Part shown: piece by piece, positions 1 to 64,000 of the stretch | Layout: the number at the start of each line of letters is the position of its first letter | Numbering within the stretch: the stretch's first letter is position 1 | Source of the DNA: Liolophura sinensis | Lineage: Eukaryota > Mollusca > Polyplacophora > Chitonida > Chitonidae | Length of the DNA: 64,000 nt | Direction: 5' to 3' | Assembly (NCBI RefSeq): GCF_032854445.1 | Contig: NC_088301.1 | Coordinates: 39,171,187 to 39,235,186, forward strand | The notes under the pieces: generated by a model | The model's database searches: none | What the model was told of the DNA's origin: nothing | The model's input: only the letters and a program-made list of their open reading frames with translations | Position numbers and translations under genes: made by a program

Positions 1-333
1 TGAATGAAATTCATGTTGCTTTTTCCAAAGAACAATACTTTTTGCTTTAAATTGTACTTCTCAGCCTTCCTTTACCAGCACAGGCTTTAATATTTATTTT
101 GTAAAATGCACTTGTTTTTGTTACTATTCAAGAATTAAGGTATAAATTTCTCACAATTTATTGTTGAGTTTACGGATACTCCAACTTCATAATATGGAGA
201 TCTCTTGTACTCCCTTTTGTCTATGAAGACATATTAAGAAATGAAACAAAGACAAATTACTTACATTCACAAAACTCCTGATCAACGGAATAAAACTGAA
301 TGGGGTTACTTTGCTTTCACTGAAAATAAACAT

Positions 334-339
334 TTTATT
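334..339 (-). terminator. Polyadenylation signal of selU
   Basis: The minus strand reads AATAAA about 36 nt beyond the selU stop codon, a normal place for a poly(A) signal of a gene with a short 3' UTR. Confidence 0.6.
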
Positions 340-374
340 ACATGATGACTGGAAAACTGCCTATTCAGCAGTGG

Positions 375-1884
375 TTACACAATCCTCTTTACCAAATCTG
401 ATAGCGTGCCAGGAGTCAGGTCGGGAATCAATAATTCTTCCACAGAGTTATCACAGGACCTGCTGAGCATCTTTTTCTGACTATGGGAGTAAGCTTTATC
501 ATAATGCTCTGTCAGTATGTCCTTCACAAAGTCTTCCCACTGCTCCTTTCTCACAAGCTCACACCAATGTTCAATTTTCTTATCTCTGTGAAACTTTTTA
601 AGGTTGGTTATGCATGTAATAGTATCCTCTTTCTGGACAGTCCAGAACCTGTACTCTGATATGATATGATGAATTCTTTTATCCAATGGTAGTATGATAA
701 CATACTTCCTACTATTACAACACATGGCTTTAAACATCTCCTCGGGTATAAAACACCTGCCAATACCTCGACCCTCTGATTCCACCCACACTGGGCGGCT
801 AACGTCAAAACTTGACAGCCTATCTCTTAGGAGAGACTCCCAGTACTTTTGTGAGGGTTGGCATACACCAGGTTCTAAACCTAACACTGATCCCCTGTGG
901 TTGGCTAGTGCTTCCAGATCCAATACCTGTTCTCCATGCTGATGCAACGTGTGAAGCAACAAAGTTTTCCCAGATCCAGTGAGCCCTGTGAATAAATTAT
1001 ACACATGTAGTCACAATTATTGTTTCCTTCATACCTCACCCAAAGTCTATATTCTGTAAGGCTTAATATAAAAGGGATGTAATGACCAACCCAACTAAAT
1101 CACTTACCATCAGGGCATCTTTAAGTCTAGCAATGTCCATTAGTTCAACCCAACACTGACACTGAACTTATTCAGTATAAAGAGAAAGAGATTTTTAAAA
1201 TACATGTATTCAGCATAAATCATTAATATTTTTTCCATCAGACAAATTGTCTCAATCGCCACAATGTTTACCATGTAATACTCTGTTTAGAATTTAAATT
1301 TAGGTGCAGTGATTTATTTATTTTGCATTAAAGAAAGATGTATACTGACCTGATATAACATTAAAATTAAACCCTTTAGGGAGCTCTTTCAATTGTTCCT
1401 GAACCAGCTTCCTGTAATTCTTGTAGCCACCCTTCAAGACTGAAACTTTGAAGCCAATTTGAGATAGGACTAAAGCCAAGCTCAATGACCGCTGGCCACC
1501 TCTAAAGCAATAGATTAATGGATGGTAATCACTTTCTTTATCAATGAAGTGACTGGAGAGAAATCCACTGATATTTTTAGATATAATTTCTGCTCCCAGT
1601 TTCCTCGCCCTGAACTGATTGCATTTATATAGGCAGCCGACTTCATGATGTTCAGACTGTCTTAAAACAGGCAGGTTGACTGCCTTGGGAATATGATCCA
1701 CCTCAAATTCATTTGGTGTTCTGACATCTATAATCTCAGAAGCTTCTACACCAAATGGACTATCGCAGTACAAAGGCATGCCTCTCTTTTCATCCGGGAT
1801 CGCGTAATGCCTCTTCTGTGCCAATAGAAGTACTGGTCTCTGCACACACATGCAAAGACCACAACGGCTCAAACTGAACATCAT
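375..1884 (-). CDS. selU: tRNA 2-selenouridine synthase (SelU/MnmH-like), two exons
   Basis: SelU replaces the 2-thio sulfur of the tRNA wobble uridine (Lys, Glu, Gln tRNAs in bacteria) with selenium from selenophosphate, through a geranylated intermediate. Exons on the minus strand are 1350-1884 and 375-985; the GT-AG intron joins in phase and completes the P-loop. The product is 381 aa, close to the bacterial length of about 360. Residues 50-165 form a rhodanese domain opening with DVRTPNEF; the catalytic Cys is C126 in YCFRGGQRS. The Walker A motif GLTGSGKT lies at residues 179-186 and begins the C-terminal P-loop domain. The first 40 or so residues are an extension beyond bacterial proteins, rich in Arg and hydrophobic residues with no acidic residue before about 31; RHYA near residue 25 resembles a mitochondrial cleavage site, so matrix import is inferred. 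The first ATG of the open frame was taken as start. The intron and flanking SINEs argue against bacterial contamination. Confidence 0.92.
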
Positions 1885-2569
1885 CCTTCTCTAAATGTCA
1901 CAATCTAGCCTTCATGCATATCACACCACAAGGAAGTCTATCCTTGCTTTTCATTTCCTCTGAAAAAAAATTTAAAAATATGTATCATGAAAAAGTGTAG
2001 CATAACAGTATTGTTATAATGTAAAAATAAATGACCTTAAGCTTTAGACTAAATCGGACACCTTAAATGTGTTATAGTTGTTTTAACATCAGGCCTTGAC
2101 ACAAATGCTAGTGTATAATGTGAGAATGCAATTCAGCACTCCCTAAACCTACAATCCAAAAATTACATACATGTATGCATGGTAAGTCAGTGTTATGGAT
2201 ACAAATTAAATACATGTAGGCTACATGTATTGTCTTATGGGGATCAGATTTAGTCTTACATAATCAATATACTCAGCCCAAGTCGTACCCAGCTTCAGTC
2301 CAATCATAGCCCAACTTCAGATAAGTCATACCCAGTAATAATTTATACTACACGCATCTGTATGTTATTTGATTGTATTTTTTTATTGTATATATTTTCT
2401 TTTATCACACAGAATCCTTAGTAGACATGTTTCAAGTTGTGCACAGTACCTTCAACTTGTATTTCACATGATTTCTTTTTTATTGGTTTATTATTTTTTT
2501 ACTGTTGCTGGATTTCTTATCTGTACATTTCTAAGTGATCAACAGTAAGAAAGAAAGTGTCAGGAACCC

Positions 2570-2780
2570 ATATTTATTTTATTCATTTATTTATTTATTT
2601 TATTGGTTTTTTTACGCCGTACTGAAGAATATTTTTCTCTTATATGACGGCGGCCAGCATTTTGGTGAGTGGAAACCCATGACCATCCGCAAGTTGCTGT
2701 CAGACCTTTCCATGTAAAGCCGGAGGGGAAGCTGGCATGAGATGACTTGAACTCACAGTGGGTGCTGGAACCCATAGGTT
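2570..2780 (-). repeat. tRNA-headed SINE copy (family A)
   Basis: Reads on the minus strand. The TTTATT-rich end at 2576-2610 is the AATAAA tail; the conserved 3' body (GGTTTCC...ATAATGCTGGCCGCCGTC in better copies) lies at about 2610-2690 and the middle section (GGAAGGTCTGACAGCAAC) at about 2690-2720. The head is degraded. It is the same family as the copies at 7590, 24826, 41810, 59194 and 63618. Confidence 0.75.
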
Positions 2781-2927
2781 TATGCAGTAAATACTTTCTA
2801 GATATGAGCAGTATTGGCTGGCTATACACCAAATAATTTTGTCCAGCAATATGGGTATGTTTTCATCCTCTTTTTCAAAAACCATGTCATGCTGACGATA
2901 TGACATGGCGATATGATTATTTCAATT

Positions 2928-3155
2928 TATTTATTTTCTTTGACCCATGTACATCACACTCAAGAATATATCACTGATACATCAGCAGCCAGCATTATGG
3001 TTGAAGGAAACTGGGCAGAGCCCAAGGGAACCCAGATTGTCTGCAGATTGCTAGCAGACATTCCCACATTGCCCACGATGAAGCCAGCATAAGCTGGACT
3101 TTAACTCACAAGTATTCTTACGTATTGGTGAGAGGCTCCTCGGTCGACTCAGTTT
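2928..3155 (-). repeat. tRNA-headed SINE copy (family A)
   Basis: Minus-strand copy with the conserved 3' body at about 2935-3060. Its 5' part includes the CTTGTGAGTTAAAGTCCAGC segment and an upstream GAGCCTCTCACCAAT-like stretch near 3150. The tRNA-like head itself is missing or beyond recognition. Confidence 0.7.
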
Positions 3156-3929
3156 TCAAGTCAAAACTATAACATACATATTGTCATAAACTCTATCATA
3201 TAGGTCTACACTTTTACAGGTATGACCCTGTGTTTTATAATTCTGATTACTGGTGAAGGAGTAAAGGTTAAGGCATCGTTTTTCCTGTCAGACAGGGACT
3301 AAAGCTTCAAAACGATGTATTCGCTCAGAACCAACGGCACACCATTTAAAATATCTAATACAGCTGCCAAGTATTTTCAAGACGTTTGAGACAAAAAGCA
3401 TTCGTCAAGACGGTCCCAATGACAGTAAGTTTGCAGTCACGCTTGTTACTCTATCGATTTGCTGATAAGTTTAAGAGTGATGCAATTTTTTTCGAAGGCC
3501 GCGTGAGGGCGAGAATTTTTTGGTAATGTTCAAAGTGACGCGCCGTACTGCCAGCCTCAAAACATTTGACAATATAAAACATGCGCATACGTACATCATG
3601 GTCTAATCCCTTTAAAGTTAATTTCAAGGTTTTGTTACTTGTGTCACTAGAAACTAAGATCAACAATTAAACTAAATACACTTCGTTGTTGTTCTTAGCT
3701 TATTTTCTCTCCTTTCACCAAAGATCTCTATAAGGGGGACTAACTGTTGCTACAAAACTGGTAAGTTCACCTCAACGCCACAAATGTAAAATGTGTTCTA
3801 ATTCTTCGCGTCCAGTTGCAATACAGTTTCCAATGTTACGATTAAGTTTCAAGTTCTGATATTAATATATGTCGGAAATGGGTATTGTACCTAGACCTAT
3901 ATCCTAGAAGTAAAACGGGGTGCATTCAC

Positions 3930-4150
3930 CTACCTTCACCCTAATAAGGTATACTGGAGGTATGGCTTGAGGGACATATGAGGTGGACCATTGAGGTCTG
4001 GCCTGAGGTGTGCCTGAGGTATACTTGTGGCGTATGTGGGATACCCTGAAGGTGTATCGGAGGTAGTGCCAATTTTGCAAATTAACATCTGGAAAAAAAG
4101 ACTAGGTAAAAAAACTGAATGTCTGAGGTGTACCTGAAGTATAGCTAGAT
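3930..4150. repeat. Degenerate short-period repeat built on CTGAGGT
   Basis: CTGAGGTGTAC-like words recur at irregular spacing of about 12-30 bp: TGGAGGTATGG, ATGAGGTGG, TTGAGGTCTGG, CTGAGGTGTG, CTGAGGTATAC, CTGAAGGTGTA and CTGAGGTGTACCTGAAGTATA. The stretch is G-rich on the plus strand and has no open frame. It looks like a decayed minisatellite. Confidence 0.45.
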
Positions 4151-5257
4151 GAACAGCTGAGCTATATGCTTTTAAGCAAGGTAGATATAGCTCACATTTA
4201 GCTCACTCTTTTCACTTTTATTTTTATAGAAAACAAGATCAGAACACTTAGATAAATTTTGGCTGCATAAATTATAGATCAAGTTATAAGTTTGTACTGT
4301 ATGTAAATGCAGCCAGATTAATAGCAGGTGCTTAACCAAAATACAACATATTTAAGTCAAACCTAGCACATTTTCAAAATATGTTGGTTAAAGCTACATC
4401 AGTAGCTGTATGATGCACCACCCTCAATATGATACATTACTGGTTCCAATGCAACATAAAATGTAGTTGACCGCAAACCCATTCAATTCATTAACTAAAT
4501 GTATCTTGACATCATGTTTTATTAAGATACCAGGTACTCTACATGAGAAGAATTTACAGGTAATACATGTGCCACAAGAATATTTACTACTGCATGGTTA
4601 CAGCAGTTACAAGGGGAGTTGTATTTGTAAACCCATGCAAATAAATCAAGGGCAAGATATACTTGGCTATGGATGTATTTATGTGCATACTTCATGTAGG
4701 TTATTTCATCTGGTAAAATGTCCCCCTCCATTTCACACATTTGTTTTCCACAAAAATATGACCACAAAGTTCATCTCATTAAAGCATGACATCTGCCATC
4801 ACAGTATTTATCATGCCATATGATATATAATACATGTACAAAGGATCTGACATTTAATACTGTATAATTTTTGTATCAAATGTATAGTATAACAAATTTC
4901 ATTTGTTATATTGCTGTCTCAGACGCACTCAAGTAAGCCCAAATTCACTATAGCTGTGACAGTAAAGCACGGTGTATTCAGTTGAAACCTGATGGATGTA
5001 AAGATGACATTATACACTTTCCTCCTTCAATACCAAAGAGGAAGGCTAATTATATATGAGTATTAGCAACAACATATAAACCTGTTTCTGGAAATTTAAG
5101 TCCTGTACAAGCATATTATTTGTGACTAAATTTATAAGCTGTGCTACCCTCGTAGTGATGCAAATATTTATCGTCATATTACTGTAGAAAACGCAGATGT
5201 CCATAATAGCGTTCACTAAAATGGGATGATAATAATATATATATTTACATATTTTTT

Positions 5258-5400
5258 CTTTTTGACTTGTCTTTTACGTCAAACTCAAGAGTATGTCACT
5301 TATACAACAGCGGCCAGCATTATGATGGGAGGAAACTAGGCAGTGCCATGGGGAAACCCCTCAACTATCTGCAGTTTGGACAAACATTTTAACATAACTG
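5258..5400 (-). repeat. SINE family A, 5'-truncated copy
   Basis: Minus-strand fragment holding only the 3' body of family A: the CTTGAG...TGACGTAAAA tail region at about 5270-5290, the GCTGGCCGCTG block near 5310, and the TTTCC/TAGTT block. The remainder toward the head is absent. Confidence 0.65.
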
Positions 5401-6503
5401 AAAACTGAAAACAGTTTTCTTTTAAAAAAAGAAATACACGTACAATCCAGTGGTACTGTGGAATACAATAAATTTCTTAACAAACGTTCAAGATATACAT
5501 GTATTTCCCTTAAGTACACCTTGAATGTCAATCTATCATAACATGGTAAGATCTGAACGGGGAAAGTTACTTAACTGCCAGGGAAGAAAAATTTGAAAAC
5601 GATTACCAACCACTAAATGTTCACACTGAGAGCTACAAATGCATCAGCCGAACACTAAAGGCAGATTATGGCTTAGTTTATAAGAGATAGTATCCTAGAG
5701 TAGTCTTCCTAGTTGAAAATAGATCTGCCAATTTTTGACATTCACACATAATACACGTAGGTACATTTGTGAAATACAATGTCACAACTTACAACTTCAT
5801 GTACATTTTGGTTTTCTTGTCTCTGTCAAATAATGAGCATGGTTTAAATAGGTAACTACCACTTAACTAGTGTACATCTAAAAAAAATGCATTGGGATAA
5901 ATGTAACTAACCTGCTTGGGGTGGGTGGGGTAAATGAATACAAAATACCACCATCAGTATTTAAAATACCACTATCAGTATTTAACACTGTCATTTAGAA
6001 GGAAGAAGAATGATTTTTCCCTGTTTGATGCCACTTATTCTGCCAGAAAACAAGCAATACTTTATGAGCAATACATATACATACAAATATAAACCTCATT
6101 ACTTGATCAGCTGTACACTCACACTCCAAAAGTTATTATTTAGAGTTCAACTGATAAATATGTGAGAAATAGAAAAACTGAAACAGAAATCATCTCAAAA
6201 TCTTCCAAAACCCCACAATAAAATGTTCCATGGGCTTAATTTCACTGCCTTTTTTAACATCACATAAACAGACCTCTAACTCAAAAGGTTTACTCTTCTG
6301 TGCTTTTTTCACCTCTAGATGTCTGACAGCTCTACTTGACTAGACAACATATTTACATTTACTGTTTTTTTTTGTTCACTTCCTGCTGAATGTTTTCAGA
6401 AACCTGGTAAGTCAGACAAGAGACAAAAAAAAGTTCAGTTTCTTTAGAGTTCTATTGACCACGCTTGTCATCCTTTCATAGCTGACTTCCGTGTTACAAG
6501 CCT

Positions 6504-9500
6504 CTATCCTGTAAATGCCTGCAGTCCGGTAATGGCCCGTCCCAATATCAAGGCGTGGATATCATGTGTACCTGGTTAATAACAAATGTAACTTTTATAT
6601 ATATATTTATATCATATGATGGTACCCAATCAACTAGCAGGAAGATAAAGTATTAAACAGTTCCAATATAATAACATAGTGTGTGAGATTAAATCTGGGA
6701 TTAAATATACTTCCTAATGGGTATCAAAATATATAGTATCCATACTTCTGGGCCATGTGGTAATTGTACAATTGTCTCCCTTGACCAGAGAGGCAAATGA
6801 ATTTCATTTCAATTCAAGGCAAAATGACTAACCTTCATATGTGTTGACAGCTTCTAAATTCATGACATGTCGGATGATATGGTACTCATCAGATATTCCA
6901 TTCCCTCCTAACATGTCCCTGGCCACTCGAGCAATGTCCAAGGATTTGCCACAAGAGTTACGCTTGATCATTGATATCATTTCTGGAGATGCTCTGAAAT
7001 AAAATCCAGGGTGTTTATCTATAAATCTTTATTATCTATAAATCTTTATTTTCTCTTATGAATCAAGAGCTAAGAGTACATTGTTGTAAGTTGAAATGGG
7101 GCCATAATATAAAACATTCATGTAACTCGTACCTGAGCTGTTGATCTGTTCAAGACATTAAATTACAAATTTCAAACATACTGAAAAAGGACAAATATAA
7201 ATAAATGCTCTTTAAATTAGATTCTTTTACATATACAATGGCATATGAAATAGGTTAATGTAGACAGATGTTAGGTTAGCAAAGATCCCATTCAACAGGA
7301 CAACAATTGGTAGTGATACAAACCATGTTTTTGTAGAAATTTTATCTTTTACATTTCTGGTATAAAGTTCAACTTCATACCTTCCTTCATCTTTTAAACG
7401 GCCAACCTGAATACAGGACTGAAGGCCTAGAGAAATTTCAGTCAGCATGTCTGCCATTTTCTTTTGCATAAGCTGGTTGTTGGCCAAAGGACGGTTGAAT
7501 TGTTTTCTGCAAAACCAAAGTGATAACTTAAGCGTGTGTGTAATGGAGCAGCACCTTATTATTAATGAAGTACATGTACTTATATCCACTATTTACTTAT
7601 TTATTTATTTCTATGAAAGATGTTCAATGCCAGACTGAAGAATAACTCACCCATATTACAGCAGTCAGCATTATGGTGAAAGGAAACCAGACAAATGTAA
7701 ATGTAGACTTCTTGCAGGCAGACCTTCTCATGTACAGCCGTAGAGGAAGCCAGCATCAGTTGGACTTGAACTCACAGCAACTGCTCTGTTGAGAGGGTTC
7801 TAGATCATTGCGCCTCGCTGGCACGCCGATTCCCTCGGCCACAGAGGCCTCCTCACTTTGAATAGTCAACACTACTATGAAGTATTGGGTTTAGAAACAT
7901 TGTTTAAACAATGATTTGCACAATATTGGCATATTGTTTTCAGTCTGTTTGTCATTCGTGTTACACTGATGCACATCACTGCATGATTGCCTTTGTCAAA
8001 CTCAATTAAGATCATAATAATTTCATTTCACATTTTACGGGCGAGCCAACACTAAAAATCATCCTTTTCCGATCTTAATGTTTATTGATGATATTCCTGT
8101 TTTCCAATCAAGTAAGTATGTAAAAAAAATAAAAAGTATTTTTTAGTTTTGTATTAATTTTTATATCTTCCTCAGACATTGAAAAAAAGATTCATTCTGC
8201 TCGTAACATAAAAAAGTTAAACTTGTGTGACCTATCTGCTATCTGGGACTTGTCTTGCCCAGATGTCATAACAACATGTCAAATGCATGGTGATAGATAT
8301 CTTTTCCATATGAAGCCAAGGGAGTTACACTAGGCACATGTGTATGTACACAAGACAGCTTGGTGAGATGTGCCTCAACTGCTAGACAAGATCACTCCTG
8401 ATACTGCATACTATGGGAGAACCTGACTGTTTCATGTCCAATCTGGAGTAACCTGGCATAATCCAGCCATCTGAAAAGGCAAATCCTAAAAACTACTTGC
8501 TGGCCCAAATTTTCAACTTTCCCCATCCTTTTCCTTATAATATGCATAACAATGACACTCACCGATCCAGAGTGTACTGTCTTGCCTGTTCCAAACAAAA
8601 TTCGGCAGCTCCAAGAGTACCCCAGGCAATGCCATATCGAGCATTATTCAAACATCCAAATGGGCCCTTCAACAAAATCACAGCATTATTCAAATATCCA
8701 AATGCACCTTTCAACAAAATCACAGCATTATTCAAACATCCAAATGAGCCATTCAACAAAATCACAGCATTATTCAAACATCCAAATGAGCTCTTCAACA
8801 AAATCACAGCATTATTTTAAGATTTAGCTTTAGATTCCTTGACTTAGTTTGATGTGGCCAGATTTCTGACTTAACCAGTGGTTAACAAACACTTTCAATT
8901 ATATGCAGGCAACAGTAAAATATAAAATGAAATGTACAGAAATATGATCCTGTGCAAGCCTGAGAAAGACAATGTCCTGCACCAAATATTATTTTGACAG
9001 GTTTACCTGTTCATGACAGGACAAAACTGCCAGGTAAATAAAATTGTAACTTTCAATAATGTAAATAGCTGGAAGATTTGGTATTATGTCCTGCACAAAT
9101 TTAAAAAATTATTTCAAGGTTTGATGTGTTAAAATATCTCCTCTTCCACTCTACATTCATATGCTCTGTTCTCCTTAATTTTCTTGGACACTATAATAAC
9201 ACTGCTTATACAACCTTTGTGAACTTACAGCTAAACCGGAGACTCCAGGTAACAAATTGTCTTCGGGCACTTCTACATCCTCCATGACTATCTGCCCTGT
9301 GATACTAGCCCTCAAAGAAAACTTTCCCTCAATCTTTGGTGTAGACAAACCAGCCATTCCCTTCTCCAATATAAAGCCCTTAATTTTGTGGTCATGGGCT
9401 TCACTTTTACCCCACACCACAAAAACATCCGCTATGGGTGAGTTTGTGATCCTGCCATAGACATAAACACAAAACCAGTTATACAGTCGGAAATTCACAT

Positions 9501-12500
9501 AGGTCAACATTTGTAATAACAATATGTCTACGACATCTTGACACTGTCAAACAATGATTAAAAGTAATGGGTATTTGTATTAATAATGTGCAATTTTACT
9601 GGAATTGGAAGACTGATAATCTGGAAAGATTTTGAAAAAGAAACAATGATGACAGACATCAAATATAGGATACTAAAAAGTTTATACACAATGTATTATG
9701 ACTTTTATTTTTATCAAAACTGAAAACATACATGTTCATTTATTCACCTTCATTACTAATGCATGGGTTAACATAAAAGATTTACATCTCACCAGGATTT
9801 TGCACCATTTAGTGTGTAAGTTTTACTGGAAGGATTATATCTTGCTTTGGTTTCCATGGAAGATGGATCACTACCATGGTTAGGCTCTGTTAATCCAAAA
9901 CAGCCTATCAGTTCTCCACGGGCTGAAACACAGATCAAACAAATAATGAACATTTCACAAGCTTTGAATTTATCAGCAGAATGTATGTTCTACATCAATC
10001 TTTAAATGGTAAACTTGCCATTAGTCAACAATGCAGACTGTGCTCAACACACTGATGGAATACATGTGGCCTAAATGAACATTAGGCTGTGCAAGCGTCC
10101 TTGATCAATTATTGCATTGCATACAATCAGTTAGAGCAGCACTAGTAAGTTACTGTACTTTACACACAGACACTACATGGAGGAGAAAGCTAATGAAAAT
10201 TGTTTTACCAATACTACTCAAGTTCGTGACCTGCATATATCTTACCTAACTTTGGTAGGTACTTTTCTTTCTGAGCATCTGTTCCATAAGTATTGATCGG
10301 ATGCATCACTAGAGAAGATTGTACGCTCATGGCAGACCTATAACTACTGTCCACTCTAAAACATATAAAGGCTTGCGAAATAAGACTTGCTTGCTCATCT
10401 CCAAGCATAAAAGGTTTCCCTATCAACAAAAATCAAAGCACTGGGCAAGATTAAAATGCTAATAATTACAATACCAGTAAAAACATTTTCAATGTCATTT
10501 CAGGCCTCAGGAACCATCACTGCAGACACTTAACATGTAAACATCAATTTCACTAGAAAACTCACCTTTCTACCTCTCTTGTGATGAGCCCATAAGCTAC
10601 AGAGGACACACCTGCACATCCATACCCGCTGATAGTGGGACCTAACACACCCAACTCACCCATCTCAGGAACTATCTCTGGATCAAAAACTGGAACACAA
10701 ATTCAAATATAATTACCTGTATTTGAAACAATACCAAAGACTTTAAAACATATTACATCAATGGGACTATGTAAAATCATAGCATACACTATGTAAAATC
10801 CTGTTCCATTCCAGACATTGCATACATGTACATATATTAATTTATCCTCATCACTATTTTAGTCTCGACAATTTACACAGTTAAACAGGGATACTGGAGA
10901 GTCTAACTTTTAAGCCACTTTTACAATGGAAGATATATAAAGATTATTTTGCCCAGACTGGAGTACCCATGCAAGCTGCTCATTCCTCAATACTATAATT
11001 CTCAGACAGCCATGTTAGGAGCTCCAGTTAGATCAACAAAGTATTGCTCTAAATCTAAACTGCATTACAAAGTTCAATTTGGGTATAAAATATGTTGGAT
11101 TTCTTTTTTCTAACAGTAATATCTTATGAATAGATAATGGTAACGTGTCCAAACAAAGATATTCATTTCATTACACAACATTGCCAAAATATGCATGTTT
11201 TGTTATTAAATGTCCCTTATGAATAATTTGATTACTGGTTAATAAGTTGCGTTTAGTTGACATAAACTCTCTTAAAACCTCACCTTCATTTCTGTTGGCC
11301 AGTAAGATCCTGGGCATTAGCTTCTCTTGACAATATGCTCTGATCTGATCTCTGACAATGATCTCCTCTTCTGTCAACTGACTTTCCAGATTGAAGGCAT
11401 CTCTCCAGTCAAATTTTGCTACAAGAATACAGGACATACAGAGACATTATCCCGAATAACAAAAAAGGTATAATTAAGTATGTACTTTCCAGAATTATAT
11501 TACATTATTTATTGACATAAAGAGGCATGTAATAATGTTACGCTTCAATTCTTATTTTATACAAGACATTCGCATACTTGTGTCTTCGATTTACCATTGG
11601 AGTGATTGCAGAGATACTGTAAACAGATTTCAAGAGAAACTAAAGTATCATATTTTAATCAGGTCCAACATAGCTAAAACTAAACACTCTGTTTAAAAAA
11701 TGTGTACAAAATATAACTGTCCTGTGAAAAGACTGTCTATCAGAGAATTTTTCCTCCCAAAGTTTTGATCTGCTCGGTTTCCTCCCACCATAATGTTGGT
11801 CACCATCATATAAGTGAAACATTCTTGAGTATGGCATAAAAAACCAATCAAATAAATAATAAATAAATCAAAGTTTTGAATGCCAGTTTCACCCATGGTC
11901 TCTAAGAATTAGTTTCAATGTGCTGATTAAGAGGTCCTTACTACCAATGGAGGTAAGAGAATCAATCTCCTGGGAATAGAGTAACTCAATGTGTTTAATA
12001 TGTTGCTCCAAAGCAATCAGGCTTAAGCCAAAATTTTAATCATTAAATTTGGTATGTTCCTTTTCATTATTTTAGCAGAAATTTGTTCTGCAATAACTTA
12101 CCCAGAATTTATGCTGCTGAGCTGTAATTTGACCTTGTTACAGCAGAAATAACAATTTTAAAGTGATTTGAAATTTTGACTTAAGTTTATGATCACTTCA
12201 TGATCCTGGAGCCTGCTGTTAAATACTGTAAGATCACATCCATTCCTTCCATAATTTGTGTACAGTCAAAGTAATGTTCAAAATGTAAGATGAAACCTAC
12301 CATAAATTTGAGATTTACTGCGATTTTCCTCTCCACCAAGAGCTTTAGCTGAACTTTTGTCAAAGAAATACTTGAATGTATACCTTTCATAACTCAAAGT
12401 TGTTATGAAAATGCTTTTGTGTTTCAATAAAATTAATAATTAGTGACTGTATAATCATATAGCTACACTGTTCAACCACTGTTCACTTAATATAGGAATG

Positions 12501-13239
12501 CTCTTTGTGTAAATGTGTTTTTACATAATTGTAATTTACAATCTTTCAGTCATATGACAATGAGGAGTCAGTAAGTGTATATACTCTGAAGTATCATGCC
12601 AAACACACCAGACAGGAGGACACCCCACCCAATCACATTATACTGACACAGGGCCGACCTGTTCCCTTGTTGTAACCTCTCAGTGCTGAGTTCCAAGGGA
12701 GGGATATCAGTAGTAAAAACTTTGTGATATCTGAACATATGGTTGTGGCTAATCATACAAGTTTAGTTCATAGTCATGATAGTTGATGTCTTTTTATAAG
12801 AAAATGATCATAGAATTTTCCTACAATTTTCCCATTTCACTTTTTGTCATCAAAAATCACAGCTGACAGCTGCATGGCTGACCTTACATGCCTTATACGT
12901 CAGGACCTTGATAACTTTGGCTAAGCAATATTAGAGTAGGTCTACCGGTATATCAATTCTATTTTATAAGGCTTGCTAATGCAACAGAATGCGAAATATA
13001 ATACAGTGTGGACGTAATAAGAAGCCATACATTAAAGGTATAATTTTACATTCAAAATCTACTGGAATCTGTGAGAATATACAGGCCCTGTGCACAAATT
13101 CACCGAACACAAAAGTTCACGTTTGATCTACGACTCAAAAAAGGATACATGCAGCCGCCACCGTTCCTTGACATCGCCTACATTCCTGAGCAAAGAATGT
13201 CGTCAACGCCCTAGCAAACCGGGGTCCAACTCTGTTCAT
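6504..13239 (-). CDS. GCDH: Glutaryl-CoA dehydrogenase, mitochondrial, ten exons
   Basis: FAD flavoenzyme of the mitochondrial matrix that dehydrogenates and decarboxylates glutaryl-CoA to crotonyl-CoA in lysine and tryptophan breakdown. Exons in coding order: 13149-13239, 11284-11418, 10566-10689, 10246-10355, 9793-9922, 9229-9451, 8563-8666, 7381-7506, 6833-6993, 6504-6571. All introns are GT-AG and every phase matches, giving 423 aa (human 438). Exon 1 encodes an Arg-rich leader ([16 protein letters not shown]). The acyl-CoA dehydrogenase blocks appear in order: [117 protein letters not shown]. The catalytic Glu is E401 in TYEGTHD. The start of exon 7 is uncertain because of a 42-bp tandem repeat; an alternative upstream acceptor would add three 14-residue units. 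Confidence 0.96.
7590..7858 (-). repeat. Near-full-length SINE family A copy in GCDH intron 8
   Basis: Minus-strand copy with recognisable head. The tRNA-like part at about 7800-7858 reads GAGGCCTCTGTGGCCGAGGG then CGTGCCAGCGAGGCGCAATG, followed by the TGTGAGTTCAAGTCCAACTG segment and the shared 3' body down to the TTTATT-rich tail at 7590-7610. GTGGCCGAG resembles an A box of a Leu/Ser-type tRNA. Confidence 0.8.
8641..8816 (-). repeat. 42-bp tandem repeat, four full units, at GCDH exon 7 acceptor
   Basis: Units start at 8641, 8683, 8725 and 8767, with a fifth broken off after 8 bp at 8809. On the coding strand each unit holds the end of the intron (GTGATTTTGTTGAAG) and the first 27 nt of exon 7 (FGCLNNA). 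At 42 bp it is exactly 14 codons, and all four units stay open in the GCDH frame. The unit nearest the gene body supplies the conserved protein sequence; the others differ by a few bases and encode close variants such as [12 protein letters not shown]. Confidence 0.9.
8940..9140. repeat. Dispersed repeat, copy 1 of 2
   Basis: Lies in GCDH intron 6 and resembles 37395-37575 in the same orientation. Shared pieces, in order: AATGTCCTGCACCAAATA, TTTTGACAGG, AATAGCTGGAAGATTTGG, TATGTCCTGCA and TTGATGTG. No terminal repeats or coding capacity are visible; class unknown. Confidence 0.55.
11735..11870 (+). repeat. SINE family A, 3' half, plus orientation
   Basis: In GCDH intron 1. The 3' body starts near GCTCGGTTTCCTCCCACCAT (about 11772) and runs to the AATAAATAATAAATAAA tail at about 11870. 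The tRNA head is missing, a common 5' truncation. Confidence 0.75.
12545..12730 (-). repeat. Second tRNA-type SINE family (family B), partial
   Basis: Shares TTCAGTCATATGACAA at one end and ATACTGACACAGGGCCGACC plus GTAACCTCTCAGTGCTGAG with the better copy at 44275-44546. The arrangement fits known tRNA-derived mollusc SINEs read on the minus strand. In GCDH intron 1. Confidence 0.5.
12780..13100 (+). repeat. Dispersed repeat next to GCDH exon 1, copy 1 of 2
   Basis: Similar over about 300 bp, same orientation, to 22170-22545. Shared blocks in order: GACAGCTGCATGGCT, CAATTCTATTTTATA, GAATGCGAAATATAATA, CAGCCATACRTTAAAGG-like, TTTTACATTCA and GGCCCTGT. One copy lies on each side of the satellite. 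No coding capacity; class unknown. Confidence 0.6.
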
Positions 13240-13835
13240 GGCCATTTTCAATATTCTATAATTTGAAGAAATAGTTTCATAACAGAAATGAAGGTGTAAA
13301 GATATACACAGGGCTGTTGATAGCTCGTACTTTGCTTGACCGAATTCTTTTCCCTATTTATTTCAACAGTACTCGTCAGCCTACATCCACGAGGGGAACG
13401 GAAGTACATCCACCAGGAGAACGGACATCCATCAGGAGGACGGTGTAGTGCGCATGACCACACATATGGCGCGAAATGTAAAGTAGTGGGATATAGTTAC
13501 ACATTTGTGTTCACTAAAAGACATACGGATTATATCACTGTATATCTCATACTATTAACTTAAATTTTATTTACTACAGGGCTTCTCCAAAATAATCGAA
13601 CTATAGACAACAGATGATGAATAAGACAAGGTATCTTATAAATTATCGGTATAAATTATCGAACTATCGAAGACAGATGATGAATAAGACAAGGTATTCT
13701 ATATCATAAGGACCCAACAGCCCACGGCCTCTCCATACCCGTTGTCCCGACACGGGGTTCACAGGCCTGTAGGACTGTACAGTATACAGGTACTTGGCAA
13801 GACGGTGGTTTTCCCCCGGTATCTATATAAAATGT
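13240..13835. other. GCDH upstream region up to the satellite
   Basis: About 600 bp between the GCDH start codon and the satellite. It should hold the GCDH promoter; no TATA box was found at a fitting distance. Satellite-like seed units lie at 13378-13443, and a short direct repeat (AACTATAGACAACAGATGA and AACTATCGAAGACAGATGA with the AATAAGACAAGGTAT that follows) lies at 13600-13700. Confidence 0.5.
13378..13443. repeat. Isolated satellite-core units outside the array
   Basis: Three consecutive 16-20 bp pieces each resemble the most conserved part of the satellite unit (ACATCCACGAGGAGGACGG): CTACATCCACGAGGGGAACG, TACATCCACCAGGAGAACGG and ACATCCATCAGGAGGACGG. They repeat at about 20 bp here rather than 53 bp, 400 bp before the main array. 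Confidence 0.7.
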
Positions 13836-16800
13836 GCCTAATTTACCTTCATATAGGTATAAAGTACAACATCCATGAAGAGGATGGTGGCTAATTTAAC
13901 TTCCTGCAGGTATAGAGTACAACATCCACGAGGAGGACGGTGGCTAATTTACCTTCCTGAAGGTATCAGGAAAAACATCCACCAGGTGGACGGTGGCTAA
14001 TTTACCTTCCTACTGTTATAAGGTACAACATCCACGAGGAGGACGGTGACTAATTTACCTTTCTGGAGGTGTAAAGTACAACATCCACGAGGAGGACGGT
14101 GGCTAATTTACCTTCCTCCAGGTATCATGTACAACATCCACGAGGAGGACGGTGGCTAATTTACCTTTCTGCAGGTGTAAAGTACAACATCCACGAGGAG
14201 AACGGTGACTAATTTACCTTTCTGAAGGTGTAAAGTACAACATCCACGAGGAGGACGGTGGCTAATTTACCTTCCTCCAGGTATCATGTACAACATCCAC
14301 GAGGAGGACGGTGGCTAATTTACCTTTCTGCAGGTGTAAAGTACAACATCCACGAGGAGGACGGTGCCTAATTTACCTTTCTGCAGGTGTAAAGTACAAC
14401 ATCCACGAGGAGGACAGTGGCTAATTTACCATTCTGCAGGTGTGAAGTACAACATCCATGAGGAGGACGGTGGCTAATTTACCTTTCTTCAGGTGTAAAG
14501 TACAACATCCATGAGGAGGACGGTGGCTAATTTACCTTTCTGCAGGTGTGAAGTACAACATCCATGAGGAGGACGGTGACTAATTTACCTTTCTGCAGGT
14601 ATCAGGTACAACATTCACAAAAAGGACAGTGGCTAATTTACCTTTCTGCAGGTGTGAAGTACAACATCCATGAGGAGGACGGTGGATAATTCATGTTCCT
14701 GCAGGTGTAAAGTACAACATCCACGAGGAGGACGGTGACAAATTTACCTTTCTGCAGGTGTAAAGTACAACATCCACGAGAAGGACAATGACTAATTTAC
14801 CCTTCTGCAGGTGTAAAGTACAACATCCATGAGGAGGACGTTGGCTAGTTTACTTTCCTATAGGTATAAAGTACAACATCCACGAGAAGAACGGTTGCTA
14901 ATTTACCTTTCTGCGGGTGTAAAGTACAACATCCATGAGGAGGACGGTGACTAATTTACCTTTCTGTAGGTGTAGAGTACAACATCCATGAGGAGGACGG
15001 TGGCTAATTTACCATTCTGCAGGTGTGAAGTACAACATCCATGAAGAGGACAGTGGCTAATTTACCTTTCAGCAGGTGTGAAGTACAACATCCACGAGGA
15101 GGACGGTGACCAGTTTACCTTTCTGTAGGTGTAGAGTACAACATCCATGAGGAGGACGGTGGCTAATTTACCATTCTGCAGGTGTGAAGTACAACATCCA
15201 TGAAGAGGACAGTGGCTAATTTACCTTTCAGCAGGTGTGAAGTACAACATCCACGAGGAGGACGGTGGCTAATTTACCTTTCTGCAGGTTTTGAAGTACA
15301 ATTTCCATGAGGAGGACGGTGGCTAATTTACCTTTCTGCAGGTGTAAAGTACAACATCCACGAGGAGGACGGTGACTAATTTACTTTCCTGCAGGTGTAA
15401 AGTACAATATCCACGAGGAGGACGGTGGCTAATTTACCTTTCTGCAGGTGTAAAGTACAACATCCACGAGGAGGACGGTGACTAATTTACCTTTCTGCAG
15501 GTGTAAAGTACAACATCCATGAGGAGGACGTTGGCTAGTTTACTTTCCTATAGGTATAAAGTACAACATCCACGAGAAGGACGGTGACTAATTTACCTTC
15601 CCACAGGTGTCAGGAACAACACCCACGAGGGGGGCGGTGAGTAATTTACCTTCCTGCAGGTATAAAGTACAACATCCACGAGGAGGACAGTGGCTAATTT
15701 ACCTTCCTCCAGGTATCAGGAACAACATCCACGAGGAGGACGGTGGATGCTTTACCTTCATATAGTTATAAAGTACAACATCCACGAGGAGGGCGGTGGC
15801 TAATTTACCTGCCTATAGGTATAAAGTACAACATCCACAAGGAGGACGGTGGCTAATTCACATCCCTATATGTATAAAGTACAACATCCACGAGGAGGAC
15901 GGTGGCTAATTTACCTTTCTGCAGGTGTGAAGTACAACATCCATGAGGAGGACGGTGACTAATTTACCTTTCTGCAGGTGTAAAGTACAACATCCATGAG
16001 GAGGACGTTGGCTAGTTTACTTTCCTATAGGTATAAAGTACAACATCCACGAGGAGGACGGTGACTAATTTACCTTCCTACAGGTATCAGGAACAACATC
16101 CACGAGGAGGACAGTGGCTAATTTACCTTCCTCCAGGTATCAGGAACAACATCCACGAGGAGGACGGTGGATGCTTTACCTTCATATAGTTATAAAGTAC
16201 AACATCCACGAGGAGGGCGATGGCTAATTTACCTGCCTATAGGTATAAAGTACAACATCCACAAGGAGGACGGTGGCTAATTCACATCCCTATATGTATA
16301 AAGTACAACATCCACGAGGAGGACGGTGGCTAATTTACCATTCTACAGGTGTGAAGTACAACATCCATGAGGAGGACAGTGGCTAATTTACCTTTCAGCA
16401 GGTGTGAAGTACAACATCCATGAGGAGGACGGTGGCTAATTTACCCTTCTGCAGGTGTAAAGTACAACATCTATGAGGAGGACGGTGACTAATTTACTTT
16501 CCTGCAGGTGTAAAGTACAACATCCACGAGGAGGACGGTGGCAAATTTACCTTTCTGCAGGTGTAAAGTACAACATCCATGAGGAGGACGTTGGCTAGTT
16601 TACTTTCCTATAGGTATAAAGTACAACATCCACCAGGAGGACGGTGACTAATTTACCTTCCTACAGGTATCAGGAACAACATCCACGAGGAGGACGGTGG
16701 GTAATTTACCTTCCTGCAGGTATAAAGTACAACATCCACGAGGAGGACAGTGGCTAATTTACCTTCCTCCAGGTATCAGGAACAACATCCACGAGGAGGA

Positions 16801-19800
16801 CGGTGGGTGCTTTACCTTCATATAGTTATAAAGTACAACATCCACGAAGAGGACGGTGGGTAATTTACCTGCCTATAGGTATAAAGTACAACATCCATGA
16901 GGAGGACGGTGGCTAATTTGCATCCCTATATGTGTAAAGTACAACATCCACGAGGAGGACGGTGGCTAATTTACCTTCCTACAGGTATCAGGAACAACAT
17001 CCACGAGGAGGACGGTGGGTAATTTACCTTCCTGCAGGTATAAAGTACAACATCCAGGAGGAGGACGGTGGCCAATTTACCTTCCTCCAGGTATCAGGAA
17101 CAACATCCACGAGGAGGACGGTGGATGCTTTACCGTCATATAGTTATAAAGTACAACTTCCACGAGGAGGACGGTGGCTAATTTACCTGCCTATAGGTAT
17201 AAAGTACAACATCCACAAGAAGGACTGTGGCTAATTTACATCCCTATATGTATAAAGTACAACATCCACGAGGAGGACGGTGGCTAATTTACCTTCCTGC
17301 AGGTATAAAGTACAAAATCCATGAGGAGGACGTTGGCTAGTTTTCTTTCTTATAGGTATAAGGTACAACATCCACGAGGAGGACGGTGGGTAATTTACCT
17401 TTCTGCAGGTGTGAAGTACAACATCCATGAGGAGGACGGTGACTAATTTACCTTTCTGCAGGTGTATAGTACAACATCCACGACAAGGACGGTGATTAAT
17501 TTACCTTTCTGCAGGTGTAAAGTACAACATCCATGAGGAGGACGTTGGCTAGTTTACTTTCCTATAGGTATAAGGTACGACATCCTCGAGGAGGACGGTG
17601 GATGCTTTACCTTCATATAGTTATAAAGTACAACTTCCAAGAGGAGGACGGTGGCTAATTTACCTGCCTATAGGTATAAAGTACAACATCCACAAAGAGG
17701 ACGGTGGCTAATTTACATCCCTATATGTATAAAGTACAACATCCACGAGGAGGACGGTGGCTAATTTACCTTTCTGCAGGTGTGAAGTACAACATCCATG
17801 AGGAGGACGGTGACTAATTTACCTTTCTGCAGGTATCAGGTACAACATCCACAAAAAGGACAGTGGCTAATTTACCTTTCTGCAGGTGTGAAGTACAACA
17901 TCCATGAGGAGGACGGTGGATAATTCATGTTCCTGCAGGTGTAAAGTACAACATCCACGAGGAGGACGGTGACAAATTTACCTTTCTGCAGGTGTAAAGT
18001 ACAACATCCACGAGAAGGACAATGACTAATTTACCCTTCTGCAGGTGTAAAGTACAACATCCATGAGGAGGACGTTGGCTAGTTTACTTTCCTATAGGTA
18101 TAAAGTACAACATCCACGAGAAGAACGGTGGCTAATTTACCTTTCTGCGGGTGTAAAGTACAACATCCATGAGGAGGACGGTGACTAATTTACCTTTCTG
18201 TAGGTGTAGAGTACAACATCCATGAGGAGGACGGTGGCTAATTTACCATTCTGCAGGTGTGAAGTACAACATCCATGAAGAGGACAGTGGCTAATTTACC
18301 TTTCAGCAGGTGTGAAGTACAACATCCACGAGGAGGACGGTGACCAGTTTACCTTTCTGTAGGTGTAGAGTACAACATCCATGAGGAGGACGGTGGCGAA
18401 TTTACCATTCTGCAGGTGTGAAGTACAACATCCATGAAGAGGACAGTGGCTAATTTACCTTTCAGCAGGTGTGAAGTACAACATCCACGAGGAGGACGGT
18501 GGCTAATTTACCTTTCTGCAGGTTTTGAAGTACAATTTCCATGAGGAGGACGGTGGCTAATTTACCTTTCTGCAGGTGTAAAGTACAACATCCACGAGGA
18601 GGACGGTGACTAATTTACTTTCCTGCAGGTGTAAAGTACAATATCCACGAGGAGGACGGTGGCTAATTTACCTTTCTGCAGGTGTAAAGTACAACATCCA
18701 CGAGGAGGACGGTGACTAATTTACCTTTCTGCAGGTGTAAAGTACAACATCCATGAGGAGGACGTTGGCTAGTTTACTTTCCTATAGGTATAAAGTACAA
18801 CATCCACGAGAAGGACGGTGACTAATTTACCTTCCCACAGGTGTCAGGAACAACACCCACGAGGGGGGCGGTGAGTAATTTACCTTCCTGCAGGTATAAA
18901 GTACAACATCCACGAGGAGGACAGTGGCTAATTTACCTTCCTCCAGGTATCAGGAACAACATCCACGAGGAGGACGGTGGATGCTTTACCTTCATATAGT
19001 TATAAAGTACAACATCCACGAGGAGGGCGGTGGCTAATTTACCTGCCTATAGGTATAAAGTACAACATCCACAAGGAGGACGGTGGCTAATTCACATCCC
19101 TATATGTATAAAGTACAACATCCACGAGGAGGACGGTGGCTAATTTACCTTTCTGCAGGTGTGAAGTACAACATCCATGAGGAGGACGGTGACTAATTTA
19201 CCTTTCTGCAGGTGTAAAGTACAACATCCATGAGGAGGACGTTGGCTAGTTTACTTTCCTATAGGTATAAAGTACAACATCCACGAGGAGGACGGTGACT
19301 AATTTACCTTCCTACAGGTATCAGGAACAACATCCACGAGGAGGACAGTGGCTAATTTACCTTCCTCCAGGTATCAGGAACAACATCCACGAGGAGGACG
19401 GTGGATGCTTTACCTTCATATAGTTATAAAGTACAACATCCACGAGGAGGGCGATGGCTAATTTACCTGCCTATAGGTATAAAGTACAACATCCACAAGG
19501 AGGACGGTGGCTAATTCACATCCCTATATGTAAAAAGTACAACATCCACGAGGAGGACGGTGGCTAATTTACCATTCTGCAGGTGTGAAGTACAACATCC
19601 ATGAGGAGGACAGTGGCTAATTTACCTTTCAGCAGGTGTGAAGTACAACATCCATGAGGAGGACGGTGGCTAATTTACCCTTCTGCAGGTGTAAAGTACA
19701 ACATCCACGAGGAGGACGGTGACTAATTTACTTTCCTGCAGGTGTAAAGTACAACATCCACGAGGAGGACGGTGGCAAATTTACCTTTCTGCAGGTGTAA

Positions 19801-20545
19801 AGTACAACATCCATGAGGACGACGTTGGCTAGTTTACTTTCCTATAGGTATAAAGTACAACATCCACCAGGAGGACGGTGACTAATTTACCTCCTACAGG
19901 TATCAGGAACAACATCCACGAGGAGGACGGTGGGTAATTTACCTTCCTGCAGGTATAAAGTACAACATCCACGAGGAGGACAGTGGCTAATTTACCTTCC
20001 TCCAGGTATCAGGAACAACATCCACGAGGAGGACGGTGGGTGCTTTACCTTCATATAGTTATAAAGTACAACATCCACGAAGAGGACGGTGGGTAATTTA
20101 CCTGCCTATAGGTATAAAGTACAACATCCATGAGGAGGACGGTGGCTAATTTGCATCCCTATATGTGTAAAGTACAACATCCACGAGGAGGACGGTGGCT
20201 AATTTACCTTCCTACAGGTATCAGGAACAACATCCACGAGGAGGACGGTGGGTAATTTACCTTCCTGCAGGTATAAAGTACAACATCCAGGAGGAGGACG
20301 GTGGCCAATTTACCTTCCTCCAGGTATCAGGAACAACATCCACGAGGAGGACGGTGGATGCTTTACCGTCATATAGTTATAAAGTACAACTTCCACGAGG
20401 AGGACGGTGGCTAATTTACCTGCCTATAGGTATAAAGTACAACATCCACAAGAAGGACTGTGGCTAATTTACATCCCTATATGTATAAAGTACAACATCC
20501 ACGAGGAGGACGGTGGCTAATTTACCTTCCTGCAGGTATAAAGTA
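13836..20545. repeat. 53-bp satellite array with higher-order repeats, about 126 units
   Basis: Units begin at CTAATTT (for example 13891, 13944, 13997, exactly 53 bp apart) and continue with a TTTACCTTTCTGCAGG stretch, a TAAAGTACAACATCCACGAG core and AGGACGGTGG. Several unit variants are recognisable by their middle section (TTTCTGCAGGTGTAAAG, TTCCTCCAGGTATCAGG, TTCATATAGTTATAAAG, TGCCTATAGGTATAAAG, CATCCCTATATGTATAAAG). The last four recur as a block whose GATGCTTTACC member sits at about 15747, 16171, 16807, 17125 and 17602: spacings of 8, 12, 6 and 9 whole units. From about 14520 a 3.23-kb segment (61 units) is copied again from about 17755 into the gap. 53 is not divisible by 3 and frames break, so no protein is indicated. 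Confidence 0.97.
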
Positions 20546-20745
20546 NNNNNNNNNNNNNNNNNNNNNNNNNNNNNNNNNNNNNNNNNNNNNNNNNNNNNNN
20601 NNNNNNNNNNNNNNNNNNNNNNNNNNNNNNNNNNNNNNNNNNNNNNNNNNNNNNNNNNNNNNNNNNNNNNNNNNNNNNNNNNNNNNNNNNNNNNNNNNNN
20701 NNNNNNNNNNNNNNNNNNNNNNNNNNNNNNNNNNNNNNNNNNNNN
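20546..20745. other. Assembly gap, 200 N
   Basis: Exactly 200 N directly follow a satellite unit, and non-satellite sequence follows the gap. A round number next to a tandem array suggests a placeholder of unknown true length, so the array probably continues. The missing first exon of FARSA and further exons of the minus-strand gene at 20902-21225 could also lie here. Confidence 0.95.
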
Positions 20746-20901
20746 ATTGAGCAATACACTTGCAAGACTCAAGAGTTATGGAGAGAAACAGACCCATATA
20801 TGTCAGATCGACGGTAAGGAACATTTATCGCTGTTTACATTCAGATTAAATCTTCTTAGCATAAATCGATGTTGGCCACATGTTCCTACAAATTAACTAA
20901 C

Positions 20902-21225
20902 CTGTTCTTAGAATGACCTGACCAAAAATAGTCCATTCTGTAAGACGGCCAGGAAGTTTGACTTCCCATGATGAAGCACAAGGAAAATGGCCCATGTTCG
21001 GCACATCATTAAGCGCTGTTTGTACAAGAATACATCTCGCAAGTTCTACAGAATTATTCACACTATCTGAAAAGCTAAAAATTTTACAAATCAAACAAAT
21101 ACACTGTCGCTGACATTAATTTAATAATAACCACTTTACCTATGCCACGAACACCACGAGGACATTTTTTTCGGTCATGCTGTCTGTTAAAAAGGAATTC
21201 ATGTGGTTTCTTGCTTCTGGGCCAT
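20902..21225 (-). CDS. Two exons of an unidentified minus-strand gene
   Basis: Exons 21140-21225 and 20902-21066 have good acceptor sites (CTCCAAG and CTTTTCAG), good donors (ATAG|GTAAAG and ACAG|GTTAGT) and agreeing phase, and join into about 83 open codons. The translation begins WPRSKKPHEFLFNRQ and continues KKCPRGVRGIDSVNNS, ending LTEWTIFGQVILRTG. Composition is that of a folded protein, not a repeat. The family was not recognised. The 5' side should lie above 21225 and the 3' side near or in the gap. A position between GCDH and FARSA recalls SYCE2 in human, but the sequence is not coiled-coil like SYCE2. A transposon-derived protein is not excluded. Confidence 0.45.
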
Positions 21226-22169
21226 CTTGGAGAATGGCAATAACACAAACTGACAAACATAAAACAATGGTATACTTTATTTCAAATAAATTAAATGTTA
21301 AGGTCTATATCCAGCAATTTCTAATGTTTACCTGCTTCAGCATTTAATTGTTGAATTCAAAAGCATGGTATGTCCATTGGCACACGCTGTGCATTAGAGA
21401 GAATAGGATCTTTATTACAACTCCTGCAAGTGTAAATCTATTCCCGAGTTAAAATGTTGTTGAAATCCACAGAAATATTTCCTCCTCGCTGGTCAAAATA
21501 ACTTTGTGCTGTCATGGTGAGTCAAATTAAGTGTGAAAAATTAATTCTAAAGGTTCCATTTGCTTTGTTATCCATTTTTTCTGCCCATGGCTTGGAGACA
21601 GTCCGGATTTTGGATGAACCCAAAGGGTGTATGAGTGATCGAAAGCATCATTTTCTCTTCAGTCCTCAACAGAAATTGGCGTGTTCTGCTGTTTTAGAGT
21701 GGATTAACTTGCCCATTCCGTTTCGCAAAGTGCCTTGCGGAATGGACCTACCATGTTTTTGAATTCAATGATTAAACATTGAGGCAGATAAATATCACAA
21801 ACTGTTGAAAATAGACCTCAATGTTTAATTCAATTGAACTAGGTGTACTGTACTGCAGCCACCATCTCTATAACTCTCGAACTGCTATGGTATAGGCTCC
21901 AAAATGATTATTTTTCATGAACAGATAAGATTGTCTTGAACCCTTTTGCTTCAGCAAGTTTCAGCTTAGTTAATTACAGAGACCACACAGTTGATGTCGA
22001 TTTATGCTGGGGAAGATTTAATATCTTGTGAACTGTGGGGAATGTTCTTCACTGTCAATCCAACATATTTGGGGCTGTCTCTCTCCATATCTCTCACAAC
22101 TGCACTTCTCGACAAGAGTTACCACACTCTGCATTAGGACAACAATACCTAGTTATACAAGTTTAGTTG

Positions 22170-22545
22170 ATTTCTAAAGTAATAGGTAATTTCTTTTTGT
22201 ATGAAATAGAACACACATATTTTTTATATAAATTTCACATTTCAGTTGCTGAAATGACTCTTATGAGCACATTCTGTGACATTTTATTATCAAGAATCAT
22301 AGGTGACAGCTGCATTGCTTGTGGTATATGTAATGCCCTTTCATGCCAGTGCCAATTTATGTTCGCTTTATAATAGCAGTATTCAGTAGAGCAGGCTCAC
22401 CTGTATGTCAGTTCTATTTTTAAACGCTTGTTGATGTAATGGAATGTGAAATATTATATAGTCTGGGCATCATCTGCAGCCATACGTTAAAGGCATAACT
22501 TTACATTCAGGATCTGTGAGGTTTAACTCAAATATATGCCCTGTA
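22170..22545 (+). repeat. Dispersed repeat, copy 2 of 2
   Basis: Partner of 12780-13100. Shared blocks: GACAGCTGCATTGCT, CAGTTCTATTTTTAAA, GGAATGTGAAATATTATA, CAGCCATACGTTAAAGG, TTTACATTCAGGATCTGTGAG and GCCCTGT. Orientation is the same, so satellite and gap are bracketed by direct copies. Confidence 0.6.
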
Positions 22546-22730
22546 ATAATCCAGTCAAATCAAGCAATGGAAAAGTTATTTGTAGAACAAATGTATTCAA
22601 GACTCAGTAAATGTGTCCCACATGTCGATATGATTGAAAAATTGTCAAGTACGACTTAAAACCTTAAGCATACATATGTACACAAATATACCTCTAAGAC
22701 TACTTGTACTCTTGTTTCTTTGCTGAGTAG

Positions 22731-25700
22731 ATTGTGTCTGTGGAGCAGAAGAGTAGTAACCAATGGCAGCTAACAGATGAAGGGAAATCTGTGGTAGATA
22801 ATGGCAGCCATGAAGCAATTGTGTTCAACACCATACCCTCTGATGGGATGCTTCAGGGTGAACTCATGGTAAATAAGTTACTCTCACTGGCACTGTGTGC
22901 CGCTCTTCTTTTCAGCTGATTGATTTTGGTAAATCAGTAATAGACGTACCCTTATTCTTCATTCTTTTCCCATAAAGAGCAACTTTTAGTGCAATTTATG
23001 CATATTTTTAATTTGGTTTTGAAGACAAAACTACAGGTTGGACTGTCCAGTTTCAGGGCTTCAGAAGAATAATGCCTTCAGAATATGCTTGAATAAAATC
23101 CTTGCGAACATGCAAAACGGTTGAAGAATTGCAGTGGGCTACAATACTTTGAAGGTTTATTATTTGTGCTCATTTCTCCTCAGTCGAAACTATATGGCTG
23201 AAATATTGCCGTGTGGGATTAAGCCGTAATCATTCATTCATTCATTTCTACCCAGAATGTGACAATTAGACACTAATTTAAATGTTAATATAATGTTTAT
23301 TACAATTGCCAGATAGCGCTGATTTCAGTTGGGTTGTTGTGGATTTCAGCTTAATCAGATTATGAGATTGCAATATATGGTCAAGATGAGAATGTGTTAA
23401 TTCATGCAGCACAAATGAAGATCGCACATGTTCTTAACATGAATGAGCGGTTTATTTAACCCCAGTGTACAACATGTAAGGTAATTTTTTTGTTCCATAT
23501 ATTAAAGGTGCAAGGTTTGAAACAGCAACATAATTGTGGTGTTTGAACACTACCCATCTGTTTTCAGAGTTCTGTACCCAACGCTAAAATAGGATTTAGT
23601 AAAGCCATGTCAGCTGGATGGATTCGAATGGACAAGAAAGCTGAGGGCGGACCCAGGGTATTCCGGAAGGTAATCTACATATTGTCAAATTGAAACAAGT
23701 AACAATTTAGTATTTTTACTGGTAAGTTTCAGAAGTTAGGTTAAAGATGCTGGTATGGGTAATTAGAGTTCCACACTGTTAATAACATGTTTGGTTGAGC
23801 ATTCAAAACATAATGTGTCAGCAGTAGAGAATCTTGGGTAAAGAGTTATTGTTTGTTTCATGCCATGACAGATGAAGCTTTTGCTTTCACTGTGGCCCTT
23901 AACCAATGTTAACACTTGGAGAGTTAAATGTTTTTTCCACACATTACTTTGTCATATCATAGTTACCTGTCTAGAGTGTTCACATTGTAATTCTGATATT
24001 TGTCTTTCCAGGTGGAGTCAATACAAGATAGCGTGAAGGAGTGTCTGGAAAAGATCCGCAGCCTCAATCTTGATGGGATAACAGATGCTCAAAAAGCTGA
24101 ATTTAAGAAACGTAAACTCATCACGTCTGTGTGAGTGTTTTCTTATTGCCTGTTAATTTCATGTAAATGGCCAGCCACCAGATCAGCGTCATTGTAAAAA
24201 CCAATTTATACAAGTTGAAGCTAATCAGGAATTATATTGACTGATGCTCTTAGATAAAAACATAATGTCATAGTCCAAATGTTACAACCAGTGGGAAATG
24301 TACCTGACTTTTCAAGGTTAGCTTTACAATATTATTTTCCCAGTTGTAAATTATTTACTAACAAGTATCTGCTTGTGAAGTTTGTGTTCAGAGTTTTTAT
24401 TCCTAATGTTTGATATTTTGCTGATGTTTATAGGTATGCTCTTTTCTTTATTGTAGGAAAGTCAACAGCTTCTATGTCACTAAAGGTGAAGGCTTCACCT
24501 TGGATATTGAAAAACTAGAGGCTGATCTAACAGCTGAAATGATGGCCAAGTGAGTTTCTTCATCTTTTGTTTTGCTTTAGCTGACATTTTTGAAAACTAC
24601 TGATTTCATTTCCATTAAAGAGTGATTCATTTGAAGAGCCACTTTCAGGTTCTTGCCTTTGTCTTTATTGTAGTAAAATACATAATGAAGGAAGGCATTG
24701 TGCTGATAACTTTGCAAGGTCAACAAAAGAAATAGATCGATATATCTTCTGGCTCGACATTTTAACAAGTTGGGGACAGCTTTATCAATAGAATTATTAG
24801 GCAAATAACTGCAGAGGGTTAGCCCAGGAGCCTCTCGTCTAAGCGGTCGCTGTAAGCTCAAGTCGAGCTCATGCTGGCTTTTTCTCTGGCTGTACAAGGG
24901 AAGGTTTTGGAGCAACCTGCGTATGGTTGTAGCTCGGCTCGGTTTCCTCCCACCATAATGTTGGCCGCCGTAGTATAAGCGAAATATTCTTGAGTACGGC
25001 ATAAAACACCAATCAGATAAATAAATAAACAAAAAGCTGCCATGTAGTTGCTTGTTACATCTTAAACAGTGAGCTTTAGCACAAATGTACAATGTAAAGC
25101 TCTATTTGCAATTACTGTTAGAGACTGAGTCAATGCGTTGTTTTATAACCTGATTTTTGGGGTTGTGATTTCAGTGTTCAAAGTTATATAAAATTGTATT
25201 GTCCAAGGGACTAGTTCTTTGCATTGTAAACATTTGCTGTTCACTGTTTTCATATTTCTTGTACAATACTATTATGGTACCGTAAATCACATAGAGATTA
25301 GCCGAAATTTTCTCGCCGTGAAGTTTGGCTGATTTGAGTTGCCGGAGGAGATGACAGGGGAGAATGATCAGCCTCAGCTGTGCAGTAACCCCACTGCGGT
25401 CTGGCTGCTGGCCCTCGCCACATGGGGCAAACTCCCCAGGCATGGACTGGGAGACAAGTGTTTATACACCCACTAGTAAATCTAGACTCTCGTTGAAATG
25501 TTGCTGGTTGTGCGTAACAGTGTCATATGGTCTACCGGTCGTCGAAATTTTGTTTTGTGAAATAACTTGCGGAAGATGATATAAAATTTCCCCCATCCCC
25601 CGTCAGTTACTTCCACATAGTCTGACTTGGGGGTGATTTCCCAACCAGTCACAGCTTTGTTTTTGCTCATGAATTAAAGTGAATAAACCTGTATATTCCA

Positions 25701-28700
25701 AAAATGTCCACGCTTAACATGCTACTTGACGTAGTACTTCTCAGGTTAGGCTGAATTTGTGGGTTACACTTGCTGGCCTGAATTTAATGGTCAAAAGCTT
25801 AATTGTTCAGGTGGGAGTTGCCCGATGATAGCATTATTGTCTGATCACAGCCCTGTAAATAAATTTAACAAATCGGCATACAAAGGTATTTCAGCAATAT
25901 AGGCCTGACTGATAAATATCAGGCATAAATCTCTTGCAAAATAGATTTAAAGTCGTGTGTTGTTTCATTACAATCGAAACTCTCTTCCATTTCAGAAGAG
26001 TTCTATTTTCCCGCCTTATCAAATAGGGTATCTTCATTTCAACACAGAAAACACATTTCGGCAAAGTTTCTGAAACTAGATATAACCGTATGTTCTAACC
26101 TCCTTCTCGCATTGTTGTGACAGCCCATTGCCATGCACAGGAGTGAGAACTTAGAATCACGTTCGTGTAAATGTCTACAGGTAACTGACATCTTACCAAT
26201 TTCAACACCAACCAATTATGTGCATTTATTTTCACTGACCCGTCCCTTGGAATATTCACAATTTTGAAATCTCCCGCTGTATAGACTAGCAGTACATTAA
26301 TTTACATATAGCCAGGTGCCCAGTGAAATGCATTTACAGTAATTTCCGTGACGACTTTACTACTAAACCATTTCAGTAAAGCCATGTAGTCATGCATTGC
26401 AGTGATTTACACAACAGTCGTAACCCATTTACAGCAAGTAGAATTAAAAACATTTTCCGAAGCAGCAGGTGGTCCAATTTGGGTCTCTGCTGTGATTGAT
26501 GGGTCTCCTGAAGTATGTTGAAACTTCAAAAACTAACCCCAGAGCTGTGTGAAAGGCTGGGATTAGCCATGATATCAATACAACTCAGCTGTTTATATCT
26601 GAATACTCAACAGGTTATAGTTTGGCGCCTACTCCTCTATAATTTCCATATAATCAGTGCTATTGTTAGGTCATCAAGGCCTACACTGGTAAGGTGTGAT
26701 CATGAGTTCTGATTCAAGCTAACTGTGTGAAAATGGATTTTCTTATTCCAGTAAGGGCAAACCTGTAAAGCTGGACCTAATCGCGGTAAATCTGAACAGT
26801 GAAGTGTTGTATTTGTATTTGTAAATTAGCTTCTAAAGTGCACACAGGTATTTATTTACTTTAGACACATATTCATTGTTCGGTGATGTTTTGAAAGACC
26901 TGCAAGCTTATCAATGTAGGCCTGTTTGTTACCGGTTCAGTGTCTAACCTCAATCCGCCTTGTTGTGGCATGACATTCTCTTGCAGACCATACGTGAAAC
27001 CTGCATTCTGGTAGAAGATATGTAGAGATAATACTTGTGCTAACATTTTGTTGCTTACTGAAGCGCTTTGGCAAGACGACTTCTGGCAGTAGCGATTCGT
27101 AGCGATTCTACTAGAGCTAACAGTTGCATGTTCAGTGAAGCGTGAACACGTTTACAGGTCTTGTCACAGGAATGTACAGTCCTGTGAACACCCTCCTCAG
27201 GCCCCCGCGGACCCCCAGCTGTGTCCAACAACCAAGAATCAGCAACAAGACAATAGGAAATATGGGATACACTTTTTAAAATTATCAGCTAAACTCTATG
27301 TGATTTACTGTACATGTATAAATTTAACATGTGAATAAGATATTGTTCATCTAGTAAGGTTTATAGTTTGTTGCTTTTTCACTTAACAGTGGATCATGGA
27401 AGAAGAAAACTTTCAAACCATACAACTTTAAAGCTCTAGGAATCATGCCACCATCAGGACATCTGCACCCGTTGCTCAAAGTGCGTGCTCAGTACAGACA
27501 GATTTTTTTAGAAATGGGGTAAGAATTAAAGTGATAATTCATAAACAAAACCAGTGATAGCTGGAATCCAGATAGTAAGCTCTGTGGTTTAAGAAAGTTC
27601 ATTGCTTATGTTAGGCCATTAATCTTTCTAATTATGAAAATTGCTTTATTATTGACTTTCAGAAAGGTAGATCTATAAAATATTAAACATTTGAAGATAA
27701 AAAGCTGGCGTAAATTCCCAGTGGTTTCTAGGTATTTATGGCATTTCAGGGTGACAAGAAACTAATGGCAATTCACAGACAGAATATTTGGTTTAACTTA
27801 AATGCAAATATGACTTCATTTATCATGTTGGGTGCAAATATCTGTGATACAGATCTTAAAATTTGTTCTCCAATATTCACTCTAAAATCTTTGCAGGTTT
27901 GCGGAAATGCCAACAAATAACTTCATTGAATGCAGCTTCTGGAACTTTGATTCCCTCTTCCAGCCACAACAACATCCAGCCAGAGATGCTCACGACACCT
28001 TCTTCATATCAGGTACTGCTGTGTTGCTGGTTGTCAGTGGTTTAAAAATATGTAACACAAATTAAAACCTTAAACCAGTGAGGTTTAAATTGAAATCTTC
28101 TTCGATCTGTAACTTGGATTTACAAATGAGATAATTGGTAATGTTTTAATTGGTCTTACACTTTTAGATCAATTTTGTTCCTATTTTTTCCAGACCCAGC
28201 CAATGCACATGATTTCCCTAAAGATTACTTAGAGAGGGTGAAGAAGACACATTCTGAAGGAGGATATGGATCTCAGGGGTAGGACTGGCTCTTTGACAAA
28301 ATAAAGATGTCACATAACCTAAATTGCAAGAGGTGTTCGTGTCAAAGTAAGTCTCTGGGCTGATCTCTCACTGCTTGACCTTTCTCTGGCCTTAAATACA
28401 ATAAAAATGTACTTGTCTTTCGTCTGTCTTTGATGGGTTATACTAATTGTTTCAGGTACAAATACGACTGGAAAATAGAAGAAGCTCAGAAAAACATATT
28501 GCGAACTCACACCACAGCTGTCAGTGCTAGAATGCTGTATAAAATTAGCACAACAGGTAAATATAAAGATGAATTGCTTGTAGTTGTGGAATGCCAGTAT
28601 GTTCGAATATTTGCTGTGGTTTTATCCCCAAAACATTCTAAGATCTAAGTTGAGAGAATCTTAAGAATAACTAAAACCTAGCTAGGTGTACAATATTTTG

Positions 28701-31700
28701 ATCCATGGGAGGGGGAATTCTGAAAATCCCTGATGTATAATCAAAGTAAGTTTTGAGGTGTTCCCTGTGATGCCTCTATGTGGTAAAGGAGAAGAAAACT
28801 TAAAAACATGACACTATAGGCTGAAAAGAGTACATTTTTTTCTATCTGGTGGTGCTTGCTGCATAATTTTGTGATTTTTCTTGCCATAGATGTAAAGCGT
28901 GAAAACATCAAAGCTGGCATAAATCGTTGAGTCCATTGCGTCTTCCATCTTTAACACCCTGTAATTTATGCTGGGGGTGTGCTGCCCCTCAGTCATTGAG
29001 AATCATTAAAACTGCCGACTTGCTTGTGTAAACTCGAAACGTACGTCCAACATTCCGGTTTTCCGATCGTCAAGCGGAAAACGAACTGGACTGTTCGCTA
29101 CTTTCTGGGAAGAAGAGTTCTACCGGAAATGTACGAATTGCACTTCGGCAGTTTCCAACGGCAATTCTCCTCGTAACACAGAAGACTTCAGGACTAGTTC
29201 TAAGGCAAAATGGAGACGCCCATGGATTTTGACGCTGCCTTTATTTATAATTTATGAACTTGAGGTACATATTAGAATGTTTTTTTAGGGCATGCACCTG
29301 CAAGGAAACGCATACTCTTTTCAATGGTATTTGATTGATATTTAAATTTTCTTCTCCTTTAAGGTATTGAAACTGAAAGTTACTAGGAACAAACTGGCTT
29401 TGGAGTGCAAAAACAATGGCGATGTTTACCTGAAGAGAAAGTGAAGCTGTTTAAACTAAAATGTAATTGTGGGACAATGGTTTGGTTGGAAGATAGAGGG
29501 TTCTGTTCTTATATTTGAATGAGCATGTGTTCTTAAGGAATTTGTAGTCTAGGTATCCACAATACATATTGATTAAACAAATACCAGCTAAGAAGATATA
29601 AATGATTATGTTGTCAACATTGTTTGATGGATTAACTTTATTTTAACTTGTAGAAAAAATTCACACCTGTGAAATATTTCTCCATTGATCGAGTGTTCCG
29701 AAATGAGACGCTAGATGCTACCCATTTAGCAGAATTTCACCAGATTGAGGGAGTTGTAGCTGATTATGGCCTTACACTGGGGGACCTAATGGGCATCATA
29801 TATGAATTCTTCAAGAAGCTAGGTACATGCATGACAAACTTAATTAAGATTCCCTTTAAGGCAGCAAACTCAGATTCTTTCAGATTCTGAAGTACGTTTT
29901 CAGCTGATTGCCATTCAAGATGTACTCCTTGGAACCATGTTCAGTTCTCTAATTAAACCCCTTGAATTATAACTTGCATTTAAAAGACCAAAATGTCAAA
30001 ACATTAAAGCTTTGTTACAAATTGTCATGTTCTTGTTGCTCCACTACTTTAATTCACTCAGCCATGTTTTTTGTATGTCTTTTCCATACACTATCCTTCA
30101 AAATACATAATTATATAAAGCAAAGCATGAATAGCACTATAAGTAATATGCGATATAGCACTGTATTTTTGACATTTTGTTTTTTACTTCCCCCAGGTAT
30201 AACACAGCTACGTTTCAAACCAGCATATAACCCCTACACAGAACCAAGCATGGAGATTTTCAGCTTCCACAAGGGTAGACTATTTGTCATTCATCTATGT
30301 TATTTAATACCAGTGTTTACCTTAATTAAGGAATATATATCTAATGTACACCCTCACCTTATGTTTTTTAATATTGACATGGTTTGTTCAGTACCATCAC
30401 AATTATTGTCAACTTACATGTTGAAACAAAATGTTGGTAGAATAGATATGTGGGGTTTTGGAAGAAAAATGGTCACAATATAAATTGTTCCTGTAAATTA
30501 ATGTTTGATGTAGAATTATATCCAATGTTTTATTTCAGTTCTACATGTATGTGTCTTCATTTTATGTCAATGGTACAGTGTGCAGTCACGTGACATTCAG
30601 TGCTGAGTACAATGACGTGCGAGTATAATATTAAAGGTATACAGGGTGTATCTGAAAATGAAATCCTGAATTTGAAAAAGTGCGATAAACAAGTCAGGGT
30701 TTTATTCTAATATTCTATGATGCATCAAGAATCTTCCTTCTGATATCAGTAGGTGAAATATGAAATGTTTGCACCTGCCTGCTGGAGTAGCTAGGAAACA
30801 ATGGCAGAGAAGGATAACATTGAAAGGCATGGGGAAATGCATAAAAACAGACAAATGTTAAGAGATATATGCCTGATATTAACTGAAAGTGATGCTATGG
30901 TTGAAAACAGAACAATTTCCACATCATACATGTACTTAAATTGTGAACAGTCAACGAAGTGTAGATTTGGTCTTCTGTCGCTGTCAAGCAGAGTTTTGTA
31001 TTTACTTTCAAGTTATTTAGACAACACCTTCATGTCTGTAGGAAAATGGCCTGTAGGTACATCTATATTTGCCACTCCTAGGCTTTCAGTGGTTTCAGAT
31101 AATCTTTTTACAATATTCATATTCTGGGCTTTGTAGAGGATGCTGATATGTGTACATGTATGTATGGGTGAGGTCCACAAACCATATTTCCCAATCAAGC
31201 TTATGTATGTAGTGCACTATATCATAGTGTGAAACAATTTGAGTAACTGAATCTTCATGCATCGTCTTGTTTTTCCTCAGGTCTTAAAAAGTGGGTGGAG
31301 ATTGGAAACTCAGGCGTTTTCCGACCAGAAATGCTCTTACCTATGGGATTACCAGAAGATGTTTCTGTCATTGCCTGGGGTCTTTCATTAGAAAGGTAAA
31401 TCTTGTCTTGTGAAAGTTGCAAATTTTTTGTATAGCCACTTTATTTATTAAAAGCAGTAATTATAGAAATGCATGAGTTGCTGTACATGAAACAGAGTAC
31501 CAGTTGTCACATGTTGTTGTTGCATTAGTTAAATTGACTTTGCCACATGTTTTTTTCTATATCTTTATCCATATAACACTAAACCTAGGAAATTTTCGTA
31601 CAGATGCTTGTAAAAAAACAGTCAAAATAGAAATATAGTCAAGTAGTTGTTTATGGAACATATCACAAGAGTTAATCAGTCTCTGTCCCTTTTTTTTTTT

Positions 31701-31815
31701 CTCTTCCAGGCCCACAATGATCAAATATGGCATAGACAATATCCGAGACCTAATTGGACCCAAGGTTAACCTTCAGATGGTGTATGACAATCCCATATGC
31801 CGACTTGACAAATGA
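22731..31815 (+). CDS. FARSA: Phenylalanine-tRNA ligase alpha subunit, cytosolic (first exon not found)
   Basis: Catalytic subunit of the cytosolic alpha2-beta2 synthetase that charges tRNA-Phe. Exons: 22731-22868, 23568-23669, 24012-24130, 24457-24549, 27390-27518, 27897-28012, 28194-28278, 28456-28556, 29654-29822, 30197-30274, 31281-31395, 31710-31815. The N-terminal part ([29 protein letters not shown]) is the DNA-binding-like region; then [40 protein letters not shown], class II motif 2 ([19 protein letters not shown]), [19 protein letters not shown] and motif 3 ([15 protein letters not shown]). The stop follows CRLDK, shorter at the C terminus than in human. The first coding exon (about 45 residues) is absent and may lie in the gap. 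Exon 28456-28556 ends in phase 1 but the next exon must start in phase 0, a one-base conflict at an A6 run. Confidence 0.95.
23185..23250 (+). repeat. SINE 3' tail, family C
   Basis: In the FARSA intron after exon 22731-22868. ATATGGCTGAAATATTGCC, then GATTAAGCCGTAATCATTCA followed by CATT repeats, is the typical 3' end of a widespread mollusc SINE. Only the tail is clear. The same tail occurs at 33675-33745. Confidence 0.65.
24550..27389. other. Largest FARSA intron (2.8 kb)
   Basis: Runs from a GTGAGT donor to an ACTTAACAG acceptor. Apart from the SINE, it holds a GC-richer stretch at about 25340-25680 of unlike composition, probably an old unclassified insertion, and no recognisable exon. 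Confidence 0.6.
24826..25033 (+). repeat. SINE family A copy in FARSA intron
   Basis: Plus-strand copy that starts inside the head (GGAGCCTCTCGTCTAAGCGG), runs through AAGCTCAAGTCGAGCTCATG and the GGTTTCCTCCCACCATAATG body and ends in TTGAGTACGGCATAAAACAC plus AAATAAATAAAC. The open frame that covers it on the minus strand is incidental. Confidence 0.85.
28785..29360. mobile_element. MITE-like DNA transposon with 14-bp terminal inverted repeats
   Basis: The ends AAAGGAGAAGAAAA (28785-28798) and TTTTCTTCTCCTTT (29347-29360) are perfect inverted repeats. The 576-bp interior has no transposase frame, so it is non-autonomous. A second, 3'-truncated copy lies at 48924-49356 in the same orientation. 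Shared interior words include GCTGCATAATTTTG, AAGCTGGCATAAATCG, CCATCTTTAACACCCT and TCTGGGAAGAAGAGTT. It sits in the FARSA intron whose flanking exons show the phase conflict. Confidence 0.85.
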
Positions 31816-32129
31816 TTAAAATTACATGAAGAGCTAAATTTATACCACATAATTTATTGATGTCTGGAGAGGGCAAGTGCAAACTGGGACCAGTCATTTG
31901 AAACTGCAAGATTATGACCTTTTGGAAGAATGGCAAGATTAATTGTCAACATATGTACAGCTCCTTTGTTAATGGATTATATCATAAGTATATTATGCTG
32001 TTGCTATGTGCTTTGCATGAGTATCTTAAATCAAACTGCTGAAGATAATAAGATACTTGCAACTTAGGGAATACTACACACACTGCATTTTATAATAAGT
32101 CCTTAACAGACAGACCTACATGTGTAGTA

Positions 32130-32135
32130 AATAAA
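32130..32135 (+). terminator. Candidate polyadenylation signal of FARSA
   Basis: AATAAA lies 315 nt after the FARSA stop codon and is the first clear one downstream. Use is inferred only from position. Confidence 0.4.
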
Positions 32136-32480
32136 GAACATTGTCTAACCTCTGAATAGCCAAAGTTCTGGATTCAGCTCTTCAAAATTATATTGTCATG
32201 ACAACTGGTCAGAGGTTTAATGCAATTTTAGGTCCCTGTGATTGCCCATATAGAGTTATGTCCACTTCTCAGCTCAAATCAAATAACATTCACAGGTTTT
32301 GATAATACAAATCCACCTGTTCAAGTGTCAGTAGAATTTCGATAATTGTTTTAGCAATATGTTCTCTTCTACATGGACCTCTGGATTTGAATCTTGTTCC
32401 ACTTCTACAAATTCTAGTCCGTGGCAGGTCAAATCATTATTTCCTGCGTATTAGAGTTTTTCAGCCATTTTGCTTTTAAC

Positions 32481-32738
32481 TACCCTAATTCTTCTAAAAT
32501 TTGGGACAAACCCCCACTTTACTCATAAAATTTAGGACAGATATTAGTAGTGGTGAAAGTAGAATATTACATTTCTTTACCAGCCTTTTGGAAAAGTAAA
32601 GATGATTGTTATTCATTAGATGGTTTATAAACCATGTCAGAAAAAAGAACCTCAGTATTCCTGCTAGAATTTATATATATATATATATTGGCTGAAATGA
32701 GCAGACCAGGTGTCCGAAATTTTAGAAGGAATAGGGTA
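32481..32738. mobile_element. Small inverted-repeat transposon, copy 1
   Basis: Starts TACCCTAATTCTTCTAAAAT and ends with AAATTTTAGAAGGAATAGGGTA, near-perfect inverted repeats of about 25 bp. The TA at both outer ends may be the target duplication. The 258-bp interior has a short (TA)n run at about 32673 and no coding capacity, so it is a MITE. Shares interior words GAAAGTAGAATATTACATTT and AGAAAAAAGAA with copy 2. Confidence 0.85.
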
Positions 32739-33674
32739 CTGCTTTGTGGTGTTGATAGTCCAATAGTGTCTTTCAAAATTTTAGGTGCAGAAGAGTGTTC
32801 AAGGGCAGATTCTATAACTAACTTTAGTTGCAAACAAATATAAATCAAAAACATAATCTTCATAATGTAGTTGCTGTTAGATGACTAAAACTGTTTCATC
32901 ATGCTTTAACCAAGGTCGTCTTCTGCTGTTCTGATAGAGACTTGAGGGATAATAAAGACTGATACAAGTTTGTTAGTGTCTATACTTCCTCAGGGTGCTG
33001 GCTTTTGAGTGACAAACCCCTACTTCGCACACCATGTGCAAGTAAGTGATAGGTGTTGCCTACATACACTAATGTCGGCTGTATGTGAATTTCATCTATT
33101 TGAATGTAGAAAATAAAACCACTTTGTATATACATGTAATAGAGTGAATACATGTGTTTTTACTGAATCAAAAAATAATTGCTTGTTATGGTCAAACTGG
33201 CACAGTATCTGCTTCCACAAAATGTTGTGGATCATTGTTCCTGTAAAAGGCATTTTGAAACATTTTACTTATTGTAGTTTCATATCAGCTTATGCGGACT
33301 TTCTTGCCGTACGGGGAAGGTCTGCAAGCAATCTGCAGATGATTATGGCGTAAGACACAAATCAAATATATAAATCTTGTCATTCATTAACATTTATATG
33401 GTCTTGTAAAAGTAGGCCCTGGAGTGGGGTGGGAAAAATTAGTTTTGCAGTGAAGCAGCGCTATAACCTAAATGTTGGCAATGTGACTGACCGGCTGTAT
33501 GGAGATACCATTATGATATGACCAACACAATTGATGTTGAAAGCTACATTAAAACCTATACAAGATTACAAGGTGGCATGTCTGGCGTCATATTACCGGC
33601 CTCAAGTGAAACCGCACTACTGCCTAAAGGTTAGTGTTGTAATTCACCTTCTACAAGGAGCTATTGCATGACCA

Positions 33675-33745
33675 TCTACTCGATATGGCTAAAATATTGC
33701 CGATGTGGCGTTAAGCCATAATCATTCACTGATTCATCGCATTAA
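33675..33745 (+). repeat. SINE 3' tail, family C
   Basis: CTCGATATGGCTAAAATATT, GCCGATGTGGCGTTAAGCC, then ATAATCATTCACTGATTCA: the 3' end of the mollusc SINE also seen at 23185. The body may extend upstream to about 33470 but was not traced with confidence. Confidence 0.65.
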
Positions 33746-33849
33746 GAAAATAATGCTAAAAGAAATTATTCCTGAGAGTTAGAGCCTAAGCAGCCCTGGA
33801 AGTTCTCAGATTTATGACCTCTGAAGACTTTTAGGCCTATAAAAGTATA

Positions 33850-34072
33850 TACCCTACTTCTTCTAAAATTTGGTACACGTAGTGGTGTTGAAAGTAGAAT
33901 ATTACATTTCTTTAACTGCCATTGGAAAAGTAAAAGATATGAGTGCATGTAAGTTGTTCACTAGATGGTCTAACCGTGTGAGAAAAAAGAAACTCGATAT
34001 TTCTTCTAGAATTACATATTTATTGGCTAACATGAAAGATCAGGTGTCCCAAATTTTAGAAGAAATAAGGTA
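33850..34072. mobile_element. Small inverted-repeat transposon, copy 2
   Basis: Starts TACCCTACTTCTTCTAAAAT and ends with CCCAAATTTTAGAAGAAATA then AGGTA. Same orientation as copy 1, 1.1 kb away, 223 bp long. The inverted ends match each other better than copy 1 ends do, so this copy may be younger. Confidence 0.85.
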
Positions 34073-35706
34073 TAAACAGATGTAAATGGAGCATAATAAA
34101 AGGTGAAACTCTTTTTGGCCTGAACCCCCTCCTGGTCACAGGACTATATGGTGAACAATAATGGGCAGGGTAATAAATTCATCTTACTGTACAGAATAAG
34201 TAAACACATTAGTCCAATCACATCTGATGACATTGCCATTTATTTAATCATTCTTAATAACACATCCTGTGTAAGGCCCATCAATATACATTGTATAAAC
34301 CTTGTTCATATGTTACAAAATAAAAGTCAGCGCCTAATAACAAAACAATAGATATAAATATTTCCTCATGGGATCTTTACATTATACATATATATATGAC
34401 ACAATTTTGTACATGCTACTATGAGTTAAGTCCTAACATGCAACATTCACTGAAAAACAAAATTAAATTTAAATCAAAACTTAATGTACTTACAGTGACA
34501 AAATTTCCTTAAAGGTTAGGAAACATGGGCCAACAAAAAAAAAAAAAAGACTTCCCTCTGAACAAAATACATGCAATAATAAAATTTTTGCACATGAAAC
34601 TATGATTGATAAAGTAATGGCATGGCTTTTGGAATTGTTCAGCTTGTCTAGTAAATTAGTTTCCAATTTCTTTAAAAAGTACAGATCAGATCTACAAAGA
34701 AAGTTAGTTAAGGTTAGTTATACATGGCTATAAAGCATACATGCTGGCAAAAGAAGTCAATATGATTTGATTTACAAAGATTATACTTCAACAAAAAAAA
34801 AAAAAAAACAAGATCAGCTTTGTACCACAGTACAAATGCTTGAACTACTCAAATGTGCAAATAGCATTCAGATACACAGTAGGAAAAATGTGGTTTCCAA
34901 AATTGTTTACACGATTCATCTGGGAAGATTAGTACAATTGTATTCCTGTACATCACTAGCGTTAGAAACTTGGTACGCTTAAGAATGTATATGCACGCTG
35001 ATAAATATATACACATGTATGCAGCATTAAATTACATCAAAAAAAAAACATAAATAGATTACAAGTACATGATTATAAGTAGTGCACCTTAATCTGGCTG
35101 CATTAATTTTTAACAAAAGTTCTTCGTACAAAACAATGTTTTTGTAGATGATTCATGTGCTCATCACAGTCTTCACCCGAAGTTAAATTTTCTTGGTCTC
35201 ACAATACCAATGTCGTAAAGAAACCACACCCAATTTGGATGTGAACATTTCATTTACGCCTGCCTCTCTTAAGGTTGCCTGAAATTCTCAGTTATAAAGT
35301 GGCTTCAAACTGCTGTGCCATACTTTTTCATTTTCAATACTTCTTTAGAGACCCATGTATAGAAAGTGTTAAAGACCGTTGTAATGTTTCGTGCCATGCT
35401 GATGAATTTTCACTTTACATGGATAATATGGCAGTTATATTGGTAGAGAATTCCACCAGGCCTTGAGAACAAAAAACCCAACAAAAAGTACCAGCTGAGC
35501 TAGTGAGTGTTCAACTGAAGTACATGTATATGCAGTCCTTGCCCAATTCAGTTTTAAGCATGTATATATATATATGTTGTTTAAGTCCAGAATACACATA
35601 AATAAAAGAAAATCACCACCCACTATGCCAGACATAATTATACATTTACTTCTGAGCAAGTCAATGTTCACATATCAAAAATGCGATCATAAAGAAAGAA
35701 ACACTC

Positions 35707-42533
<6,827 letters not shown>

Positions 42534-42602
42534 TTTCACAAACTGCTATCGCTTACCTCCCCTTTGTACCACTCTCCAAAGGGAGATAAGTTGGCGAACA
42601 AT
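42534..42602. promoter_or_regulatory. Bidirectional promoter between YIPF1/2 and TIMM29
   Basis: Only 69 bp separate the two start codons. This interval contains an imperfect palindrome: CTTACCTCCCCTTTG (42552-42566) and CAAAGGGAGATAAG (42577-42590), 10 bp apart, so each gene sees nearly the same element at a similar distance. No TATA box is present. Transcription start sites must fall in this interval or inside the opposite gene. The role is inferred. Confidence 0.7.
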
Positions 42603-43785
42603 ATGGCGTCGTCTGTGGCTCGGCGATTTTCCTGGCGTCAAGTTCAAAGCTTTCGACCAAAAATGCCAGACAAATTGAAAGGGGGTCGGTTGGAGAGAAT
42701 CGGTAGGGATGTAATGCGAATACTTTATTAATTATATTTATTAATAATTTATTTCTCTTACGCTTGGATTTATGGTCTCGGGTTATCTTGTGACGATCGG
42801 CAATATCGATCATTCGACCATCAGTGATTATTTCGTGGTAAAATATAGGAGACTACAACATACAGTATAAAACCAGAGTGGTAACGAGATTGTGATAGTT
42901 GACGAATTTTAATACACCAGTGAAATCAAGCCCCTTGTCAGTTTACTTCAATTAAGGTTTCATTCTAACTGTTCATCATCATGTTCACAAACGCTGTAAA
43001 CATGCTGTTGGTCATTACTGCATTTTTAGCTCACCTGTACAAAGTACAGCAGGAGCTTATATCATAACCTGAAAGGTAGCATCATCATCAAATAACAGAT
43101 AATGCAATAAGTATGGTTTGTTGGATCTGAAAGAAAAGCAGGATTCAGTCAATACCAAGATTACTTATGTATTGTTGACCTGAAGGTGGTGATCAGGTGA
43201 AACCATGTACTGATTTAGTACTTGCATGTTTGATTTTGCATGTCTTGCTTGCGATAATAATGTCATGTTGATGTTGCAGGTCAGTACATTCTGATGGTTT
43301 TGTCTGACTACAAATCTGTGGCTGTGGAGACTGTGCAGGACATGAAGGACAAACCCGTGAAGGCATCCATATATCTTACTGGTATTGCTACCATAGGACT
43401 GTTTTTAAAGACTAATCCAGATGAACAGAGCTACAAAATCAAACTGAAAAGTGCTGCTAATGATTTACTTTTGGTGAGTGACATGGTGAGAAATCCCAAA
43501 TCTGATCACTTTGTACAGAAACTCAGCTGGGCATACAAAGATGGTAAACTGAAATACCAGACATTTGGTGTGTTCTCTGTGATGTGGCTGGACTCGTTTC
43601 CCTCCAGACTGAATCTATTTGAAGCAAAATGCTCCCACCTTAAAACTCCATGGTATCAATTCCACCAGAATGTCGTGGATATAGGTTATCTTGGGAAGTG
43701 GAGAGTGATTGACAAGGAGATGGTAGACTATGATGTCAAACCTTCAGAATGGGAATCTGAAGGACAAGTTGCTGAAACCACATGA
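42603..43785 (+). CDS. TIMM29: Mitochondrial import inner membrane translocase subunit Tim29, two exons
   Basis: Tim29 is a metazoan part of the TIM22 complex, which inserts carrier proteins into the mitochondrial inner membrane. Exons 42603-42702 and 43280-43785 (donor ATCG|GTAGGG, acceptor TGTTGCAG) join in phase to 201 aa. The N terminus is Arg/Lys-rich and lacks acidic residues early (MASSVARRFSWRQVQSFRPK), as expected of a presequence. A hydrophobic segment follows at about residues 60-76 (SIYLTGIATIGLFLK). Family landmarks are the spaced motif around NPKSDHFVQKLSW, the KLKYQTFGVFSVMW segment and VVDIGYLGKWRVIDKEMVDYD. It is shorter than human TIMM29 (260 aa), lacking most of the charged C-terminal tail. 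Assignment rests on motif order, since this family diverges fast. Confidence 0.88.
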
Positions 43786-44167
43786 CAGAAAAATACATTC
43801 TGAATTTGACACACTTTATGACTCCAAAAAATACATTAGTGAAATACAGAAACTGAGATGTAGAGAATAACAGTAATTGCCTTAGATGACTCAGTTCATG
43901 TTGCTTGTGGTTATGGTATAAGTAGAGACAGGAATGCTCTACTATTTAATTGAAATTACTTTGATTAACTAACAATTAATATATTTGCCACACTTAGTTA
44001 TGGGCCCTGTTGCAATGGAAAAAGGAAAAAAAAAACAATTTTTACTAAAGTTCTTAAAGTTATCAAGCTTAAGAACATTATATATAAAACAACGAAAGAA
44101 TTGGTGTGGTTAGGAAGATTTATTTACAGCTTGACACAATGTTACAGAGAGAGGGATAACACTGAGC

Positions 44168-44173
44168 AATAAA
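44168..44173 (+). terminator. Candidate polyadenylation signal of TIMM29
   Basis: AATAAA 383 nt after the stop codon, before a SINE. Position only. Confidence 0.35.
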
Positions 44174-44274
44174 ACTTTGCCAGCTTTGTCCAATGCAGAT
44201 GTGTATGCAACTGTGTCGATAGTGTTGCTGTTCATTTATTTTTACTCCCAAACAACTACAGTACACTGTATTTT

Positions 44275-44546
44275 AGCATTTTTCAGTCATATGACAACAA
44301 AGGAATCCTTAGAGCTTGTAACATGCCTCCTTGTTGCAGACAGATTTCCATCGTTCTTTTATCTAGTGCTGCTTCACTGAGATGCCCCATTATAAATACT
44401 GATACGGGTCAGCCAGTCGTTGAACTATCTCCTTCAAGAACTTCATCTTTTTTAAGGTCTCAGGTGTAACTCGACCCAGGATTGACCCTGGATCTACCGT
44501 TCCCAAAGCGGACACTTTACTGTGCTATCAGGGCCGGTCTAAACAC
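44275..44546 (-). repeat. tRNA-headed SINE, family B, best copy
   Basis: Read on the minus strand from 44546: GGCCCTGATAGCACAGTAAA, GTGTCCGCTTTGGGAACGG, TAGATCCAGGGTCAATCCTG, a tRNA-like head whose B box GGGTCAATCC is nearly intact. AGACCTTAAAAAAGATGAAG and the GACTGGCTGACCCGTATCAG part follow. This matches the general layout of known mollusc tRNA SINEs. A partial relative lies at 12545-12730. Confidence 0.7.
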
Positions 44547-45102
44547 TGTGATTAAATGCCTGTTAATAGTACACAAGTCTGTAATGAAGACAATTGCAGT
44601 GTATTTCAATTAAATAAATGTATATTATTTGTATGTTATTGATTGTACCTGTGAAGTTTTATTGAATGATATATTTTGAATAGATAAATAATGTATCAGT
44701 ACAATGCTTTTCATGTGGATATTAACTGTCTTCCACCTATAGTTCCACAAATTTATATTTTTGCAGCCTACATATTAAAAGGTTTTATTCTATTCTGATA
44801 ATTTGTGTTTATCAGAACTGTAAAATAGTCTTGCAACAAGGTTAAAGATTTTTACTTTTCTTTGGTCCATCATATTCACTGTGTTAACATAAAAAAGATG
44901 TTATTTCTGCCAAGTTGGAAGGTATGGACCTATTACATATGTTTGGGGTTTTAATAAAATTCAAGATTATGATGTTTTATACTGGATAAACTGGTGAATG
45001 TAATCTTTATATGGAAGGGTTAATAAAAAGAACAACATTGGACTGCAGGTAGTTATCTCTATAGTAGTAATTTAGTCTGTACAATTTTGTTTTGGATTAA
45101 AC

Positions 45103-45112
45103 TTTATTTATT
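45103..45112 (-). terminator. Polyadenylation signals overlapping the hydrolase stop codon
   Basis: The minus strand reads TAATAAATAAA from the stop codon on: AATAAA at 45112-45107 begins inside the stop and a second lies at 45108-45103. If used, the 3' UTR is only about 15-30 nt. Confidence 0.5.
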
Positions 45113-46950
45113 AAACAAAAATTCGTAAAAGTATTGTACTGATGCAGCTGATGGCAAATATTACATGACTGGAAACCAACTTGACAGCTGATGCTGTACA
45201 ATCTGGAGGTGTTTTGACAGGATTGAGGTCGACGTCATCCCACATTAGGTCTCGTTGGAATGTTATTGGCGCTTGCAAACTGTTTATGGACAAGCGCAAA
45301 GTGAGATTGATAAATTTTTCTTCAGAAGTATGTTCACCTTGGAATAAGACATAGAGTATCCCGCCGAGCTCTCGAAATGGGACAGGGCCAGTTTCTAGAA
45401 AATACCACAACTTTCCCCTCAGCGTTCCTCCCAGTAAATCTGGACGCCTGGGATCAGCCCAAGGAGTAGAACCAAGCCAGGATGTTACCAATCGCCCGAA
45501 ACTGAGGTGTAAAAATTGCGGATTTGATGGGCTTTTCGAAATGGTGACGTTTCCAAAAAGTGGATGCCCATACTGTCCAACAGCACGCTTCGCTTGGCGT
45601 TCTGGAACTGGCAATGGAACCTTCCCTGCGAAACGATTCGACGTGTTGGCGGGTGTCGGAGCAGGAACGAATGGTTGGGGAAACGTACAGGCGGTTGATG
45701 CATTCAACACAGGATCCATCCCCAGCACAAGGTCTGAGATAAACCAGACCGTCGCCAAACGTGCCAGATACGCGTCAGTGTACATAGGTCCGCTGGTGTC
45801 CACATATATTCCTGCCTTCGCGTTATCATACAGGCGAAGCTCAGATCCATAACCAGATACAAGGCCGTTATGCGACGTGTACCGGAAATCTGTCCAAACA
45901 TAAATAAAGTTTCACATGAATTCTGAATCGAACAACCCTCGTATAGATTGTTAACACCAAATTTTGCATGTCAGTATAATTAGCCTACATTTGCAAGCCA
46001 TACAGTTCCTCAAGTCATCCATACACATAGTTCTAATGGATATGCCTCAAGATTAGATTTTTTATGTGAAGCAGTCAGGTTTGTGGATGACCAAACTGGT
46101 CATCCACAATTTCCTTAACAAATTAGGTTTCTTTCTTTTCTTTGTGCATGGTTAACAGTGAGGATATACTCCATCATTGTTGGATTTATGAACGTATAAT
46201 GAGTTTACACCATATAATCATGATGAGATTCACCTCTGTACATGCCGGTCATCCACCCCATGCTGTATGCAAAGGGCTCGTCGGAGAAAGGAAAATTCGG
46301 TTTGAAAACTCCGTTGGGCGATCTGGAACCCATGCTGAATTGAGGCTGATAAGTTTGCTGTATCAGGGACGGGTCGGCCAGAATGACTCTACTCAGTCCG
46401 AGGTGGTACCGTATCCATTTTACCATGTCCTCACCAGATGCCAACAGTGAACCCGCTGCGTCGAATGGATGAAGACCCCTGGAAACAAGGGGAAAAGGAA
46501 TTCACGGTCTGTATAGAATGGATTTTTTTCAGGCAGAGCCGTTGTAGGAAATTATACGCTTTGTACCTTGCTTGATAGTTATGGGTATGCCGTAGACAGG
46601 TTCAGGAAGTATTTATCGTTGTTGCAAGTAAACGTGCCTGAAACAATTGTTTTGACATGACTTCAGTTTAGTTAACTCGGTATTGAAAGCGCTTTTCGTC
46701 ATCGTTTTCTTCACAAGCTTTTATTTTATTTTAGAAACATTAAGCATATAGCTCATTTTGTTTCTCACACATGTACTTCCATTCTTAGTTTTTATTGATG
46801 TGTTATAAACACAACAATTAGTAGGTGCGTTTAAAGGTGTTAAAACATATATAAACAGCGATTTTAAAGATATCTCATAGTACATACTGTTAAATTATAC
46901 AGAAACACAATTTATGACTCATGAATTTAGATACATGTAGGAGGAGGAAA

Positions 46951-47006
<56 letters not shown>

Positions 47007-50000
47007 CTGTCAAACTTACATTTAATAGCAGAGAAAACACTTGACTTTTTGAAGGCAGCTGCTTTGACATTTTGTACATGTTCATTCCACGATCCATTCT
47101 GAGAAAGTGTAACACTAAGATGTTTATGTGATATAGAGGGTTGATGTTAGCTGATTTAAAGACAGGGGTTACATTGGAAGGATTAGTTCGTCTTGACATA
47201 ATCAAAGCCTTATTTTTGGAAGTATTAAAGCTAACCAGCCATTTGTCAGACCATGTTTCTATTATTTGTAGATCAGATATCAGATTTGTTTGTACATTTT
47301 GGCATTTCAGGTTATCAGATATAACATAAAGCCATATATGAAAAAAGACGTATTCTCTTTATAATATCATTAGGTAGGTCGTTAATGTATAACAAAAGTA
47401 ATAGTGGACCGAGGATAGAAGCTTGGGGGATCACCCCGCATAAAACTGGCGTTTTTCTGATCTTCAGCCATTAATAACAACATACTGTTGTCTGTATCTG
47501 AGATAACTTTTTGTGCCACAGCATTACATTTCTAGTTAGGCCGTATGACATTAGTTTGTTTAACAGTCCCTTGTGCCATAACCTTGTGGATAGCTTTCGA
47601 TATATCAAAGAAAAGAAAAAATACTTCCTGAATAGCAATTTGTAATTATTAGATTCATTCTTTAATATAGATTTTGCTAGTTTTTACCAGTATTTGTCCC
47701 CAGTTTCACAGCAATACGTTTCTTATTCCTCTCGCAATAAAGGGCTTTAGCTTGTCTACGTTGCGTTGTTTTTTATGTGCATTAATGTGTATAGTTGATT
47801 TAGATTTTCTTGATCGTTTGAATAACCGATCTCTAACCTTCATTTGACCTTTGATTTCCAACTTTTATCAACATAATTGATATTGACCTCTTTATTAGGT
47901 ATTGCCAATCTTGCACAGTTTATAATATTTGTACTAATGACTTGACAATAATTCTTTATATTTGTTTCATCTTTTATGTTGTCCCAATCAGACAGTAATA
48001 AACTTTCTCTAAATACATCCCAGTTAACTCTCTCGTAATTCCACATCAGTCGTTTCTAACCTTTCTCTTTCCTAGCACCGGATTTAAACGTGACATACGT
48101 CGGGCAATGATCACTACAGAAATTTGGAAGTACACCAGACTGTATGATATTACTTGGATTGGAACATATTATTGGATCAAGCAATGAGCCAAAGGCAGGC
48201 CTTGTGACGTCGTTAATAACTTGATTGAAACCTAGTCTTTAGACAAGATGGAATTTTTTCCTATCAAGACCATTTTCATTAAGGTCTCCCACAATTATGA
48301 TATTTTTGTTTGTAGTTTGATAACAATCTCAGTATTTTCGTCCAAAACTTCCCATTTATCTACTGGAGTGTTTGGTGGTCTATATAGAACACAAATAAGA
48401 ATATTTACCCTCCGGTTGACATCATTCCAGATTAATTCCAGGGGTACATTTTCATACTCAAAGCGTCGTTTTGCCACCAAGTGGTGGAATACGTAAATAC
48501 AAACAGCCTCCCATGCTTGATCTCTGTCACGCCGAAATGGATCATGATAACCAGAAATAACTGTACGTTCGCTATAAATCCATTTGGTTGAATGACTTTC
48601 GGTGATGGTAATGATATCAAAATTATTAAGGTGAACAAATAATGAATCAAGTTTTTCCGTCAAGCCAGGTACATTGAGTTGAACAATCGAGAGAGAGGTC
48701 TCGCTGGTCGGCTGCGGATCCCCAGCCATAGCAAACGACGACATGAACGAAAACATTAATGTGTACATCAATAACAGGACAATCATATTTCTGTTAGCCA
48801 TTATTTTGACTCTCTAGGGGATATCAATTCCGACTGGATTTCCCAGGGTTCCCGTGGGTACATTTAAGAATTATTAAACAACAAAAGCTATATCAGTAAC
48901 TATGCTCATGAAACCAAAACATTAAAGGAGAAGAAAACTTTAAAAATGGCATTTTTTTATCTGGTTGTGCCTGCTGCATAATTTTGCGATTTTTCCTCGC
49001 CATACACGTAAAGCCTCAAAACGGCAAAGCTGGCATAAATCGCTGAGTCCATCGCTTCCTCCATCTTTAACACCCTATAATTTATGCTGCGTGTGTGTTG
49101 CCTCTCAGCCAATGAAAGGCGTTAAAACTGCCGGCTTGTTCGTGTAAACTCGGAGCCTACGTGCAACATTCCGGTTTCCCGATCGCCAAGCGGGAAACGA
49201 ACTGTACTGTTCGCAACCTTCTGGGAAGAAGAGTTCAACCGGAAATATCCGAACTATACGAAATATACGGAGTCGCCCACAGCAGATTTTGGCGCTGACT
49301 TGATTTATAATTTATCAACTTGAGGTACATGTTAGAATTTTTTCATGGCATGCACCATTATTGACATGTCACATTCACATGAACTTACAACCCTCTTGAG
49401 TCTGACAAAACCAGATAACATAGCTTAACATTTACTTAAAATGAATGCGGTAGCTTTATATATCTACTGGATAAATTCCATGATAGAATAACGTAATATA
49501 CTTTTATTTATTATCTCAGACTTAACAGAATATACTATACACCATCCTGAAACATACTGAGGTCAACAATAAGGACATTTATTCAGCTCATAAACAATAT
49601 AAAAGGTCATTACAAAATTGTAGGTGTAATGGAAATACATGTATACTGTGGACGTATAACATGTTTCATCGTACTTGTAATCGACATCTATAGTTCTGAG
49701 TCTTGTTTAACGTTTAGTGTATAAAATCAATTTGATGCAGTATTTGATCTTAACAAATTATCTTGATATTCCGAATATAAATAAGGTATACAGGGTAAAG
49801 TAAATGTACATGGATGCGAAACGAATAAGTATACACTTTATTCACAGTTATATATTTGAGAGTAATTGTGTCAAAATTATACTGTGTTTATTCTTTTATT
49901 ACAAATTATATTTTAATTTGCAGTTTCTATTTCCTTGCGTGTTTACATAAATTACGTGTATATCTAGATCGCAGCTTTATAGTAACCACAAAACATTAAG

Positions 50001-53000
50001 ATTTTATTGTGGGTTGTATAGGCCCACATGAAACGTAAGTCCACGGGGGTACTATACATCTGATCAAATTCCATTACAAACGAACATTTTATAGATTTGT
50101 TTTATATTAAGAGTAAAGACAGCAAGCATATCACATTATTATTTAGGTTAAACGGAGTGAGAATATCGATTCGGAGCAATAAAGTTGAGTTTAATGAGGG
50201 AGGGGCGCATTCTATATACATGTATATAGAACGCTGGCGAACGCTTCACTATCAAATTTTGATTTCCAGAATGTCCGTAGCGAAACTTGGTGAAGTCCTT
50301 ATTAATGCAGACTCCCTCATATTTCGGTAAGCTTTTGAGAGTTTGGCGGCTTCTGATGAATTCCATCCTCTTCCTATACGAAACGATTTCTTCCAGTGGC
50401 ATTCAATATGACAAAGAATGTAAACTCTTGGGCTAGTCGACAGGCCGCAAGATCTGTTGTTTCATCTGATAATAGAGTGAGGCCTTATACAAAACTCTTT
50501 CGTCGGCTATATTCCTTGGATTTATCATGCAATAAAGCATTTTGGCTCTGTAACTGCTTAGTGTCATTTAGATTTTCCTGAAGCTTAGTGTTCCGCGTCG
50601 TGACAGATGTATTCAGTTTGTTTATCTCCCCACTTGAACCACGATAATTTTGTCTTTCTCTGCGATTTGATTCTCAAGGGTATTTAGTTTACTTACTAGT
50701 GCTGTAATGTGTTGTATAGTACCACTGAGGGCCTCCATTGCCGATTGGATTGCCTTGCCAACTGCTTGTTGCATAATACTATTCAGGTGGCTTTGGATCA
50801 AAGTTGTGAGCGAGCTCTCTGTAAAAGGGTTGTGCCTAGGTCTCAGGTGCAGTAAGGGCAGGCAAAGAGTTAATAAACGGTTGACCTGAGTAGTCGCCAT
50901 TTTCCGTTTAGAAGCACCTCGTGCTATTGCCATGCAAATGAAACTTGTACAGTCTGTTGAAATGGTACATCGTTGACTTACTAAAGATACCTCGCATGTG
51001 ACTTCTACGCTAGAATCTTGTATAGTAGAGGGCTGGGATAAACTCGCCTCTTATACATGTACGTTACCCTTGGTAGCCCCGCTCAACAACCACCTGTTCA
51101 TACTGAAATTTTTAAATATTTCAGCCACAAATCCACATAAAATATCAATGCCTAAATGCTTGAAAATTTAGTGAAGTACTTGTTCACAATTCATAGGCAT
51201 GTGTATCAAAATCTGGTACGATCAGCAGTCAAGTAATATGGAAATCCAGATGTAGTTCAGAGATCACAGCATTCAACTCCCACCTGAAGGTCGGTCAAAG
51301 CCATTATTGTAATTGCTTGTTCTAATAAGAGGCATATAAATGCACATAAAAACAAAATTGCTGCCGGTATCTGATTTTTGAATATAGGTCCAAACTGGTC
51401 GTTGGAATCCAGCTGGAATTTTAAATACATATAGGCTAGTATCGTAGAAGTGGTATCAGAAACCAAAAAGCACTTGGCCGTTGAGGTCACAGGTTCGAAT
51501 CCACCTCCTGATAGTTCGGCATACAGATTAACATGATATCTGTATGTTTAAGAACTTGTTTCTGGAGAAAAACCCAATAACAATTCTGTTTTTTAAGTTT
51601 GGTTTTATATAGACGCAATAGTGGTGTGGTTTAAGTCCTGGCCTTATTATAGACAGACAATTTGTTCGTGGGGCCTCGGTGACAATATTATAAACTGTAT
51701 ATATGGAGCACATGGAACCGTTTAAGTAGTCCTACATTCGTTGTAAACAATTTGTTTATAGCTTGCAAGTCTGTAAGTCACACGTTAATAGCTCTTAACC
51801 AACTGATCAAACGTTAGACATATATTTACCCCTACCGGTTGCTCCCTCCCCTCCCGTTCTTAAAACTGACTGCAGTCGTATCGGGGAAACATTCTGAAGT
51901 AAGATTATAACAAGGCCTGCTAACAAAAGAGGTGTGAATATGTAAATCAGCGATTATGCAAACGGTTTTGCAAGCTACTGATATAATTTCATCGACTACT
52001 GGTTGGCAAACGAAGCCGCTAAAAGATTTACCTGACCGGATCATCGACTCCTTTGATATGCATGCTCAACAATGTAACCATAAACTTTATGTAAAGCTAC
52101 AGCTATGTAAAGCTATACTTACCCTGCAACATCCGTGCTAAGGCGAGTCAAAGAATTATTGTAGAAGACATATGGCATGGCAAATTCTGGAGACGTCCAA
52201 TTTTTCACTTCACGAAATAACATTGCGGACGTCATGTTTAAAGGCTCTAGTATGTGTTTGTGCAGCAAATTGCCGTAGGTGTCCCCACCCATCTTTTCGG
52301 CAACACACCCTAATAACATGTACATTGCGTTACTGTAAATAAACTTGGTCCGCAACTGTGTCGTTGGTTCCCTTGGTGATTTATAAGGCTCCAAGTATCG
52401 CATTCTCCTAAAACCATCAAATGAAGAAGCGGAATTTAATTCAAATGAAATATATAGGTATCGATATTGATACATTACTGATGTTTTTGAAAAGTCTATG
52501 GATAATTCAAAATTAGTAATATAAAGATTAGGAGAATATTGCTTACACTTGGTGCAAATGCGTAATTTTTACAACTTCACTTGCAGAACAGTCCTGAAAT
52601 TATTGAAGCCTCACCCTCGATTAATCCTGGTTGCTATGTACTCTTCAATACATACCCGTGTGACAAACGGGGAAAGTGTGGTACCTATATTTGAGCAATT
52701 CATGGGTTTATTCTGTCATTTTGTTTCATTGCCTAAATTGTAAGTTTAAGCGCGTGTCTATTTCATGCTTGAAATGTAACAGGAAACAAACATATGTTCA
52801 CATCTTACTGTGTTGTTCATTGTATATTTCATCGATGTTTAACCCAAAGATACATTACCTACAGTAATCCATATCGGTGTGTGAGGAGTCCAGTCCGGCT
52901 ATCGTGGGCAATATGTACGAGTACAAACCCATCTTGTGTGCAGCAAGATCTCGCAACGTAGCAGATCTAGTCCTCTCATCGTCTGCAAAACGGAAGTCAC

Positions 53001-53809
53001 CTCCCATGATGTCCCGCACCGGCGTGTCCCAAGAATATCTGTTTGGCGAGAAACATTACATTGGTGAAAATCTGAAATTATACAGTATGTGCCATGTGTT
53101 ATACGGGTTCTGTATATTGAAATGAACACATGAGTAAACGAAAACATTAATAGACAATTTGGATATGGTCACAGGTGAAGTTGATTCACTTTTGCTTCAT
53201 TCAGGATTTGGACAGATAAACGTTGCAAGCTGCATTGTCATGAAAAGCCAAATTTTATGATCAAATTTTGAACGTGCTTTTCAGACGACTAGTAATGTAT
53301 GTAAGCATATACAATAAAGATGCAATGTCTCCATTATGTATCTCTTTTGCGAACAGGCCTTTGAGGGAAAATTTGTTTCTCCCGAGTGACTTCTTTGAAC
53401 ACCACGAGCACCCTGAACAAATACGCCTGTGCTAATTATGGGATGTTATCTAATGTTTAATTACCACTTACTGTCCCTTGGAGTCTGTGAGCAGGCTTGC
53501 AAGTAAGGTAATTGTAAAAGCTTTTGTCACGGAGCCGACAGCAAACCTGGTGTCGCTGTCTGCAGTCACGTTTTTCTCGAGGTCAGCCAGTCCATACCCA
53601 CGGGCGTAGATGTCTCCCGGTTCCGATCCCCCCACCACGGCCATCGACATTGCAGGCACATTCCGACATTCTAGTACCTGCTGGACGAAGCTGTCGATTC
53701 TTTCACGTGTTTGTTTGTCCAATGCCGTAGAGACCTGGATGACGCAAACAACAATTATAACATATATACACATGTAGTTAGTACCCTTTGATCTTGTACC
53801 CGATGTCAT
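45111..53809 (-). CDS. Secreted beta-lactamase-fold serine hydrolase, five exons
   Basis: Member of the class C beta-lactamase / penicillin-binding-protein-like family, called LACTB-like or gigasin-6-like in bivalves. Exons in coding order: 53472-53809, 52859-53038, 52123-52407, 46234-46478, 45111-45889; phases agree and the product is 608 aa. A signal peptide is likely (hydrophobic residues 13-30, CIYVIIVVCVIQVSTA). All three class C active-site motifs are present: S93-V-T-K96 (nucleophile and Lys), Y197-S-N199, and H356-N-G358 in the position of KTG. Further family blocks: YSWDTPVRDIMGGDFRF, MLLGCVAEKMGG, ASGEDMVKWIRYHLG and YSMGWMTGMYRG. A C-terminal domain (QYGHPLFGNVTIS) follows a Pro-rich linker. 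The last 20 residues are hydrophobic after small polar residues, suggesting a GPI anchor or membrane tail. The substrate is unknown. The stop codon overlaps an AATAAA signal. Its 5.6-kb intron 3 holds a LINE. Confidence 0.87.
46953..47004. repeat. (AT)26 microsatellite
   Basis: An uninterrupted 52-bp AT dinucleotide run at the 3' edge of the LINE remains. It causes a spurious open frame with alternating Ile and Tyr. Confidence 0.97.
47020..50940 (-). mobile_element. Decayed non-LTR retrotransposon (LINE) with ORF1, endonuclease and RT remains
   Basis: Lies in hydrolase intron 3, same strand. From its 5' end: 50622-50933 encodes a coiled-coil-like stretch (SKLNTLENQIAEKDKIIVVQ) and 50148-50402 a basic stretch (RSRQTLKSLPKYEG), together resembling a LINE ORF1. 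48295-48801 encodes an APE-type endonuclease start (SLSIVQLNVPGLTEKLDSLF, DIITITES) and the typical ICVLYRPPN. 47360-47480 reads GVIPQASILGPLLLLLYIND, a reverse transcriptase block; the expected FADD motif is replaced by SYMA, and WSDKWLVSFNTSKNKALIMS follows near 47200. Stops and frameshifts separate the pieces, so the element is dead. A MITE at 48924 splits it. The clade resembles CR1/Jockey but was not resolved. Confidence 0.8.
48924..49356. mobile_element. MITE copy inside the LINE (partner of 28785-29360)
   Basis: Starts with AAAGGAGAAGAAAACTT, the same terminus as the copy in the FARSA intron, and stays alignable to GGCATGCACC near 49356, where similarity ends before the right terminal repeat. 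Because it interrupts the LINE it inserted later. The right end was deleted or diverged. Confidence 0.8.
51440..51515 (+). repeat. tRNA-like sequence with perfect B box
   Basis: GGTTCGAATCC at 51492-51502 is a perfect polymerase III B box, preceded by CACTTGGCCGTTGAGGTCAC. No convincing acceptor stem or anticodon loop could be drawn, so this is more likely a SINE head or pseudo-tRNA than a working gene. Confidence 0.35.
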
Positions 53810-56800
53810 TTTTGTCCTTAGCTATGACAGGACTACGAATTTAAATCTTGCTTTATGTCCGTGTCACGTGCAAGTTATTTCGAAATACAGGAGAGGATTG
53901 CGCACTCTTGGTCAATTTCCTGTGAAGACTTGTGATTCACGAGACGATCACCGCAGACTGACCTTAAATCACAGGCTTTCTGTCATTCAGTACTGCCGGA
54001 TGGCAGCCTGTGAAGCATTGAAGTCTCTGCATATCCCGAAACACATTTTAATGCTGTGCATATGCTTGTTAATGTTGACCTAAAATGATTGTATGCACAT
54101 TTGATTTAGGTCCGGAAAACTTGAACCAAGCATAATGACCGACTCACTAGAGAAGTATAAATGGTGCAGCGAGTCATCCAGGGCGGACTTAATTCGCCCC
54201 ATTTTGATACGAGCATGTCAATAAACATGGGTCAGATACCAGGGGTACATCAAGTGTTTACTCACTTACAGGTGTAGATGGACGGAACATGTATAATAGC
54301 TAGTACGGCCTACACTTTATTCTCGTTTATTCAAATAACAAATATACATGAACTGGGTCACTGTGAAAGGTCACCTGTGAGAAAAACGAATGGGAAAGCA
54401 ATGGAATGTTTTTCTTAATCTGAATAAGTAATCATGACAATAGACTTCCAAAAGTTTGTCACTTTCCACAAACAAACCAAATATCTGTTCTATAACATGG
54501 TTGAAGACAGATTGTTTGGAAGGGTTAGCTGTTATGCATAAATGCATGGCACCTGTGTTGTCCATGTATTTGAATGGGCACAAATTTTGCGTTGCATCAA
54601 TTTTAATTGATTTTACCTTCGCATAGTAATTTTTAGAGTCACTCGGTCATTTACAACTTCATTGCTGCAAGCAGTTAGCTTTAGCTGATGGACTTTAACT
54701 ACAGAATATGCATAGTATAAATTCGCGTTCGTTTTGCAATGAAATTCCCTAATCGCATTCAATAACAGAGGTGTGAAAACGGTAGCATGGCAAATGAGGT
54801 ATGAAGGTATATGTGTGTTATCTGAATGTGAACTCATAAAACATAAAGCGGTACGTATGCCGCATATCCGCATGCTTGATTTAGACAATTAACCTGGATT
54901 TATTAATGTTGTATATTGTAAGCTCTCACAAACAACTTCCACACACCAATATTAACAAGTGCTAGTTTCTTATATTCGTCCAGGAGGCATATCTTCTTAA
55001 CCTGCCTAGATATAATTAGTATTTTAACCCTTCTTTATATTTACACAATATACATGCCATACACACATATCAATCATTTGAAATTGAACTTTGGACAGCT
55101 AGTCATAAGACCAGTGTCAAGTGGTCACAGTGTGGTATTCAGTAAAGTGACTAAGATGTTTGCCACAATAACTTCACACTGGCTATACTCTCTCCGCGAC
55201 AGACCGTATAACCTAGCCGTTATACATCAGTAGCTCGGTCAGGAAACCCCTGATCAATGCTTGCTACCGCGAGGTTAACCCAGCTTTCGTTGTGTACGTT
55301 TCTGAACAGCACCTGACCTTAGAAGATCTACTGTTTTCTCTTCTTAACTTTTATGTTTCGCGAGAATATCTTTTTTGGAAACTGATATAATTAAAGCACG
55401 AGTGTTCATGTAACGATCCGACTGTTAGAGCACCCGAACGTCTTGTGCTCTAAGGAACAGTATTCAACATAAATTCCCATAATCTGTAGGAACAGCATGA
55501 TGAGCACTAGAAGAGCTGCATATTTTTGTAGTGACAACGAATTAAGCGCCAATGAGATATGTAGTAATAATTTAGAGCTGTGATTCATCGCAAACTACGA
55601 GTTGTTTACATTATTGCATCTTCTCTAGGGTTGTACCTACCTGTATTTAACCTATAATGTTTCATATATACAGGTAGGCTGAAAACATCCGTTTGCTTGA
55701 AACATATGAAAGACAGTAATCATAATTAAGTGGACGTTTTGACTTTATTTGTTATAGATCTCAATATGTAAAATTTATCTGCAATAAAAGGAATGTTTCT
55801 ACAGAACTGAACCCCCATTGGTCCACGAATATTCAAGTATCCAGAATTTTTACCTTCAATTTGATGAATATTTTAAAGTACAGATAAATTGAATCGCTCA
55901 ACTACTGCATGGAATGTTCAAAATGCTTTTTGTTGTATTATATACCATAGGCGCACTCAAGGGGGACAACTCTTTCTCATTTCACCTCAGCTCTAACTTG
56001 GCTCATATTAATTCAGATCAGCAGATCTGAATACGGACAGAATGAGTTATGAACAGAGCACGTCTTGATGATGTCTTTCTACCGAATAACATTGAACTTA
56101 TATTTTCATAATGTATCAACATTTAAATATTTTGGATTAAATTAATTGATATCAGGAAATGGCAATGGTCATCTCCCACTTGAGTTACTCCCCCTGGATG
56201 ACCCATTGGATTACTGCCCCTGGCCGCTACGTTTATCTGAGACCTCTTCATCACTCCAAGAAGTCTCACTCTCAAATTCGTTAGGAAGTATTAAGGGTTA
56301 CGGTTAAAGATGCCATGAACTCCTTAGAAGGCAGCAGCTTTAATAAAACATAGAACAGTTATAGAGAACCTCAACAGACTCGAGCAACCCGGCAGAGACG
56401 TGCATGTGGGACCTGCGCGTTGATCGTGTTCTATTCGTTGTTCTTGAAATGCCTATGCCGGTGGCACGTATGTTAGTGCACATATCAGATGACCGGACCG
56501 GACAGTGCCTGTGTTCAATAGGCCTCGGGTCCACTTTTTCACATATTTACGACGCGGGACGAGAGATGAGACCAGTTACTGCTTGGTGGCAAGTCGAAGG
56601 CATTTCAAACACATATATGGATGCAATACGCGGCTGTTAATACATCTGAACTTGTCAAAAGAGGCGCGAATATTCTCCAAATGTACGTTGCTTTCCAGTA
56701 CCGCTCTGGGTTTCTCTGCTATGTTACCTCACAATTTGTGTTTTATAGACGTTGGTAACATTGGAAGCGTGGAAGTGGAGAGAGAAAGGGTACCAAAACA

Positions 56801-59800
56801 TGCAAAATTAATCTTTATCGGAAACTTTCCTAAACCACCCCAATATGTATCACACTATCTCATCTGTCTCTTCCGTTTTGACAGAACGCAATTATCGCAA
56901 GTAATATTTGTAAACAGAAACATTCTATTAAACGTGCTATAGAGCGGTTTAGAAGTCCACGCGACAGGAGTTGTAGGTGCTTTCCCCCTCTTGACTTCCG
57001 GCATTCATTTTTTTATTAAATTTTTGTAATTGTCTGTGTTCATTCTCCTGTGGCATAAATGTCTAACAAATTCAGCCTCTTAAACACAATTAGTCGTTTA
57101 TTCGTGGCACTAACATGACACAACGGATTTTACTTACACGTATAGAACAGGTACAAATTTCACTCCCCCCCCAAAAAAAAAACATTTTAACTATAATTAC
57201 TTACAACATATCTAAAATAACTACTTCCTTTGAAGGCTAAATTCACTCGGCATTAAAAAAAACCCAGAGAGCAAACTCCCAAATTCTCATGCATGGGTGA
57301 TTATATATGTCAGGTAACTGAATAATCATATTTATTATACCATATGGGATACTTATATGTACGGTAGAGTATTTCGTAACCCTCTAGTGAAAATGCATAA
57401 ATGACATGAAACTGCTTGAGCTCAAAACAGACGAGGATTCCTTATCAAAACTAAATGTTTCAGAAAAACCTTTAATTTTATGGTCGTCAAGGTGCTCACA
57501 TGAGACGAACTGGAGATTGACTTGACCTGAAGCCTTACTGGCTTACTTACTACAATTGATACACTCCCTTTATTGGTTCTTCGCCGTTCCACATAAAGAA
57601 TAGTTTACGCCTCTCGTAATTTGCCGGCGTAAACTATCTTTTATGAGTTCAAGGAAAGGTAATCTGACAGTTGTATTGTTGTGTACACTAGAATGTAGTG
57701 AATGTAAAAAGGCTTCTCCGTGGAGTTTTCCTTCTTCGCTAATTAGCTATTACATAATTATATGTCTTTCAACTTCTTATAAAGTTAATCGTATGGCAGT
57801 ACATCATGGGTAGAAATTCCTAACATTTTGCGTTTATTTGTATGCGTTTATTTGTATCTGTCGTCACAGCATAGGCTTTCCTAGTGTGGACAACTTGCAT
57901 GCTATATTGGCTTTTGTGTTCGTTAAGCTATTACTTCATATTGTTTGAACTCTTTGTCCATACAGTTCGATAGGTAGAATATTGACAAACTGATTCGTGT
58001 CTAAACAAGGTCAACATATCGTTGATGTTGTCATCAGGTGGTGTTCTTTCCTTTGAGAATTTTATCTTATTAATACGTAATAATCTTTGGTATCAGTGTC
58101 TTAATAACATCCGCTTCTCAAATCACAAGGTGCAGTTTATAAGCAAATGTCCGGGTTATGCAGAGACTGAGGACTAATTAATTGTGAATAATCGACCATA
58201 ACTTGGAAATATTCTAAATAAGAACCACCCTGGGATCACAAACCCATCTTAGACTTAAGTCAAAATTTCAACGGACTTTAAAATTGTTATTTCTTAGCAA
58301 GGTAACAAGGTCCTAATATTGATGGACAAAGTAAATTCAAGGGTATGTCATTGTAAAACAAATTTTAGCTACATTAACGGAAAGGGACAAACCAAGATAT
58401 TTTGACTTAAGTCTTAAATTGTTTCGTGATACCGGTGTCATGCACTTTTACTTAATAAATAGAATTTTAATCCAGGTTAGCTTAAGTTATATCTGTAATT
58501 GACTGAAAACCAATTGTAAATATTCTCATGCATAGGCATGTTCACTTTCTCCTTTCATACATATATACAGCGACACCACTTGAAAAGTGATTCCTATGGA
58601 TCGTTTAATACTCATAGTAATATACTCCAATATTGCACTGGACAGGATTCTAGTCGACTTGTCCCATGTAAATGGTCAATCAGAGGGTTGTGATTGGTTC
58701 GTATGTTGATAGATAAATTAAGTATACTGACCAACAAAGATCATACGAAAAACGAGGAACGCATAAAGGTGTGCATTTAGTTGTTAGAATGAAAAAAATA
58801 TCGAGCTATTTACCGCATGACTAGACTTGGAATTTCAACAAATAGGTCATTACTAATTAGGGTCAGTTAAAATATTCCATTGTATTGCGTCGTGACGAAA
58901 GTAATTCACCTGATCACGGAAGTCTGAAGAGGTGCTACATATATCGGTCTGCATTAACCTGGCTATTTGTACGTTAAACCCATATCCACAAAGTGACTTC
59001 CTAATGGTAAACGTTGGCTCATATACATTTGTAAAACCTTGACCTTCGCACAACTTATTTCTCTGTTATTCCCCTATATTATCATGGAAAGGACTGTCTG
59101 GCAAAAACGTTAAGTCAGTGTCTTTAAGAAGCCTATATGATATGTTTCTCTTGCGCCTAAGCAAGATGCCAATACACAGATCATCATAAACATTTTATGG
59201 TACATGGGAAGGTCTGTCAGAAACCTGCGGATGGTCGTTGGGCTTCCCCGAGCTCTGCCCGGTTTCCTTCCACCATAATGCTGGCCGCCGTCGTATAAGT
59301 GAAATATTCTTGAGTACGGCGTAGAAAACCAATCAAATAATAATGATGATGATGATGATGATAATAATAAACAACATTTTATGAGTATGTATACATCGGC
59401 CGAGGCTGTGTTTTGAAGGGTTTCCTACAGTGAATGCCAACTTTCTTTTTACATTTTACATTTTAAACATTAAAGATCTGCTAAAAGCCATTTTGCATGG
59501 ATATGGCATTTTTTTTACATGTTACCGTTTATCCTGTACAGACCTATAGATACACATCATACCAGCGGAAGTCTGGTCTAAGGTCGACTGGTTCCGTCAA
59601 ATAGGCATAGTCAAGCTGTATAACTTAAGTTATACATGTACATGCATTTTGATCAAGGTACACTTGAAAAATTTAAAGACACGTCATTGTTTTAAGGATA
59701 CAGACACTATGCTCATGAATTTCGATTTATTTTTTCTACGTGCAACTTTACACTGATGATTCATATTGGGCATGCCAACGACTCTCGAAAACACGTGTCA

Positions 59801-61278
59801 TGTCACAAAAAACATAAAACAACGTCATATAGATTAACAGAAGGATACAGCGCATAAACATAATTTACAAATAAGACGTTGTATATTTACAACTGAAGCA
59901 TTTATTACTGGAAGCTGCACGTAATTAAAGCAAAAATTAAGGCATCTTTTTATGCGAAACTTAATTAACAAGATTCGTCATTCCCATACATGTAAAAATA
60001 ATGCCTGCGTACTACATTACTACATCGAAATAGGTAGCACTTAAATAAGTTCCTATACACACCCTGTTGCTATCTCAGAGCTCTATATATATATGTTTAA
60101 ATTTCTGACATTTTTTAGGCCCGTGGCCATTTACTAAATTAGAACATAAGCAACATATAAAACACGTGGTTTACTTACGAGAGCTCACGAAAACATTTGG
60201 GCTAAGGTTCATTTACGGTAAACCACAAAAAACAAGCAAAACATTTCAATAATATCAACACAGAATTATTTTGAATAATTGGCCTAATAGCTTTCTTTTG
60301 GCAACTCTTTTCTACTTTTAATTTTCGTTCATCCCATTAAAATGTCGATTACTCGAAAAATGTTGATAGTATTTCAGTATATTTTTGTTGCCTTGAGATA
60401 GGGCAAGAAACACAGTCCAAAACAAACTGTCACTATATACAGAATTCCAACAGCGTGTTTTGCCACTCACATGTATGTTAAGGTTCCATCGTACAATATC
60501 TCAAAACAATCTCCACTCAACTGAATGGTTCTTGCTATAGAAAAAACACTATATACATATACATGATGTATAATAAACTTTCTGTAAAAATACAATATAA
60601 CATGAATAGCTGACTTTAATCAAATGTTGCTGTCTTATGTGTTACTGAACAAATTTACCTCAATGTACACTTCTTGTCGAAATTCCAGACACCCTTATGG
60701 AAACTGTACTGTTTTGCGTGATAGGGTATGAAAATATATATTTATTCTATGGAATGTTTTCCCATAACTTACTACTGAAGGTTAGTTCATTGATGGAGTC
60801 ATGAATGCTTTCTTGTATAAAATGATTGTTCTTTCAACAAAACCCTGAATTATTGGCAGACGAAGAGAACATAAGATAAGGTATCTTCGAAGATTTCAAT
60901 TGACTTTGAATGACAATACTAGAACTGAATATTTCGTGCAGTTTTAAATGAGTTGGATTTAGGAATATAAATACACCATTAATTTCCATAGTATCATATA
61001 TACTGGCACCACTTTTAGAACGGACAGATGTACCTCATTTATATCTTAGAGCAAACCTGTTCATTGTGCATTAGATACTAGACTAGTCATAGGAGGGGTC
61101 ATATTTACGCCAAACAACAAAAGGTGCATTTAGAAAACATTTCGCCTTAGATTTCCACAGTGTAAGAGACAAAGATGTCCAGCATCGGTGTTCTCTTTCA
61201 ACCTTTATGTGTGACGTAAGAGAGATTTTGTTTTCTTATAATTTAAAGGATTATATATGACCGTCGTATTCTGACACA
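53810..61278. other. 7.5-kb region between the two hydrolase genes
   Basis: No gene was recognised. It contains the promoter side of the first hydrolase gene (53.8 kb), one SINE (59194-59370) and otherwise AT-rich single-copy-looking sequence. The open frames at 56340-56942 overlap on both strands but show no splice sites or family motif. The 3' flank of the second hydrolase gene lies at the far end. Confidence 0.6.
59194..59370 (+). repeat. SINE family A copy with GAT-repeat tail
   Basis: Plus-strand copy from the middle section (ATGGGAAGGTCTGTCAGAAA) through GAGCTCTGCCCGGTTTCC and ATAATGCTGGCCGCCGTCG to TTGAGTACGGCGTAGAAAAC. The tail has turned into (GAT)n/(AAT)n at 59342-59369. It is closest to the inferred family consensus, so it may be recent. 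Confidence 0.85.
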
Positions 61279-63413
61279 TCAAAAGAGAGACACTTGTAGG
61301 ACCAGTAATGTGAACATTATTCCCACCCTTTGTGTTAAACTTTGAACTGAGTTAGGCAGATCCCATCTGACACTGCGTTGATATTCCAGTTGGTCTTCCT
61401 GAACTTGAAGTGCCGTGAATTGACCATCTTGAATTTTTTCAAAGTAGAAGGTTATATTTTTGTCAGGAAACATCTTGTGCATGTAGCTAAGAGGACCTCG
61501 GAATTTTAGCAGAAACATGTCTTCTTTACCGGCATTTTGCAACATGCCACTGCCTACTACGCCCGTTTTGTAGGTCAAAGCATCTTCCATCGAGTCGTAA
61601 GAAATGGTAATATTCCCAAATGTCTGATGGCCGTAGGTACCAAGATATGCTGTTTCCCATTGTGGCTGCTTTGGGGCAGGGGTAGTTGTTGTAGTCCTTG
61701 TCGGAATAGAAGCGGTCGGTCGGCGTGGTTGGGAAAACATGGGACCAGGAACAAGAATTCCTTCGTGAGCAAATGGATATTCGTGCATGCAAGCATTTTC
61801 CGGAGAGAAAAACAAAGGTGGCCGTTGTATAAGGAGAAGATCAGAAATGTGCCATGTGATAATGTCCGTCGTCATGGTGTCTATTTTGGAAGATCCGCTG
61901 TTCATGCTGATGAAAATACCGAGGCTGATATCTCTGAAAACTACCACCTTCGATGTAAATCCAGAAAGTTTTCCACTTTGTTGAATGAACCGATAACCTG
62001 TTAAAGTAGACGAGAAAAACGTATGTACTTTGCAAAACAATTTAGAACTGAGTGGGGTGTACAGCATTTTAGCATTGGATGGGATTTTTTTCTAAAACTT
62101 CATATATTTAACGAAAGGTTATTATTGTTCACCCTTGAAAGTTGCAAAAAAATCACAAGAGGAATGTCTGGATTACAACTTGCAATGTATCGATATTCAT
62201 AATAGCATCATTGTCAAGATAACAGCCTGCTTTGTCAGCGTGTACATGCATGAGATAGTTTGCCAATTCAAATAAGCAAAATTCATAATATTGAGAATAG
62301 AGCTAATGAAATGCAAGCCACTCAGAATGAATAGTCTGAGTATTAGAATGTTAATCACCTAATAACTTTTCAGCTTGTACCTAGAATGCTCTTTCATTTA
62401 AGTAGGAAACGCAGGAGCAGTATCAAATATGTATGATTTAAAAGCTTCCAAATTTAGAAACCTTAAATATTACGAAAAGAGACACAATGTAGATTGAGCA
62501 TAGCGTACTTCTGTACTGCCCCGACTCCCAACCGAGGTTATGGGCGAAGACGACCTGTTTGACCCGTGACTGAGGTTCGAACTCTGTCATCTTGCTTAGT
62601 TTGTATTGAACCTGAGGAAGGTATGTTTGCTCGAGAACCTGGCCTTCCTGTATCTGGGACATGTTCGCTACATGCAGGAGGTGGTAGTGCAGCCATTTGA
62701 CCATGTCCTCTGCTGTTGACACCACTCCTTCGGCAGCCTCATTGGGATATATAGCTCTGTCGAAAACAACGAACCCATGCTTACATCCGCATTAATCTCG
62801 CAACAGATATAACTAAACTATTACCTAAACAGAACGAACTAGTATAGGGTTATAACTTTTATCAAATGAATGTCATATTGTGTTATATATCGGCTTACCA
62901 ATCTGAAAACTTATTAACGCATCTATTTTAAATGAGATATTTGTGGCCAGACCTGAGGCCATTCTAAAATTTAACCAAAATTAATTCGAGCTCCCTTCTC
63001 TTTGAGATGGGGGCATGTTTAAATACCGTATCCTCAAAGAGTATATTACATCCAATACACACACAAAACAATTCTAAGCATGTCATAACTGTTTGCAAAA
63101 TCTCCCCATCCCGGACATGGTGTGTTGTATTAGCAATAGTCTCAGCTTAACTGATTTTTACCTGAGTAGGCTTGAATCCAGAGGCAGAAAGGAGCCATTA
63201 TTGTAAACATGAGGAACAGCAAGATTGTCTGTGGCGTTGACAAAGGACGATGACGTCATCTGTAGAGGATTAAACAAATACGAGGTGACCAGCTCCTCCA
63301 AAGATGTTCCACCTCCAAGGACTTCCGCAACGCAGCCTAGCAACGTGAACATTTCTTTAGAGAAATGAAAATCCCCTCGAAATTCGTATTTTGGCTTCAG
63401 CAAGAAGTAACGA
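61279..63413 (-). CDS. Second beta-lactamase-fold protein, active-site residues lost, 5' part outside window
   Basis: Paralogue of the gene at 45111-53809. Exons 63162-63413, 62509-62756 and 61279-61997 match its last three exons with the same intron phases (2, 2, 1), giving 405 residues to the stop; the N-terminal exons, including the SxxK region, lie beyond 64000. Aligned blocks: FTLLGCVAEVLGGGT with MLLGCVAEKMGG, STAEDMVKWLHYHLL with ASGEDMVKWIRYHL, and NLGWESGQYRS with SMGWMTGMYRG. The YSN motif is FSK here, and HNG is QSG, so the Tyr, the Asn and the His of the class C site are all replaced. A Thr/Pro-rich linker (PTRTTTTTPAPKQP), likely O-glycosylated, precedes the C-terminal domain (TYGHQTFGNITIS). 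The C terminus is hydrophobic (GIMFTLLVLQVSLF), suggesting membrane or GPI attachment. It is probably a non-catalytic, perhaps binding or structural, protein. Confidence 0.85.
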
Positions 63414-64000
63414 CTGGAACAAACAGATGGATATCGAAAATGACAAATACGATTGCTAATTAGACATGGTGGATTGATTTCATTTGGTTATTAGCCTAGG
63501 CCTACAGTCACATGGTCCATAACATTTTACAATTTACTCAACATGTTTACATAGAAATTCTCCAAGACACAACCACATCAATTAGCCACATGTTCCAGCA
63601 CGAGTACTGGACAAACATTTATTTAATTATTAATTTATTTTTTTTCACTTATACGATAGTGGCCAGTAGTATGGTGGGAGGAGCCCAGGGGAAAACCACA
63701 ACCATGTATCCGCATGGCTGCTGGCAGACCTTCCCACGTACCACCAGTGAGGAAGCTGGACTTGAACTCACAGCAACGGCATTGGTGGGAAGCTCCTAGG
63801 TCATTAGGCAGTGCTACCACGCTTACGACATTGAACCCTACTACACAAATGCGACAGATGTTTCATGAACATGTTACATATACTGGAGTCTTTTCATTGG
63901 CATGGTGCTTGGATTTCACAGGAATCAAACTCAACAAATGATACACCACTGTAGAGACGCTATTGTCAAGAAAAAGTCTTGCTTTCAAGCCACTATACTG
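63414..64000. other. Intron of the second hydrolase gene at window edge
   Basis: Upstream of the acceptor next to 63413. Besides the SINE, no exon matching the family N-terminal blocks (SxxK region, YSWDTPV block) was found before the end. Confidence 0.6.
63618..63830 (-). repeat. SINE family A copy
   Basis: Minus-strand copy in the intron before the first visible exon of the second hydrolase gene. From 63830: GGTAGCACTGCCTAATGACC, then CTGTGAGTTCAAGTCCAGC, GGAAGGTCTGCCAGCAGCC and the 3' body. The TTTATT-rich tail is at 63618-63645. The head is partly degraded. Confidence 0.8.

Follow-up and report, generated by a model that had tools for sequence, protein, structure and literature searches.

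A nuclear, intron-bearing gene for a tRNA 2-selenouridine synthase in the chiton Liolophura sinensis

The chiton Liolophura sinensis carries an intron-bearing nuclear gene for a full tRNA 2-selenouridine synthase (SelU), a family that is mainly bacterial. Both the residence of the gene in the animal genome and its membership of the SelU family are well supported. From the sequence we judge, on balance, that this selU descends anciently from a bacterial gene and encodes a working synthase whose likeliest substrates are mitochondrial tRNAs. Catalysis by the protein is predicted with good confidence, and we infer that the gene is expressed.

The selU gene and its product

The gene lies on the minus strand of the window, by which we mean the whole 64,000-nucleotide stretch of DNA that was analyzed, bases 39171187-39235186 of scaffold G000:C7. 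Its parts and two catalytic motifs are as follows, in window coordinates.

1350..1884, minus strand: selU exon 1, leader and rhodanese domain, 535 nt, ending after the first base of codon 179
986..1349, minus strand: selU intron, 364 nt, GTCAGT...TTCACAG, with GT-AG ends, phase 1
375..985, minus strand: selU exon 2, P-loop domain and stop codon, 611 nt including the stop
334..339, minus strand: AATAAA, candidate poly(A) signal, 35 nt past the selU stop (counted by hand)
1507..1509, minus strand: codon of Cys126, the rhodanese active-site cysteine, placed by alignment with E. coli and bacterial sequences
963..985 plus 1350, minus strand: Walker A motif GLTGSGKT, residues 179-186, with the G179 codon split (read from the sequence, counted by hand)

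Spliced in silico, the two exons form a reading frame of 381 amino acids with no internal stop, and its first ATG is preceded by an in-frame TAG and two further codons (AGA AGG). The GC content is 0.415 in exon 1, 0.310 in the intron, and 0.430 in exon 2. Farther 5' of the first ATG, at about 1955-1970 on the minus strand, a pyrimidine-rich tract with a terminal CAG could be the 3' splice site of a 5' untranslated exon. Across the chiton genome (609,464,459 bases in 632 contigs), matches to the SelU profile consist of these two exons alone, neither of which exceeds the cut-off singly. We thus count one copy, located 39 Mb into a scaffold of 60,359,117 bases. The intron and this deep position make contamination very hard to hold, and together with the open spliced frame they rule out a bacterial contaminant. 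PF02590, the sole bacterial control family, had no match in the chiton assembly and matched 8 of 14 control genomes, which makes it a weak control in which a missing match does not equal absence.

An earlier, sequence-only reading had proposed that the full SelU is encoded by an animal gene that a spliceosomal intron interrupts, and the family scores, the open spliced frame, and the scaffold position bear this out. The same reading placed the intron exactly at the domain border, a point that needs correction. The intron interrupts codon 179, the first Gly of the Walker A motif, after its first base (position 1350) and directly after FNVIS, and the border lies a few residues upstream. By comparison with P-loop proteins, we take FNVIS, which precedes the Walker A loop, to be part of the C-terminal domain. 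Position 7 of the archaeal C-terminal SelU model aligns to chiton residue 178, so that the natural domain split falls upstream of the intron and the intron itself just inside the P-loop domain.

Among ten frames scanned, the nearest recognized neighbor of selU is a pair of acyl-CoA dehydrogenase-like exons at 7227-9546 on the minus strand, with PF00441 just above and PF02770 just below the Pfam cut-off. A gene for Tim29, a subunit of the mitochondrial inner membrane translocase, lies at 43261-43785 on the plus strand (Pfam, 181 bits). Beta-lactamase-like PF00144 matches stand above the Pfam cut-off at 52119-52568 and 53468-53821 and below it at 62438-62791, and a DUF3471-like stretch at 61279-62091 is likewise below cut-off, all on the minus strand; the frames at 52119-53821 and 61279-62791 perhaps form a small gene family.

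The chiton protein scores above the curated cut-off of each of three NCBIfam models for the tRNA 2-selenouridine(34) synthase MnmH (NF008752, 379.1 bits against 266; TIGR03167, 323.8 against 219.75; NF008750, 301.5 against 241), which excludes a chance match. Two models of the same name, presumably for other subgroups, are below cut-off (NF008751, 163.9 against 361; NF008749, 113.6 against 548 bits). Pfam reports a Rhodanese domain at residues 50-158 (45.1 bits) as the sole domain, and the Pfam search of chiton SelU listed no P-loop domain. As the earlier reading had stated, Cys126 and the Walker A motif are intact: CFRGGQRS, whose cysteine aligns with the E. coli loop CARGGQRS, and GLTGSGKT are both present.

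We compared the protein with 85 bacterial rows and defined a near-invariant column as one in which at least 95% of these rows share one residue. Chiton SelU retains 47 of the 51 columns that qualify, and the lowest bacterial rows retain 42, 43, and 46. The residues kept include D53, R55, C126, R128, G129, G130, R132, S133, and H339-Y340-D341, as well as G179, T181, G182, and K185 of the Walker A motif; the four altered positions are R79H, W127F, F227W, and S250G.

The spliced chain does not correspond to one contiguous translation, and AlphaFold models were therefore built for each exon piece separately, with 31 alignment rows each. The exon 2 piece (residues 180-381) has a mean pLDDT of 93.0 and the exon 1 piece (residues 1-178) one of 87.6, with blocks of 85-98 over residues 31-170. 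The best structural match of the exon 1 model is 3g5j (E 1.4e-9), the N-terminal domain of a putative ATP/GTP-binding protein, which is also the sole clear relative in a PDB sequence search (rhodanese half only, E 1.9e-19). The exon 2 model found weak P-loop kinase matches in the PDB, led by the P-loop nucleotide-binding hCINAP (E 0.016), and no structural match there at an E value of 0.001 or better.

Chiton and E. coli SelU thus share a rhodanese and a P-loop domain in one chain, the active-site cysteine, and the Walker A motif, features common to the bacterial proteins for which the three passed models stand. However, the chiton protein is 29% identical to that of E. coli and carries W127F and S250G, and it is encoded by a nuclear gene with an intron and has an N terminus that is longer by about 30-40 residues. 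The split archaeal SelU (TIGR04568 and TIGR04569) comprises the same two domains, but in two genes rather than one chain, and the chiton protein scores 70.9 against 200 and 48.9 against 180 bits with these models. Judged by its sequence, the protein appears to be an ordinary SelU in an extraordinary place.

Bacterial relatives and ancestry

The 85 bacterial rows comprise five plasmid loci and the best 80 of the 592 relatives among 594 listed stretches of GTDB genomes, a sampling that is not exhaustive, with the plasmid loci taken from 39 plasmid records with a match. Within this set, the highest identity to chiton SelU is 47%, in Nostocales HT-58-2, and the nine best BLAST rows (44-47%) belong to seven cyanobacteria and two alphaproteobacteria. 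With no row above 47% identity, the gene is unlikely to have been transferred recently. Nesting inside a single bacterial genus, which the sequence-only reading had named as the sign of a recent transfer, is also absent from the tree.

A phylogeny of 47 rows was constructed from the chiton row and 46 of the 85 bacterial rows; four plasmid rows with long branches were left out, as were 35 further rows, of which 29 are Betaproteobacteria and 6 are unclassed Pseudomonadota. In this tree the chiton row pairs with L040, a SAR116 genome, with support of 97/97, as it does in a quick tree of 86 rows. The nine-row group of chiton, L040, and seven cyanobacteria has support of 92/78 and is drawn open, and the cyanobacteria alone have 50/66. 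When L040 is removed, the chiton row joins the seven cyanobacteria (96/88). BLAST and the trees therefore agree that the nearest relatives are cyanobacterial and SAR116 proteins (L044, L033, L040, and others; seven cyanobacterial rows at 44-47% and L040 at 44%, with the GTDB rows being the best 80 of 592).

We evaluated alternative placements by topology tests on groups that were chosen partly after the tree was seen. A tree that groups the chiton with the core alphaproteobacteria is worse by 23.7 log units (p-AU 0.028), and descent from the mitochondrial endosymbiont through that group is accordingly disfavored. Placing the chiton outside the cyanobacteria, L040, and L034 gives a p value of 0.033. 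A grouping of the chiton with the cyanobacteria to the exclusion of L040 is not rejected (p 0.0996), and we did not retain the SAR116 genome L040 as the sister group. The chiton and L040 rows both have an odd letter make-up, which renders their pairing uncertain, and the chiton row has a long branch of its own. Given this make-up and the alternative that was not rejected, we claim only the wider group. Our reading is an old acquisition from the cyanobacterial or marine alphaproteobacterial branch of SelU, which may have occurred directly or via an algal or other eukaryotic intermediate; the age of the transfer to the chiton is likewise something that we infer.

In the SAR116 stretch (L040:1-3889), selU immediately follows an Ndh-SelD fusion gene and is itself followed by an integrase-like gene, which may hint at mobility; both of these neighbors were named by eye. 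In contrast, the chiton selenophosphate synthetase (SPS) genes are separate from selU, about 13 Mb away on the same scaffold. The best selD match lay in a long open frame of 697-797 amino acids in all four bacterial genomes searched. A viral scan with the single protein confirmed relatives in none of six stretches, and a scan with an alignment found that 3 of 19 matched stretches (IMG/VR contigs L113, L114, and L115) encode a SelU relative at 34-42% identity. These viral proteins, which are in none of the trees, are more distant from chiton SelU than the cyanobacterial ones.

Selenophosphate synthetases and other partner genes

Eight exon matches to SPS/SelD form two clusters at 52.01-52.04 Mb on the selU scaffold; none is over the cut-off singly, and three cross a stop codon. 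They belong to two head-to-head SPS genes (G000:C7:52014353-52037884; L017, L018, L019, and L027). The minus-strand gene is of the Sec type, its catalytic codon being an in-frame TGA (LKG-U-GCKLP), and the plus-strand gene is of the Cys type (LKG-C-GCKVP). The catalytic exons came to light when the sequence lying between the two genes was read. An exact pattern search of the chiton genome missed the SPS locus, with all of its 11 matches lying elsewhere, because the pattern demanded a Val following GCK, a position occupied by Leu in the Sec copy, together with a TGA, in place of which the other copy has Cys. All seven pieces expected of an SPS protein are present in the Cys-type gene, and one internal exon of the Sec-type gene lies outside the stretches read.

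Over five exon pieces (256 codons, with the last exon left out), the pair has a dN of 0.093 and a dS of 0.80, and the compared pieces contain no stop besides the catalytic TGA. The low dN relative to dS and the lack of extra stops make both copies look constrained. The last exon (63 codons) is 98.4% identical in DNA between the copies, suggesting gene conversion. Rfam listed no SECIS element for the Sec-type gene in the stretches given; by eye, a candidate SECIS-like hairpin is visible about 306 nt past its stop. A 2015 survey of SPS genes, in its accessible text, confines metazoan SPS-Cys to nematodes (PMC4561486). The chiton Cys-type gene is therefore an exception to that statement and departs from the published picture of animal SPS genes.

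Genes for the 2-thiouridine background of SelU are also matched. The chiton genome has four exon matches to trmU/MTU1, one of them crossing a TGA, and eight to mnmG/MTO1, two of them crossing stops. The thiolation model TIGR00269 had no match in the chiton genome, where a missing match does not equal absence. Of the 32 tRNA-Sec matches listed, five exceed the Rfam gathering score, and two of these five reach 79-80 bits. On the mitochondrial contig of 15,209 nt, ARAGORN predicts 26 tRNA genes, some surely false, including tRNA-Lys(ttt), tRNA-Glu(ttc), and tRNA-Gln(ttg), all with U34. The order of the mitochondrial tRNAs agrees with what we take to be the ancestral mollusc order common to chitons and octopus. 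This contig (C632) has one COX1 copy, and contig C99 has at least seven, about one per 15.5 kb, like a tandem mitochondrial genome, which is either an assembly artifact or a concatemer.

Leader, substrates, and significance

Two features of the N terminus bear on where the protein acts.

1804..1884, minus strand: candidate mitochondrial presequence, residues 1-27, ending R-H-Y before A28, proposed from charge, motif, and low pLDDT
1777..1779, minus strand: Met36, a candidate internal start read from the sequence

Chiton SelU has 52 residues before D53. The equivalent Asp is preceded by 11, 20, and 21 residues (counted by hand) in three plasmid genes with annotated starts, and by a median of 20 (range 8-194) in the 85 bacterial rows, a median that is biased by starts picked by script near the expected place. 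These distances suggest the extension of about 30-40 residues mentioned above.

The earlier reading regarded the extra N terminus as a probable mitochondrial presequence, and the evidence is divided. In its favor, residues 1-27 contain four basic and no acidic residues, are modeled as disordered (pLDDT 51-54 over residues 1-30, low confidence), and end in R25-H-Y-A28, which we take to be an R-3 type processing motif (R-x-[FYL]-[AS]). As a background we used the 384 open, ATG-started frames of 36 residues in the window. In 23 of these frames the first 27 positions include four or more basic residues and none that is acidic; adding the motif, which was picked after the leader had been seen, leaves two, both being the selU leader, started at one or the other of its two successive Met codons. 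Against it, no amphipathic helix was found in the leader: the helical moment of its best 18-residue stretch within residues 1-27 is low, at 0.15, a value at least equaled by 367 of the 384 frames (over residues 1-35 it is 0.25). The exon 1 model likewise places no helix of four residues N-terminal to residue 57, in a part where the model is of low confidence. Met36 offers a further alternative, as a start there could give a leaderless protein of about bacterial length and a cytosolic form. We regard mitochondrial targeting as plausible and lean slightly toward it, at little better than even odds.

In the mechanism that we favor, SelU would bind tRNA with 2-thiouridine at position 34, as in bacteria; the P-loop domain would activate the sulfur, by geranylation in E. 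coli; and the rhodanese cysteine would exchange the sulfur for selenium taken from selenophosphate. The presequence features of the leader would make mitochondrial tRNA-Lys, tRNA-Glu, and tRNA-Gln thiolated by MTU1 the likeliest substrates, with thiolated cytosolic tRNAs as the alternative.

That alternative, an active SelU in the cytosol or nucleus that starts at Met36 or has a nonfunctional leader and acts on tRNAs with a thiolated wobble position, is possible though somewhat unlikely. The in-frame Met36 and the low helical moment fit it, and animal selenoprotein synthesis leads one to expect selenophosphate in the cytosol. However, the first ATG has an A at -3, the R-x-Y-A motif stands in a basic, acid-free leader, and the lack of a TIGR00269 match, for what such a missing match is worth, also counts against it. 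Quite improbable, in our judgment, is a protein that keeps the SelU fold for another main role, such as geranylation of thiolated tRNA alone or sulfur transfer, with little selenation. W127F and S250G, both at near-invariant positions, would suit such a role, and E. coli SelU also geranylates, according to the accessible parts of PMC12177912 and PMC9105526. This reading nonetheless has to contend with an intact catalytic Cys, RGGQRS loop, and Walker A motif, with 47 of 51 columns kept, and with selenophosphate synthetases encoded in the same genome. That selU, being of a mainly bacterial family, is a contaminant, a recent insertion, or a decaying copy is barely credible in view of its GT-AG intron, open spliced frame, place deep in a 60 Mb scaffold, conserved motifs, long own branch, and identity of at most 47% to the 85 bacterial rows (the GTDB part being the best 80 of 592).

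The favored mitochondrial reading could be extended to a second selenium pathway, which we consider unlikely as a whole. The bacterial-origin nuclear SelU would selenate mitochondrial tRNAs for Lys, Glu, and Gln at their wobble uridine, and a dedicated Cys-type SPS, duplicated beside the Sec-type gene, would feed it and so avoid competition with selenoprotein synthesis. The link between SelU and the Cys-type SPS is speculation.

Some automated invertebrate annotations may bear the name tRNA 2-selenouridine synthase. If so, the gene is known to databases, though perhaps not discussed; a literature search by title and the start of the abstract, mostly outside subscription journals, found no paper on a molluscan SelU. 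In its available text, the SPS survey uses ybbB to mark the selenouridine trait of prokaryotes (PMC4561486). The earlier reading held that 2-selenouridine is not an established animal modification, which is fair but needs qualifying: what is accessible of PMC7216251 reports claims of selenium-containing tRNA in mouse leukemia cells (1984), bovine liver cells, and plants, and a review assigns mnm5se2U to eukaryotes in its accessible part (PMC7694415). The former source also says that mammalian orthologs of YbbB were identified, for which it cites a bovine study of 1999, and the enzyme gene is not given in that portion (PMC7216251). Adjacent sentences in an excerpt of a selenium-gene review name mnmH among bacterial and vertebrate genes (PMC10215577), which we do not take as evidence. 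The same chemistry has thus been claimed in eukaryotes, an agreed animal enzyme gene for selenium tRNA is not named in the accessible text (PMC7216251), and in the chiton a gene is in hand.

An intact animal SelU, together with selenophosphate and 2-thiouridine machinery matched in one genome, makes tRNA selenation in animals directly testable in a single accessible species. If it is confirmed, animals would use selenium in RNA besides protein, and if SelU is mitochondrial, selenium status could affect how Lys, Glu, and Gln codons are decoded in mitochondria.
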